NCBI GenBank assembly: GCA_022592445.1
Contig: JABYQR010000003.1
Coordinates: 372,001-436,000, forward strand
DNA: 64,000 nt
Source: Cytidiella melzeri
Lineage: Eukaryota; Basidiomycota; Agaricomycetes; Polyporales; Irpicaceae
Direction of reading: 5' to 3'
The position numbers were made by a program, and so were the translations under genes. Of this stretch, positions 1 through 64,000 are shown in pieces (positions within the stretch are counted from its first letter, which is position 1; every line of letters begins with the position of its first letter). The notes beneath the pieces are model-generated. The model worked only from the letters and a program-made list of their open reading frames with translations. It had not been told where the DNA came from and did no database searches.

Positions 1-48
1 GAAGTCCGAGATGGGCGGCAAAGCGAGAAAGCCCCCACTCAATCTTCT

Positions 49-3000
49 TTGAACAAGACCACCACCTTGAAGGTGGCTGCACACAAGGGGAAACCCTCAG
101 CAGTCACTGGAGTCCTCACGGACGCAATGGAGGCACAGCAACAGCTGAAAGCCCCACACGCACAAGTGCAAGAACCTCCCAGTGGGGACGAGGCAGCTTG
201 CCCCTCACTGAAGAGCCCCTTCAGTAGCACCGTAGACAGACGTAGGGACATTGTAACACCGAAAGGTGACCCACTCAAATCGGCAAAAAGCCAAATTGAT
301 CCAGTTCGAGAAGAACAAAGGGCTGAAGGCCAGTTAGACCCAGAGCTCGCTAATGCAATGCTGCAAGCTTACAAAGGTCTGAAGAAGAGCAGGACCGCAT
401 ACAGAGAGTTGAGACACAAACAAAGAGAACAGGAGGAAAGGTTCCAGTGGGTTGAAGACTGGAACCACAAACTCATACGCGGTCTACACGACGTCTTCGA
501 AGCATTCAACATGGACGCGCTCAACGATGAAGTAAGCCGCTGCAAGGCGGCCAAAGAACACGTTGGGCAACCAACACCAGTAGAGGTACACTCGAAGTGC
601 CCTACCACGAAGCCAGACGAAAACCCAGAGATCATGGGTGCCAAAGTAATCACCACAAGCAACTAAGAGGCATGGTACACCAATCCCAACGAGCACACCC
701 GTTGAACAATCACTGGAGATAGGGCAATGCCTGCTCGCGCAGGGAAGGACCAAGCCACTCAACTTAGAGAGGCTGGTCTAGCAGCAAGCGGGAATGCAAT
801 TGCGGCAGACGGACCAGCACCAAGGGAAAGGTTGCCCCACACAAATACCAATTGCCATCACACTTGCTCGATGAGAAGTCAGCGGCAAACCAGCACACCT
901 GAGTTCTCAAGAGATGGAGAAAACGGTAGCAAAAGCTCCGACTCGTACTCGCGCGCAGGGATCATAAGGGGCCCTCCCTCTGACCCCACGTCACAAAGGG
1001 GAAGAGCAAGGACCCTCCCTCCTGGCAAACCTATGAGAGGGGTCAACCCTCAATACTTTGTTTCCGCTCCAGCAGCACAAAACAGGTCACAGCTGGTAAC
1101 GGCGCACTCTGTATCTGCCTACAGAGCAGTACCTACCGCGACAGCAAAGCTGTATAACAACAGCACGGAGTATATCCTCCGACAACTCAAACAGATAATG
1201 GAGGTCGAGCCAGAAGACCTGCCTCAGTTAAGCAAGCAGTTTAAGGCAACAGCCCCAGCTGCGTATGGCGGGGAAGACAATGTCAAGATCTTCCATCAAT
1301 GGCTGAAGAACCTGGTGAGGTACTTCTGGATCACCAGGCTCGTGGGTCTATCCAATGACTACGCAAGAATAATGATACTAGGAGATTCTCACAAGGGAAA
1401 CACTCTCACCTGGTACAACTCCGAAATTATGGACCTGTTCAGTAATTGAGACGACTGGACGTTCACAGAAGTGATTATAGAACTTCACACACGCTTTGTA
1501 CACCAAGCGACCATACAACTTGCGACCAAAAGGTACGAGCGAGTACAGTACTGAGCCGGCAACGGTGTTTCAGGACTGCACTCAGACATGCTCAAGTACG
1601 CCAAACAGATAGTGGAACATCCTAGCAATTATGAGTTCCAACGCAAGTTCCTTAGGGAACTACCAGAAGACATCTCCACCGCGATAATGCGAAATAGTAA
1701 GATGACCGCCAAAGGAACAGTCATTGAGGAACTCCTAGCGGAGGCCCTATCCATCAAAAACGCGGACAAGACTGCCCGTCTATTCCAGAGGCAGAGGAAT
1801 GCTTGCACTCAACAGAAACCAAATGAACACCCCTCGAGGTCGAGTGGGGGAAACCCCAATGACCATTGAACTAAGGAAAAGGGGCAGCCCACCTCATTCG
1901 GTCAGAGACATTCATCCAGACATCTGCAAGGACCCCCACTGTGTCGTACATAACACACAAATTGGTCGGGTAACCAACCCAATCGACGCCCCATCCAGGG
2001 CACAGGAGTTGGACAATCTGCTAGCATGGGACCGACCCGAACCACAGGCGCTGCAGTGCGGCCGAGCCACGGAGGGGAAAAGAAACCTCCAACAGATCTG
2101 TCTAAGGTCCAGTGCTACAGATGCAACAAGTATGGTCACTATGCGAGTGGCCACGACAAACCCGGATTCCGCGCTATGAACGCCGTAGGAGAGGAACCAG
2201 ATGAACAGAAGGACAAACTTGAGTTGCAGGACCAAACGGACTCGAACTCAGACAACCTGGGGGACAACCCCAACGGAGAACAATATGACTCCAACGAGGA
2301 GGCTGCTGGAGAAGAACACAACCTCATCAACAATGACTACGGCTCTGACTCGGACAACAGACAATTTGCAGGCATGAGATTGTATTCTCAGCAGGACGAA
2401 CCGGATGAAGAGGAGGGTCCTGAACAAGGATGAAACAACCTCTTTCAACCACTCCCCATACCAGCTGCAACGGCTACACAGGTGCAAGCCTCCCTGACGG
2501 CCAGCAGCGCAGCTAGCCTCAGCTTGCATTTGCTACAATTGACACTAGAGCACCTCATCACTGGGCTTACAGTGGTGCAATCATCAGACGACCTAGTGAC
2601 AAACAAGGACTGAGAATTGATAGACTACCTATCGCAAAGGATACTTCCAGGCCGGCCACAGCCCACGTGGCGAGAGGACCATGCGCAAATAGAACAACTA
2701 CTCAGTATATACAGGCAACTACTCGAGGAGAACCATGCAATGCGGACAGACATGGCCATTGTCAGCCGGGTAATTAACCCGGCATCGCCTGTGACAGAAC
2801 ATTAGAGGGAAACCTCGATAGCGTCGGTACTAGCTCGAGAGTGTACTTGTCGCGAACAATGGGACGGAATGCTCGAAAGAGTTTGACCCACCCCGGGTGA
2901 AATGGCTGTAGAGGCTGCCAGTGATCTTCACAACCTGACAAGTAATACTCGTCAACGAATCGATGAAGTGCACTTAGCTGACCTGATACCAATGTCAGTC

Positions 3001-3219
3001 GATGAATCCCTCGACGACAGGGTACCTATGGTCTCGGAATACCCCAACGACGTTGTCCAATACACTCGCCAGGAGAACACCTCGAATGGGGGGTATTACG
3101 ACAACTGGTACGGCGAAGGGGATAACTATCCCGACCCAGAAACGGCATTTGGAATGCGAGTGATACCTACAATGGGGGAAACCCTCTTGCAGACAAGCAC
3201 AGAAAACGTGCGGCAATGA
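49..3219 (+). pseudogene. TE-A gag region, broken
   Basis: Successive open segments (49-666, 727-1449, 1588-1869, 2026-2433, 2902-3219) look like one decayed gag. Residues encoded near 1180-1440 resemble a gag capsid segment (pattern AYGGEDN...FHQWLKNLVRYF). A zinc knuckle is encoded at about 2110-2160, reading CYRCNKYGHYASGHD; the fourth ligand of the usual C-x2-C-x4-H-x4-C pattern is His instead of Cys. An acidic Asp/Glu/Asn-rich stretch follows. Several breaks are TGA or TAA codons, consistent with C-to-T decay. The exact original start and end cannot be fixed. Confidence 0.65.
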
Positions 3220-6100
3220 GGACCACGAGCAAAGCTAGAACTTGCCCAAAGTTGAAGTCACGCTGTGTAACTATACATTGCACAATAAACAGCCTCACGG
3301 TCAACATCTTACTGGACACAGGGTTCTTGATAAATGCAATAATACCGTCGTACAAATGTGTGGCTAAGATCACGGCTTTCCCACTAGAGAAGCCTGTTGG
3401 GCTCCAGTTGGGTTGTGTAGGCAGCCGTTCAAAGATCAACTTCGGAGTGCAGGAGAGGTTAAAGGTGGGTGGATCCACATTTGACCTCTACTTCGACGTG
3501 GTCAACATTGACCACTACGACATGGTACTTGGCATGCCATCCATGCGAGAGCACAACGTGGTGATGGACTTCATGCAAAACACCATACGATTTGGCACAG
3601 ACCCCGTGCCTGCTCTTGAAGGGGAAGAGACAGATGAGACAATAACGCGCAAGTCCACTCGGGAGCGAAAGCTTACACCCAAACCTCTAAAAACGGATTG
3701 ACTATCAAAGGGCACAAGCCCCCCACCAGATGCATCAGAGCTGGACTCTATAGTGGTGCAAGCAGTGAGCTCAACTTGTGAATGTTTCCATAATATCACT
3801 TTACACAGGCCGAATGGCCCTCCTGAATTGTCCAAAGAGGACATACCCCACTTGAGAGCCCACTGGGCTTCAGACTACGCGGACATCATGTCCGGGGTAC
3901 CGGAGAAACTACCTCCCATACGTGAAATAAACAACACAATACCCATAATCAACAAAAGGCATAAATACCAGTACCATCACCCGAGGTGCCCAGATGCACT
4001 GAAGCCCAAGCTGCTAGAGAAAATCAAAAGATACAAGCGAGCAGGATGGTGGACGTTCCAAAATGTCCCCCAAGCTGCGCCAATGCTCTGCCTTCCCAAG
4101 AAGGATGGCTCGTTAAGAACCGTATTCGATTGCCGTCAACGAAATGACAATACCGTGCATGACGTGTCCCCGTTCCCTGACCAGGAACAAATCCGCATGG
4201 ACGTAGCGAGGGCTAAGTACAGGTCGAAGATCAACCTCTCCGACGCGTACAAACAAGTACTTATAGTCCCAGAGGACGTCCACAAGACCGCATTTGCTAC
4301 AGTGTATGGCACAATGCTCAGCCTCGTCATGCAACAAGGAGATTGCAATGCACCATCTACCTTCCAGCGTCTTATGACGCACATCTTTTGAGACTACATA
4401 GGACGCTTCATCCATGTATATCTCAACAACATATTTGTCTTCTCAGACAGTATTGTTGAGCATGAGGGACACCTCAAACTCATATTTGAATGCCTCAGGT
4501 CTGCCGAACTGTACCTCAAGGTGTCCAAATGTAATTTCTATTCCGAAAAGATGGACTGCCTGGGCCATGTCATAGATAATCAAGGCCTGCACGCAAGTGC
4601 TGATAAGATGGCCAAGGTGCGTGAGTGGCGCTACGGTGACATCCAGAGGTTCCTTGGACTGGTGCAATACTTAGCACAGTTTATGCCTGACGTCTCTTCA
4701 TACACTGGACCCCTTGCCAAAATTTCGTGGAACGGCCACGTCTTCCATTGGAAGGCCCTGCATGAGAAGTGCTTTCAGTCCATCAAGGAACTCGCGTGCA
4801 GGGTGCCTATACTCAGGCTGATAGACCCCAGGCTCAAGGAGCCTATATGGGTCATATGCGACACATCCATCTATGGTGTTTGAGCCGTATACAGGCAAGG
4901 CCTCGAATGGCATTTGTGCAGGCCAGCCGGGTTCATGTCCAACAAATTCACCGTGGCACAACACACTTACCGTGTATTTGAGATGGAAACCATAGCCATA
5001 CTCGAAGCCCTGCTGAAATGGGAGGACAAACTCATGGGTCACCCCATCAGCATAGTCACAGACCACAAGGCATTAGAGTTTTTCAAGACGCAGCCTAACT
5101 TTTCTCCACAGCAGACGCAAGATAATCTATGTGAAGGGTGAACTTAATAAGGTGGCAAACTGCCTATCTCGCTACTACGCAAATGACAACCCTGGGGAAA
5201 CCCACCCGTTTGACAACTATGTCAACGCCGACATCCGCTTTGACCCAGAGGGTCACGTACTACCCAAGGAAAGGAGAGCAGAGCTCTGATCTGCACATGT
5301 GGGAAAACCCTCGACTAAGTATTGTTCTCGCGAAGATCTCAAAGAACGCAACGCGGAAGCCGACGAACTTGTGGAGCATTGCGAAGACCCAGCGGTCTTA
5401 GAGCCCAGCGAGGACATCGCACTACTATCCGAAAGGATGAAACTACTTGATAATTTCGAGGACATCATCCGTTCAGGATACAAGTACAACCCAACACTCT
5501 TGAAGGTCGAACAAGCACCAACAGAATACCGTGCGTTCACAGAGCGCAATATCCTCTTTACAAAGAACCGCTTCGGCAACGAAGTACTTTGTATCCCCAG
5601 GATCAAAGTTGAGCGGAGAACGCTCGTCAACATTGTCATCGACAATGCCCACCTTACACTGGGGCACTATGGCCATCGAAAGATGGCAGAGTACATCAGG
5701 AAATTGTACTGGTGGCCTACGCTGGGGAAGGATGTGATTAAATTCTGCCTCAGCTGTGGGCTCTGCCAAACGACAAAGACAAGTAACACGCTACCTGCAG
5801 GGCTACTTCATTTGCTGCCCATACCGGCTGCCCTTGGCAGTCCATAGCGATGGACTTCTTGGGGCCGTTCCCTAAGTGTCCAGGACTAGACTACCTTTGT
5901 GTAGTACTTTGCAGACTCACATCTAATGTACACTTGATTCCAGTCACTACAAAGATTAAGGCTAGCAAACTTGCATGGCTCTATCTGAAGGACATAGCAC
6001 GACTACATGGTGTCGCCGAGTCCATTGTTTGCGACAGGGATTCAAAAAAAATTCACTTCAGCCTTCTGGAAGGAGGTACAGAGACTGTTAGGGACTCAAC
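3216..6100 (+). pseudogene. TE-A pol, first part: protease, RT, RNase H, integrase N-terminus
   Basis: Protease is marked by LLDTGF at about 3313-3330 (DTG, then Phe where DTGS/DTGA is usual). RT runs from about 3900 to 4700, with the motifs PKKDG, FDCRQRN and INLSDAYKQ and the stretch that precedes the catalytic box; that box reads YLNN (about 4418-4430) instead of YLDD. RNase H follows (CDTS at 4858, then a TGA; later FEMETIAILEALLKWEDKL and TDHKALEFF). Integrase has its zinc domain (GHYGHRKM ... CLSCGLCQ) and first catalytic Asp (MDFLGPFP, 5850), then the second (CDRDSKK) just before the insertion. Stops at 4389 and 4881 and frameshifts near 5125 and 5825 break it. Confidence 0.85.
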
Positions 6101-6657
6101 TGTTAATGTTGACAGCCTTTCATCCTCAGACAGTGAGACACTAACACACCCCCCGGACGCAAAGGGACCGGGCACAAACACACCTGACCTCGCGAGAGGC
6201 AATTACATGTGTAAGTAGGGGTTGAGGGTATGCGTGAATGTAGGTTGCGAGTGGGTCCAAGAGTCCTAGGCTGCACCTAGACTCGGGCAAGCGGTGATGC
6301 ATTTGCAGGGCTCGGAGTGCCAGGCCAAAAGCGCTGTGGTTTGTTTGGGTAGCTGGGAAAAGTTCTGGGTAGAAAGATGTAAAGTAAAGCCAAGCAAGGC
6401 AATGCAATGCAAAGTGGCAATAGAACTTAAGTGTTGCAAAAGAAAGTGGTATAAAAGTGATAGAGCTAGGGGCAATGCAGTGGTGAAGAAAGGGGAGCAA
6501 TTGGAATGTGATACACCAGAGGGGGGAGAGGAAGTGGTGTGGTAAAGTGCGAGAGAAAGGACTGCGCTGGCTCATTGCAAGAGTATAACACAAAATGCCA
6601 TGGCAAACACAGTAGGAAACGCAATGGGAACACAGAATAAACGCAGTCTAAATTGCA

Positions 6658-6850
6658 GTAGCCTTGAGAAAGAGAAGGGGCGGCTGTAAAAGGGGGTTGC
6701 AGTGAAGGAGAGCGCAGTAAGACTCAGTAGCCTTGAGAAAGAGAAGGGGCGGCTGTGAAAGGGGGTCGCAGTGAAGGAGAAACGCAACGCAGTAAGTAAT
6801 GCAGTAAAATAAACACAGTAGGAACACAAAAGGGGGTTGCAGTGAAGGAG
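6658..6850. repeat. 69-bp tandem duplication with a third partial copy
   Basis: Two adjacent copies of a 69 bp unit begin at 6658 and 6727 with GTAGCCTTGAGAAAGAGAAG and differ at only a few bases (TAAAAGG versus TGAAAGG, GTTGC versus GTCGC). A third fragment (AAAAGGGGGTTGCAGTGAAG) lies at 6828-6850. Near-identity suggests recent local duplication. Confidence 0.8.
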
Positions 6851-7211
6851 AAAGTGACGCAGGTTGAGAGATACGCACTGCGGAGTTGCTCAAGAAGCAA
6901 GGGAAAAGTGGCAGGGGCAACTTTGAGGGGAAAACCGCGGGGGTGTTGTATTCTAAGCTAAGCAAGGTACAGACACAGCGTATATAAGTAAAAAGCAATA
7001 GGGGCTATAGCAAATTGAAGCCATGCGAGAGCAAGGCAAGGAAAGGGGCATTGCACAATGAAACGAGGGACAAACGCGAAACATGTTACAGGAGCGATGG
7101 GGCACTGCCTTTAGCCGCTCTGCAAAGAGAACAGGCTGCGGAATCCGAGGGAGTGGAAAAGGGGGTCGGGGGTTCCAACAGCTATGAGCTTGAGTGCGAG
7201 GGACTACAAGG

Positions 7212-7445
7212 ATGCAATATGCGGCAAGTGAAGCCATGCAATGCGAAGCCATGCGAACCAAAGCAGAGGGAATGCAATGCGAGGCGGCGCGAGGCAAAGC
7301 AAGGCGGCACGACGCAACGCAAGGCAAGGCGAAGCAAGGCGAAGCAAGGCGAAGCAAGGCGAAATGAAGCGATGCAAAGCAAAGCAAGGCGAAGCGATGC
7401 AATGGAAAGCAAAGCAAAGCGAGGCAATGCAATGCAATGCAAGTC
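7212..7445. repeat. GCAAG/GCGAA pentamer repeat tract
   Basis: About 230 bases composed of GCAAG, GCGAA, GCAAA and GCAAT pentamers, including a perfect run of the 10-mer GCGAAGCAAG near 7330-7362. The purine bias of the plus strand is continuous. Confidence 0.85.
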
Positions 7446-7506
7446 TTGCCAGAACCAAGGGCTGCTGCTAGTCCATGTGAATGTGCTCGCCTTTGGGCCT
7501 GTTGCA

Positions 7507-8186
7507 CGTCCAGCGATTTCCAGGCGTATTAACGGATGGGGCTACTGAGTGGGCTAACCGCTCCATTACCCAGGTGCTTCGCGCCCTGATTAAACCTGAC
7601 CAGAGCGACTGGGTAGATCAGCTTCCCATGACTGAGTTTGCCCTGAACGCAGCCGCCAGAATTTTGACCGGTTCGCACCGTTCAAACTTACTGGGGGACA
7701 TATACCCCGCATGAGCAGGTCTATACCAGACAGTAAGCTGCCCGGTGTTTGGTTGTTTGCCCAAAAGGCACTCAATAACCTCATGCTTGCCCACAACGCG
7801 ATAATTGACAGTTGGGTCCACCAGACCTATCACAGCCACCTCTAATCACACTCTGAAACTGCCGGAGGACCTAGTCCGGCGACGAATCCATCCCACGTTT
7901 CACATCAGTTGACTCAGACGCCATGAGAGAAACGACAATGTATTATTCCCTCACCGGGAAACACGGGTATTCTACGACATGGGGAACCCCGAAGAGGGGG
8001 AGTGGCTGGTCAAAGAGATCAACGACCACAAGTGGACCGGCAGGTCCTTGAAGTTCCACGTCAAATGGAACCTAGGAGACAAGACTTGGGAGCCACTCGC
8101 CAACGTAGACGAGTGCTCAGCACTGGACAATTACCTTAACACCCAAGGGGTGAATTCAGTGCAAGAATTATCCCGGATAAGATAAG
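7507..8186 (+). pseudogene. TE-A pol, second part: integrase end and chromodomain
   Basis: Integrase resumes with TDGATEWANRSITQVL and WVDQLPMTEFALN at 7531-7650 (catalytic Glu retained; the usual Arg after TE reads Trp). The following core and GPY region is frameshifted but traceable to about 7830. A chromodomain is encoded at 7979-8186: EEGEWLVKEINDHK ... FHVKWNLGDKTWEP ... NYLNTQG, with the aromatic-cage pattern of retrotransposon chromodomains that target heterochromatin. It ends at a TAA, 8183-8185. Confidence 0.8.
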
Positions 8187-8438
8187 ATCGGCAGGACACC
8201 ACCTGAAACACCTTGGATCTCCGAGGTTCTGTCAATTTCATTCACTTGACGGAAAATTTGGGCACTCCGGACGCAAATCCCACATTGGGATACACGCAGA
8301 TGCCCTTGATTGCCGTTTACTGCACGCTTCAAGCGGCAACCTCTCTTTCCAACGACCACCATCTCCCAACAAACTCACCCAGGCTCACGCCTTACCACCA
8401 CTTCACTTTCCCATACTCTACAACTCACGCCAAATAAA

Positions 8439-8810
8439 ATGTCAACGAGCAGAAGCCAAGGCTCTCGGGACGGGCAAGGACAAGGACGGTTGCGAGACCG
8501 CTCGCCTCGCCGCCCCCAACATTGCACAGACCGTGCAACACCCACTCGTTGCTCACGCAAGGACCGCCGCACAAGCGGCTCATGGGACTCCCAGCAGTCC
8601 AGAGGAGAATCCTCCGGCTCCTCACAGAAGTGCAGGAGGAGCTCCTCACCGCCGTCTGGCGACAATGACGCACCATGGGCCCATATCCCAGGTGTAGGAG
8701 TTGTGCACCCTATCGGCTCCCCCGTGTGCTCCAACTGGATGACGCACAGGGCCAGCCATGCCCAGTCCGCCTCGTTCAACAATGCCCTTGTGGCGGAACA
8801 GCAGCTGCAA
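8439..8810 (+). pseudogene. Arg/Ser-rich ORF interrupted by TE-B
   Basis: An ATG at 8439 opens a Ser/Arg/Gln-rich frame (MSTSRSQGSRDGQGQ...) that runs unbroken to the TE-B insertion point. Past TE-B and its target duplication the same frame continues at 15931 for only SLPTW and then TGA. The start of a gag of another element is the likeliest origin; nothing in it is diagnostic. Upstream, 8187-8438 holds no recognisable feature. Confidence 0.45.
8806..8810. repeat. TE-B target-site duplication TGCAA, left
   Basis: TGCAA immediately precedes the 5' LTR (8811) and is repeated at 15926-15930 immediately after the 3' LTR. A 5 bp duplication is normal for Ty3/gypsy integration. Confidence 0.95.
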
Positions 8811-9244
8811 TGTCACGAACATGCACACTTTTTCCCTTTCTTTTCCTTTTAATTTCTTTATCTTATCTTATCGATGGTACATGGCTACTGCATGTGATCA
8901 AGTGCATGTGACAGACTGGTCACATGATCATAGAAGGTGCTGGAACATTGTAGAACATCGCACCATAGCACACCATACGTTCCCACGGCAGTGTTAGGAG
9001 TACAGACCCGGTACCAGGGGTCCTTGTCTGAGATGTATATAAACCCACCCTGTAGCTCCCTAAAGACCTCAGATTCTACCTCCTGGTCTTTAGCTCATTG
9101 TCAGCTGATCCCTCGTCGTCGTGTCTCCACTCCTCCTCATCACCTATACTCCTGTCGTCATCGTCCACGCGAGTTCGCTCGTCGTTCCTCCTCCCCTCGT
9201 CGTCACTCCCTCGCTCTTCATAGAGTTGGGTTGTGTTCCTGACA
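8811..9244 (+). repeat. TE-B 5' LTR (434 bp)
   Basis: Starts TGTCACGAAC and ends TTCCTGACA, the canonical TG...CA. It contains a TATA box (9036-9043). It is followed directly by TTAGGTAGAATC, the expected primer-binding position; the TE-E LTR is followed by the similar TTAGGTCAAGAT, so TTAGGT may be part of a shared primer site. Confidence 0.97.
9036..9043 (+). promoter_or_regulatory. TATA box in TE-B 5' LTR
   Basis: TATATAAA within GATGTATATAAACCC, well placed for a transcript starting about 30 bp downstream and covering ORF0-gag-pol. The same box lies in the 3' LTR at 15717-15724. Confidence 0.7.
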
Positions 9245-9339
9245 TTAGGTAGAATCTCCGTACGCTCGCCTGGACGTCGCGCAACCGCATAAATTCCCTT
9301 TCCCCAAAGTTTATAAAAGTTTAGTCCCCCCGGTTTACC

Positions 9340-10070
9340 AGTACGTTGTATTGGCCCGAACCTTTGATCCTACATCTCATTTCGTGGTTATAGTGCCCAA
9401 GGACGTACGCATTCGTCGCCGCATACCCGAGTCCTTCTTTGAGGCTCGTCGAGAACTACGCGAGCAAGGACGTCCTCGTCTCTACACAGAAAAGGATCTT
9501 GAAGCCATCGTATCCTACGTCTCACGCCGCCCTCACTACCATCCCCTGGGCACCAGGCTTCCTGCTTTCGACCACGAAAAGTTTGCTCGTGACAACGAGT
9601 CCATCAAGGAACGTGCATGCACAGAACGCGCGCAAACCCTCGCGGAGCGAATTGAGAAACCGTCTCTCAAGGACCGCGTCTCCCAGGCACCCCCGCCACC
9701 TCGCCCAGACGCACAAAAACCTGTGACGCTCGATTTCCACAAGTTTTCCATCAAGGACCAAGTCGGCATCCTCAAGCCGAAGATTGAGGCCACTACCAGA
9801 CGCCTCAAGATCCTGATCGAACTCACTCGCGACCGCAACGACTCACAGGTTAAATCAGTCCTGTTACTCAACGACAAACTTCTGTACCTCACAGAACACA
9901 CGGAGGAAGTACTCTCCACGCGCACGCCTGCCCAGCTCAAAGCACTGAACTGGGGCTTGCAATCAGTGGGACAGATCAACTTCACGCAATTGCGCAAGAG
10001 GTTGACGGAGGTTACGAGTCGAGTTGCTTTTGTAGCGGACGGAGGATACTTTGAGAAACTTCCTTTGTAG
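9340..10070 (+). CDS. TE-B ORF0, spliced start codon, unknown function
   Basis: The reading frame 9394-10070 is open but contains no ATG. Splicing a 53 bp intron (9341-9393, GTACGT...TTATAG) joins the A at 9340 to TG at 9394 and makes an ATG, giving MPKDVRIRRRIPESFF... of 225 residues. The protein is basic and helical: an N-terminal segment with LYTEKDLEAIVSYVSRR, a proline-rich linker (PPPPRPDAQKP), then a helical C-terminus. TE-E carries a homologue with the same spliced start and matching segments (YTEKELKAIASYV; a DF-K...QD segment; a C-terminal WGL...F.LR). I know no named family. It ends in tandem stops TAG TAA, after which gag continues in the same frame. Confidence 0.7.
9341..9393 (+). 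other. 53-bp intron splitting the ORF0 start codon (TE-B)
   Basis: Donor GTACGT directly follows CCA; acceptor TTATAG directly precedes TGCCCAAGG. Removal makes CCATGCCC. Length and borders match the host's introns. The homologous intron of TE-E (28242-28310, minus) splits its start codon at the same place. Inferred from sequence only. Confidence 0.7.
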
Positions 10071-10073
10071 TAA

Positions 10074-11531
10074 ATAGCAATCATTGAGTGCGATAATCAT
10101 TTCCACGTCTTTGATCCCGACGATCTTCAGGACTGTTACGATAACGAAGAGGACCACGCATATATTGAAATCTGCGAACAACAGCCGTGTCCAAATCAAA
10201 ATCAAAAGTTTGTAGTATCCCGTCATTTCAGAGAAGGACAACGATACCGTGGATACGTAGCTTGCGATAACAGTCAAATACCGTTGATTGTTGGAGTTCC
10301 TGAAGAAGTCGAGGTCAATACCAGTTTAGTTGTACCGGAAAACCCACCGGCTCCACCAGACGATACCCTCATTATTCCTGATCCCATCATTCCCGAAACC
10401 ATACCGGAAATCCCACCGGTAACTCCTGAAGCGCCCACCGTCGTCCCCATCAATTCCGCACCTGTCACGATGACAACACCCGCAGTCGATCCTGCCTTGA
10501 TTGCAGCCATTGTAGCTGCAGTTACACAAGCAATGCCAAGACCGCAAGTCACGGTCAACAATAACGACACCAAGCCCGATAGATACAAGGGCGAACATGG
10601 CCGTGACTTAGAACGGTTCTTGTCACAATGCGAGGCTTACTGGGTGACCGCCAGTATTGCCGATGAAAGAACCAAGGTCCTGACAGCAATCTACCGGTTG
10701 TCAGAAAAGGCCGCCCAATGGGCAATACCGGTCACGGATCATATGGCTGACCACAACGGTAACTTGCCGGCCAACCTCGATACCTGGGCCAAGTTTAAAA
10801 CTGAGCTCAAGAAGTACTTCGGCGATGCAACGCCCGAAGATACTGCTATCCGTGAGTTGGAGAAGCTCTGTGGAGCTGAGAAGAAGGAGAAGAACGCGCG
10901 TGACGTAGGAACATATGTCACAGACTTCCAATCCTACGTGGGTCGCATCTCCGGATTAAGCGACAAGGACAAGGAGATCCGCTTCATCAAGGGCCTTCCA
11001 GAGTACATCTATGGTAGATTGGCAACTGCCGAAGCTCCGCCAACGAACTATCAGGGGTGGATTGATAGGTCTCTGAAAATGGCGGCTGCGTATGCCCGCA
11101 TCAGAGAAACAACGGAGAAGAAAATTCCGTCTGTTCCCTCGTCGACCACGTCGAGACCTACTCAGTCCCAGCCCCGGTTTACTCCGGTTCCTCGCGCTTC
11201 CAACGGTCCGGTCCCTATGGAGGTTGACGCCTCCAAGATGCAACAAGGTCGGCGGTGTTATAACTGCCAGGAACTTACAACGGATCCCAGTCACATCGCA
11301 CGCACGTGCACCAAGCCTGCAGTTCCTCGTCCACCTCCTCGTGGACCACGTGTAGCTGCTACCAATGAGGAGGCATCTTCTTCTCGGGCCGAAGAAAAGA
11401 AGCCTGAGAAGGAAGAAGCGTCAAACTCGTCGGGAGTGTCGGAAGTAACACTCAAAGCCGTGCTAGGAGAACTGGAGAAGTTAAGGGCGGAGAACGCCGA
11501 CCTCAAGAAGAGACTTGAGGAGGGTTTTTGA
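10074..11531 (+). CDS. TE-B Gag, in frame with ORF0 after two stops
   Basis: Capsid/nucleocapsid precursor of the retrotransposon particle. The frame is open from just after TAG TAA (10068-10073) to TGA at 11529-11531. The first ATG is only at 10470, yet the upstream part (CYDN...ICEQQPCPN) is conserved in TE-E, so translation must cover it by readthrough, reinitiation or splicing. Features in order: a Pro-rich segment with many IPE repeats, a capsid-like core (RYKGEHGRDLERFLSQCEAY ... FKTELKKYF), an expanded zinc knuckle CYNC-x8-H-x4-C near 11257-11310 (usual spacing is x4), and a C-terminal coiled coil (LGELEKLRAENADLKKRLE). It overlaps pol by 4 nt in the -1 frame. Confidence 0.85.
   Translation: MAIIECDNHFHVFDPDDLQDCYDNEEDHAYIEICEQQPCPNQNQKFVVSRHFREGQRYRGYVACDNSQIPLIVGVPEEVEVNTSLVVPENPPAPPDDTLIIPDPIIPETIPEIPPVTPEAPTVVPINSAPVTMTTPAVDPALIAAIVAAVTQAMPRPQVTVNNNDTKPDRYKGEHGRDLERFLSQCEAYWVTASIADERTKVLTAIYRLSEKAAQWAIPVTDHMADHNGNLPANLDTWAKFKTELKKYFGDATPEDTAIRELEKLCGAEKKEKNARDVGTYVTDFQSYVGRISGLSDKDKEIRFIKGLPEYIYGRLATAEAPPTNYQGWIDRSLKMAAAYARIRETTEKKIPSVPSSTTSRPTQSQPRFTPVPRASNGPVPMEVDASKMQQGRRCYNCQELTTDPSHIARTCTKPAVPRPPPRGPRVAATNEEASSSRAEEKKPEKEEASNSSGVSEVTLKAVLGELEKLRAENADLKKRLEEGF
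11522..11531 (+). promoter_or_regulatory. Programmed -1 frameshift site, gag to pol (TE-B)
   Basis: In the gag frame the end reads GAG GGT TTT TGA. This contains G GGT TTT, a perfect X XXY YYZ slippery heptamer (X=G, Y=T, Z=T), directly before the stop. A -1 slip puts ribosomes on TTG ATT CGG, exactly where the pol frame is open. I did not identify a downstream pseudoknot by eye. Confidence 0.75.
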
Positions 11532-14500
11532 TTCGGGCCGTGATTCGAGCTGCGCAAGCACGTGCCCCACGTATACCATGTAACAATAGATTTTCCGTAC
11601 TCGCGTCTGATGTATTAGAGACTGGATCTGAATCGGAACATTTTCACGTACCCATCACAGTTTCAGGAGTGCGGAGATCTAAAGAAGTCGCAGCAATGAT
11701 TGATAGTGGAGCCTCAACGCTATTCATTCATAAACGGTTTGTTCGAGAGCATCGTATCAGAACCCGGAAGTTGAAACAACCCATTCCGGTGTACAACATA
11801 GACGGAACCCCAAATCGAGACGGGGCTATTGACGAAGTTGCCATTCTCAATATGAGGATAGGGGACCATGAGGAGAGGACCATCTTCACGGTCACTGATA
11901 TTGGACCCGAAGACGTAATTATAGGAATCGATTGGTTGCGGTATCATAACCCCACCATTGATTGGTACGAAGGCATCATCAGGATGGATGGATGTCCTGA
12001 TGCATGTAAACCCAGGCAACGGGTTGATGAAGCGAGAGAGGCTGCAGCTAAGAGAACAGCTGAGCCTAAACGGAAGAAGAGAACTCCGGGATTACAGAAA
12101 GTTGTGGAACAGCTTCCGTACTTGCCGGTGGATACGGAGGAGGCCGAAGAAGACATCGAGGAAACCACGGAAGGTTCAGGAAGTTTGGATGGGGCCGAAT
12201 TGCCGAAGTTACAGGCACAGGCCACTACTCAGCTCGGTGGAAAAGGAACTCCCCGACGCATTGTACGTACACGTCCGACACCTATGATACAGGAAGGCGA
12301 ACGCCTGTTCACTCTAGCGGGATACACATACTCTAGTGAACTAGCTGAGGTCGAGAACCGGGTTAAACCAGTCAAAACCTTTGAGGAGATGGTACCTGAA
12401 CAATATCGTCAACATGCTCACATTTTCTCTGAAACGGAATCTCAACGACTGCCAGAACACAAGTCGTACGACCATGCAATTGAGTTAGTTCCGGAGGCAA
12501 AAGGATTCCATGCAAAGGTTTACCCGCTGTCACACCCTGAGCAAGAAGAGCTTGATAAGTTTATCCGAGAGAACCTAGAGAAAGGGTACATTCGACCGTC
12601 GAAATCCCCAATGGCGTCACCCTTCTTCTTTGTCAAGAAAAAGGATGGAAAGTTACGCCCAGTGCAGGATTACCGGAAGTTGAACGAAGTCACTATCAAA
12701 AACAGGTATCCACTGCCGTTGATCTCCGAACTCATGGATAGATTGCGCGGTGCTAAGTTCTTCACTAAGCTGGACGTCAGATGGGGGTACAATAACGTCC
12801 GCATCAAGGAAGGCGATGAACACAAAGCTGCATTTGTCACCAACCGAGGACTGTTTGAACCTACGGTCATGTTCTTTGGTCTTACCAATTCCCCGGCCAC
12901 ATTCCAGAACATGATGAACGACATCTTTGCTGATCTTATTGCTGAAGGCAAGGTCACCGTCTACCTAGATGATATCCTCATCTATTCCAAGGAGATCTCC
13001 AAACACCGCGAGGTGGTACATGAAGTTCTGAGACGGCTCAGACAACATGATCTGTTTCTTAAACCGGAGAAATGCGAATTTGAGCGTTCAGAGACAGAAT
13101 ATCTTGGTGTTATCATTGGTCACAATCAGTTACGCATGGACCCTGTCAAAGTAAAGGCAGTGGCTGAGTGGCCTGTACCGCAGAATGTCTCCGATATTCG
13201 CCGATTCCGTGGGTTTGCAAACTTCTACCGGAGATTCATCAAAGACTTCGGAAAAATATGTAACCCTTAGACCGTCTCACGGGCAAGGTTCCTTGGAAAT
13301 GGGGCCCTGAAGAACAGTCGGCGTTTGATGAACTCCGCCGACAATTTGTGGAAGCGCCGGTGTTGGCAATGTGGAGTTTTGATAGACCCACACGTTTGGA
13401 AACGGATGCATCCGGGTATGCAATGGGAGGGGTATTGGAACAACAAGCCGAAGACGGCACGTGGCATCCAGTAGCCTATCGGTCTGAAGGCATGACTGAG
13501 ACTGAACGAAACTATGAGATCTACGACCGAGAACTCATGGCAATTGTACGAGCCCTTGAAGACTGGCGTCATTACTTGGAAGGGCTACCAGAGAAATTCC
13601 CTATCTTCTCTGACCACAAGAACCTCGAGTACTGGAAGACAGCTCGTAACTTGACACGCCGTCAAGCACGTTGGTCGTTGTTCCTCTCACGTTTTAACTT
13701 TGAAATCATTCCGAAGCCCGGAAAGTCAATGGGAAAGTCGGATTCTATGTCCAGGCTAGGCCAACACGAGGTCAAGGACGAAGAAGATAATCTATCACGA
13801 ATAGTCCTAGGACCAGAGGTCTTCCGAGCCGCTGCTTCTCAACGGGGGCAAGCTAGCGTACAACCAGACAGAGACCTGTTAAAACGTATCCGTGAATGTT
13901 CTCTGCGAGAGACTGAAGTGGCAGAAGCACTTGCCAAAGTCAAGAAACTCGGACCTCGTCTTCTTAGTCGGGGACTTGAAGAGTGGAACGTGGAGAACGG
14001 GCTGTTATTGTTCCGGGGAAAAGTTTATGTCCCTAAAGATGACGAAATCCGAAAGGAACTGGTTCGGAGACATCATGACTTACCCGCCGCCGGACATCCA
14101 GGCAGGTACAAGACACTGGAACTGCTATCTCGGAACTACTGGTGGCCCAGCATGACACGCTTTGTCAATGATTATGTAGACACATGTGACACCTGTCAAA
14201 GAACGAAGACGTACCCCGCTCCACCACGCGGTCCACTCAATCCACTAGAGCCGCCCAATGCTCCATGGGAAAGCGTCACCACAGACTTTATCGTCAAGCT
14301 GCCGCCATGTAAAGGATACGATTCCATCACGGTTGCAGTTGATCGAACAACCGCGCAGGTGCACTGTTATCCATCACGGGAAAGCATGAAAACCCCCGAA
14401 CACGTGCAGGATTATATTGCAAACGTGTTTCGACTCCATGGTGTACCTCGACAGATGATCTCAGACCGTGGATCAGTGTTCGCGTCCAAGTTCCTTCGTG

Positions 14501-15480
14501 CTATCTACGATGCACTCGGAGTAAAGTCGTCCATGTCCACCGCGTATCACCCTCAGACAGACGGCAAAACAGAACGTATGAACCAAGAGATAGAACAGTA
14601 TCTCCGAGTGTTCTGCTCCTTCAGACAGGATGACTGGGTAGATTGGTTACCGATTGCGGAGTTTGCGCTTAATAGCCGAGTACACTCGTCCACCGGGAAG
14701 GCTCCCTTCGAACTGATCTATGGGTATTTACCGGAATTCCAGGTGCCTTTGAACCCAGTGTCCAATGTTCCCGCAGCAGACGAACGTCTTCGAGCATTAC
14801 GAGAAGCCCAAGAAGATGCTAAAGCTGCGCTACAACTTACGGCAGAACGCATGAAACGGTTCTACGATCATGGAGTTGCAAAAGCTCCGCAGTTTGAAGT
14901 TGGTGACAAAGTTTACGTGGAACGTGAAAAACATCCCAAGGAACAGTCGGTGGCAAAGCTAGCACCAAAACGAGATGGTCCCTATGAGATCTTAGAAAAG
15001 ATTGGGGATTTGAATTACCGGGTTAAACTTACCATTCGGGACAAGCGTCACCCGGTATTCCATGTGGATAGGTTGCGACCAGCCAAGACGGCAAGTTTGG
15101 TCCCTAACCGGGAATTTCCTGAACCTGAGCCGATTGTGGTAGAAGAAGAAGAGGAGTACGAGGTAGAACAGATTCTTGATTCAAGGATCTTCGGGCGAAA
15201 GAAGGAGTTTCAGTACCGTGTTAAGTGGAAAGGATACCCAGAATCAGAAAATTCCTGGGAACCAGCCACCAACGTCACTCATGCCGATGAAGCCGTAAAG
15301 GATTTCCACAGACGACACCCAGGAGCTCCACGACCAATCGCTGCATCTCTATTCTTGGCAATGAATTTCCGACCAATTAATGAGAATTTTGAGAAGCTAC
15401 CTTCAGAAACTCTACGACGCGTATCCTTGTGGGAAGACGGAAAAGACTCAACTCCTGCCTTCCGGAGAAAAGGCCTTTAG
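11528..15480 (+). CDS. TE-B Pol polyprotein, one frameshift
   Basis: Protease (AAMIDSGASTLFI, about 11690), RT with PVQDYRKLN, FTKLDVRWGYNNVRI and the intact YLDD box (about 12962), RNase H (TRLETDASGYAMGG; YEIYDREL; FSDHKNLEYW), integrase with HH-CC zinc domain (HHDLPAAGHPG ... CDTCQ), DDE residues (TTDFIVK, ISDRGSVFAS, TDGKTERMNQEIEQ), GPY module (RDGPYEILEKIG) and a C-terminal chromodomain (YEVEQILDSR ... YRVKWKGYPESENSWEP, about 15160-15300). The frame 11528-13270 stops at TAG; the same protein continues one frame away from 13267, so a single base is missing in the CCCTT run at 13264-13268. Without it the copy would encode a complete Pol. It enters by -1 frameshift from gag. Confidence 0.93.
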
Positions 15481-15491
15481 GAGGGGGGTAA
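15479..15491 (+). other. TE-B polypurine tract
   Basis: AGGAGGGGGGTAA immediately before the 3' LTR; primes plus-strand DNA synthesis in LTR retrotransposons. Confidence 0.85.
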
Positions 15492-15925
15492 TGTCACGAA
15501 CATGCACACTTTTTCCCTTTCTTTTCCTTTTAATTTCTTTATCTTATCTTATCGATGGTACATGGCTACTGCATGTGATCAAGTGCATGTGACAGACTGG
15601 TCACATGATCATAGAAGGTGCTGGAACATTGTAGAACATCGCACCATAGCACACCATACGTTCCCACGGCAGTGTTAGGAGTACAGACCCGGTACCAGGG
15701 GTCCTTGTCTGAGATGTATATAAACCCACCCTGTAGCTCCCTAAAGACCTCAGATTCTACCTCCTGGTCTTTAGCTCATTGTCAGCTGATCCCTCGTCGT
15801 CGTGTCTCCACTCCTCCTCATCACCTATACTCCTGTCGTCATCGTCCACGCGAGTTCGCTCGTCGTTCCTCCTTCCCTCGTCGTCACTCCCTCGCTCTTC
15901 ATAGAGTTGGGTTGTGTTCCTGACA
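15492..15925 (+). repeat. TE-B 3' LTR (434 bp)
   Basis: Matches the 5' LTR over 434 bp with one C/T difference near 15874. Ends TTCCTGACA and is followed by the TGCAA duplication. Confidence 0.97.
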
Positions 15926-15930
15926 TGCAA
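15926..15930. repeat. TE-B target-site duplication TGCAA, right
   Basis: Copy of 8806-8810. Confidence 0.95.
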
Positions 15931-17833
15931 TCTCTGCCTACATGGTGAGACACTGAGTCACGCTTCAAACTAAGAACAACCTTAAAGACAACACAACCAA
16001 CCACAAAGTGGCAATAGAAGTGTAAAGGTGTGATAGCGCGGAAGTGTTAAAGTGTGCGAGGTGGTCTTAGAGTCCTAGTTTTACCTGTGCTAAAAAAGAG
16101 CAACAAGGTTTGTGATAAAGTTTATGTTAAAGGAGCTAGACGGGCAACTACCACGCGTATTGCGGGTAAAAGGGCAAGTCGGCGCGGTGAAAGCAAAAGA
16201 GTTTTAGCGCAGCTCAAAGAGAACGCGCGGGAGACGTCGCAACTTGTAGTAAAACGGTGCGCGGAAAGACGCAAATGGTAAACGCAGGCACAGTAGGAAT
16301 CTCGAACACAAAACGCGGTCGCTGGTGAAGATGAAAGTAGTCGCTGTAAAACGCGGGCGCAGTGAAAGTGAACGCAGTAAACTCGACGCAGTGAAGGTGA
16401 AACGCAGACGCAGTAACGCAGTAAAATAACGCAGTTAGAAAGCAAACGCAGTATAACAAAGCCACAAGGAACCGTAAGAGAAAGACAAACTAATGGAGCG
16501 CGAGTCGCAGCGTAGGGCTATGTGAGACTGCAGTCAATTTGACTAAACAGACTGCGCACGGGGGCGGTAGTGTAGAACAACACTTCCCAAGCGGCGATGC
16601 GTATTGCAAGCAAATGCGTGGCCAAAGACGAGGTTGGTAGAGCTGTTAAGATTGAACTGCACTAGTTCGCACTCATGGTCCTCGCCTTCAAAGTCCGGTG
16701 ACAACCAACAATCTGGGTGCGGCGCCCGCGGGCAATCGCAGTCAAGCGGGACAAAAGGTCCTGAACGTAGGGGAATTGGGTGGTTGCTCTGAGTGTCGCA
16801 ATAGGAGCAGTTATCAAGCAAGTCCGCGACGGACGACGCTGGCAAGGGTGATTTAGGAGTAGATCTCTCAGGGGAGACCATAGGCGCTGCTGAGGGTTCT
16901 GGCGGCGGCGCGGGCGCGGGGATGATGGGGTAACGGTGTAGAACCTCGCGCGGGCGCAGGCGGTAAGGGCGGCAACCGTCGGGTAAGTGGGGAACGGTGG
17001 GGCAGTAACGGAAAACTCGAGACGGGTTGTCGTTGGTAGGTGCAGCAGACATAAACATGGAAGAAGTTGCAGTGAGACAACGTAGAAGAAGCTACAGCTA
17101 TTGGCGCGAAGAGACTCCCTCGACGCGAGCGCAAAACGTAAAGTGAACTCTGGGAACTGGGGTGGGGATTGATTGATTTCTACGCAGTACAGGCAACACC
17201 TTTTTATATACCCTAAAGACCCTCTCCTAAACCTTTTCTTCTATGTCCTAAACCCAAATGCGAGGGCGAGGAAACATGGTGGCAGAATACTTCCGTCTGC
17301 GGAGGCAAAATTTCCAGCAAGTCGACGCCTGGCAGGACACAGCGTCGGTCGACGCGGAGTAGCGGTGCGCGCCCTTGCGCTGAAGAGGCGCCAACCGTTG
17401 CAAGCAGGTGATGAGGCGCCGTCCAGGAGTTGCACAGCGTGGCGTGATAGGAGTCTTCCTGAAACGGGGTTCGCGAGTCAAGTTTCTTCTACCGCTGGTC
17501 CGACCCGAGTCCGGAACACTTGGTGGCTGGCTAGCCCATGCTCCAATGCAAAAGGGGCATGTCTGTGAGTCAGAGTTTGGTGTGATTCCTCGGCCTCGGA
17601 TGTTTCCGGCGCGTTGCTCCTTGTCAAGTCCTTGGATCCTTGGCGGACTTCTCGTGACCTCGGTGAACTCCTCGTGCCCGTGATGCTGGGAAAGTGGAGG
17701 GACTTGCCGCTCAGGATGACGCGGGCCGCGCGAACAGCGGGCTGCTGCCGGGTCTCCGCGCCTAGCCGGTTTCCGGGCGTATCAACGGCAAAATCGACGC
17801 GACACCGTCACAGCACCACGAGCCAACTCACGT
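15931..17833. repeat. Low-complexity, element-related region
   Basis: The DNA flanking TE-B resumes here. 16300-16450 repeats CGCAGTAA-type motifs, as at 6600-6850, and AGAGTCCTAG (16067) echoes AGAGTCCTAGG at 6257, so this and the insertion in TE-A probably belong to related non-autonomous repeats. A minus-strand ORF at 16543-17058 is described separately. From 17170 to 17833 I see GC-rich DNA with no convincing gene. Confidence 0.45.
16543..17058 (-). CDS. 171-aa ORF of unknown function inside the repeat region
   Basis: ATG at 17058 to stop at 16543 encodes a protein with a Pro-rich middle (APAPPPEPSAAP), an acidic segment and a Cys/His-rich part (NCSYCDTQSNHP ... LDCDCPRAPHPDC ... CNTH) that could bind zinc. 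No family is recognised. It lies between element remnants and reads well for a protein, but it could be an element-encoded gag-like ORF or a chance frame. Confidence 0.35.
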   Translation of the reverse strand: MFMSAAPTNDNPSRVFRYCPTVPHLPDGCRPYRLRPREVLHRYPIIPAPAPPPEPSAAPMVSPERSTPKSPLPASSVADLLDNCSYCDTQSNHPIPLRSGPFVPLDCDCPRAPHPDCWLSPDFEGEDHECELVQFNLNSSTNLVFGHAFACNTHRRLGSVVLHYRPRAQSV

Positions 17834-18010
17834 GAGCTCGATTGTCTCCGTCAGGAGAACAACTGGCTATGCAACAACGTAGACTGCCTGCGGCATGACT
17901 GCAACTACTACCTAGAGGAGCTGCGACGTTGCAAGGAACGCCTCAGCGGGACCGAGGACACCCTAGGCCGTTTGGAGTCCGAACTCAAGTACCAGGAGTT
18001 CATGGTCTAG
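17834..18010 (+). pseudogene. Coiled-coil fragment, probable gag end
   Basis: An open stretch encodes CLRQENNWL ... YLEELRRCKERLSG ... RLESELKYQEFMV and a TAG at 18008. The heptad pattern resembles the C-terminal coiled coils of gypsy Gag proteins. No start is visible and upstream frames are broken. Confidence 0.4.
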
Positions 18011-18136
18011 AGAAGCGGCGTCGAACCATTTTGCAACAGTCCCGATGGAGGATCTCAAGAAGCAGATCCTGTCACAGATTTTCAATGTTTCTACAAGACT
18101 TGCCTTACCAGGCAACGGTATTATTGGGAATATTTA

Positions 18137-18230
18137 AGCGCTTGTCAAGCGCTTATCCAGCGCTTATCCGGCGTCTATTTAGGCGCTTATCCAGTGCTTA
18201 TCTGGCGCTTATTCCGGCGCTTATTCTCAA
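18137..18230. repeat. Minisatellite of GCGCTTATCC units
   Basis: About eight imperfect 11-12 bp copies (GCGCTTATCCA, GCGCTTATCCG, GCGTCTATTTAG, GTGCTTATCTG, GCGCTTATTCC). A single GCGCTTATTTT is present in the TE-E-type solo LTR near 27240. Confidence 0.8.
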
Positions 18231-18249
18231 TGCCTATCAATTGATGCAC

Positions 18250-18830
18250 TGATGCGCCTCCTGTCTCTGATGTGCTGATGTGCTCCTTTCCTTATCTGTG
18301 TATCACATGATAGAACTCTCTGGAACCTTGTGGAACATGCTGGAACTATGATGTCATAGTATAGAACATTCCATTAGATCATGTCATAGTTCTTAGAACC
18401 TTCTGGAAAAGTCTAGCCTTGTCTTTGAACAAGCTAGAACAAGTCTAGCCTTGGGACTGGGTCATGGGGTCAGGTCATGGGGACAATTGCTATTGGTTGA
18501 TTATTGAAGTGGCACCACTAGGGCATAGGGCATGCTTAGTAAGGTAAATTACTTCGCTTACTCATGTAGGTATTAGGGGTCTTAGGGTAGTACCTGGGGT
18601 CCTCCCCTTCATGTATATATAGAGGCACTCCTGAGGGCATATCCCCTCAGTCTTATCCACTCTGTTGAACCAGGACTACTCAGTACCCACCAGTACTTCG
18701 CTCACCACCACTCTAACTCTCTATTTCACACTATCTCCCCAAGTTTATCAACTTATCTGGTGAGTAGTAACCCTTACTGTTACAGATCCACCACTTCGAG
18801 ATTGCTTGCGACCACTACGGAGAAGGGTGA
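18250..18830 (+). promoter_or_regulatory. Putative LTR or promoter region of TE-D
   Basis: No long ORF. It has the texture of the TE-B LTR (TCACATGATAGAA, TGGAACATGCTGGAAC, TACCTGGGGTCC) and a TATA box TATATATAG at 18614-18622, followed by a C/T-rich leader and an intron-like GGTGAGTAGT...TGTTACAG near 18757-18785. It is not similar to the 278 bp LTR at 20779, so it is not that LTR's partner. Confidence 0.4.
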
Positions 18831-20672
18831 GATGAGTGGGAGGAGGATTGGAGCAAATACAACGATGAGCCAACCACAAAGCGTGGGGCAAAAAAGGCTC
18901 GCGCGAAGGCAAGGAAGGAGGCAGAGGAGTGCGACCACCAGATTGAGGAGGAGAAGAGACAGGCGGGTCCGTCCAGGACTTCACACCCGGAGGCAACTCC
19001 CCTGCGCGCAACCTTAAAGGAGCACATGACAGTTGATGAGACTGAACCCCGCAAGGCAGCACCTCTACCAGTATCGCTCGCAGAGCGTATCACACCCGCC
19101 CCGCAAGGGGCTGCACTTGCGCAACAATTGGAGCTGGCCTCACAGCAGCGGCCTCCAACTATTGACTGGTACCATGCCCTGGGAGCCAGGGACCCCAACA
19201 CCCACGTCCACATCAGCAACACAAGCGTGTACAACAGGCTCATCCCACTAAGGGACCCACAGGGCGTACCGATAATCATCAGCCCCGACGTGGTGAACCG
19301 AGGATAATGCATAATATACGGTATCCCCGTGTATTGTGAGGACCGCCTGCCAGACGTGCCCCCAAACAAAAACATGATCAATCCGATCACGGGGGTGAAC
19401 TGGACAAAGCACGAGCTGAAGCTCTACCCTTACGGGTTCCCGGGCTACCCAGCCCACTGGCCACTAGGCCACCAGACCAAGTCTGAGGGGCACAGCTTCA
19501 CCACTGGTCTAGGGACCATACGTCGGGGTGCTGTGGGACCTGATCGCACGCGCCTCACACGCGTCAGGGTCAGGCCCAGTCTGCTGAGGCAGCTCGACGA
19601 CAGCCACAGAGCCCTGCAGCTGTACGCGTCTAATGGACAAAACCCTGGGAACTGGCTGTTCCCCAGGACCGTTGGCGAGGTTAGGCACCTCCGCGACGTT
19701 GCGCACAACCAGTGCAACTCTGAGGCGTACAAGTTCTGGAAACTCTACGTCCATCACTGCAACCAGGTCCCCAGCAATCGGTGAACGGCTGCCAAACAGG
19801 AAGCCGTCAGGGAGTCCCCGCTGAGGCCAACCTGGTACCCATTGCCAGACAGGACTCAGCAGCAGGCTGAGAAGGGGAAGAAGAAGAAGAAGGCAAAGAC
19901 ATCGCATGCAGGTCAGCCCGCTGCCTGGTCCACGTCCTCCCCCTCTCAACACAATCCCTTCACGCCTGGACCATCCACGCACACGCACGAGGAATGGCTC
20001 GCCAGCGTTGAGAACCAACCACCACCCTCCGGGCCATCCATCATGATGCGCCTACCACCACGTGCGGGGCAACCTGCACACAACACTACACGTGCAGGGC
20101 AACCTGCAAACCGTCCCCTTCACCGGCAGGCAAACACTAGGCCCGCACCCCCAATGGTGCCCACGAGTGACCCGGGCGCAAGTCTAGCACCCCAGGTCAT
20201 TGAGACTTGGATTCGTTACCTCAACGCGAATCCAAACATCGAGATCCCTGGAATCAAAAGGGACCCAGTCACTTACCGAGTAGGAAACTCGGACCGTCTC
20301 AGGGCGATGATCAGAGTCGCCCGCCTGGGACCACCGTCCTTGTCGACCACAACGTTCATCGAGTTTATTCGAGCTCTTGTCGCGGTTGGCAAGGAGGAGA
20401 TCAAGCCCACGGCATCGCAGTTGTTTGAGACAACTGCCATGACCGAAGAGCCCACAGAGGACAATGTCCGTTGATGGCTGCGTGGGATGACAGGTGAACT
20501 ACTTTCCCTCAACATCGAAATCATCACCTCGCCACAGGTTGCTGAGATCAACCAGTGGCTGTCGGCTGTGTTCCCGCAGGATTCACCTTTGTCCCCCCTG
20601 CCACCTTCGAGGTCACCATCACCCTCCGACCACAGCTCGGAGAAGTCAGAACCCGTGGGCCCTACCATGTAG
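18831..20672 (+). pseudogene. TE-D long ORF, three in-frame stops
   Basis: One frame runs from 18831 to 20672 and is interrupted only by TAA (19305), TGA (19782) and TGA (20472); no indel is needed. The product would be about 610 residues: an N-terminal Lys/Glu-rich helix, a globular part (PTIDWYHALGARDPN ... NWTKHELKLYPYGFPGYP ... NWLFPRTVGEVRHLRDVAHNQCN ... FWKLYVHHCNQV), a Lys-rich stretch, and a C-terminal part (APQVIETWIRYLNANPNIEIPGIKRD). I do not recognise the family; its place between a promoter-like region and a PPT-LTR suggests an element-encoded gag-like protein. Confidence 0.55.
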
Positions 20673-20767
20673 GGACCCATCATTGCATACACTTGGCCGC
20701 AACGCCACACTACATACATCATTGACTGCTGGTTCTTTGACTTCCATCGCATACCCGATGTCTTGTC

Positions 20768-20778
20768 TAGGGGGAGGG
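20768..20778 (+). other. Polypurine tract before the 278-bp LTR
   Basis: CTAGGGGGAGGG ends directly at the LTR start, marking the downstream LTR as a 3' LTR. Confidence 0.65.
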
Positions 20779-21056
20779 TGTTAGGGCTTGATACATGTGC
20801 GCAAGCACTACCTGATGCGCAAGCATCCTGTGGCCAGATCAGTAGATCTGGCCTTTTACTTGTACTGATTAGCGGGCCAGCGCCCATCGTGAGAAATCAG
20901 CATACCAAATATAGTAGTACTACGCAGTAGCAGATCTCAGTATTTAGGACTGAGATCTGGTAGATTTAGAAGGCATCTTTTATCTTGTACACACGTAGGT
21001 TCAGAATACATATTGGTCATACTTATCTTGTGTGCATCCAAGAAGACACCCTTACA
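20779..21056 (+). repeat. 278-bp LTR (3' LTR of TE-D or a related element)
   Basis: Begins TGTTAGGG and ends CCCTTACA, inverted ends with one mismatch. The right flank (ATCATCTACT) is TE-E coding sequence, so the element integrated into TE-E and removed or displaced its 3' end. No second copy of this LTR is seen in the window. Confidence 0.65.
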
Positions 21057-24000
21057 ATCATCTACTATGATCTGTGCTGGTGGTTCTGGTATGAGGCCGT
21101 TTACTTTGTTTCCTCACACGGAGATAGCCGTTCAACATTGATTTTGTTGTGAATACAATATCCGGATTTGAGTTTGATCTGATATGTATGTTCACCGGTT
21201 TTCTGAAGAACTGTGAAAGGACCAAGCTGTCTAGGCCCTAGCTTGTCAGACTGCTGATGTACTTTGACGTTTTTAGAAGACAACCACACGAGGTCCCCTT
21301 CCTTGAAGACTGGAGTAGCTCTACGGGTGTATCCGGAAGCTTTGGCCATCTTTTCCTTAGATAGACGCGAGGCAGCTTTGGCTTCTGCTCAAACCTGTCT
21401 GAGCTTTTCTAGATGTGCGTCCAGGTTTGGCACACAACTTTGACAACCAATGGGAATGGTAAAGTCCAGTAGATACCCGTACATGACTTCAAACGGAGAG
21501 TGCTGAGTAGATGAGTTGACCCGGGAGTTGATGGCAAATTCAGCCACTGGGATGTATTCTGCCCAATCATCTTTGTTAAGACTGACTATTGTCAAGGGAC
21601 AAGTTGTCAGGTCAGAACCCCTTGGTGTAGCTACACTCAAGGTCTGATGATGGTCTAGGCCGCGCGGTTGCTGCCAAGCACAGTGGCAGACAGATGATGG
21701 TTCGATAGAAGGAATATTGATACGAAGTGGATAGACTGAGGTTCTAGCCCCATGTCTAACGGCTATTAATACATGTTGACCTAACTACTTTTGGACCAGT
21801 CCGAGGTAGTGGTAGCAAGTCGGAGAAACAGAAAGGAAGAACAATGCACAGAGAACAGCCACTACTCTGGAAAGCCAATGAGAAAAAAGACCGTCAAGGT
21901 GCAGAAACAAGAAACAATAGAAAGGGGAAACATGAGGCAGAGATCAATGGAGAAGGGGTTGAATCCAAAACAGGGGATAGGCGGGGTTGGACCCGATGGA
22001 GTGGTAACGGAGGTATGGAAAGGCCAAGGGTTGAACCAAAGCAATGGTAACCAATCGGAGTTGGGTCAGAGGTTTGAATGGACATCAGAAGGCAACTGAT
22101 AACATAATAGTCCGTGTTGAACGGAGGCGATGTGGATCAGGGAATGATGGAGGAAAGACGAGTTGGATCGTCAAGGCAATTGTAAAGAAGATAACTGATT
22201 ATCAAGGTAATTGAAGAAGTAAAGGAGAATAATAGGGTGTGAAGACCGTTTGTAACAATCTTGTCGTTGGTCAACAAAGAGTTGTAGAATCTTTTCTACC
22301 TCTTGATTGGTTCTTTCCGTTTGACCATTGGCCTGAGGGTGGTAGGCGGTAGCCATGGCGCCAGTGATGCCTAGCCGTTTGCACAATGCTTGCATGACAC
22401 GAGCTGCAAACTGGGGTCCTCTATCGGATATAAACTGTTGGGAATGCCGTGGAGCCTGAACACTTCCTTGATGTGAAGGTCGGCTATACTGTCAGCTGTG
22501 ACAGTAGACTGGGTTGGGATTACATGTGTTTGCTTGCTGTACAAGTCTGTGTACACGGCAATCATGTTGAACCCCTTACTATGTGGGAGTGGTTCGACTA
22601 AGTCTACACCAACCACCTGCCAAGGTCCGTCTGGTACTTTGATGGGCTGTATTGGGGCCACAGGGTGCTGTGCTGGTTTGGTTTGCTGACACTTGTCACA
22701 TCCGAGAACATATTGTTCTACAAATGATGCCATGCAAGGCCACCAATAATGCCGTGTGACTAGTTCCAGGGTTGCGTGTTTGCCGGGATGTCCTGCTGGT
22801 AACACATCATGGCATCGTCGTACAATCTCCCTACAACCTTCTCGATCCTTCGGAATGTACAGCTTCTCTTTGTAGTAGACCAGTCCATTGTCTTCTTCCC
22901 ACTCAAGTCCACCGTCAGTCAACTTTTGGGGTTTATCCTTCCCAAGTTTGGCTAGTCCCTGGACTACCTCTGCTTTTCGAATACTGATGTCCTTAATTTG
23001 TGACTTTAACGGATCTGATTCCAGAGTACTTGAGGCGGCTATTGTCTGGAAGTATTTGGGTTTCAGCACAACTTGTTCCTTGTTATCTGATGCATCTAGA
23101 ACCTCCAAGGTTCTGACTCAGGATAATGTGTCCCCTTGAGTAAGGGTCTTTCCGGGTTTGTGTGTTAACACAAAGTCAAACTGGCTGAGGTACAAAGACC
23201 ACCAAGCTTGTCGTCTAGACAGGTCCTGGGCGGTTCGCCAGTACTGCAGATTCTGATGATCTGTGATGATCTCGAAGGGTGTGGGTAATCCCTCCAGATA
23301 GTGATGCCAATCTTCGAGAGCTCTGATGATAGCGAGCATTTCTCGATCATAGATCTCATAGTTCCGTTCCGCTTCAGCCATAGACTGAGACTGAAATGCT
23401 ACTGGGTACCATTGTCCATCCTCTAGTTTCTGCAGTAGAACTCCTCCAGTTGCAAAGCCAGACGCATCAACTTCAATGCGTGTGGGGCGATCGGGTTCCC
23501 ATGTGACTAGAATAGGTTCCTGCGTGAACGCATCTTTGAGCATCTGAAAGGTGTTCTGCTGTGCTTCTCCCCACTTCCAAGGTTGGTCTTTCTTGGTGAG
23601 ATTGTGGAGGGGACGAGTATGCCGTGCAAAGTCCTCAATGAAACGTCAGTAGAAGTTGGCAAATCCAATGAAGCCGCATACATCACGGAGGTTCTGTGGT
23701 ACCGGCCAGTTGGTGATAGCCTCTATTTTACCCGAGTCCATACGGATTCTTCCGTTACCAATGATCAAACCTAGGTACTTGACTTGTGACTGTTCAAATT
23801 TGCATTTTTTGGGGCAAAGATACAAGTCATTGGCTTCAAGCCGAGATAGTACCTCATGAACAATTTTCCGGTGTTCTGTAATGTCTGAACTAAAGACGAG
23901 GATGTCATCTAAGTACACCAAGACCTTTCCTTCCGCAATGAGATCAGCAAAGATGGAATTCATCATTGCTTGAAACGTGGCCGGAGAGTTGGTCATGCCA

Positions 24001-25262
24001 AACAACATCACCTTAGGCTTGACAGCCCTTGGTTTGTCACAAATGCACCCTTCCATTTGTCATTCTCCTTGATACAAATGTTATGGTAGCCCCATCGTAC
24101 ATCAAACTTGGTCAAGATTTTGGCTTGACAAAGCCGATTGGTAATGTCTGATACCAAGGGGAGTGGGTAGCGGTTTTTGATTGTGATGTCATTTAACCGT
24201 CGATAATCCTGAACAAGCCGGAGCTTGCCATCCTTCTTCTTGAGGAAGAATACCGGTGAGGCCATAGGCGACTTGGATGGGACAATATATCCTTTTGCCA
24301 GGTTTTACTCAATAAACTTGTCCAGCTCCGCTTGTTCATTCGGAGACATGGGGTAGACCTTGGATCTGAACATCTTTGGGTTCTCTGTCAGATCAATCGT
24401 ATGATCCCATGGCTGATGCTCTGGGAGGCGCTGTGATGCTTCTTCTGAGAAGACTTTCTGGTGTGTACAATATTCTTCTGGAACCATCTGCTCAAACGTC
24501 TTTTGCTCTCTAGACTGGTGGGCTTTGGCAGCAATGTCCGTAGAATACGTAAAACTGGCACAACTCCAAAGCTCTTCTTTGGTGTCCTGAATGATGCCGG
24601 CTCTAAGCCAGGCCCGTCTTTGCTTCCGGTTGGCTATGATAGACTGGAAGGGCTTGAAGTCCTCTTTGGCTTCCAATTCCATTTCTCCAGTGGCCCAATT
24701 AATCTTGGGGTTTGCTTTGCGAAGCCAGGGTAGGCCTAGAATGCAATCTTCTGGTCCGATGTCTGTGACCAAAAATGTTGCGTTCTCTTTGATAGCTCCA
24801 ACTTGTAGCTCGAGCTCTGCTCTGTGACGTCCTCCTTGATTTAGAGTCCCATCAATGTTGTGGAGTGGGATCTGTCTTTCTAAGGGGACCGTACGTAATA
24901 AGTGCCGATTGACAAAGTCTTGATTTGAGAACAATGCGGTGGCTCCTGAGTCAATCATAGCTTTGATGCCTTTTTCTCTGAACACTCCTTTGAGCGTAAT
25001 TGGAACTCGGAAGTGCATGCTAAGTGGCTCTATTTCAGGCACTATGCAAGACAACAAGGTTTCATAGTGGTTATACATGTTGTTAAATAAAACTGAAGGC
25101 TGTGACTCGGGTTGCTGAACGGGGTGTATATTTACTACAGGCGTGGTAGAAACTGTGTCTGTGGGGAAATCATCAATGTCCTCCACTTCTTCTATATGGG
25201 TCTTTCTTGAGGGACTCAAGGGTGCGGTTTCACCTGGAGTCCTCTCTAAAAATCCCGATGAT
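21057..25262 (-). pseudogene. TE-E pol, broken
   Basis: Reading on the minus strand: protease (IKAMIDSGATALF, about 24960), RT ([29 protein letters not shown], intact VYLDDILVFSS near 23920), RNase H (TRIEVDASGFATGG; YEIYDREMLAIIRALEDW; ITDHQNLQYW), integrase (RRCHDVLPAGHPGKHATLELV...CDKCQQTK; GVDLVEPLP; then AYHPQANGQTERTNQEVE) and, after a nested LTR, DDWAEYIPVAEFAINSR and a GPFTVLQKTG module. At least four frame changes are needed. Pol lies in the -1 frame relative to gag and overlaps its stop (CGG GAT TTT TAG). Confidence 0.88.
21574..22257. repeat. 684-bp solo LTR inside TE-E integrase, duplication ATCTT
   Basis: Begins TGTTAAGACTG and ends CCGTTTGTAACA (TG...CA with TGTTA/TAACA inverted ends), flanked by ATCTT at 21569-21573 and 22258-22262. 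Removing it and one duplication reconnects integrase codons exactly (RQD then DWAEY). Orientation is uncertain. The TGTTA...TAACA ends suggest a different superfamily from TE-B and TE-E, perhaps Ty1/copia. Confidence 0.9.
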
Positions 25263-26821
25263 TGCCCAGCTGCTTGACTTGGTCCGTGAGCGATGACATC
25301 TGTTTCATGATGGCATTGTAATCAAACGGAGTTGAAGACGAAGAGCTGGCAACGGTTGTGGCGGGTGGAGTAGGTAAGGGCCTGGCGGACGAGGACGACG
25401 AGGGGGCTGAAGTGGACGGATCAAAGAGAGTGCTGGCAGCCACCTTCTGTTGCCTAGGTGGGTACCCAAGGAACCGGCTTTGGCACACTTGCATTTGATG
25501 GTTGCCTCCACAATGTCCACACAATTCCTGATCATGTTTGCCGTCTTTCTTCTGGTGCTCCTTAGATCCACATCCGTAGCATCTTCCATTCATTGCTTTC
25601 ATGAAGTCAGCACATGTTTTCCCATTGGGACCGACTTTAGTGGCATCAATTTCCATAGCATTGAATTTGCAAGACGGTTGGAAAAAAGGAGCCGGGGACA
25701 AGGTGGAGACTGGGGTAGATTTGAACACATTGGGAACTGTTCGACCTTTTCACGAACTTTTGCCTGAGCCCAAACCCGGAGACGATTGTTGATGTCGGTG
25801 GCTACATTGATGAGATTGACTAGGGTGATGTGGGACCATGCGGTGTGGACCAGTTCATCCTTGATTGTGGTGCTCAGATGTTCATAATACCGATCCCGGA
25901 GGTCCTGTGTTGAGTAACCTGTCCTGTCCATGATTTCCCATAATTGGGCCGTGTACTCGGGAACCATCTTTTTGCCTTGCCACAGCTCCCTGAGCTTGGC
26001 CCTGGCATTCACCATTTCTTGTCAACCAGTTCAAATCATGCTTTAAACGCCGTTCTGAAGTTGTCCCAGTCAACATTGAATGCCATTTGATGACTGGCAA
26101 TCAAGTCCATGTGGGGTGTAGCCCAAACTGCCGCATCTTCTGTCATAAATGACAGGGCTGACAAAATCCAGAGGTGGTCTAATCGAGTCTGACCCCCTTG
26201 GGCATTGTATGGCAACAGTTTCTCATTAAACTGTGCGTACATTGAGAAGGCGGCCAGAAAGCGACGTGTGTCACTACTAGCATTGCCCTTTAAACTAGCG
26301 GGTTTTTCTACAACCCTTTCCCGTGGCCTGTTGTTGACTGGTTGTTGCTGGTTCTGAACCAGCACTGTGATGGCTTGTGTCAGCTGTTGCTGACCGAGGA
26401 GTAGCGCATGCAGAAGTTGTTCTGCTGTGGGGGGCAGAGACGGTTCTTGTGCAGGGGCTGGGGTTGCTGCCCTAGAAGCGTGCTGAGACACGTTGGTAGA
26501 ATCAATCTGGTACTGTTCTTGTGTGAAGGTTTGATCAAAGTCTTCTTCAGGTTCAGGCAAGGGTGGGAGAGATTTGAGAATGCGATCTTCCTGCCAGTGA
26601 TGGATGGGTCGATACTGATTTGCGTAACAACCAGGATATTCTACTCTGTTGTAGCAGTTGGGACACGGTTGTACTTCACAAATTTGATGTCCTTTGTCTG
26701 AGTCGTAACACTTGTCTCTGACAGTCTGGTTGTTGAAGGCGTGGGAATACCTTTCGCAGGGAAGATGATCTTTGGACCAAATGCTACTATTGGGACTTTG
26801 GGAAGCCACACTGTATTCTAC
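25246..26821 (-). pseudogene. TE-E gag, broken
   Basis: Starts without an ATG right after the ORF0 stop and in the same frame (VEYSVASQSPNSSIW...). A Cys pair region CYDSD...ICEVQPCPNCYN matches TE-B gag. A capsid-like core follows (VEKPASLKGNASSDTRRFLAAF ... DWDNFRTAFKA), then two frameshifts, then two zinc knuckles (CYGCGSKEH...; CGHCGGNHQMQVC). It ends at TAG, 25246-25248. Confidence 0.8.
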
Positions 26822-27169
26822 TTAGAACGAGATGAAGTACTTGTCCGCCCAAACTTTGTCTAACCCTTTGAACACTTGCTCGTAGTTCCTCCTTAGACCC
26901 GTGAAACTGATTCCTCCAATTGCTTTTAATCCCCAATCCAACAGTTGCCACTCACGATGAGTGATGACAGGGGCTCAGGTTGGTAATTCCTCTAAAAGCT
27001 TCTCTAGCATCTGTTTCTCTTGCTCAAACTGTTGCTTTGTATCTTTGTGGAGCTGGTGGTATTTGTCGATGGTGGGGAGGATCGACAAACAATGGATTGT
27101 GGCAGTGAGCTTTGGGGTGAAGATATCTCGAAGATCTTGAACAGTATGCTTGCGAAAGTCGATGAGAGT

Positions 27170-27828
27170 TGACATGGATAGTCCAACAGAGACCGGATTT
27201 TTCCAACAATGTCACAAGTTTACAGCCTTGGGCGCCTATCTAGAGCGCTTATTTTCCGGCTAGGAGTGTTACCGGACCTAACCCTAACCCGGGTCACGTG
27301 ACATCCTGCCTTATTTATCAATAGTCCAGACCCGAACCCTAGACTCAGTCTGGAGCGGTTCCAGATCAACCTAGGCTATTGTTCTATTGTTCCTCTTCCA
27401 TTGATGGGGATTCCCCAAGGATTCCCCCAGTTCCTATTGTTCTATTGTTCCTGATGCTATTGACTATTGTTCTAATCCTATTGTTCTATGTACCCTGGTC
27501 CTTAACAGTTACTCAGGTCCTTGACAGTTACCCTGGTCCCTTATTGTTCTATTGTTACTCCAGCCCCACAGTTACTCCAGTCCCTAGTGTGGGAACTGGT
27601 GCACAGACCACCCAGACACAGTATATATAGTACCCCTTACCCTCCCTGGTTCTGCATCTTGACCTCTTCGTCATTTGCACTGCCAGTATCCGGCCTCTGA
27701 GCCTGCTTGCCTGCTTATCATCGACTTTGACCTCTTTGTCGTCGTTGGAGATCCACTTCCACTTCCACTCCCCCTCTTCTCCGCCCTTATTTAGGGTTTA
27801 GCAGTATAGCAGCAGTCGCTCCGCGACA
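27170..27828 (+). repeat. 659-bp solo LTR of the TE-E family, opposite orientation, duplication AGAGT
   Basis: Begins TGACATGGATAG and ends CTCCGCGACA, matching the TE-E 5' LTR but on the other strand. Flanked by AGAGT at 27165-27169 and 27829-27833. Contains TATATATAG near 27623. It forms an inverted repeat with 28416-29092 across a spacer of about 590 bp. Confidence 0.93.
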
Positions 27829-28241
27829 AGAGTCGGCTTTGCTGCTATAAGGGCTGCACTAGGGTTGGTAGCTGGCCGGGGTGGGAATCGTTCTGCTAGC
27901 GAGGGTTTCTTAGGAAGACTTGCCAAGGCCTCAGCTCGTGCGTGCAGTACAGGCAGCAAACTGTTTGGATTCGGCACGGAGTTTCTCAAACTCCTCTGCT
28001 GTTGGGAATCTGTGGGTAAGGGAAGAGCCCTTGGGTTTACGACAACCAACGTAGGAGGCAATAGCCTTAAGCTCCTTCTCCGTATATTTGTGACTTTTGC
28101 CACGTACGTGCTCTGCGTCAAGTTGATCAAACACAGCCTGGGGTAAGGCGCGATGGATCTGGACTTCTCGACGTGCTTGGTTCAGATCCTTGTGCAGAGG
28201 ATCTGGACGAGCAGTGAAACAAGAGTGGGATTCTTTCGGCA

Positions 28242-28310
28242 CTAAGAATCAACCACAGAAAGTGAACGAGTTAGCGATCAAGCACGTCAAGACGGACGGC
28301 AATGGCTTAC
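28242..28310 (-). other. 69-bp intron splitting the ORF0 start codon (TE-E)
   Basis: On the minus strand: donor GTAAGC after TTGAGA, branch-like GCTAAC 32 bases from the end, acceptor TTCTTAG before TGCCGAAAG. Same position relative to ORF0 as the TE-B intron. Confidence 0.7.
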
Positions 28311-28415
28311 TCTCAAACGTAGGGGGGGAATAAACTTTTTAAAACTGGGGGGACAGGAAGACTTGATCCAAGCTAAGGGCAGTCGTACCGGTAGCTGTGT
28401 GGTATCTTGACCTAA

Positions 28416-29092
28416 TGTCGCGGAGTGACTGCTGCTATACTGCTGGACCCTAAAAAAGGGCGGAGAAGAGGGGGAGTGGAAGTGAAAGTGGATCTCCAAT
28501 GATGACAACGAGGTCAAAATCAATGATAAGCAGGCAAGCAGGCTCAGAGGCCGGATACTGGCAGTGCAAATGACGAAGTTAATATCAGACTTATACTAAG
28601 TTACATTGAGTAACTCACCTGGCAGTGCAAATGACAAAGAGGTCAAGATGCAGAATCAGGGAGGGTAAGGGGTACTGTATATACTGTGGCTGGGTGGTAG
28701 TAACTGTGGGGCTGGAGTAACAATAGAACAATAAGGGACCAGGGTAACTGTCAAGGACCTGAGTAACTGTCAAGGACCAGGGTACAGAGAACAATAGAGC
28801 TAGAACAATAGAACAATAGAACAATAGAAACTGGGGGAATCCCTGGGGAATCCCTAACAATAGATAGAAGAACAATAGAACAATAGCCTAGGTTGATCTG
28901 GAACCGCTCCAGATTGAGTCTAGGGTTTGGGTCTGGACTATTGATAAATAAGGCAGGATGTCATGTGACCCAGGTTAGGGTTAGGTCTGGTAACACTCCT
29001 ATCCAGAAAATAAGTGCTCTAGATAGGCGCCTAAGGCTGTAAACTTGTGACAATGTTGGAAAAATCCGGTCTCTGTTGGACTATCCATGTCA
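28416..29092 (-). repeat. TE-E 5' LTR (677 bp)
   Basis: Reads TGACATGG ... CCGCGACA on the minus strand, followed by TTAGGTCAAG as the primer-binding position. Compared with the solo LTR copy it has an extra 61 bp segment (28558-28618) with intron borders. Right flank CCTGG; the matching duplication is lost with the 3' end. Confidence 0.9.
28558..28618 (-). other. Intron-like 61-bp segment in the LTR leader
   Basis: On the minus strand GTGAGTTACTC ... GATATTAAC ... CACTGCCAG, present in this LTR and exactly absent in the solo copy at 27170-27828. A 20 bp direct repeat (CTGGCAGTGCAAATGAC-AAG on the plus strand; 28558-28577 and 28619-28638) flanks it, so either splicing before reverse transcription or repeat-mediated deletion could explain the difference. 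Confidence 0.5.
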
Positions 29093-29128
29093 CCTGGATC
29101 TCTTCTGCTGATGACTGGAGATGATCAT

Positions 29129-29917
29129 TGTCAACTCAACCATTGAGTGTGTTCGCTTGGACATGACGCAGAGATGGGGCTCAACAAGACAAACAGGGAC
29201 ACAATGTGGATGACAACGAGGAGGTGATGGCAGGCATGAAGCACAATGCGTTTACTAGCTATCAAACTTATACAGAAATTTAGCCAGTAAAGACCAAGTT
29301 AATATTGATACTACCTGCTACGTAGTACAAGAGGGGTTTGCTTACCTAGCCCAGTAAAGACCAAGAGGTCAAGATGGGGGCTAGGAGCGTACATGCAGCT
29401 GCTTATATAGACTTCAGGGACCTGCGCACAGACCATGTTAAGGGCAGGCTTTGCAAGAAGCCATGTGAACGAAGAACAATAGCACTACCTAAAGGAGAAC
29501 AATAGCTATTGTCTGGACTCTGCCAAAACCTCTACTTGTGAGAGAATCTATCTAAAAGGAGACCAGTTATTGTATTCCATTCCCACACCTGTGAGAACAT
29601 TATACCATAAAGAGAACAATAGGGAAAGAACAATAGGAGTCCATGTGAGTGGTATCTATGATGTCTATGGGCTGAGCCATGTGGTTGTAGCTATGTGGTC
29701 TTACATAAGCTGAGTCATGTGCCAGTGTGACATAGCAGCAAGTAGTGTGACCATGTAGAGCATCTAAGCCACGTGGTACGGGTGCTTAATGGACATGCAA
29801 GTGGTTTGTGCAGAGAGGGTTACAGTCCTAGGTTTTAAAAATGAAATCAAGAGGTAAATTGCAAAAAATAAGGGCTAGTCGGGCCATCCACGACAGTGCA
29901 ACTGGTTTCACATAGCA
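29129..29917 (-). repeat. 789-bp solo LTR, duplication ATCAT
   Basis: On the minus strand begins TGCTATGTG and ends GTTGAGTTGACA; ATCAT lies at 29124-29128 and 29918-29922. Contains a TATA-like TATATAAG (minus) near 29400 and the repeated AGAACAATAG motif also seen in the TE-E LTR, so it is a diverged relative. It marks the edge of the mobile-element block; 29923-30381 holds no supported gene. Confidence 0.75.
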
Positions 29918-30381
29918 ATCATGATATTGCCACCATGCTACAGAGTAAATGGTGTGCTCAGTATTATTCCAGGATAGGGTACTTGTCTACGGCAGCTACA
30001 ACTCCTGATGTGTTGTATGACAAGGAGATTGATTCCTTCTTGTACCATATGCTCAGCCCAGCGCTGACTAGTGACTGCTGAAGATGTTATGTGAAGGAAT
30101 CCAAAAAAAGGTGGGACACGAAGGTTGGTGTGCGGCGCCGCCAACAAGGCTGTCCTGTCACATGTACAATCATCATATGCATGATGTCTCCTTCCTAGTT
30201 CTACCATGACCAACCTGGCAGTGCCAAACACAGCTAATACACACAAATGCAATCATTCAGTTTCAGTCCAAGAACACATCTCACTGAACCCCACTTTGAT
30301 CCTCATTCTCCCCCACCACCAACACTCACCGTCACCGCATCCTCATGATTCCCCACGTCAAAACTCCTCGCCCACTCCTCC

Positions 30382-32061
30382 TCACCCGGCCTGCCGAGGC
30401 CCACCATTCGAAGACGAGCTGTCCGACCGGCGCAGTAGGCCGAACGAGGGCAGGGTGGGGAACGACGACATACTGTTCGACCGCGACCTGAAAACAATAC
30501 CATCGCCACCATCAGCCTCAAAACAGCCCAAATGAAACAGAGAGAGAGAAATCACTCACGACCCCCGCAACGTCGGCGCATTCGACAAATGCGCAAAGTC
30601 GCTCGGAAACAGCGGCCCACGGTGCTCGTCCCCGCCATCATGGTCCTGCTCCCCAAGGTCGTTCAGCCGATGCGGATGCGGACCCGGCGACGGACCACCA
30701 CCCGCGGGCAGGATAGGAGACAATACACTCGGCGGTACAGTCGCGCTCGTGCTGAACCGCAAGCCCTGGATCGCACTGTCACCGTTCATGTTCCCCGCAT
30801 TCAACAACCCCTCGTCTCCCCCATAACCTTCCTTCTCCTTCTCCTCCTCATCTCCCTCCTCTTCCTCGTCTTCTTCTCGCAACTCGTGCAACGACGTCAT
30901 GTTCTCCCCCGTCGTCGGGTCCACAGCGGACGGCGGCGGAGCTGCAGTCGCAATCACCGGCTCGATAGACAGTTCCAGCTCAGATGTAACAGGTGAAGGT
31001 GGGCCGTCCGTATGATGTAGCGAGCCGCCGCCGATGGACACAGCGGGCGAGTCAGGCTCGAACACGTCTCCGTCGAGCATGTGGCTGCTTAGGCCGCCTC
31101 CACGCGAGGGGATCGACGGCGGGCCAGGTAAGCCGAGATACGCCGCCAGCGGGTCCTCGATCGAGTCGTCCGTGTCGAGCTCGGGAGGGATGCCCAGCGC
31201 GCCTTTGATGCGTTCCCAGATGAGCTCGGAGCGCGGGAAGATGCAGTGACGCGCCTTGCGGACCCACGTCGCGTCATCGACGTCTTCGCGTTTAACACGC
31301 TTCAGCCAAACCTCGAGTTGGGCATACGTCCATATATGCGCGTCGGCGGCGGCGGAAGGAATGGGAGTGTCTTCGGTGGCACTTGCTCGAGCGTCGGGTG
31401 GGAAGGTTTGAGAGAGTAATGCGAGGAGTTTCGAAGAAGGGGGGATAGATACAAGGGAAGTGACTTCGCCCGGGCGATCGATGAACGGGAGGTAGACGTC
31501 GTCCGGCAGGGCAGAGAATGAGACAGGTACGGATTGGCCAGGCATCGGGGACGACGACGGGCCAATAGGTCGAGGATTGCACGACGAATGTGCGAGCTCC
31601 ACCACTTTCTCAGGAGACAGTTTGGTGTGGTTCGGGATCGACTGGCTGCGAGAGAGTCCCGGGCCTGAACCAGAGCCAAAACTGGGAGAAGACGGGCGGA
31701 TGCGAGGAGATGAGCCAGGGCTGCCAGGACGCCCGTCGCGATCGCGATTGATGGGCGTGAACGAGGTGAATGCAAAACTAAGACGGCTTGGTTCCCCTTT
31801 GCTGGACGTCGAGCTGGCCGACGCGTTACTGCCGTGACGTCGATGGCTCCTGGAATCCTGTGCCTCTGATTGCTGAGGAACGCGTACAATAGTAAGCCTG
31901 CTGCTTGACGATCTTGCGGGGTTCATGTTGACCGACGCGTGCGTGCCCCATGGGTCTGAGGCCGAGACGGACCCGCGCCTGGATGAGAGCCGTCTGGAAA
32001 GAGAGGGGCTCAGAGAAGGGCTCTGGGAGGGCGATGCCTCTGCGCTGCTTGACCCAGTCAT
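30382..32061 (-). CDS. Ser-rich conserved hypothetical protein
   Basis: Two exons: 32061-30560 and 30487-30382, with a 72 bp intron (GTGAGT...TTTCAG); 535 aa. The N-terminal 150 residues are Ser/Arg/Pro-rich and probably disordered and phosphorylated. A compact central part (about residues 185-305) contains LPFIDRPGEVTSLVSIPPS, HIWTYAQLEVWLKRVKRED and WVRKARHCIFPRSELIWERI. An acidic Glu-rich run follows (about 395-415), and the spliced C-terminus reads SFPTLPSFGLLRRSDS. I do not recognise a named domain; the central block looks like a small folded domain, so a scaffold or regulatory role is possible but unproved. Divergently transcribed from IK, with 635 bp between the two start codons and no other supported gene there. 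Confidence 0.75.
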
Positions 32062-32696
32062 CGTAAAGCTATCATCAAGGCGACATCAGCATCGAGCTAC
32101 TATCACGGTGAGAATGAGCGACGTACTGAGGTCTATGCTGGTAGATTGAAGGGAAAGAGGAGCGTTTTTGTGTTGGGCTGGTGAGCAGATCCATGTTGGT
32201 TGCAGTGCGAGAGGAAGGGTCTGAACGGGGCTACTTACAGGGATTATGTAGTGTGATTTTAACTCAAAGAATGAGTACCAGACTTTCGTCACTCCAGAGT
32301 CAGCTGGGTCCCACGCGTACGGTGGATGCCGACTATACAGTTCTATGCACGCGTCGAGCAATGCTATCTTGTGATCAAGTGGCCAGGCAGCTCTGTTCCG
32401 TGCGAGTCCCACACAGAGCTACCAGGTACTCGCTACTAGAGGTGAGCGTGCAAACAAGGTCTCTAAGAGGGAGCTTGATCCGTATTGGAATGAGTGCGAA
32501 ATGGTACGCCGTTTGGAGGATAGTCGTGATCGTGGTCGACGTCGTGGTCGATGTGGAGAACGGCGTCGGAGGTACTTATAACGCTTCATAGAATTGTCAT
32601 CGAATACGTCAATGATTATCCATCAATTTAGTATCTTGAGTTAGCTTATCCCTTCAATATTATTGTATATTCCCCTCATCTGCCTCTCGGCTCGAC

Positions 32697-34277
32697 ATGG
32701 ACCAAGTAAGCACACCAAAGCTCATCCTCAAAAATCCTCATTCACTAACATCGCCACAAGGACTCCTTCCGCGAACTCCTACATAAACCCGGCTCAGCCT
32801 CCTCCCTTAAACCCACCACCACACACACCACCTGGGGTGCACCTTCCAAGAAGGCTAAAACGTGTGCAAACGCTCACAACCTCTGAGTGTTTCACAAACC
32901 GCTGACACTACATTTATCGCTAGAAAGAATGCAAAGACAGACTCAGTGCAGCCCGGATTTAAACCTCGCGCCGTGAAGAAAAAGTCGGATGCGTACCGAG
33001 ACAGGGCGGCCGAGAGGAGGGAGGGTGTCGCGGGTGACTATGCTCAGGTGCGACACTCAATATTACGCTGTAGTCTGTCATGTTTGTTCTGTTTCTTGAT
33101 GTGTGCGCGTCAGGTAGAAGCTCTAGCTGAAGACTTTGAGCGTCGCAACGCCGACCAAGATCCCAAAACAGTACGCGGAATTTTCAAACCCACGCCTCTA
33201 TGTATGCTCAATCCTCCCCTTAGCTGGAAGAACAGCGCCGCTACCTCGGCGGCGACAGCGACCACACCGTTCTCGTCAAAGGCCTCGATTTTGCGCTCCT
33301 CGAACAGAACAAAGCACGCGCATCTACGACCACAGAAGATGACGATACCCTCGAACAAGCATTCATTGAAGGTTCCTCAACAACGGCGACCCTCCCCAAG
33401 AAACGCACGCGAGAGGAGATCGTCGCCGAGTTGAAGAACAAGCGGACGAAAGGGGATTCACAGGACGCCAAGAGCGGAACAAGCGGCGACGCACCGCTGG
33501 ACGAGGCGAAGAAGGCGGGAAAGTTCAAACCAATTGGGTTCAAGCCTGTCGGAGGGGCGGAGAAAGTGAAGAAAAAGTTGGGTAAGAAAGCTAAAAGCGA
33601 AGGGACGAATAAGAAAGTCAAGACGACTACTACCGCCGACGAAATCACAGCAAAGGAGCCCGCACCTGCAAGTGAGAACTTAACGGCAAAACCTGCTGAC
33701 CCACAGCCTCCACAAATGGAGGAAGACTTTGACATATTCGCAGGCGCAGGAGAATACACGGGTCTTGACCTCGGAGACGAAGAGGCTGACGAAGACAGCG
33801 GCGCTGAGCCTGGAGCAATCGTTGACGACACACGAGCAGATGCAGTAGATTCAATCCCGAGACGCAAATGGTTCGACACAGAAGACGAACCGGCCCCATC
33901 TACAGAACCACATCAAGATAGGTCAAAATCACAACCCGTCGAAGCTCTCTCACACCCTATCGGCATACCTGACGAGCCAGAAGAGGGCGAGGAGCCCGAC
34001 GAAGATACACCTATACGCCTAGCCCCGCTCGCATCTTCTGCTGTCCCTTCCATCCGAGACATCCTCGCTGCGGACCAGGAAGAAGAGAAGCAGGAGAAGC
34101 GGAGAGCGAGAAAGGAGAAGAAAAAGGGCAACTTGAGTGCCGCAGGCAAAGTAGACCGGGATTACCAACGGTGCGGTAGAGTTCCCGCAAACCTCTCGTC
34201 AGTAATACGACTCATGGGGGGTCATTTTGTGCGGCAGATTGAAAGCGTACACGGAAAAGAAAGGTGGCAAGTCGTGA
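32697..34277 (+). CDS. IK: RED/IK spliceosome protein
   Basis: Orthologue of RED (IK, SMU-2), a component of the spliceosomal B complex that acts in the nucleus. Six exons: 32697-32705, 32761-32861, 32924-33047, 33114-33170, 33224-34170 and 34238-34277, 425 aa. Diagnostic segments: start MDQDSFRELL, YRDRAAERREG, DYAQVEALAEDFERRNADQD, RRYLGGDSDHTVLVKGLDF and LEQNKARA in the N-terminal RED domain; Lys-rich basic stretches (residues about 220-260); an acidic FDIFAGAGEYTGLDL region; and the C-terminal DYQRLKAYTEKK reached only through the last 67 bp intron. It lacks the long Arg-Glu/Asp dipeptide repeat that names the animal protein. The first exon encodes only three codons. Confidence 0.93.
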
Positions 34278-34405
34278 TGCGTGTGGTTTGCGACGTAGTG
34301 ACAGATATTCTTATAGTCTGTGCTCAAACAACATATCGTACAATCATAAACCCCTCTGTGTATACCCACATCTGCAAACACACCATTAACATATACACGT
34401 ATGCA

Positions 34406-35011
34406 TCATGACTTTTCGCCCGCCACCAACCCCGCCCTCTGCGCAAAATTAGTAAACGACATCCGCGGGTCTATCTCTTCCAGCGGACTATTCAAACCCG
34501 TCCACCGTGAAAAAAAAGGTATCATACCATAAGACACCCAAAAACAGGGAGGAGAAGAAGCCGCATCAACGTACCGTTTCTTCATCTCACTTCTCCACGT
34601 AATTTCCTTCAACTCTGGTGCGCGTATCGTAGCCGCGACTGTCCCGAGTACAAACGCGAACAGCGCTTCAATGACGATCTAGTATTGAGTTGAGTGAGTC
34701 CAATAAGAGTTACAAGGACAAGCATGAGAGAAGGGGGACGTACGTCTGCGGGTAACCCACCCTCCGACGGTCGTCCAGCAGCTTTCAGCACCGACAAATC
34801 TACAACCATGAAGGTTCCCCTCAGCAATGCATTTCTTGAAAAAAAGACGAATCAAGAAAACATGGAACTCACGTTCGTACGTCGAGAACGCAGCTAAACA
34901 CACACCATGAGCCGCAGGTCAGTCCAGTTGCGTAGGAACCGGCAAGGCTGAAGACGACTCACCGTGGAGGATCATTAGTATTGATATGGTCAGCAAGACA
35001 TTTCCGAACAT
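34406..35011 (-). CDS. EMC5: ER membrane protein complex subunit 5
   Basis: Small two-helix subunit of the EMC, which inserts tail-anchored and multipass proteins into the ER membrane (also called MMgT). Five exons: 35011-34963, 34893-34873 (21 nt), 34799-34744, 34678-34575 and 34487-34406; 103 aa. The product reads MFGNVLLTISILMILHAAFSTYE, then a loop with AAGRPSEGGLP, a second helix (VIEALFAFVLGTVAATI), and the family hallmark LKEITWRSEM followed by MSFTNFAQR. Length is normal for the family (about 100-140). Splicing is dense: four introns in 312 coding bases. Lies 128 bp from the IK stop, convergent with it, and in tandem with the acyltransferase gene. Confidence 0.92.
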
Positions 35012-35456
35012 GGTGTGTAAGCGTTGCGAGAGTGTCGCTGGCCAGGTGTTATGTGGTGAGGGAGTGGGCACGGCAGTGGCGGTCACTGTGAGGACGCAAA
35101 AGTAGCTGAACTGGCGCTCAGGTCGAACTTGGAACTTGAATTGCTCACGAATAAGTCGTACATTAGTAAAAGTCATTATTACATTTATTCTAAGATCCAT
35201 AAAATAAGCACCATGATACAAATTGGAGTGAATGAGAGAACGAGGAACATGCAGTACTGATGGCAGAGAGTGCTCGGAAGACACTGTCAAAGGTAGCGGT
35301 TAGTGCAGCGATGCGGGAGATGAAATGATATATAGATGAGCGGGGTAAATTGCATTGCTCGTGGTATCCAGATTAGAGTTGGCTCGAGGTGTGCAGAAAC
35401 ACATGACGAAAATGGATGAGTGGAGGTAGTAGGGGGGTAGCATGCATCCGAGTAAT

Positions 35457-37666
35457 TCAGTACGCGCAATACGCAACGCAGAGCAACGGGAAGCCAGCGT
35501 ACAAACCAAGCCAGAAGATAATGTTACCCATCAGCTTGTTCTTCTTGATTGCAGGGATACGTCCGACGAAAATAAGCGGAATTTGAGCGAGCTGCATCGT
35601 GAACAAATACATCCTGTTGGGCCCAACCAGCCATCACGTAAGCCACCATCGAAAGTCACACAAAGGAAATATTGACACACCGAATCTTCTTAGTCACAAT
35701 TGCCATGACGAGCTCATGCACCGCCGCGCTGAGCAAGAACGTGAAGAACATGGCGCTCTGCCTCGACAACTTGTATGAGCTCATGGACGACGCATAAACA
35801 TGCCTCAGCAAGAACGTGTGCACAGGCTTGTTCCATTTCCTCGAGAACTCGTCCCAGGATGCAGCGTTCCACCAATCCTCGTAGAATTGTCGATCAGCGA
35901 AGCGAGACAACTCAGCAAAGCCGTTGCAAATACACTCTGCACGAGACGTCAACAAAGGCTGTTCTGCAGGTATATGGAGGCATGCACGCACCGAAAATGA
36001 GGTAGAACAATAGCAAGTACGCTACCATGAACGGCAATGCGAGGTCGAGAAGTGATCTCAGAAAGGACTGGTCGGCGGTCGGCGTGAGTGGGAGAATAAA
36101 GCTCTCTGTGACCGTGTAGAGGAGCGCAAACGTCCCGAACGTAGCGACGGTCTTCTCAAACACGTACAGCGGGCGAATTCTACGAATAGTGAGTAAGTAG
36201 ATCCTTACACCAAACTGACTAGATCATACCTATCCGTCATGGGATACTCCAGCTCATAGACCAAGGTCGGCACGAGCATATAATGCGCGAACCGCTTGTA
36301 CGTGATATTATTTGGCCACCTTACGTACTCTGGGCCCATACCGATCAACTCGCTCTCGTACTCCGAGTATTCCTTTGCCAGCGACGCGATGCTTTCGTCC
36401 GGGTGATCGACAAGGGGATGGAGCCCAGGCTTCAAAACCTGAGAGGCGGGAAGAACGCGTGTGCCGGTGGTGATGATCTGCGTCGCGTTGACAGTACTCG
36501 CGGGTTGGAGGTGTGGTGACCTGGTGGACATCGATCTCGTGCGTTTGCGAAGAGTACTTTCGCCGCTTTTCATAGCGACTGGAACAGGCATCGGAGTGTC
36601 GTTGGTAGGTGCGTCATCGCACGCTTCCGCGAGACGGTGAGATTCAGCAGCTGCAACAGCCTCGTCCCATCCTCCGACAGCATCTGTAAGCCGCTTGAGT
36701 TGTGCAAGCGTCACTCTCGCTTGTTCGTTCACCTGCGCGAGGTAGCCGTTGATGTTCATGTACGAATGCATTTTCATAATCATCACCAGGGTATGAAGAG
36801 TGAGGTAGCCCGACTGAACCCACGGCCAATGTCTGTCATACGGAAGGAGCATTAGTTTCAACTTCCATCGCGCAAACGCCCTTGTCACGCACCTTGTAAA
36901 TGTCCATTGAATCGCAGTGAACAGCACCGTAGTCTGCCACAAGTGCTGAAGGATGACTCCAGTCCAGTAATACCTGATCCATCCATTTTGAATCGCTTTC
37001 GCAAATGGGACGCAGATCGCAGTGGAGAGCACGAGGATGCCGTCAGAGAGGAAAAGCATAATTGTGTCCTCGGCAAACATGTACTTCATGCCAAACTCCA
37101 TCGAGAGCGGGTAGCCGTTTGTTTCCAGGCTCCTGATGTAGGTGTTGACTGCCAACAGGAACATTGATATCCAAAAGAGCGTGAAAAAGCCCTGATAGTC
37201 TGTGAGTTGACATGAAATGACTGTGTAAAAACGTGGGCACGCACCCTGAATTCGTTGGCACCCGACCGTTCGTTGGAGATGTCGAACACCGACTGACGCG
37301 GGGAGAACGAGATCATGGCGCGCAACTTTTTGTTCGCGCCAGCTCTGACGGGCTTGGAGACGTAGATGGTTCCCTGTGAGGTCTCGATGCCTCCGCTGGG
37401 GATGCTCTTCGCGAGGTTCACTTCGTTGCTCGAGTTGTCCTGTCCAAGAGATTCGACAACCTCGACGACTGCGGTAGTGAACTGCTGTCTGTTGATGTGT
37501 GGGCTGCGCATCAGTACTAGGCTACACCCCAGAGGCATGGGCAGAGGACTGACCCGGTCGCTGACATCCTTGCAACGTCCAGTTCATCAATGTGCAGGTG
37601 TATGGTGGGTGCTTCATCGCCGCTGTCTGTGTCGGTAGTACTTATGTCTTTCTCGTCCTTAGTCAT
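35457..37666 (-). CDS. ARE2: Sterol O-acyltransferase (ACAT/SOAT, MBOAT family)
   Basis: Esterifies sterols with acyl-CoA in the ER for storage in lipid droplets. Seven exons (37666-37554, 37488-37245, 37191-36893, 36832-36230, 36179-35992, 35936-35681, 35613-35457) give 619 aa, in frame throughout. Multiple hydrophobic helices; conserved FYEDWWNA (the FYxDWWN motif of the family) near residue 475 and the catalytic His in LLSAAVHELVMAI. The cytosolic N-terminus is acidic and Thr-rich (MTKDEKDISTTDTDSG), and a Ser/Thr/Arg-rich loop (RKRTRSMSTRSPH) may be phosphorylated. The C-terminus keeps IPAIKKNKLMGNIIFWLG. Yeast has two paralogues (ARE1, ARE2); which one this corresponds to cannot be told from sequence alone. 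Confidence 0.93.
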
Positions 37667-38531
37667 GGTGGTATGAGTGAGCGTTCGGCTCGGCATGGTG
37701 GGGTGAAGGTAGTTTTGGGTCGAGTTGTGCCAGACGCGCGTTTGCACGGACGACGTCATCGATATCCCGACGACTGTTTGATGCGCCGTCGAAACCCGCG
37801 CGGCACTGTCTTCGCCACCAGTAGCGTTCAGCTCAAGCTGCCACTCCAGAAACCCGCTCGGCGCTGGCAAGAATATTCGTAGAGTCGAATTTCATGTTGA
37901 CTCTGCTGAGCTGGTGTTCAGGAGCTCAGTACTAATACGCTGAGAGTAATACGCTGACGTGAGTGCGTCCCCTGTGTTGATCATGGACCAGATCATTTAC
38001 TAGCCTCCTAATTGTACTGGACGGATGTGTAGGCCTCCCACTAGCCGGCCGATCGAAATCCTTATTACGAGCGAAGATAGCTATACACAAATACTAGTAC
38101 ACGTACAGTAGCCAACAATAACAAGTCGCAACATAAAGTAAAGCCTTGTGTGCGTAGGTGTACAAAATAACGACCATCTCTGTCGTGGACAACGATATCA
38201 ACGCATGTACGCGAGAGGCTGTCGTGCGCGAGTCACTCCTATGTAGTGGGGCGAGAGGCAATGTTCGCGGTGTATAGGCGGTGTCGCTGAATAACCGGAG
38301 CGTCACTGGCCGTCGGGCCTCTGTACCACGAGAACAGAACGGCGGTGCTCACCGAAATAGGTAGGGGCGCGCTGCACATGTCCTTGGAATCCAGAATGAG
38401 CACGAATATCGGTTACGAGAATTGTCCATCCGTACCCGTACTAGGATCTCCCTCCAGCTCCCTGCAGGAGAAAATAATGAGTACAGAGCACGTAGCCGAG
38501 AAATTGCACACTTACTACATCTAACATTGTA

Positions 38532-38852
38532 TTAAATATTGAGGTGCAAGACGGGATTTATGATTTGCTGCCAATATTCCCATTCAGCCGGAGGTTCGTT
38601 GCCATCAGGCTTTGTTTTTCCCCCTATGATATCTTCGCAGATCTTGTTCTCCAGCTGAGCCCACTGGTGCTTGTCTTGAATTAGCTGGGCTATGTTGGGG
38701 TATACTTCCTCCAAGGTCTTGAGCTTGGCTTTTTTGAAGGAGAACTTTGGAAGTCGAAGGCGTACTGCTGGGGAGGCAGACACGGTCATCGTGTGGAGTG
38801 CACTGGTGACAACGGCAGCGATCAAAACAAGGCTGGCCGAGGAGGACCGCAT
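38532..38852 (-). CDS. Small secreted protein, unknown
   Basis: 106 aa from the ATG at 38852. A signal peptide is clear (MRSSSASLVLIAAVVTSALH...SASP), followed by a basic FSFKKAKLK and an amphipathic C-terminal half with EDIIGG and PPAEWEYWQQIINP. No Cys in the mature part. A TATA-like CATATAAAT lies at 39027-39035. An upstream in-frame ATG at 39008 would give a 158-aa protein without a good signal peptide and lies too close to the TATA box, so I prefer 38852. No known family; secreted proteins of this size can be effectors in fungi, but nothing shows that here. The flanks 37667-38531 and 38853-39583 hold no other supported gene. Confidence 0.55.
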   Translation of the reverse strand: MRSSSASLVLIAAVVTSALHTMTVSASPAVRLRLPKFSFKKAKLKTLEEVYPNIAQLIQDKHQWAQLENKICEDIIGGKTKPDGNEPPAEWEYWQQIINPVLHLNI

Positions 38853-39583
38853 GACATGATCAAGGTATGGGGAGATGAAAGGGTTTAAATGACAGTAAGA
38901 TAGTCTGTTTGACGATTTCAGTAACAGTGCCAGCAAAAGGACAGTGAATGTATAACCGACCTGCGCTGAAGCAATGACAATGTGGAAGAGAGGAGCGACG
39001 GTGGGCATCGAGTGCAGATGTTAGGGATTTATATGGACCTTTTACCATCTTGTTAGCTGTGCCTCTGAATCTTGTGGCAGAGATGTCGGTGTGGAGTTGG
39101 AGTTAGGTGTTTCAGCGTCTGTCAGATCTATCGGACGAACTTATCGCTCGTGGTTGAACATGATAATTTCGAGTACACGCGCACTCCAAAGACGCAACGT
39201 ACGTAGACTTGGTCTCCTCCGACTCAGAGTCCTACTTGTGCGTTGACCTAGAATGCTAGGTGTGTGCGAACTTTGTAATATACTGATTACTTTTGTTGTA
39301 CAGAAATCCTACACTGTCTCATGGGTATTATGATAGACGGTGACAATGAGCTACCAAATACAACAATCCAGAGTCAAAGGCGATACAAATTGGGTGCGTG
39401 TGTCACAAAGATAAACAAGCAGGATGGAGCTGAGGAGGTGTCCGAGTCGCGACGAGTTACGATGGAATCATGTATGCGCCAGCTCGGATGACTGTGATTG
39501 AATGGCGACCGGTAAGCCTCAAACTTGAACACCCCACTGGTAGGACAATGTAAATCTCACCTTGATCCATTAGCAAGTACAAA

Positions 39584-40768
39584 TCACCTCGATAGAAGAC
39601 GCTTCGTTCTCGGTTGGACAACAACAGCATACGGTCCCTTTTCATCCAGGATTCTGCAGGCTGCTTCCGCTATCTGCTCAGCCACTGCACCGCTCGAGAC
39701 GCGTCGCTCGGAACCAACGCCACCCTCGGTAAAGGCTGGATCCAATTGGTTTTTCAACACGTATAGTTCGTCCTTGTCGCTTTCGTGGGCAGGCTCCCGA
39801 GGAACAGCAAGTGCACTACCAAGCCTAACCTTCCTCTTCTTCGCCGCCCGCTCAGCGACGCTTTTCCTCACATCTTCCATCTGCCCCGCTCCTTCCACAT
39901 CTGACACCGTCCAGCTCCTCATTTCACCCTCCCCTTTCCAGCCCTTGACCTCCTCAGCGTACTTGCTCCCACGAGTCGCTTTCTTTGCTAACGGTCGGAA
40001 CTGTGCCTTACTCTCTTCCAGCACCTTTTCTATCATTCTCCTAAACCCGTCCACATCCTCGTACAATTCATGCAGCATCATCTTGAACGTAAACTTCCCG
40101 CCCATCGTCGCCTTATCCTCTTCCTCGAACCTGGCGGGAAATGGCTTGTACGAGCTGTACGAGCCTTCAGGGAATTCAGCGGTATAGGTGATAGGTTGAG
40201 GAGGCCGTCTGAACCGACTGGCAGTACTTCTCGTTCTGGTCCGACCGCGCGTAGGCTCCTCGTCTTCATCGTCATCGGAAGAACAATCCATGCACGAAGC
40301 GGAAGCCTTGGAGGGTAAACTCGAGATACTGCTAGGCGGAGAAGGGACAGTGCTCTTCGTTTCTACGCTCGCGATAGAGGTTGTCGTCGAGGTCGAACCT
40401 GTAGACACAATTCTGACCAGCGCGACTGGACCTATCGGATTCGTCGAAGGACAAGGCGAGGGCGAACAAGCACGCTGTTCCGCGTCCAAGTCCTTGGCCA
40501 CCACCCCACCACCAGTCTTCTTTGGAGTCTTCGACACCTCCTCGTACAAGCTCTTGTAGTCCCCACTAGTCAACTTGGAGAAGAAATCCCCCAACCTCGC
40601 CCACTCTGCCATCTTCGCGTCCCCACTTCCTGCCTTCCCAACTCCGCCCCTCAGCTCTCCCCGTCCCCCCACTCCACCAAACTGTCCGTAGGAGGAGCAA
40701 GTCCGCGTTCCAGTCGTCGGAGTGGCCACACCGGCCATACCCACAGTCATAGTAGTAGCAGCCGCCAT
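39584..40768 (-). CDS. Conserved-looking hypothetical protein, unknown
   Basis: Single long frame of 394 aa from ATG 40768. Gly/Thr-rich start, then a helical segment (WARLGDFFSKLTSGDYKSLYEEV), a Ser/Thr-rich linker with an acidic SSDDDEDEEP and RGRTRTRS, then a likely folded part (ITYTAEFPEGSYSSYKPFPARFEEEDKATMGGKFTFKMMLHELYEDVDGFRRMIEKV), a basic nuclear-signal-like AAKKRKVRL, and a C-terminal helix. I recognise no domain. The C-terminus may extend by one more intron (GTGATTTG...ATCAAG near 39560-39585), which I could not settle. A TATA box at 40867-40874 precedes it. Confidence 0.65.
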   Translation of the reverse strand: MAAATTMTVGMAGVATPTTGTRTCSSYGQFGGVGGRGELRGGVGKAGSGDAKMAEWARLGDFFSKLTSGDYKSLYEEVSKTPKKTGGGVVAKDLDAEQRACSPSPCPSTNPIGPVALVRIVSTGSTSTTTSIASVETKSTVPSPPSSISSLPSKASASCMDCSSDDDEDEEPTRGRTRTRSTASRFRRPPQPITYTAEFPEGSYSSYKPFPARFEEEDKATMGGKFTFKMMLHELYEDVDGFRRMIEKVLEESKAQFRPLAKKATRGSKYAEEVKGWKGEGEMRSWTVSDVEGAGQMEDVRKSVAERAAKKRKVRLGSALAVPREPAHESDKDELYVLKNQLDPAFTEGGVGSERRVSSGAVAEQIAEAACRILDEKGPYAVVVQPRTKRLLSR

Positions 40769-40866
40769 CGCAAAAGGGAAAAGCCGTCGTCGTGTCCGTA
40801 TATCGTAACAGAACAGGAACGAGAGATGGGGGTGAATGGAAGAAAACCTTTGATCTCAAGTTGCAG

Positions 40867-40874
40867 TTTATATA
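40867..40874 (-). promoter_or_regulatory. TATA box of the 39.6-40.8 kb gene
   Basis: TATATAAA on the minus strand, 99 bp before the start codon. The stretch 40875-42069 beyond it contains only short frames that do not look like protein. Confidence 0.5.
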
Positions 40875-42069
40875 CCCGTTGCGGCCACTCCCCGATTCGT
40901 GACCACTGTTCTCGCCGGCGTCAAATGACCACGGTCAGGACTTTATCGATATGACCGGAGCTGCTAGTGCTTGTGATCTGTGGCCCGCCGGACGGAGCAG
41001 CTACCGCTAGTTGCACCGCAGTTGTGGCCCACCCAAATGTCTAGCACGATGAAGGAGGGAGCGGAAGTCTCTCCTATGACAGGCTTGGAGTGGGAGTAGC
41101 CTGGCAGGGAGGAGGAGGGAGAGACACGAACCGAGACCCTTGCGGTCGTGGTTGTACTGGAAAAGAGCCAAGCTATTGCAGCGAATATACAGGTTCGATC
41201 TCGGGACTGGCCAGTAGGTGCTTGGGCCTGATGGGCTCGCGAGGGAACATGCCGAAACTACGCTCAATTGCAATACAACACGCGACGCGTCGAAAACAAA
41301 CAAAGATATTGTGCCACTCGGAGGTTACCACTGCAATGTCCCATTGTCTAATGCGGATGTGATATTGTCATGATCAAGAGGGTTCGGAGCGGATGTGTGA
41401 TTATAGCGAGGAGACGGGAGCTGTACTGATTTTCCACGCGGGTCATGCATTGAGAGCAAGTAAGTAGTGAGTGTTATATGGCTGGTTTTATACACGTGCA
41501 CAATCCCGGTAATTCGTACAAGAAAGTATGGTCTTTTCCACGACATCGATCGATCTCATCTAGCAGGTAGTATACGAGACACAACCATCTATCTGAACCA
41601 TTATCTTGATTTCTCCACGGTGCAGTGATACAACCAGATGCTTTGTATCCACAAGCGCAGTCGTACCTTACTCAGGTCGTCAATGAAACGCAAAGCATGA
41701 GCGCACCCGTAGCTCCAAGTGCACTGGGTGACTGGGGCTGCACGCGGTAATTTTGATGTGCCCTGAAAAGCCAAACGGACGCCGCTGGCTTTCTGGCACA
41801 GCCGAGGGAGTTGTTGCCCAAAGGGAGGAGCTAGGGGTTTCAAAGTGTCTCACGACAAATTACTGAGAAACTTGCTTCTTAGCATTACAGAGCGTGTTGG
41901 CATGTACAAATTGGGCGACAACATTGATACAGAATACAGAGGATACGAGGTACACCAATCTTGCAATAAGTCCAGCGAAAGTCCAGCAGAGCGCAACAAC
42001 AGGGAGAGCCATATAGCAACAGACAGCGGTAGAAGCACGACAACGAAACACACAGAAAAGAAAGCCAGC

Positions 42070-43297
42070 TCACCAAGGCGTCCTCCTTACCTCCACATCT
42101 TTGTTCCCATGACCGTCTTCCTCATCATGACCGCCAACCCACCTCACAAAGCACGTCGTCGTCTCATCCCGTAGGTCCAAAGGATCCTCGCACTCGCATA
42201 GAACGTCTTGCTTATTTCGGAACCACGTGCTCCAACATACTCTGTTCAGCATCGGCAACCACATCTTCATCTGTGCGCTTGCTAGCAATTCCATGTTCCT
42301 CACCTCCTCTGTGAGGAAGCCAGCAGTCTGACACTCGCAACAATGCGAAGGCGAATATGGCTGATGGTCGAGGAACGCAAACGGCGAAAGAGGTGTCAAC
42401 ACAGGAGGAGGGACAGAGGCATGCTCGATGTGGTCATAGAAGACGTCGGCAGCAGAGAGGTGAATACCGAGATGTAAATGTTTGAGGGTAGACGCAAGAG
42501 GCGAGAGGGCTTTCCCGTATATTCTCTAGATAGATGTATGTATGCGCTGTTTTCAGTGGAATGAGACCAGGACGCACCGTCAAATCCCCGACATCACAGA
42601 TAACGTCCGGCAGCGGAGAATGGACAGTGCAGCTGGAAGCTTCTGCGTAACATGTCCAGCAACAATCAATCAGCAGACGGTCGGTGCACCTGAGCACCAG
42701 ACTCTGTAGTTTTGGACAGTACACCGATAATAAAGAGAGTATATGCGGAGTGATCGACGGAAGGAAAGCGAATTCGAGAGATGTGAGGTGCTGCACGATT
42801 GACTTCTTTGCTTTGGTTGCGGGAGTCAAGGCACGGTGGGCATTGATAGGCAGATTGGAGAGAATGAGCTTGGCGTAGCCTTCGTGCGTGTGCAGTCCCT
42901 CCGTCACGAAGTCGACGCGAAGACTCGTCAAGCGACTAAAGTGTAAAAGGTTCTGATAATGTTCTCCCAACGCAGATGTCGGGATATCAAGGCTCCTAGA
43001 CATATGCATTCAGCGGTTGTATGCGCTGTGAAAATAGGCAGTGGCTTACCGAACCCATTCGTACAACCCTGGGATTTGGCACAGATGACTCCATTGTCTC
43101 TTTGTGGTCACAACCAGAGCAGAGAAGTAGCGGCGGAAAGCGATCTGGCGGAATGTATGGCACGTTAATGAGAAAGGCGCGATTGCATAAAAAGAGTCCG
43201 TTTCGGATAAAACGAGCTTGACGACATGATCGACAACCTCTGGAGGAACATAATAAGTGTTCGCGATACGAGAGCGTGCCAAGTTACCACAAGGCAT
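42070..43297 (-). CDS. F-box-like protein
   Basis: Three exons (43297-43050, 42995-42578, 42525-42070), 373 aa. The N-terminal block YYVPPEVVDHVVKLVL...SLTCHTFRQIAFRRYFSALVV has the spacing of a degenerate fungal F-box (Pro-x-E start, Leu/Cys core, FR.IAFR). The middle has leucine-rich-repeat-like strands (LTSLRVDF, LTSLEFAFLPSITPHILSLL, CPKLQSLVL), as in substrate-binding halves of F-box proteins. The C-terminal part is Cys-rich (CCECQTAG, CECEDP). F-box proteins link substrates to SCF ubiquitin ligases; this family is greatly expanded in mushrooms. Identification rests on pattern, not on a strict motif. Confidence 0.65.
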
Positions 43298-43764
43298 ATT
43301 GCCCGACAACTACGGGTTGGGGTAGAGGAGAACCAGCGGTCCAGCGGGATGTGGTAAGGAGCAAACACAAACTTCCTTTCCAGTTCGCGCAGTGTAGGAG
43401 TGCTTCGATTGATGGGAGCCCAAGACTCGGCGGTTCGCCCACCCGCTCGTTGCGCTGCAACAGACTCCGTACCTCGACGGAGACACATGTTCAACGAACA
43501 ACAAGAGCCCAAGACGCAGGTCGAATGCACTCAGTACAAGCTGCAAAAATAGGATCCAATTGCAGAAGATGATGAACAACCGATACAGTCGCAATGCGCG
43601 AAATCAGCTTGGGCAAAATATCAAAGAAGATTCCAAAGGGGAGCATGGTAAGAAAGAGATAAATAAGAATGAGAGTGCTAGGGCTTCACGCATCCAGAGA
43701 AATGATACAAGCTTGATGTGTAGTGATGTACAGCACAGGTGGATGCGACGCTGGAGTGTCAGCA

Positions 43765-44329
43765 TTACAGGTGGGTGACGGCTTTAGAGTCGAGAGGCAT
43801 TCCTAAGAGTACATGTGAGCACACCAGTGTCGTAGTCAAAAAGTAGCGACTCACCATTCGGCCCAATTCCGTTCGCAGCAAAGATCTGGTTCTGTCGAAT
43901 CAACCTCGCCTGGTCAAAGCTGCGCAAACTCATCGATTAAAACTACTCCTGGTCGGGGGAGGGGTATAAAGGAAAGGTACTCACTTGACCCGTTCCCTCC
44001 TCATAATGTCCAGCACCTCCTGTGTGCCCTGCTCATCCATACCAGCCCTAGGGTCCCCGTCCCGGATATTCGCTTCGATGTCAAAGGACTCAGAGGTGAG
44101 CCCAGCACTCGCCTGCGACTCAAAAGTCGACAGTGGAATATAATGGCTCAGTCCCGGGAAAAGAGACTTCACCGGGTTGGGGACATGGGAGATGAGAGTG
44201 GCGCGGTACCGAAATGCCACTGTAGAACTCTCAAGTCAACGACTGCCTCCTCCTGTGGGCTACCGACAGGACAGACGTACACATTACCAGTAATGTCAAC
44301 AGAGCGCAGACGGACAGCCAGAAGAGCAT
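43765..44329 (-). CDS. Small membrane protein, DUF2015-like
   Basis: Four exons (44329-44281, 44219-43985, 43919-43855, 43802-43765), 128 aa. One N-terminal transmembrane helix (MLFWLSVCALLTLLVML) followed by a basic residue cluster, then a soluble part with the blocks FDIEANIRDGDPRAG, VLDIMRRERVNFDQARLI and FAANGIGPNGMPLDSKAV. From memory these blocks match the fungal-specific DUF2015 family of uncharacterised membrane-anchored proteins, whose usual length is about 120 aa. Function unknown. The first intron follows 16 codons, just after the helix. 43298-43764 and 44330-45343 show no other supported gene. Confidence 0.7.
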
Positions 44330-45343
44330 TGTGTGGGGGAGGCGAATATATAGTGCGGTCGTGGTTCGGTCAGAACGTGCAGCTCCTGTCGGCAGGCGTG
44401 CGGTGATTGCCACGGATTGGACCGGCCGTGGCTAGACTTACTTTGTACTTAGGTTGTTATGACAGTAAAACGATTTAGATCTACACCTTGCCAAAGTGGT
44501 GATATCCTCTCAACATGTCATTACATTGTACAATGACCACTAACCAGAACTGTCTGTGGTACAGTCGAACCCCTCCTACACCTCCAGGCGAAGCCTGGGT
44601 GCCGTGGGATGTTTGGCCGCATATGCCCAATCCAGCATGATAGTGTCGCAACATCTCCCGCGCTTGCATCGCTCCGACATAGTAGTAAGACTCATCTTCA
44701 AAGCTTACCAGCCTCTACCCCTCGCACACCACCTCCACTTTGTTAACAGCAACTACATAGACTCTTGACAACAGCGACGTGCTGTTTTGTTGTTCACCAT
44801 ACATCTTTGTCTTTCAACCCTCCGGATAACATACACGAGATGCTTCTCTAGGGCACAGTGAAAAATTGTGTTTTTTGAACCAGTGTTCATATATCTATCC
44901 AGTTTGTAATCTTTGCGTGCTATTTCATTTGCAAAGGTACCCATACAGCGAGTAAACACACCCTTGGTATGTAGCACAGGCTACGGACCGAAACAGTCAA
45001 CAATGATGAGAACGATCCGTACTCGATACATGCAAGACTCGGACATCTAGACGCTACATGCAAAATACTAACATAACGATACGAGAAAAACGGTCCATGT
45101 ACACAACGCGAACAAGGTGCAGTAAAAGATTGTGAAAACGAGCCAACTTTGCAGAAGATCCTAATTGATAGCGTTGACGGGAGGGCCCGAAGGACATGAA
45201 GGACATCGAGACGGGCGGCGTGTGTTGTGCCGTGACCAAGAGGAGTCGAGAACCGCTGCAGGTAACCCACGACAATTCCACGCGAGGGTGCGTGAGCAAC
45301 AGTGTTTGATGAAGAAAGGCAGGCTTAGGAACGAATTGTGACG

Positions 45344-47355
45344 CTATCGGCGAAGTGTCCGTCCACGAACAATGAGGCCGCCAGTCCATTTATCGACGTT
45401 CCAGCCATCCTCAACCAGCGCATTCTTTACAGCAGGTCCCAGGACGCCGATGCCACTCGTGGAATGCAGACCACGACCTGTGATAATCTTCAATGGCATG
45501 CTTGTCGTAGCAGGCGTCTCGATGAGTAGCTTCCTGACAATCTGAACGGCTTCAGAGACAGAGGTACCATGCAGATCAATCGTAACCCCATTCTCCGTCT
45601 CCACACTGCTCACACTCCAATCAGCTGTGCTACTCCGTAAACATAACGAGGACTGCAACTAACCGTCTCGATTGGACCATATCCCACGCCGCATCGAGCT
45701 TCTCCGCCTGAGCCTGTTCTTGTAGTTCACGTGCCTGAATCCAAACATATCATTGATCAACGACAGCTGTCAGAGACAGCCAACGTCACTGGAAAAAAAA
45801 AAACTTACCCGCTCAGCGAAGTAATAGGCTACCTCGCCGCCTCGAGTCGAGCTGTTACCCCTCTGCCATGCACGGCTCGCCTCCCTCAGTGCCTCCTTGC
45901 GTTTCTGCATCAGCTCTCCAGCCCGTTGATTGTTACCGCTGAAGGGCTTCTTGGTACCAGTCTTGAGTTTGACGTGGCCGTTCTTCATGCCATTAGCCTG
46001 GTGATACGCCGGTATGAAGTCTGCATGAAGGTTCGCACTTTTGCGGGGAACGATGGGTACAGTCTGCCAAGCCGTAGAGGGTGACGCAACGGGCGAGCTT
46101 GGTACGGACTGTACTCCGACATGAAGTTTGGCCTTCGGAGGAGCGACAGTAGGAGGGCCTGAAGAAAGTAGTGAAATATACTTGGACTGTCGACCAGTTG
46201 CAGAAATGGGCGATGGAGAAGGTGCAGGTGAGTGGTATATTCCCCAATCTACCTCGCCGCCATCTACTTCGCGAAGGAGCCACACCACATCAAGCGCAGC
46301 GTCCGGGCGCTGCTGAGTGGCGCGAAGGGCTAGTTGAGCATCGGACATCATTTCCTCTCGGTCAACGTCGGGAAGTGCTTGGTAAGCGGACGATTCGCGC
46401 AGGATGTCGAACATACCGAACAACATTTGGGTCTCCCCCGGTGACATCTCGGTAGAGGCAGGGAGAGGCGAGGCAATGCTGGTGAGGGCAGCGCGAAGGG
46501 CTTCGGAGGGGGTTGCGTATTGTGGCGAGTGAAAGACAGACTGGAATTGAGCAGCAGTGGTATAAGGAATGAGAGTCTCGAGATGTGAGGAGACAGAGGA
46601 TAGCTGTGTCCATGCGTCGGCAGATGCGGTACGAGGGGAGTTCGGCGTAGACGAGGCTCTTAGGCGCTGCTTCTGTCGAACATCACCAAGAGTAACGGTT
46701 TTTCCGCTCCTGCGCTTCTGTTTCTTGATTTGGCGAGGCTGAACAGTATCCCAAGGCTGCTCGACAGTTGTATCCCCCTCCTGTCCTCCTCTTTCTTCTA
46801 GCTCTCTCACATACTCCCCCGCCATAATGCTTTCGACTACACTCTCCATGTCTATTTCGTCTATATCTTCCGCGCCCCCTAGCGCGCTCTTGAGTCTTGA
46901 GATCGGTAGCTGAGGGAAGGCAGTGCGTAGGAATCGCAGTGGCGAGTTCAGTGATTGGCTACCATTGGATAGCTCGGAGGTAATCGCGGTGTTTGTCGTT
47001 GCATTTGACTCGGAGGACAGAAAATCTGTAGTACTGGTGTCGTTGCTATCTTCTGCAGCCTCCGTAAACCTCATATGAGCGAAGTCGTCTGAGATGTCAT
47101 GCACATGAAAATCAGCTTCAGCAGCAAGATCGGATAGAGTGTTCCGAAGATTCTTGACATCCTCAGGAGAGGGGAGAAGGTTTGGGTCGTTCACGTAGTC
47201 TGCGACAATGGCCGCAATGAGGGATGAGTCGAGAGACGGGGAGAACTCCGCCTTGTTACAATAGAGCTTCAGCTAGGCGTGCCATTTGAGCCAGAAAGCA
47301 AGGAGGATTGTACCTGCAGTGTCTCTTGAAGATCAACGGTGGATGAGAAAACCAT
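45344..47355 (-). CDS. CUE2: Cue2-like CUE-DUF1771-SMR endonuclease
   Basis: Four exons (47355-47314, 47251-45809, 45734-45664, 45608-45344), 606 aa. CUE-like ubiquitin-binding segment LRFLRTAFPQLPISRLKSALG...VESIMAGEYV (about residues 125-170), a long linker, the DUF1771 helix pair (RKEALREASRAWQRGN ... ELQEQAQAEKLDAA), and a C-terminal SMR domain with both signature motifs, IDLHGTSVSEA and ITGRGLHSTSG. In yeast Cue2 this combination cleaves mRNA at collided ribosomes in no-go decay; metazoan N4BP2/NONU-1 are relatives. Shares a 264 bp divergent promoter with the KAT14-like gene. The start ATG lies in a 42-nt first exon, MVFSSTVDLQETLQ. Confidence 0.88.
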
Positions 47356-47619
47356 GTTGGTTTGATTTCTGCGGTGTTTGCTAACATGTACATTCGCGGA
47401 GGAGTTGGTAGTTGAAGAAAGGAAACGCAACCGGCGCCACTGAGCCACAAGACGCGGATCACATGCACACCCAGCGCTCCGATCGACCACTGCTTAGACC
47501 GTGCAACTCCAACTTGTTCTTGACTTGTAGCTTAAGAGAGGCGCAGGTAAGTGCGTCGGAATCCGTGGATATTTGAGTCTTGAATTGAGATCAAGCCTTG
47601 GATCTACCGGCACTGATAC

Positions 47620-49192
47620 ATGGACCGGTCGGACGATGAGCAACACTCGTCGACCAGCGATGAATACTTCGAACATGCAAAGGTGTGTCTGATATTGTGC
47701 GTATTTTCAGTGCATTGATCTATCATTTTCTAGTCTCGTAAACGGAGGAAAGTTACGCGGTCGGGCAGGCCCAAGGCTGCATTGGATACTGCACCTACGT
47801 ACAATGTGGCGGAGCTGTCCGTCAAGGCCACGGAGTCGCTCTTAGATCTTGTCAATCGACCTTGTCCCGGGCCCGAGGGTGGTACAAAAGAAGTGTGCGA
47901 TTTCGAAGATTATATCGAGGCGCTGCTTCCTGAGCTGATTGATGCATCCGCGAAAGCTCAAGTCGAGAGGCTCAGATACGATGACACTGTACGTACAGCC
48001 AACGATTGAGTGTCTTTCGGTGTTTGCTAACTAGACGTTCCTAAGGGTGGTAAAATAATTCCCATGTCCAGGCTTCAGAGAAAGATGGTTCTAGATCAAC
48101 TCCCTTCGCCCGAAAACCAGAATCTCGCTCAAGCTCTCTTGCGCAGAAAGTTGTTAACAAAGCGAGTCAGTTCACAGTCTTGCGTCAGCTTACACACTCA
48201 TTCATGCTTCAACCTCAGGGAAGCCTCCGTTCACTCGTTCTTGGCACTGACCAAAATCCGGTAGCAGCGTCTGCAAAAGCCGTCACACCGCTGACATTAT
48301 CAAAGTCTACCCACGCAAACCTGGAAGTCCTCAACGCGTTATACTCAATCAGAACTACACCATATGATAACTCTTTCTTATCTCGTCTGCGAGGAACGCA
48401 TGCTACGCAAAACGCGGGTTGCCTTGCCGTGGATTGGGACAACCGTACACCATGGATGGATCTCATGCAGGATATCAGAGAGCATTATTCACACATGTAG
48501 TAAGCTGCGTTCTCGCTGAAGCTTCATCTTCTGCTTTTGCCGATACATCTTTCAGTCCAGAACGAGAACAAGTCACTGAGGTCGAAGCTCCAATCGAGTA
48601 TGTTACTTTGCAGCGTTGGCACTTACCTCAGGTGCATGAAATGTTGGCTCGTGCATTTTGGACAGGAATTGACGGTGCGTTGCTCATTGAGCATTGTGGT
48701 GTCTTACTGAATATTATGACAGTAAGCGATTCGCTGGAATACTCCCCGGAGCGATGCACCGTCGTCGCTATGTACAAGAGGATGGTCGTTGGAGTTGCTC
48801 TGCTGAGCTCGCCGCAGGAGACATATATCACCTATCTCGCCGTGAAACCTGGATGGGACAACGCTCAGATAGCTACGTAAGTCCAAGCTCAAAAACAGTC
48901 AACTCGAAGCTAACCACTCTCTACATCTCGTAAGATCAATGCTCTACCATCTCATAACCCTTAACCCTCGCAAAGATATCATATTGCATGTCTCTATCAA
49001 TAATCCTGCAGTGGTGAGGAGACACGACTCTCGAGTGCGCGCAGAATATCTTCATCATGCGTAATTATCTAGCTACTATACAACCGTTTCGGATTCAAGG
49101 CCGAAGAGTTCATCGTCGGTTTCTACGACGACTACCTCGACTCAAAATCCAGAGCCTCCAAGAACGCCTTTCGGCTTCGACTGAGGCAATAG
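47620..49192 (+). CDS. KAT14: KAT14/ATAC2-like GNAT acetyltransferase
   Basis: Eight exons (47620-47682, 47734-47988, 48046-48165, 48219-48496, 48556-48674, 48723-48876, 48935-49013, 49073-49192), 395 aa. The C-terminal GNAT fold reads LQRWHLPQVHEMLARAFW, TVVAMYKRMVVGVALL, ITYLAVKPGWDNAQIATSML (acetyl-CoA loop region), LHVSINNPAVLLYNRFGFKAEEF and ends FRLRLRQ, closely following the acetyltransferase domain of animal KAT14 (CSRP2BP), part of the ATAC histone acetyltransferase complex. The N-terminal part keeps DTGGKIIPMSRLQRKMVLDQ. Nuclear role is inferred from family. Its stop is nine bases from the stop of the convergent sirtuin gene. Confidence 0.82.
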
Positions 49193-49201
49193 CCGAACCG
49201 T

Positions 49202-51815
49202 TCAATTCGTCCGAACTTTCTTGAACCGGTTGAAAGAGGCGTCATGGTCCTCGACAGTACTCTGGCCCGGCTGGCCTCCATAGCGCGTCTCTATAATCTT
49301 GACTATGTCGCCAGGTTCTGCGCCCTCAAAGAGCCACACGTGGCTACATTCAAGCAAACGACGTCAAGTCACACTGCCAGACACGAGGGAACCGAGGACT
49401 CGTACCTATTTCCAACACGTCGTGGCTCCTGGTCGAACGTGGCTGAAGGACGTTTCCGTAAATTTGGTCTGTCAGGCTCAAGACCCTTCGTAGAGCTTGA
49501 AGGCTGAGGCGGTAATTCTGGCAACTCCCACTCGAGCTTGTGGCACAAGTATTGGACGATCTCGTCCGCATTTCCGAGTAGAACGATCTATCAATGTCAA
49601 TGGAACGTGATACAGGAACGTCAAGGTACAATCGGCTATCAGGACATAGTGACATGAATTGAGAGATTGAGGAAGTGGGTCCTTACGTCGGCGTTATGAT
49701 GCAGAATGGGAGTCTTGTTGATCACGATCTTTAATCGAAACGGCTGTCAGCAAGTTGGTTCTGCGAGCGTTCGACGAAAAATCCTACTTGAGGGATTGAA
49801 TGGCGTAGATGCGCTGTAGGGCACATTACGCATGACAATGAGTGCCTGAAGCGACGGCATTCAGTGCATAACGGCTTACTCGGCATGTCTGCGACAGGAG
49901 ACACTTTCAGGGATGTACCAATGATGATTAGCAGATCCACCACAGGTTTGTCGGCCGCGAAAGCGTTGTCAAACTCGTGTGAGAGCTTTTCACCGAAGAA
50001 AGTGATATCGGGCTACACATGCCGTACGTCAGCACCCACTATAACGTTCCGGTCTGTGCTTGTTACTTGCAGCGTACCTTCATTATACCCGACGGGAACG
50101 CTGGTATCTCCGGCTCTTCCTCGCCGTCGCTCTCCCACGGCAACGAATTCTTCTTTTTCTTGCCTTTCTTCCTGATCTTGGTGGACGGAGTGGTGGTACA
50201 AGACGTGCAAAACGGTATCGTTCGGCTCATGATTTCAGCCTCTATTGCGTTTCCCGGTACCTTGACGCGACAGTTGATACAGCTCGCTGTCGCAAATGAT
50301 CCATGACACTGAACGACCTTCCGCACGCCAGCGCGAGTTTCTAATGTGTCTATATTTTGCGTATAGTTCTGCAGGTGCACGGTCATGCATAGGCATAAGT
50401 CTTGTGTCGAAGCCTGAAACTCACTCGGAGCAGCTACCCGGGGAATCTCTCCGGTCAGCAAACAAGTGAGCTCGCCATGAGCGCATACTCACCTTGCCTT
50501 GATTCTCTACAAGTTTGATGAACCGATGGCACGGGGAGGGTATGAAATTGGATGGATATATTTGGCTATAGGGAGCGATCAGCGTGGTGACCCAGTTTTG
50601 GCAAAGGGCGCACCTGGCAAAAGAGCTGTCGAGATGGGTGTATGAGAGTTAGCTGTTAATGATCACGCATGGTTCAATTGCCAGCAGGCTCACTAGAACA
50701 CTGCAACAAAGTAAGGCGGAGTATGTACTCATACAGACCGGATAGAACTGACCAGATGGATTTTCCTTGAAATAATCTATATCAAACCTAACCGTGAGGC
50801 GTTAGTGGCTTTTTGTTTGAACAGGCAGGGTATGATTTACATTTGCTGAGGGTCGTCAAGCTCATATTCTCCCCTTTCCTGCAGCATAGAGTAGATGCCA
50901 TCCCGCGACCGGAAGTCAGGTATGCCACAGGAAACACCTATGGTGGATATATCAGTTCAAGTCTCATGCCATTGTCCAAAAGCTTCTCACTGATGCCAGC
51001 ACCACTGAGGATGAGGATATTAGTAGATTTCTTAATCAGATTCACTGCGTCGTCCACAGTGTTGTAGGGAAGCCTTATTCGCTTCTGTAGACTTCGCGGA
51101 GGTCGTTTGTGGGTGTAAATTTGGTATGATTCAGAGGAACAAACGTACATCTGATACATAGCAACTTTGAGCAGAAACAGCTGTGTTTTGTGGCATTTAT
51201 TACGCAGCTCGTCGGACTGTCGTGGAGTCTAAGATCAACCGTTGGATGTGGCATGACAAGGTTCGCGGTACTCACAAGACATACATCAAACAAGACTAGT
51301 AGCTTGGAGACAGGAATACCTCTCGCTAAAACGTACTCATTAATCACGTATGTCGGACCTGGAGGATCACTTGAACACAGCGAAAGAAATGAGCGACGTA
51401 AAACACACGCGCCTCGTTCCTTAACGTCCGAGACAATCTGCTCTCGATTGAGCTCAGACAGGACTCTCTCCCCTGAGAAACGCCAGGCAATTCTCATCAG
51501 CCTACCAAAGCAGGAAAGCGGCGCAGGAGAGCACAACTTACTCTCCTCGGCAAACCTCACTGCAAGATCGTCTTCAGTCTCTTCGGCATCGGAGTCTGCA
51601 TTCTGTGGCCCGTCATCCTCATCGTCTTCATCACAGTCGAAATCTTGTTCGTCCAACCCGTCAAGCAGGTCTTCGATAGTATCAGGTTCGACATCCACAT
51701 ATTCTGCCCATTCCAAAAAGCCTCTGATTAACAGTGCATTGAGGTACTTGTATTGACGGGCACGCGAAGATGCCTTCTCCGGTGGCGAGGACGTGGTGGG
51801 TGACGGAGGGTCCAT
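49202..51815 (-). CDS. SIR2: Class I sirtuin, NAD-dependent protein deacetylase
   Basis: About fifteen introns; start ATG 51815. The N-terminus has an acidic stretch (DEDDEDDG) and a helical region ([21 protein letters not shown]). The catalytic core contains [19 protein letters not shown] (NAD loop), [15 protein letters not shown] with the catalytic His, a Cys4 zinc site (CINC ... CTSC), ITFFGEKL and [18 protein letters not shown], and the end HVWLFEGAE. This fits the Sir2/Hst1 group, nuclear histone deacetylases used in silencing. Two microexons are inferred: 7 nt at 50694-50700 and 12 nt at 50614-50625, together encoding part of VFYSFAS. A 39 bp segment in the N-terminal part is divisible by three and could be retained or spliced. 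51816-52241 holds no supported gene. Confidence 0.9.
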
Positions 51816-52241
51816 GTCCACGAGCTTCTTCAACCAGGCAGTGAAGATGAGCGCAAGTCACATTGAAGCCAACAGCGGCAGACAACGGCTTTCTGATGCG
51901 ATCAGATTCGGATCTGCGCCATTTTGATGGCGGCATCCGTAGGCGTTTCTCCAAATTTTACTCCGAGTCGAGGACATCGCTTATCCAAATCGTGCGACAC
52001 AGCTGAAGACTTCACAGTTATTGCGAAAAAATCAAACACATACAGAAGACGACAGCGACATGAAAGCGAGGCATCGAGAGCAGACAAGATAGACGTGCGA
52101 AAGCTGCAAGGTATACACTCTAATGTTCTTTCTTTCCTTCAAACAACGAGGGTCTGCGAAGAGTACAAAGCAAGCTGATTAGTTTGTGCGCGAGGCGTCA
52201 GGGACTTGAGCACAAAGACTCACCTTAATTTTTTTTCAAGC

Positions 52242-54287
52242 TCATTCCTCTTGCCACACAGTATCATGCTTTATCAGCATCTCGTCGTCTTCTTCGTCGC
52301 TGGCTTGTGGAGGCAACGGAGACTCAATCCGCATTTTGATAGTCGGTAGTCCTCCCGGACGTCGAGATACCTTGGTCCTCGCGGTACCAGGTTTAGCCAC
52401 ATTCCCAGGACGAGCGGCAGACTTCGCCAGAGTGACCGTTCCAGAACGCGTTCGACGAGTGTTCGGAGGGAGGATATCGACGTGACTGCTCCTCGAACTG
52501 AATTGCATCGGAGAAACCGCCTCGGCTGGTTCCGAGGGGCGAGCGAAATCTGCAGCACGAATTGTGTCTCCACGCTTTCGACGGTTCGCCACCTCCTTGG
52601 TTCGCCCGAGTCTTGAGCTGGTGGCGAAGCTCTGTAATCCGACACCGGAGTCATCTGCACCGTGCGCGGTGGGGGCAGAATCTTGAGACCTGTACTGTTA
52701 GCATCTGTGTACCGCTCGCCACCGTCACTCACCATGTAGCCTAAGCGTAGAAAACATACCATACAACTCATCATCGCTCTCAGTGGGGTTGTCACAAGCA
52801 GGAGAGAGACGTCCAGCGGAGCGTTTGTTTCCGGGGGTGGGAGGTATAGCCAAAAGCATTGCTTCGGACTGTAAGAGCGGCACAGTAGGCTTTGCAGCGG
52901 AGTCTTCATATTGCGATACATAGTCAGAAGCAGGGGAGAATGCAGGATCAAGAACAGACACAGCATTCTGGGAGCCAGAGAGTACATCAGGTGATGCAAG
53001 AGAGCTTTGCAGAGCAATTTGGGAGGCTGGAAGTCCTGGGGCATGCGGGCCCTCAGATGAGGAGGCTGAGAAGTCAAGAGCAGAGGAGAAAATGCTATCA
53101 CTAGACATGTGTACGACCGTTCGGCGGCGCCTTCGAGTTTGGCGAGGAGATGCTTGAGGGCCAGCGGTCACCAGTTCAGCATCGGAATCATCGGAGTAGT
53201 AGCTTCTCGGTCCAGTACGAGAAACGTCAAGTGGGCGCGCATTTTTGAGAGCATTCATAGGCTGGCGTGCGCGACGAGAAGGTGTCGAGACTTGATTCGG
53301 CTGATCAAAATAGAAGGATGGATAGTCGGCCTGAAAAACGTCGAGATGCAGGTCTTCCTGTGCGTGGGCATTATTGGTCAAGGCTTTAGGCGGAATGAGC
53401 CAATCTTCGGCAGAAATATTGTCGAGTAAGCTAGAAGCAGAAGAGACATTGGGAATCGAGGCCGTACGGCCGTGCGAGAGTGCATGGACAGTTCCTTCAA
53501 CAGACGCTTGGTATGTGGTTGCGTTTGTAGTATGGCTAGTAGCAAAAAGCGAGTCTTCAGTCGTCACTGCGGAATTGTAACCAATACTTGTTTTCTTGTG
53601 CTGCTTGAGAGAGCTGGATGACAGAGTTCGCGATTTATTATGCAGAGTTCTTTTGACGCTAGGGCGAGACGTTTTGACAGGAGATGGAGAGCGAGAAGCA
53701 GGACGACTATTGAACGGTGAAGCCAGAGATTTTCGAAACTTGCGCGCTTGGGCTGCGTTTTCCTTGAAATTACGAGAGGTTGTGCGAGAAAGCATGCGTC
53801 GACCGATAGGAACCGGCGAAATTGGATCATCCGCCAGGGGAACGACGTAGGACTTGAATATCGAGTGTTCCGACGGAAAGGGAGTTTCAAAAAGGGAATC
53901 GTTAACTCGTTGCGTAGCCAGCGGAAGAAGTGTCTCCTTGCCGCCATGCGAAGGCGTCGTAGGGATAACTTGAGCACTTGCAGGGGTGTCGAAGAGCGAG
54001 TCAACATTATGCTCGAAGAGATGCTTGGCCTTCTTCGAAAGAGGCTCGTGCTTGCTGATGCTTTCCTCTACACTCTGCCCAGCTGAGACCGGTAGATCTT
54101 GCGCATTGCTTGTTATTTGACGAGAGCGTTTCTTCATTCGCCGCGACATTTCCTCAACAGACACATCTTCTGTAGGCGTTGGCAGGTCTTCCAAAGGCGA
54201 GGACACTCGTCGTATGTTGTGCGTTGGCTGGTCAGTCTCCCTGGTGATTCGGCGAGCATAAGTTCTGGGATGGATGGATGCCGCCAT
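52242..54287 (-). CDS. Large disordered protein, unknown
   Basis: Two exons, 54287-52765 and 52689-52242, about 656 aa. Almost entirely low-complexity Ser/Thr/Pro/Arg-rich with SP/TP sites; short recurring acidic-hydrophobic motifs (DSLFDTP, DSLFETPFP, DSLFATS) stand out, and basic clusters (RRMKKRSRQ, RQTRRRRRTVV) suggest a nuclear protein. The C-terminus is acidic (QASDEEDDEMLIKHD). The intron donor is uncertain: GTATGG at 52764 keeps the best downstream frame, whereas the stronger GTGAGT at 52737 gives another frame. No named family; possibly fungus-specific. Confidence 0.6.
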
Positions 54288-54469
54288 GTCAATGCCTGGT
54301 GGCTGAGCGTGCCGAGCTCGAATGAGACTGCTCAACAGCACCAGCAACGTCACCGAAAAAAGCAGGGACGCTGAGAAACTCGACGAGACTCAGTCGAACG
54401 AGGTGCGCAGGTGGTGAGAGGACGACCACAAGCACAGGCGACGAGCGTCGGTGGGCATGTAGGCGCCTA

Positions 54470-54880
54470 TTAATGAATTTTGTAATGACGTTCACTTCGT
54501 AGTAAGTTCGTACCACCACCGCCATATCCGCCGACATCAAGCTCTGAGTTCTTGCTCCTCGTCTTCACAAAGACGCTATCCTTGTCAAACTGCTTGCGAA
54601 ACACACATTCGCACAAGTGGCCGCAACTATATGCAGAAAGTATCAAAGCTTGGGCCCATCCGAGTGCAGATTGTGAAAGGTCGGAGAGTCGCAGCGCCTC
54701 AGCCGTATCTACACTAAAGCCAGGACTCTCCAGTGCCTTGGCACTTGCATAAAAACGCCAGCAACTCTGCACTCACGCGCACAACGGGCAAAATACAATG
54801 ATGAGTTCGCGCGGTTGCCGCCTCGCGAGACTGTTGGCGAACACTCCCAAAATTTTGCCAGTCAAACCGGGCGAATCCAT
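54470..54880 (-). CDS. Small protein with Cys pairs, unknown
   Basis: Two exons (54880-54777 and 54713-54470), 115 aa. MDSPGLTGKILGVFANSL..., then FCPLC, an Ala/Leu-rich helix, and CGHLCECVF near the middle, which could bind a metal; the end is Gly-rich (DVGGYGGGGTN). It is divergent from the 54983 gene, with about 100 bp between start codons. No family recognised. Confidence 0.45.
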
Positions 54881-54982
54881 GTGTGTTCATCATCAGTGCG
54901 TAGCTGTCTCATCTAACTTACCATTTCACGTACTCCTTCATCCCATTTTCTGTCTATAGCCCATATTGAACAACAGGGAGAT

Positions 54983-56350
54983 ATGTATGAACTCTACAAC
55001 AAGTTTCGGGGCAGGTGGTTGTCCGAGTTCATCACCAAAGCGCCTGTTCCCAAAGACGGGGGATGGACAAAAGTGCCGACGCTTGACACGGTCTGGGTGA
55101 TTGAGCATGGGATAAAGGACAACCGTGGCATCATGATTCGCGATGCTTTTTTCGTGCATTGGGCCACATCCTGGCCAATTGCTGGCGGCAGGAGGATGGT
55201 CCTACTGAGTTGTCTTTATGTCTCGGACGTATGTTTCCGCTTATCCTGACCTGATGCTGAGCATTTCAGCTACCCATATCAATCCTTTTGAGGACAAAAA
55301 TCTGGTACCCAAGAAGTCGCCGAGAGCTATTGCCTCGAGCGTTATTGTATCTGGTCAACCGGGAATCGGTAAGGATTCTGTTGACATGAGATACGTGTAC
55401 CATACTGAATACCTTCAGTCAAAACGCTCTGTTTGTATTTCGTTCATGTTCTTAGACTCGCTGCCAAACTCCCGACCTTTTTCCCACTCGAGTGTTACTA
55501 CTTTTCCGGGGGCTGCGTAGAAAAACGCACGGCTGGGGACGCAATTGGCGACATCGCTTTGGCTGCGCAGTCGGTCTGGTGGCTTTTTGATCCAAAGGTG
55601 TACAACATCGCCCCCAGCGGCCGTCTCATTGGCGGCGGTCGATTCATCCTCCACACGACGTCGCCCCGAAAAGAACGATTGGACTGGAAGGCGATATGCT
55701 TGGCGCCTTTCGCGTACTACATGGAGTTGTGGAGTGATGCTGAGCTGATATGCGCGTACGCAGACTTCAGCACTCACTCAGTTCTTCCTTACACCGATTC
55801 AGTCAGGTTGACCATGAGGAGACTCTCCACTACAAAGCCCATCGCAGAGCTGCTTTATGCTCACATCTTCCTGCGAGGTTGCAACGAATGGACTCTCTAC
55901 CCAATATCTCTAGCTCCCAAGTTCGTCGAAGTCCATATCTCACGCGATGACAGAAGCAGCACAGGAACAACACAGCGTCATGGTTCTCTGCGGCAGACCC
56001 TCCACAGAGAACACATTTCCGTGAACGCTGACCCTTCCTGCTACTATGTTCCCTCAGCAAAAAACCAGGCTACATCTGACGCTTTTGTCCAAGAGCGGGA
56101 TGTGGTGCCCGCTGGGAAGAAGATCAAACTTTTCACTGTCTTTCAGATGACAGTAGTCAACGAACACGATGTCGAGCCCGCTGGGCTCAACTGGCTAAAA
56201 ACGAATGACCCTCATGCCTGTATACGCTACATTGCGGTTACCCCATCAACCACGGAGGACTTCAAGCTCACAATGAAGATGAAGGACGCCGAGTTGGTTC
56301 AAGAATGGTATCCACTTCTCTACGATATTGATCCCGCCTCAAAGCGATAA
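54983..56350 (+). CDS. Crinkler/RHS-like P-loop protein, variant Walker A
   Basis: Three exons (54983-55211, 55270-55368, 55419-56350), 419 aa. After a helical start (MYELYNKFRGRWLSEFI) comes VSGQPGI-VKT, a Walker A region made across an intron, then LECYYFSGG, FILHTTSPRKERLDWKAI and YYMELWSDAELI, where Crinkler- and RHS-type NTPases of mushrooms have their strand-and-TSSP and Trp-x-x-x-EL motifs. The family combines such an NTPase with a nuclease-like or ubiquitin-like end and is multi-copy and rapidly evolving. The usual second Gly of Walker A (GxxxxGK[ST]) reads Val with the splice I chose, so activity is doubtful. An upstream exon may exist (acceptor CTATAG at 54960). Confidence 0.6.
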
Positions 56351-56847
56351 GGCGAAGAGATCCCTGCTGCAGACGAGGCGATGGACGTGGGTTATCGAGA
56401 CGTTTCTTCAGGAATTGGTCTTTGGGGCGCGTTATACATTGTGAAGACACTTTTCATTTTCATTTTTCAGACGTTGATATGCGTAGTTACCAAACGTGAG
56501 ATAAAGACACAAATCGTTGGCTCCCTGAGATGAGTGAGTGATTCAGTGTATCGGCTCTAAACAAGGCTGTTCGACAACACCGCCAAAAACCTTTGACGGT
56601 AGCAGCGAGCTGACGAGCCGACGAGCTCGACGAGCCAGCGAAGAATTGACCACACCTTAGGTGCTCACAGCATGCCATCATTGGCTTATGAGCGCCTAAC
56701 GAACGTCAGTGGAGGGCGCTGGTTGCTACAGTCTTGCAACTGACCACCATCCTCAACGCACCTCCTCCTCCTCGCACATCGTCTTTCGCTCTATTTATCT
56801 ATCTTACAGCATTCTTGGTTGAACGAAGTCAAGTTTTCATTGACAAG

Positions 56848-59800
56848 ATGGTGGTTACACGCAGAGCACCACCACTAGTTGCCCCGTCACGGACCAATTC
56901 TGCTCAGCCCATTCCTAGAGTAAAAGGACAGGCACGGCCGCAAACAACGCCTGACACGTCAAGCCCGTTGACTCACGGAGTTTCTGGGAATGGCATGTTT
57001 GCAGGTACTGAGGGTGTGGACGAAGTAAGTCGTATGACCTAGTCTTTGGTCCACCCTAGTAGATAACATGTTTGCGGCAGTCACCATCGAAGAAGACAAA
57101 GGGTAAATGGAAGAACAAGGCCAAGAAGGAGAAGCAGGTGGGTCCAGGACTAGCTATTCTACCATGCCGTGGCTGAGACTAGCCTTGAAACAGAAACGCA
57201 AACGGGGCGGCTTTGTCGACCTCTTAATGCGAATTTTCCTCCTTTGGTTCACTATTTACACGTTCTCCGTGTGTCCGAACGACGAGGCTCTCAAGTCTCC
57301 GATCTGTCGCGGACTATCCGCATACCGTCGATATGTGCTGGACCCATATGTTACTCCTACTGTGCAACGCGCGCTGGCGCACCCGTCCATCGCGCCTTAC
57401 GTGGATCGTGCAACACCCGTCATCCTAAGCGGCATTGACACCGCTAAGCCTTTTTTTATTCGGGCTCGATCAGAATGGAGACGGCGTGTCGTCCCGCAGT
57501 GGAAGAAACGCGTCGTTCCTCAATGGCAGAACTATGTAGATCCGCAGCTGGACAATTATGTCTGGCCTCATTTCACGAATGCAAAGGGCCTGGTCACGCC
57601 GTATATCTCAAACGCTCAAAGTGCATACGAGCGCAGACTTGGTCCACACCTCCGGTTCGCGCTCCAGAAGCTGGAAACTTGGCAGTACCAAGCCCGCCCG
57701 TATGTCATTCTTGCTGCGCACAAGAGTTATGACGGGTATCAGGCAGCCAAGCCTTACGCCATACCTGTGCTCGAACAACTGCAATCATTCCTTTTGCAGC
57801 TTGTGCAGATCTTTCGTGAACAGAGGCGGCAGTTCGTTGATCCACATGTCCAGAAGATTTGGGAAAGAGTCAAAGAATTGAGCAGCGGAGAGACAAAGCC
57901 AATTGGAGCTGCATCAAAAGCTTTTGCCGCTTCTGTCTCCAGAGCCTCAGCAACAGCCTCGTCACTCCTGTCCTCCGCGCTGGAAACGTCTACCCTCGTA
58001 CCTGCAGCATCTGAGGCCGCAGTAGGTTCTGCATTCCCCGTCCTTCCCGACCCTGTCACCGAGAAAGAGTCCCTGCCATCCCCCTTTCCATCTACCAACC
58101 CTACTGCGTCCTTGGCAGGCTCAGATTCGGTGATTTCCCCGAGCCAGAGTGTCTCAGCTTTCGCATCTTCAGTCGCTCAAGAGGCTGTGTCAACCGTAAC
58201 AGTAGCAGCCTCAGCTGCATCGTCCCTCGCGGATGACCTTGGATCTTCGGCTTCGAGTCTCACTTCGATCGGCTCTTCTATTGTTGCGGAAGATGCCTTG
58301 CCGTCAGCCTCGTCCTTGATTCAGGAGTCTGTTGTTACACCTGTAGCGTCCGTCTCTGAGCAAGTCAGTGCTTCCGTGGTGTACGCCAAGAACGCAGCAA
58401 CGACAGCGCTCTCTCATGTATCGGCATCTTTTGTAGATGTCGCTTCCGAAGCTTCTTCTACACTGAGCTCTGTGACCGATCAGGTACGCGCCTTGGTGTC
58501 TTCTGGAGCTTCTTGTTCATCTAAATAACCGATCTGTCGTATTCATAAATAGCTCAAAACCACAGTCACGTCACTCGCGTCCGTGATACCTACACAACTA
58601 TCGGCAGAGGATGACTCTGACGAGGACCTGAATTTGGACAACTTTTGGGCCGAAATCGGTTTGGATGACTTAAACACCCATATGTTAGATGATTCGGAAG
58701 AGGTTGCTGAGCCAGCTGGACGACGAGAAGAGACCGAGGAGGAGAAGGCCGAGCGGCTTCGTCTTCGTAAAGAGTACACTATCAGAAAGCGCGAGGATAT
58801 CCTGGCTCGTCACTCTCAGTGGGAGGCAAAGATGGAGGCACAGATATCCCAAGCTCAGCAACAGTTGAGGAAGAGTCTTGGGTCATCGCGGAAAGCCGCA
58901 GCTACAGAGCTCAAGCAGTCTAGGGAAATCCGCGATGAGATTGATTCTCTCGTAGAAGATGCGGAGAAGTACCTCAAGGGAGCTGAGAAGTATCTGTCTA
59001 ACACGCTTAAGGATACACGAAGTGGGCGTAGTGATGAAGAAAAGCTGGCTATGTGGACACGCGTGGTTGAGAAGATCGACCAAAAGTTTGAGGAACGCAT
59101 TGGACAAACGGAGGTTCTGGTGAATGGATGGTATGACAGAGTTCTGGCCGCCGAAGTAGCAGAGGTACGCCTGTCACATTGTCGCGTTGCATGCAGTCTG
59201 ACATTTGGCTGTGTAGGTCCAGATGCTGAGTGCCGAGGTTCAGAAGATTGCTGGTGACGCTCAAGGCGATATTGGCCTCGACTACGCCTGGTTGGACGAT
59301 GTTACCTACCTAGACTGGCAACGGTACCATGACTTGGAACGCAGTGAGTTCAAAGCTGTATAAGGACGGGAGCGTCACTGACAGCGTATACTAGGGGTCG
59401 ACAATTTTACGACGCTAGCCATGTCTATTCAGGACGGTACCCATCCTTCCCCGCCTGCCAACCCGATTCTTCCCATCCTTGAAGATTTGCAAAACGAGGT
59501 TCAAGATGTCATAGTTGGCTTCGAGACCCGTCTGCGCCGCGTGAAGCGAAGCGGTGATCGTGGCTTTGGCGCAGTTCTGGACGAGTTGGAGACTGATGAT
59601 GTCCCCTCAGACGAGACGGTTTCCATCCTTCCTATCGAGGAAGAAGAAAAACGCCTTGAAGATGGCGAAAGTCCCGCTGTTCCCCCGGTAGTCATCGGCC
59701 GCAGTAAAGAGGAAATCGCGTCGGTGCTGGAGCGAATTGCGGAACAGGAGGGACAGGCTACGTCAGCTTCGGGTGACAAGGACGTGAAACCGGAGCAAAT

Positions 59801-59876
59801 TGCCTTAGGTTTAGCGCAAGACGTAGCAGAGGAAAGCAATTTTGCGCCTCCAGCTTCGAAACACGAGGAACTTTAA
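56848..59876 (+). CDS. SHE10-like coiled-coil membrane protein
   Basis: Six exons: 56848-57024, 57081-57141, 57183-58483, 58553-59164, 59217-59343, 59395-59876; about 919 aa. A basic N-terminus (SPSKKTKGKWKNKAKKEKQ) precedes one transmembrane helix (LLMRIFLLWFTIYTFSVC). Then come tandem 'YVxPxVxxA' style segments (YVLDPYVTPTVQ, WQNYVDPQLDNYVWPHF), a long Ala/Ser/Val-rich region, an acidic coiled coil (REETEEEKAERLRLRKEY), and a conserved end IGLDYAWLDDVTYLDWQRYHDLER. This order recalls fungal She10 (outer spore wall assembly); assignment is from memory of the pattern. The second intron (41 bp, GTCCAG donor) is unusual and uncertain. 56351-56847 upstream is the promoter region. Confidence 0.6.
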
Positions 59877-61013
59877 CGCGGCCATCTATTACTCTCTCGT
59901 TTCATGTGTCTACGTGTCCCGCAGTGCGAATCAACCAAGTATTATGTGAGTTCTTCATTGCCATTGCGAGCAAGGCTATGCACTTCCTGACCCCTATGCG
60001 TCACACAGGACTCATCCTCAAGCTTGTCCGTCCTCCAATCTGTTTCTCGCTTTGTACTCAAACGTTACTCCGAACTTTGACTTTTTGCCCCAATACTGCC
60101 GGTTGAAAATGGCGGCTGACGGAAACAGTATACCCCATATGCTATTTCTTTTGCTTTTCCTCTCTGCTATTTATGCGTGTACTCCGTATACCCCTCTTTT
60201 TCGCCTCATGACTCAGCAGGCAGTAGGACCAATCATAATCCCCTTGTTCTTTATCAATCATTTTCGCATGCACAGCCCTTGTACGTCTTCAACAGTAAGT
60301 ACATCCCTTTCCTGTCACCATGTAAGTTACCAGGTCCCGATGCGCTGCGCGACTGTCGCACTTGACCGCATATCACTCCTAAAACCGAAAAAAAAGTATT
60401 TCAGCCGGTCGACTACTTGCTTTGGAGTTGCATTCGACGCAAGCATGCATAATAATGACAGCATCCCGAGGTGGCGGCAGTGCGGAACAGGAAGATGAGC
60501 GAGCAGTCGTTTCAGCCACCGAACCGTTCGTGTTATGTTGACTAAACGGATCCGGATCTGCACAGGGATATTCGCCTTGCAACTCACAAGAGGTATGATG
60601 CGTGTTGGCAGGTATGTATGTAACTCAATACAGCAATCCTCAGAAGTTTGGCAGTCGAGCAGTAGACTTGATCTAATGTAGCCTGCCAGCGGCACATTGA
60701 TTCATTGTCGTGAAGCAGCTCGACAACGGAGAGCGACGGAGATAGCTGTCATCGGCGACCTGTATGCTTTGCAACTATTGTTTGCACGGCGAACACGATG
60801 TCGAACCTTGCTGCAGCGTGTCGAACAAGGTTTGCCCAGCACCGCAGCAGGCACTGCCACGGCGAGGCCTCAAGAGACGCGCCTGGAAACAATGAGCAAC
60901 TGAGTAAAGCAATTGGATTAATGGGAAAAAAAGCAGTAGAAACGACAATAGAGTTCAAAGATACTTTGAGACGGTCGATGTCCAGTCAATAACAGGTGAG
61001 TGTAGCTCTCCGC

Positions 61014-62099
61014 TCAATCGTCGTTCGTTTGCCGCCAACGAAGGTTACTCTCGTAGAAATTGAGCAACTGGGTGAGTCGACCATCTGTCAGTGCAGGAAG
61101 GAATACACATGATACTATGCGCACCATCTGGGGCATCTTCTGCTTGCAGACTTCGGAATTTTCGCGGCATAGCCCACCTTGTTTTCCGTCTTGAGATTTC
61201 CTAGATATGTGTGAATACGAGTCAGAGGCTCAGTCAAGACAGTTCTTAATTAAAAATACATACAAGACAAAGTAAACCACGAGCTTGTCGTCTTCAGTGC
61301 GCTCGACGGTTTCAATGCGTTCCACAATATGATCCCAAGAAGGAACATTCTTCCATTTCTTCATATCCGTGTATTGAACGCTCCCAGCCTCATCTTCGTC
61401 ATCGTCGATATCATGAATTGGGGCTGATTTGGCAGAGGCGGATCCAGTGCTCTTCTTGAGCCGCTTTGTTGTCTTCGACAAACTCGCGGATCGTTCGTCA
61501 TCGTCAGAGATAGATGTTTTGGCTGGCCTGCCACGCTTCTTTGGAGGAGCAGAGGGTGGTTCCCCATCGGAGTCCTCAATCATGGCTGAAGAAGAATGGC
61601 GCTTCAGCACTGCAGAATTCTTCGCTTTCACGTCGGATTTGCGGGGTGCGGGCTTTTTGGTTGACTGCTTCCCGCCACGCTTCTTCCAATACGCGTCGAT
61701 GAGGTCCTGGGCATTACTTAGGAAATTGCACGTGGTTATTGACCTATCTCTGAGCATTGACAGCGTACTGACCCTGCATCTTCCTCCTTCACCCAGCTGT
61801 TGTGTTCGTCGCTGTAACCTTTCCATTTCACGAGATAACCGATTTGACCCTAGAGACGCGTCCACAAACACTGAAACATGAGCATGACGACAAAGATGGA
61901 GAGAGTCAGCAGGACGCGTGAAACGCACATTCTCAAAGGTAGTCATGTCGTGGCGGACGATTGCTTCAATTTCGTACTCTTCCTCCTCGCCAGACCCAGC
62001 CTCCTCGTCATTCTCCTCTTCGTCCTCCCTCTCTTCCTTTGTCTTTGACGCGACTTCCATCTCGCTGTCGTCAGAAGTTGGCTCTCTAGCTCTCACCAT
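61014..62099 (-). CDS. HP1: HP1 heterochromatin protein (chromo and chromoshadow)
   Basis: Five exons (62099-61929, 61849-61773, 61716-61264, 61200-61125, 61067-61014), 276 aa. An acidic Glu-rich N-terminus is followed by a chromodomain (YEIEAIVRHDMTTFEN, GYLVKWKGYSDEHNSW, NAQDLIDAYWKKRGGK) carrying the aromatic cage Tyr/Trp residues that bind methylated H3K9. The hinge is Lys/Ser-rich (PKKRGRPAKTS, an AT-hook-like GRP). The C-terminal chromoshadow domain is WDHIVERIETVERTEDDKLVVYFVL, then CKQKMPQM and LLNFYESNLRW; this domain dimerises HP1. Same architecture as fission yeast Swi6 and animal HP1. It lies 342 bp from the Y14 gene, same strand. 59877-61013 to its left holds only short unconvincing frames. 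Confidence 0.93.
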
Positions 62100-62440
62100 C
62101 GCCTCTAGCAATGAGCTGTGAAGAAATATAGAAGACTCAGAGGCGAGACGCAGTCCGACGAGGAAGGCGTGGTCAACCTCGAGACTGCCTGTCGCGGGAA
62201 CTTGAACCGTCGCCTCATCGTGGGAAAACTAACATCTGCGCGTCTGCGGGCACAAACAACTCGAAGGACAGTATTGCACAAGAACTTGTGTATTTACAAA
62301 GCTATGGAAGACAGTGATCACAATGCATAGAGAGTTGTGCAAATGAGATATTGTACAGCTCCATGCATATGGAGTGCACCAAGTTTTGACCAAGACGATA
62401 CAAAGCACAGCAGATGTACGGATGGCAGAGGACGAGAAAA

Positions 62441-63173
62441 TCAATCTCCTCTCCTACGTGAAGGACTCGCACTCCTTCCCCGACCAGCTCTAGCCTTCCT
62501 TGGTCCGGTGGGAGTTGGCCGAACAAAAGCGTAGTCACATTGGAGAGTTTGTTCTAGTAGACCGGTGCCACTTGCGCCGTCGATGGCAGCCTGTGCTTCA
62601 GCCATTGTTTCATACTCCACTAGTGCATATCCCTGTAAGATTGACGTACAGTGTGCATGTTACGAATTAATCAGCAGTATCTGAGACCAGGGTGCTCACC
62701 TTCACGTATCCAGTACGTCGATCGAGGTTCAAGTGTAAATTCTTGATTTCCCCGTACTCGGCGAACTTGTCTGTCACGTCCTCTTCAGTTGCCTCTTCGT
62801 GCACGTTGGTTACTAGTACTATCCAACCTTCGACCGCTGGAGGAGAGCTCAAATCAGAGTCGGGAGGTTGCCTGGAAACAGTGTGCAGTGCTTACAGCGC
62901 GCAGCTTTGGTCTCTGAGCCATGCGACGATTCCACCCGGTCGAACGTCTGTTCTGATGCCACGCCACCTTCGTTCCCACCTGCCAATTGTCGTGTTACAG
63001 GTTTGCGAGAGGCGGGAGAACTCAGCGACGTGACTGACCTGCAGAGCTCTGGAATCCTCTCCCTTTGCGGCGTACGATCCCTCCACCTGTTCCGCCGTAA
63101 GCCTGTAAGAGAGCAGTGGTTTCACAGCGACAAGCTACACACCGTCGTCAAGGTTCATGCCATCGTCCGACAT
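62441..63173 (-). CDS. RBM8A: Y14/RBM8A, exon junction complex RNA-binding protein
   Basis: Five exons (63173-63141, 63102-63039, 62979-62896, 62836-62700, 62632-62441), 169 aa (human about 174). Starts [11 protein letters not shown], then a Gly/Arg stretch, the linker [20 protein letters not shown], and one RRM with RNP-like strands ([21 protein letters not shown], then [12 protein letters not shown]), ending in an RS-type tail ([14 protein letters not shown]). Y14 forms a dimer with Mago in the exon junction complex, acting in mRNA localisation and surveillance; presence fits an intron-rich genome. The acceptor before SVEGW was chosen because it alone keeps the conserved linker in frame. 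Confidence 0.94.
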
Positions 63174-63802
63174 CGTGCTAGTGTTGAGCAAAAAGCCAAA
63201 AGACCGGAAATTACAGGTCCTGACAAGCTGGAGGCAAGGTTGGGGACTCTTGGCGCTTGGTGGTCCGTGAGCGAATGCCGGCCCCTCCGTTTCGCCGGCC
63301 GAGAAGCTGCACTGAGCTCTGCTTTCTGGAGAGCTGAAACCATCTCCGCGTTTCGAGGTTGTTTTGTTTTTAGCTTTTCGGTAAGCTTGGGTCGGCACCA
63401 AGTGCATGCAAATAGTACAGGAGAAATAGTTCTCTCAACGCCGCCATGCGTGTCGACAAAGTGGCCTCGTCATCCGAGGAGGCTACCAATACTGCCACAA
63501 CACTATCCAGACGAAGCGGCTGGCCAAAGGATATACGATGTCGAGATTTCTACTTGATAGACCTGACGTATCTCCCGGTCAGTAAATTTTTGAAGCCCCG
63601 CGAATGCAATTAAAAAAGCATTCGCGTAGCATCCTCTGATGATCTACATCCTGGAAATTTAAAGGGTCTACCTCCCAAAGGTCAACCAAGATCAATGCCT
63701 CGGCTGTGCCTGTACCCTATGCGCTCGCGATCTCATATCTGACTGTTTTTTTCCTGGATGCCTGCGAAATCCCTGCGATGTGCGCGTTTGTCCCCAGAGG
63801 GA

Positions 63803-63808
63803 TATAAA
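63803..63808 (+). promoter_or_regulatory. TATA box of the MYND gene
   Basis: TATAAA within AGGGATATAAAGGC, 75 bp before the ATG at 63883, followed by a C/T-rich leader. The rest of 63174-63802 shows no gene and is a shared divergent promoter with Y14. Confidence 0.7.
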
Positions 63809-63882
63809 GGCAAGCCACCCGCCTCTCACATCATACCTCACTCTCCTACACGCCTTTACAGCCATCCTTTCTTCTCTACATC

Positions 63883-64000
63883 ATGAACGTCAACCCGCTC
63901 ATCAGCCATCCTTGCGCGGTCTGCTGTATGCCGACGACACTTTGGTGTAGTCGCTGCCAAAACAGCTGGTACTGCAGCCCAGACCACATGCAGAACGTAA
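63883..64000 (+). CDS. MYND zinc-finger protein, N-terminus only
   Basis: ATG at 63883 begins MNVNPLISHPCAVCCMPTTLWCSRCQNSWYC..., the first part of a MYND zinc finger (C-x2-C ... C-x2-C ... YCS...H). The window ends 118 bases in; GTAA at 63997-64000 may be an intron donor. MYND fingers mediate protein contacts; N-terminal MYND proteins of unknown role are numerous in mushrooms. Confidence 0.7.
   Translation, partial: MNVNPLISHPCAVCCMPTTLWCSRCQNSWYCSPDHMQNV

Follow-up and report, generated by a model that had tools for sequence, protein, structure and literature searches.

The window analysed here, a stretch of 64,000 nucleotides in its entirety (Cytidiella melzeri contig JABYQR010000003.1), carries two LTR retrotransposons, TE-B on the plus strand and TE-E on the minus strand, whose sequence layout is that of self-primed, Tf1-like elements. 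The features of TE-B relevant to what follows are:

8811..9244, plus strand: 5′ LTR, with one mismatch in 434 to the 3′ LTR at 15492-15925
9071..9081, plus strand: self-primer AGATTCTACCT, complementary to 9247-9257 and near the putative start of R
9247..9257, plus strand: primer binding site AGGTAGAATCT, just 3′ of the 5′ LTR
9341..9393, plus strand: intron 2, A/GTACGT...TATAG/TG (the slash marks the splice point), removal of which makes the ORF0 ATG
9394..10070, plus strand: ORF0, its TG completing the split ATG, with 224 codons after it and the stop TAG; no Pfam match
10074..10469, plus strand: ATG-free segment from ORF0 to the gag AUG, with a Cys-rich frame that is in frame with gag and shows coding constraint
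10470..11531, plus strand: gag from its first ATG (Retrotrans_gag)
11519..15480, plus strand: pol, in two overlapping frames, 11519-13270 and 13264-15480

With LTRs of 434 nt differing at one base, TE-B is a young Ty3/gypsy element. Its domain order (protease, RVT_1, RT_RNaseH, rve and Chromo, i.e. integrase and then a C-terminal chromodomain), its LTRs and its 5-bp target duplication (TGCAA) are those of a Ty3/gypsy chromovirus, TE-B being the element on which the domain scan was run and the duplication sought. The leader of TE-E, on the minus strand, has the same layout:

28640..28649, minus strand: self-primer, with its binding site at 28404-28413
28558..28618, minus strand: intron 1, within R; its end (28558-28578) repeats the exon block 28619-28639, with 1 mismatch in 21 in the window copy
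28242..28310, minus strand: intron 2, A/GTAAGC...CTAAC...TTAG/TG
27940..28241, minus strand: stop-free first part of ORF0, the window copy being broken further on

By eye, inverted leader- or LTR-like sequence seemingly lies within ORF0 of this TE-E copy (27350-27850), and foreign-looking sequence is present in its pol at about 21600-22250. Searching the genome (49.7 Mb, 731 contigs) with ORF0 uncovered a third family, C, of the same design; the aligned C and E copies of ORF0 are 32-35% identical to that of TE-B. The match of self-primer to binding site is perfect over 11 nt in TE-B, and extends over 10 nt in TE-E and, as judged by eye, in family C. The self-primer is presumably the 5′ end of the element RNA, the start of R and the expected RNA 5′ end being at about 9071 in TE-B, and by analogy with Tf1 (PMC7175516) TE-B would prime its own reverse transcription. 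A block rich in A and T, like TTTAAAAAGTTTATTCC, is present just 5′ of the intron 2 donor (about 9306-9326 in the window) and is alike in B, C and E.

The split start codon and copies that lack its intron

A sequence-only reading of the window had proposed that ORF0 of both elements acquires its start codon through removal of a short intron of 53 or 69 nt, here called intron 2. Its borders and both lengths are borne out. In TE-B, the A at 9340 is followed by the intron (9341-9393), TG (9394-9395) and CCC AAG GAC; in TE-E, on the minus strand, the A at 28311 is followed by the intron (28310-28242, GTAAGC...CTTAG), TG (28241-28240) and CCG AAA GAA. Both spliced junctions read ATG-CCx-AAR-GA and agree in phase and in the MPK start. 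The absence of a usable ATG in TE-B holds too, there being no in-frame ATG in the open stretch 9249-10070 and none in any frame from 9071 to 9616; the single ATG, at 9617, is private to this copy, within ORF0 and out of frame. Family C is arranged likewise (GACGA/GTACGT...AG/TGCCTAARGAC) with an intron 2 of 72-74 nt, as against 53 in B and 69 in E, giving an overall range of 53-74 nt.

Conservation of donor A/GT and acceptor AG/TG, which the earlier reading had suggested be checked among relatives, is complete among the 59 distinct copies whose ORF0 is open (36 B, 9 C and 14 E), the donor being A/GTACGT or A/GTAAGC and the acceptor AG/TG in all. The set comprises copies in which the motif TGCCNAARGA is followed by an open ORF0 of more than 200 codons, with identical copies collapsed; copies with broken ORF0 (e.g. 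L086) and loci without the motif lie outside it. The TG of the acceptor was thereby part of the selection and the donor was not, except for L042, L043, L047 and L048, where the search pattern covered part of the donor. Among the 36 B copies, the six donor bases and AG/TG are invariant while 16 of 43 positions in the intron body vary. Three different exon ends precede the donor (ACCA, ACGA and GAGA), all finishing in A.

Relatives that had lost the borders and kept ORF0 were to count against the proposal, and one was encountered. It is a diverged B-like copy outside the 59-copy set (L114, C454:6920-7060; 77% identity), with both intron 2 borders mutated and an ORF0 match free of stops. Because all 59 others retain the borders, its simpler reading is as a decaying copy, yet it counts against a strict need for the borders.

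If the intron is spliced and the resulting RNA reverse transcribed, genomic copies with the exact junction are to be expected, and they are present. Precise intron 2-free junctions were found in eight copies, six exact and one with a single mismatch in C, and one exact in E, which shows that splicing at the proposed borders has taken place in these two families; the genome pattern search yielded none in family B, and reversed control patterns gave 0 matches. Such copies are rare against the 275 C, 153 E and 129 B donor contexts found at up to 1 mismatch. All eight, when fetched, could be aligned to relatives with the intron both before and after the break. Between L089 and L080, 188+899 nt (1,087 nt) agree at every base, the 73-nt intron being all that L089 lacks; in L087 and L093 only part of ORF0 matches, and the L093 alignment ends two bases early, beside its mismatch. 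At C223:444937-444959 there is one more E-like junction without the intron, departing from the pattern at two positions.

In a tree with nine intron-bearing C copies, the intron-free ones occupy several places: L089 is beside L080, L092 beside L039 and L040, L088, L090 and L091 cluster, and L087 and L093 are on long branches. Because of that cluster, and with only nine intron-bearing copies in the tree, some intron-free copies may have spread as such. Of the 40 scored nearest matches to L091 (on C412), two are uninterrupted (itself and C408) and 38 begin at the junction (query base 39 or 46), the part upstream forming a match of its own in 36 of these. Some of the interrupted matches are as close to C412 as is C408, or closer (99% versus 98%), and for this reason the C412 and C408 losses were probably separate events. 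Judged from sequence, the same junction in three families together with eight precise intron losses is more than chance, and the earlier interpretation, that the start of ORF0 is conditional on host splicing, is supported, translation of ORF0 being presumed.

ORF0 and the approach to gag

ORF0 is about 225-252 residues long. Variation across its B copies at codon positions 1, 2 and 3 is 0.025, 0.013 and 0.155; ORF0 is evidently a real coding sequence under constraint. A Pfam domain scan with TE-B ORF0 gave no match (best profile E 0.015, unconvincing), and a PDB profile search no relative of established function (best E 0.047, likewise unconvincing). The predicted model is all-helical, with mean pLDDT 78 and pTM 0.48, and by eye the N-terminal part is basic. 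Two protein searches, of which the second scored the 8,000 candidates sharing most words, gave 8 and 9 relatives at E <= 0.001, two of them bearing the names Irpex lacteus and Cytidiella melzeri; at the DNA level a pattern matched 4 times in contigs of prokaryote genomes and 14 times in viral ones, and none of these relatives was confirmed. Several homologue records start at the splice-junction site, P0008 with M where P0006 has V. The MPK starts of such records were set aside as proof of an ATG, since the starts were apparently called bacterial-style and a genomic GTG could be read as M.

Between ORF0 and gag, a Cys-rich frame without AUG shows coding constraint in B and E, in the gag frame, and is shortened or broken in C copies L079-L084. 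Gag starts 42-417 nt after the ORF0 stop, with distance and frame varying between copies. ORF0 and gag are in one frame in 28 of 32 B and 9 of 12 E copies; among the nine C copies frames 0, 1 and 2 all occur, and in six of these the intervening segment is only 42-116 nt. In L065, L068, L051, L014 and L027 the gag frame relative to ORF0 differs within the family, apparently through small indels past the ORF0 stop. ORF0 of the window TE-B ends in two stops in tandem. Since the B and E segment is constrained yet AUG-free, there may in addition be a longer Gag that starts elsewhere; a near-cognate start for the Cys-rich frame, of the type described for RTBV ORF I (AUU; PMC5902531), is possible. 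Inspection of the B, C and E stretches by eye for another AG/TG acceptor that, with the same donor, would make a gag start revealed none in the gag frame.

A feature that the sequence-only reading did not contain, and which is the second half of the switch proposed below, is that AUGs are evidently kept scarce on the unspliced RNA as far as gag. Within ORF0, 52 of the 59 copies are free of ATG in all frames, as are 48 from -250 to the ORF0 stop (32 of 36 B, 7 of 9 C and 9 of 14 E), and each ATG in that interval is private to one copy, with the exception of one common to two E copies. In the 53 copies where gag could be located, the interval from -250 to the gag ATG is free of ATG in 39 and not in 14; in 43 the gag ATG is the first after the ORF0 start. 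Its position is between +1011 and +1094 in B, between +770 and +981 in C, and between +1073 and +1075 in E. By contrast, 1,300-nt sliding windows (step 100) of TE-B gag-pol hold at least 15 ATGs. In E, ATGs are present near the 5′ end of R in 13 of 14 copies, within intron 1 except for one private to L051, so that RNA lacking intron 1 would be AUG-poor throughout; only with this intron spliced out would these ATGs do no harm.

Relative to a real copy, L004, 6 of 71 single-copy changes in B create an ATG as against 1 of 215 shared changes (Fisher P 0.001), an excess among private changes that bears the mark of selection against ATG in B. Six ORF0 homologues from other sources have no internal methionine in 1,378 residues (the count leaves out the near-duplicates P0007 and P0008, with none, and a short gene model, P0011, with one), while TE-B gag-pol has 1.7-1.9% Met. 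Codon-preserving shuffles of ORF0, run on 14 of the 59 copies, hand-picked among those without an ATG in ORF0, yield 0.7-2.9 ATGs per copy, and none in 2-44% of shuffles. With so few, the avoidance of out-of-frame ATGs per copy is modest, and the strength of the signal comes from methionine avoidance and the agreement across families.

A candidate splicing switch

Quite probably, splicing of intron 2 chooses the product, with spliced RNA yielding ORF0 and unspliced RNA Gag-Pol; the conserved borders, the precise intron-free copies, the coding constraint on ORF0 and the scarcity of ATG are what the DNA contributes to this reading. Host splicing of the 53-74 nt leader intron would join A to UG and so make the AUG of an accessory protein, ORF0. 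Where the intron is retained, ribosomes scanning the RNA would traverse AUG-poor ORF0 and initiate at Gag, some 1.1-1.4 kb downstream of the putative 5′ end. One pre-mRNA would then serve two mutually exclusive products, the unspliced, genomic form being for Gag-Pol and packaging, and the spliced form for ORF0. The start of ORF0 would be splice-built rather than encoded because an encoded ATG would shut off Gag on genomic RNA. Copies reverse transcribed from spliced RNA would carry the ORF0 AUG permanently, and their rarity fits the same reasoning. Retroelements have long faced the problem of using one transcript as both genome and messenger for different proteins, and this would be an economical solution. 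With hundreds of donor sites and a few natural splice products in the genome, the model is open to RNA-seq testing.

Intron 2 could instead be an ordinary 5′-leader intron that raises expression, with spliced RNA yielding ORF0 and also Gag, via reinitiation or internal entry, and AUG scarcity being incidental. The presence of a further leader intron, intron 1 in R, fits this, as does a gag start 42-417 nt past the ORF0 stop; yet reinitiation after about 225 codons is usually inefficient and would be indifferent to ATGs within ORF0, of which 52 of 59 copies have none, and the ORF0-gag distance and frame are variable. This alternative is unlikely. More improbable still is that ORF0 is the N-terminal part of Gag, reached by readthrough, frameshifting or a further splice. 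The frame shared with gag in most B and E copies, and the constraint on the intervening segment in the gag frame, are what would be expected of it, but the tandem stops in the window copy, the occurrence of all three frames among the nine C copies and the segment of 42-116 nt in six of them are not; nor was a precise loss across the ORF0 stop noticed in passing among the copies viewed. The least credible alternative, with a very low probability, has ORF0 started on unspliced RNA at a near-cognate codon, e.g. the GUG from AG/TG, making the intron irrelevant. Homologue records starting at that GTG site (P0008 with M, P0006 with V) and the open ORF0 of C454 lacking the borders are in its favor. 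It does not account for the existence of precise intron-free copies, nor for the exon base before GT: G is usual at that position of a donor, and A is intact in 59 of 59 copies, with all three exon ends finishing in it.

The preferred reading, of intron 2 as the switch between ORF0 and Gag-Pol, has a possible extension in intron 1. Among copies with R read, that intron is present within R in 32 of 36 for family B, 17 of 20 for C and 14 of 15 for E (window 28558-28649, minus strand, L040, L095-L105, L108-L113 and most B and E loci); the window TE-B (L002) is without it. The last 12, 20 or 21 bases of intron 1 repeat the exon block between self-primer and donor. Identity starts at the first base after the primer, a match one base earlier occurring in 17 of 32 B, 0 of 17 C and 0 of 14 E copies; farther upstream there are scattered single-position matches, e.g. 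at -4, -5 and -8 in B. Two E subfamilies differ in their blocks, and in 10 of 13 E copies the two occurrences of the copy's own block are identical. When intron 1 was read in the intron-free copies other than L087 and L093, four C copies (L109-L112), which came from spliced RNA since they have lost intron 2, proved to retain intron 1, as does E copy L113 with two mismatches; L088 is without either intron.

Tf1 RNA is cleaved between bases 11 and 12 (PMC7175516). The intron 1 repeat starts at just the base that such a cut would expose, an indirect hint of cleavage after the primer in these elements. With cleavage of this type, strong-stop cDNA made on spliced RNA would have the block at its end, which might let it pair with the last part of intron 1 and with exon 2 in unspliced 3′ R and copy the intron back; strand transfer would in this way keep both blocks alike. 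We infer that intron 1 is rebuilt at strand transfer. If so, it shows how an intron persists in an element copied via RNA, where introns are usually thought to be lost. Simple duplication as the origin of the repeat leaves the boundary common to three families and the matched variants unexplained. A primer binding site within intron 2, which would explain intron persistence, was discarded, the site (9247-9257) being upstream. On balance, the elements probably have a two-intron RNA switch in which intron 2 toggles between ORF0 and Gag via the only AUG, and intron 1 is removed from mRNA and rebuilt in each round, being built to survive reverse transcription.

Relation to known systems

Splice-made start codons and AUG-free ORFs traversed by scanning are each already known; their combination is unreported in the literature searched. 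That search, of titles and abstract openings with coverage of few subscription journals, turned up no fungal element described as having a start codon made by splicing, or an intron within R. Neither was a report found of a splice-made start combined with an AUG-free ORF, of such an ORF 5′ of gag, or of a self-restoring R intron.

Alternative splicing of a short intron is also a feature of BARE1 of barley, where the nearly full-length RNA so generated is for one protein, but BARE1 is of the Copia superfamily, and what its splicing creates is a stop after Gag rather than a start (PMC3735527). In another LTR retrotransposon, Cer1 of C. elegans, the accessory protein CERV comes from spliced RNA while unspliced RNA yields Gag and Pol, and CERV is needed for export of the unspliced RNA (PMC10309623). 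What is shared is the spliced/unspliced logic only, since the CERV mRNA described there has five exons, with exons 1-3 in the gag frame. By analogy with CERV, ORF0 might help to export or handle unspliced RNA, a tentative and rather doubtful suggestion.

With Tf1/sushi elements, TE-B and its relatives share a primer binding site that can pair with the start of R, i.e. with the predicted 5′ end of the element's own RNA, and, in TE-B, a chromodomain after integrase. Unlike here, the sections of PMC7175516 and PMC4600332 available make no mention of an ORF0 or leader introns for Tf1, Tf2 or Tj1; these sources do note a cryptic intron in Tf2.

RTBV and badnaviruses are pertinent as reverse-transcribing entities whose upstream ORFs are free of internal AUG and permit leaky scanning over about 900 nt, and splicing in RTBV also fuses a leader uORF to ORF IV (PMC5902531). 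An upstream ORF lacking internal AUG in any frame is what 52 of the 59 copies possess, scan-through being here predicted from sequence. The difference is that the upstream ORFs of these viruses, as described in the same source, have weak starts (AUU, or AUG in moderate context) on the same RNA, whereas the start of ORF0 is absent until splicing.

The closest precedents for the junction itself are in the errantiviruses, and they show that the earlier reading, which knew of no described Ty3/gypsy family with a spliced start codon, was mistaken on this point. In Drosophila gypsy, splicing makes the env AUG from AT/G (PMC2585583), and members of the springer subclade splice their env from an AU dinucleotide (PMC12992720), so that there too an extra ORF of a Ty3/gypsy element gets its start codon at a splice junction. 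Errantivirus env is a third ORF, and its spliced mRNA is without gag and pro-pol (PMC4276936). ORF0 does not correspond to an envelope ORF downstream of pol; it is upstream of gag, and that of TE-B is without a Pfam match. In the elements described here, removal of a leader intron of 53-74 nt joins A to TG at the start of an ORF 5′ of gag, this splice leaves gag-pol in place, and there is an AUG-poor zone.
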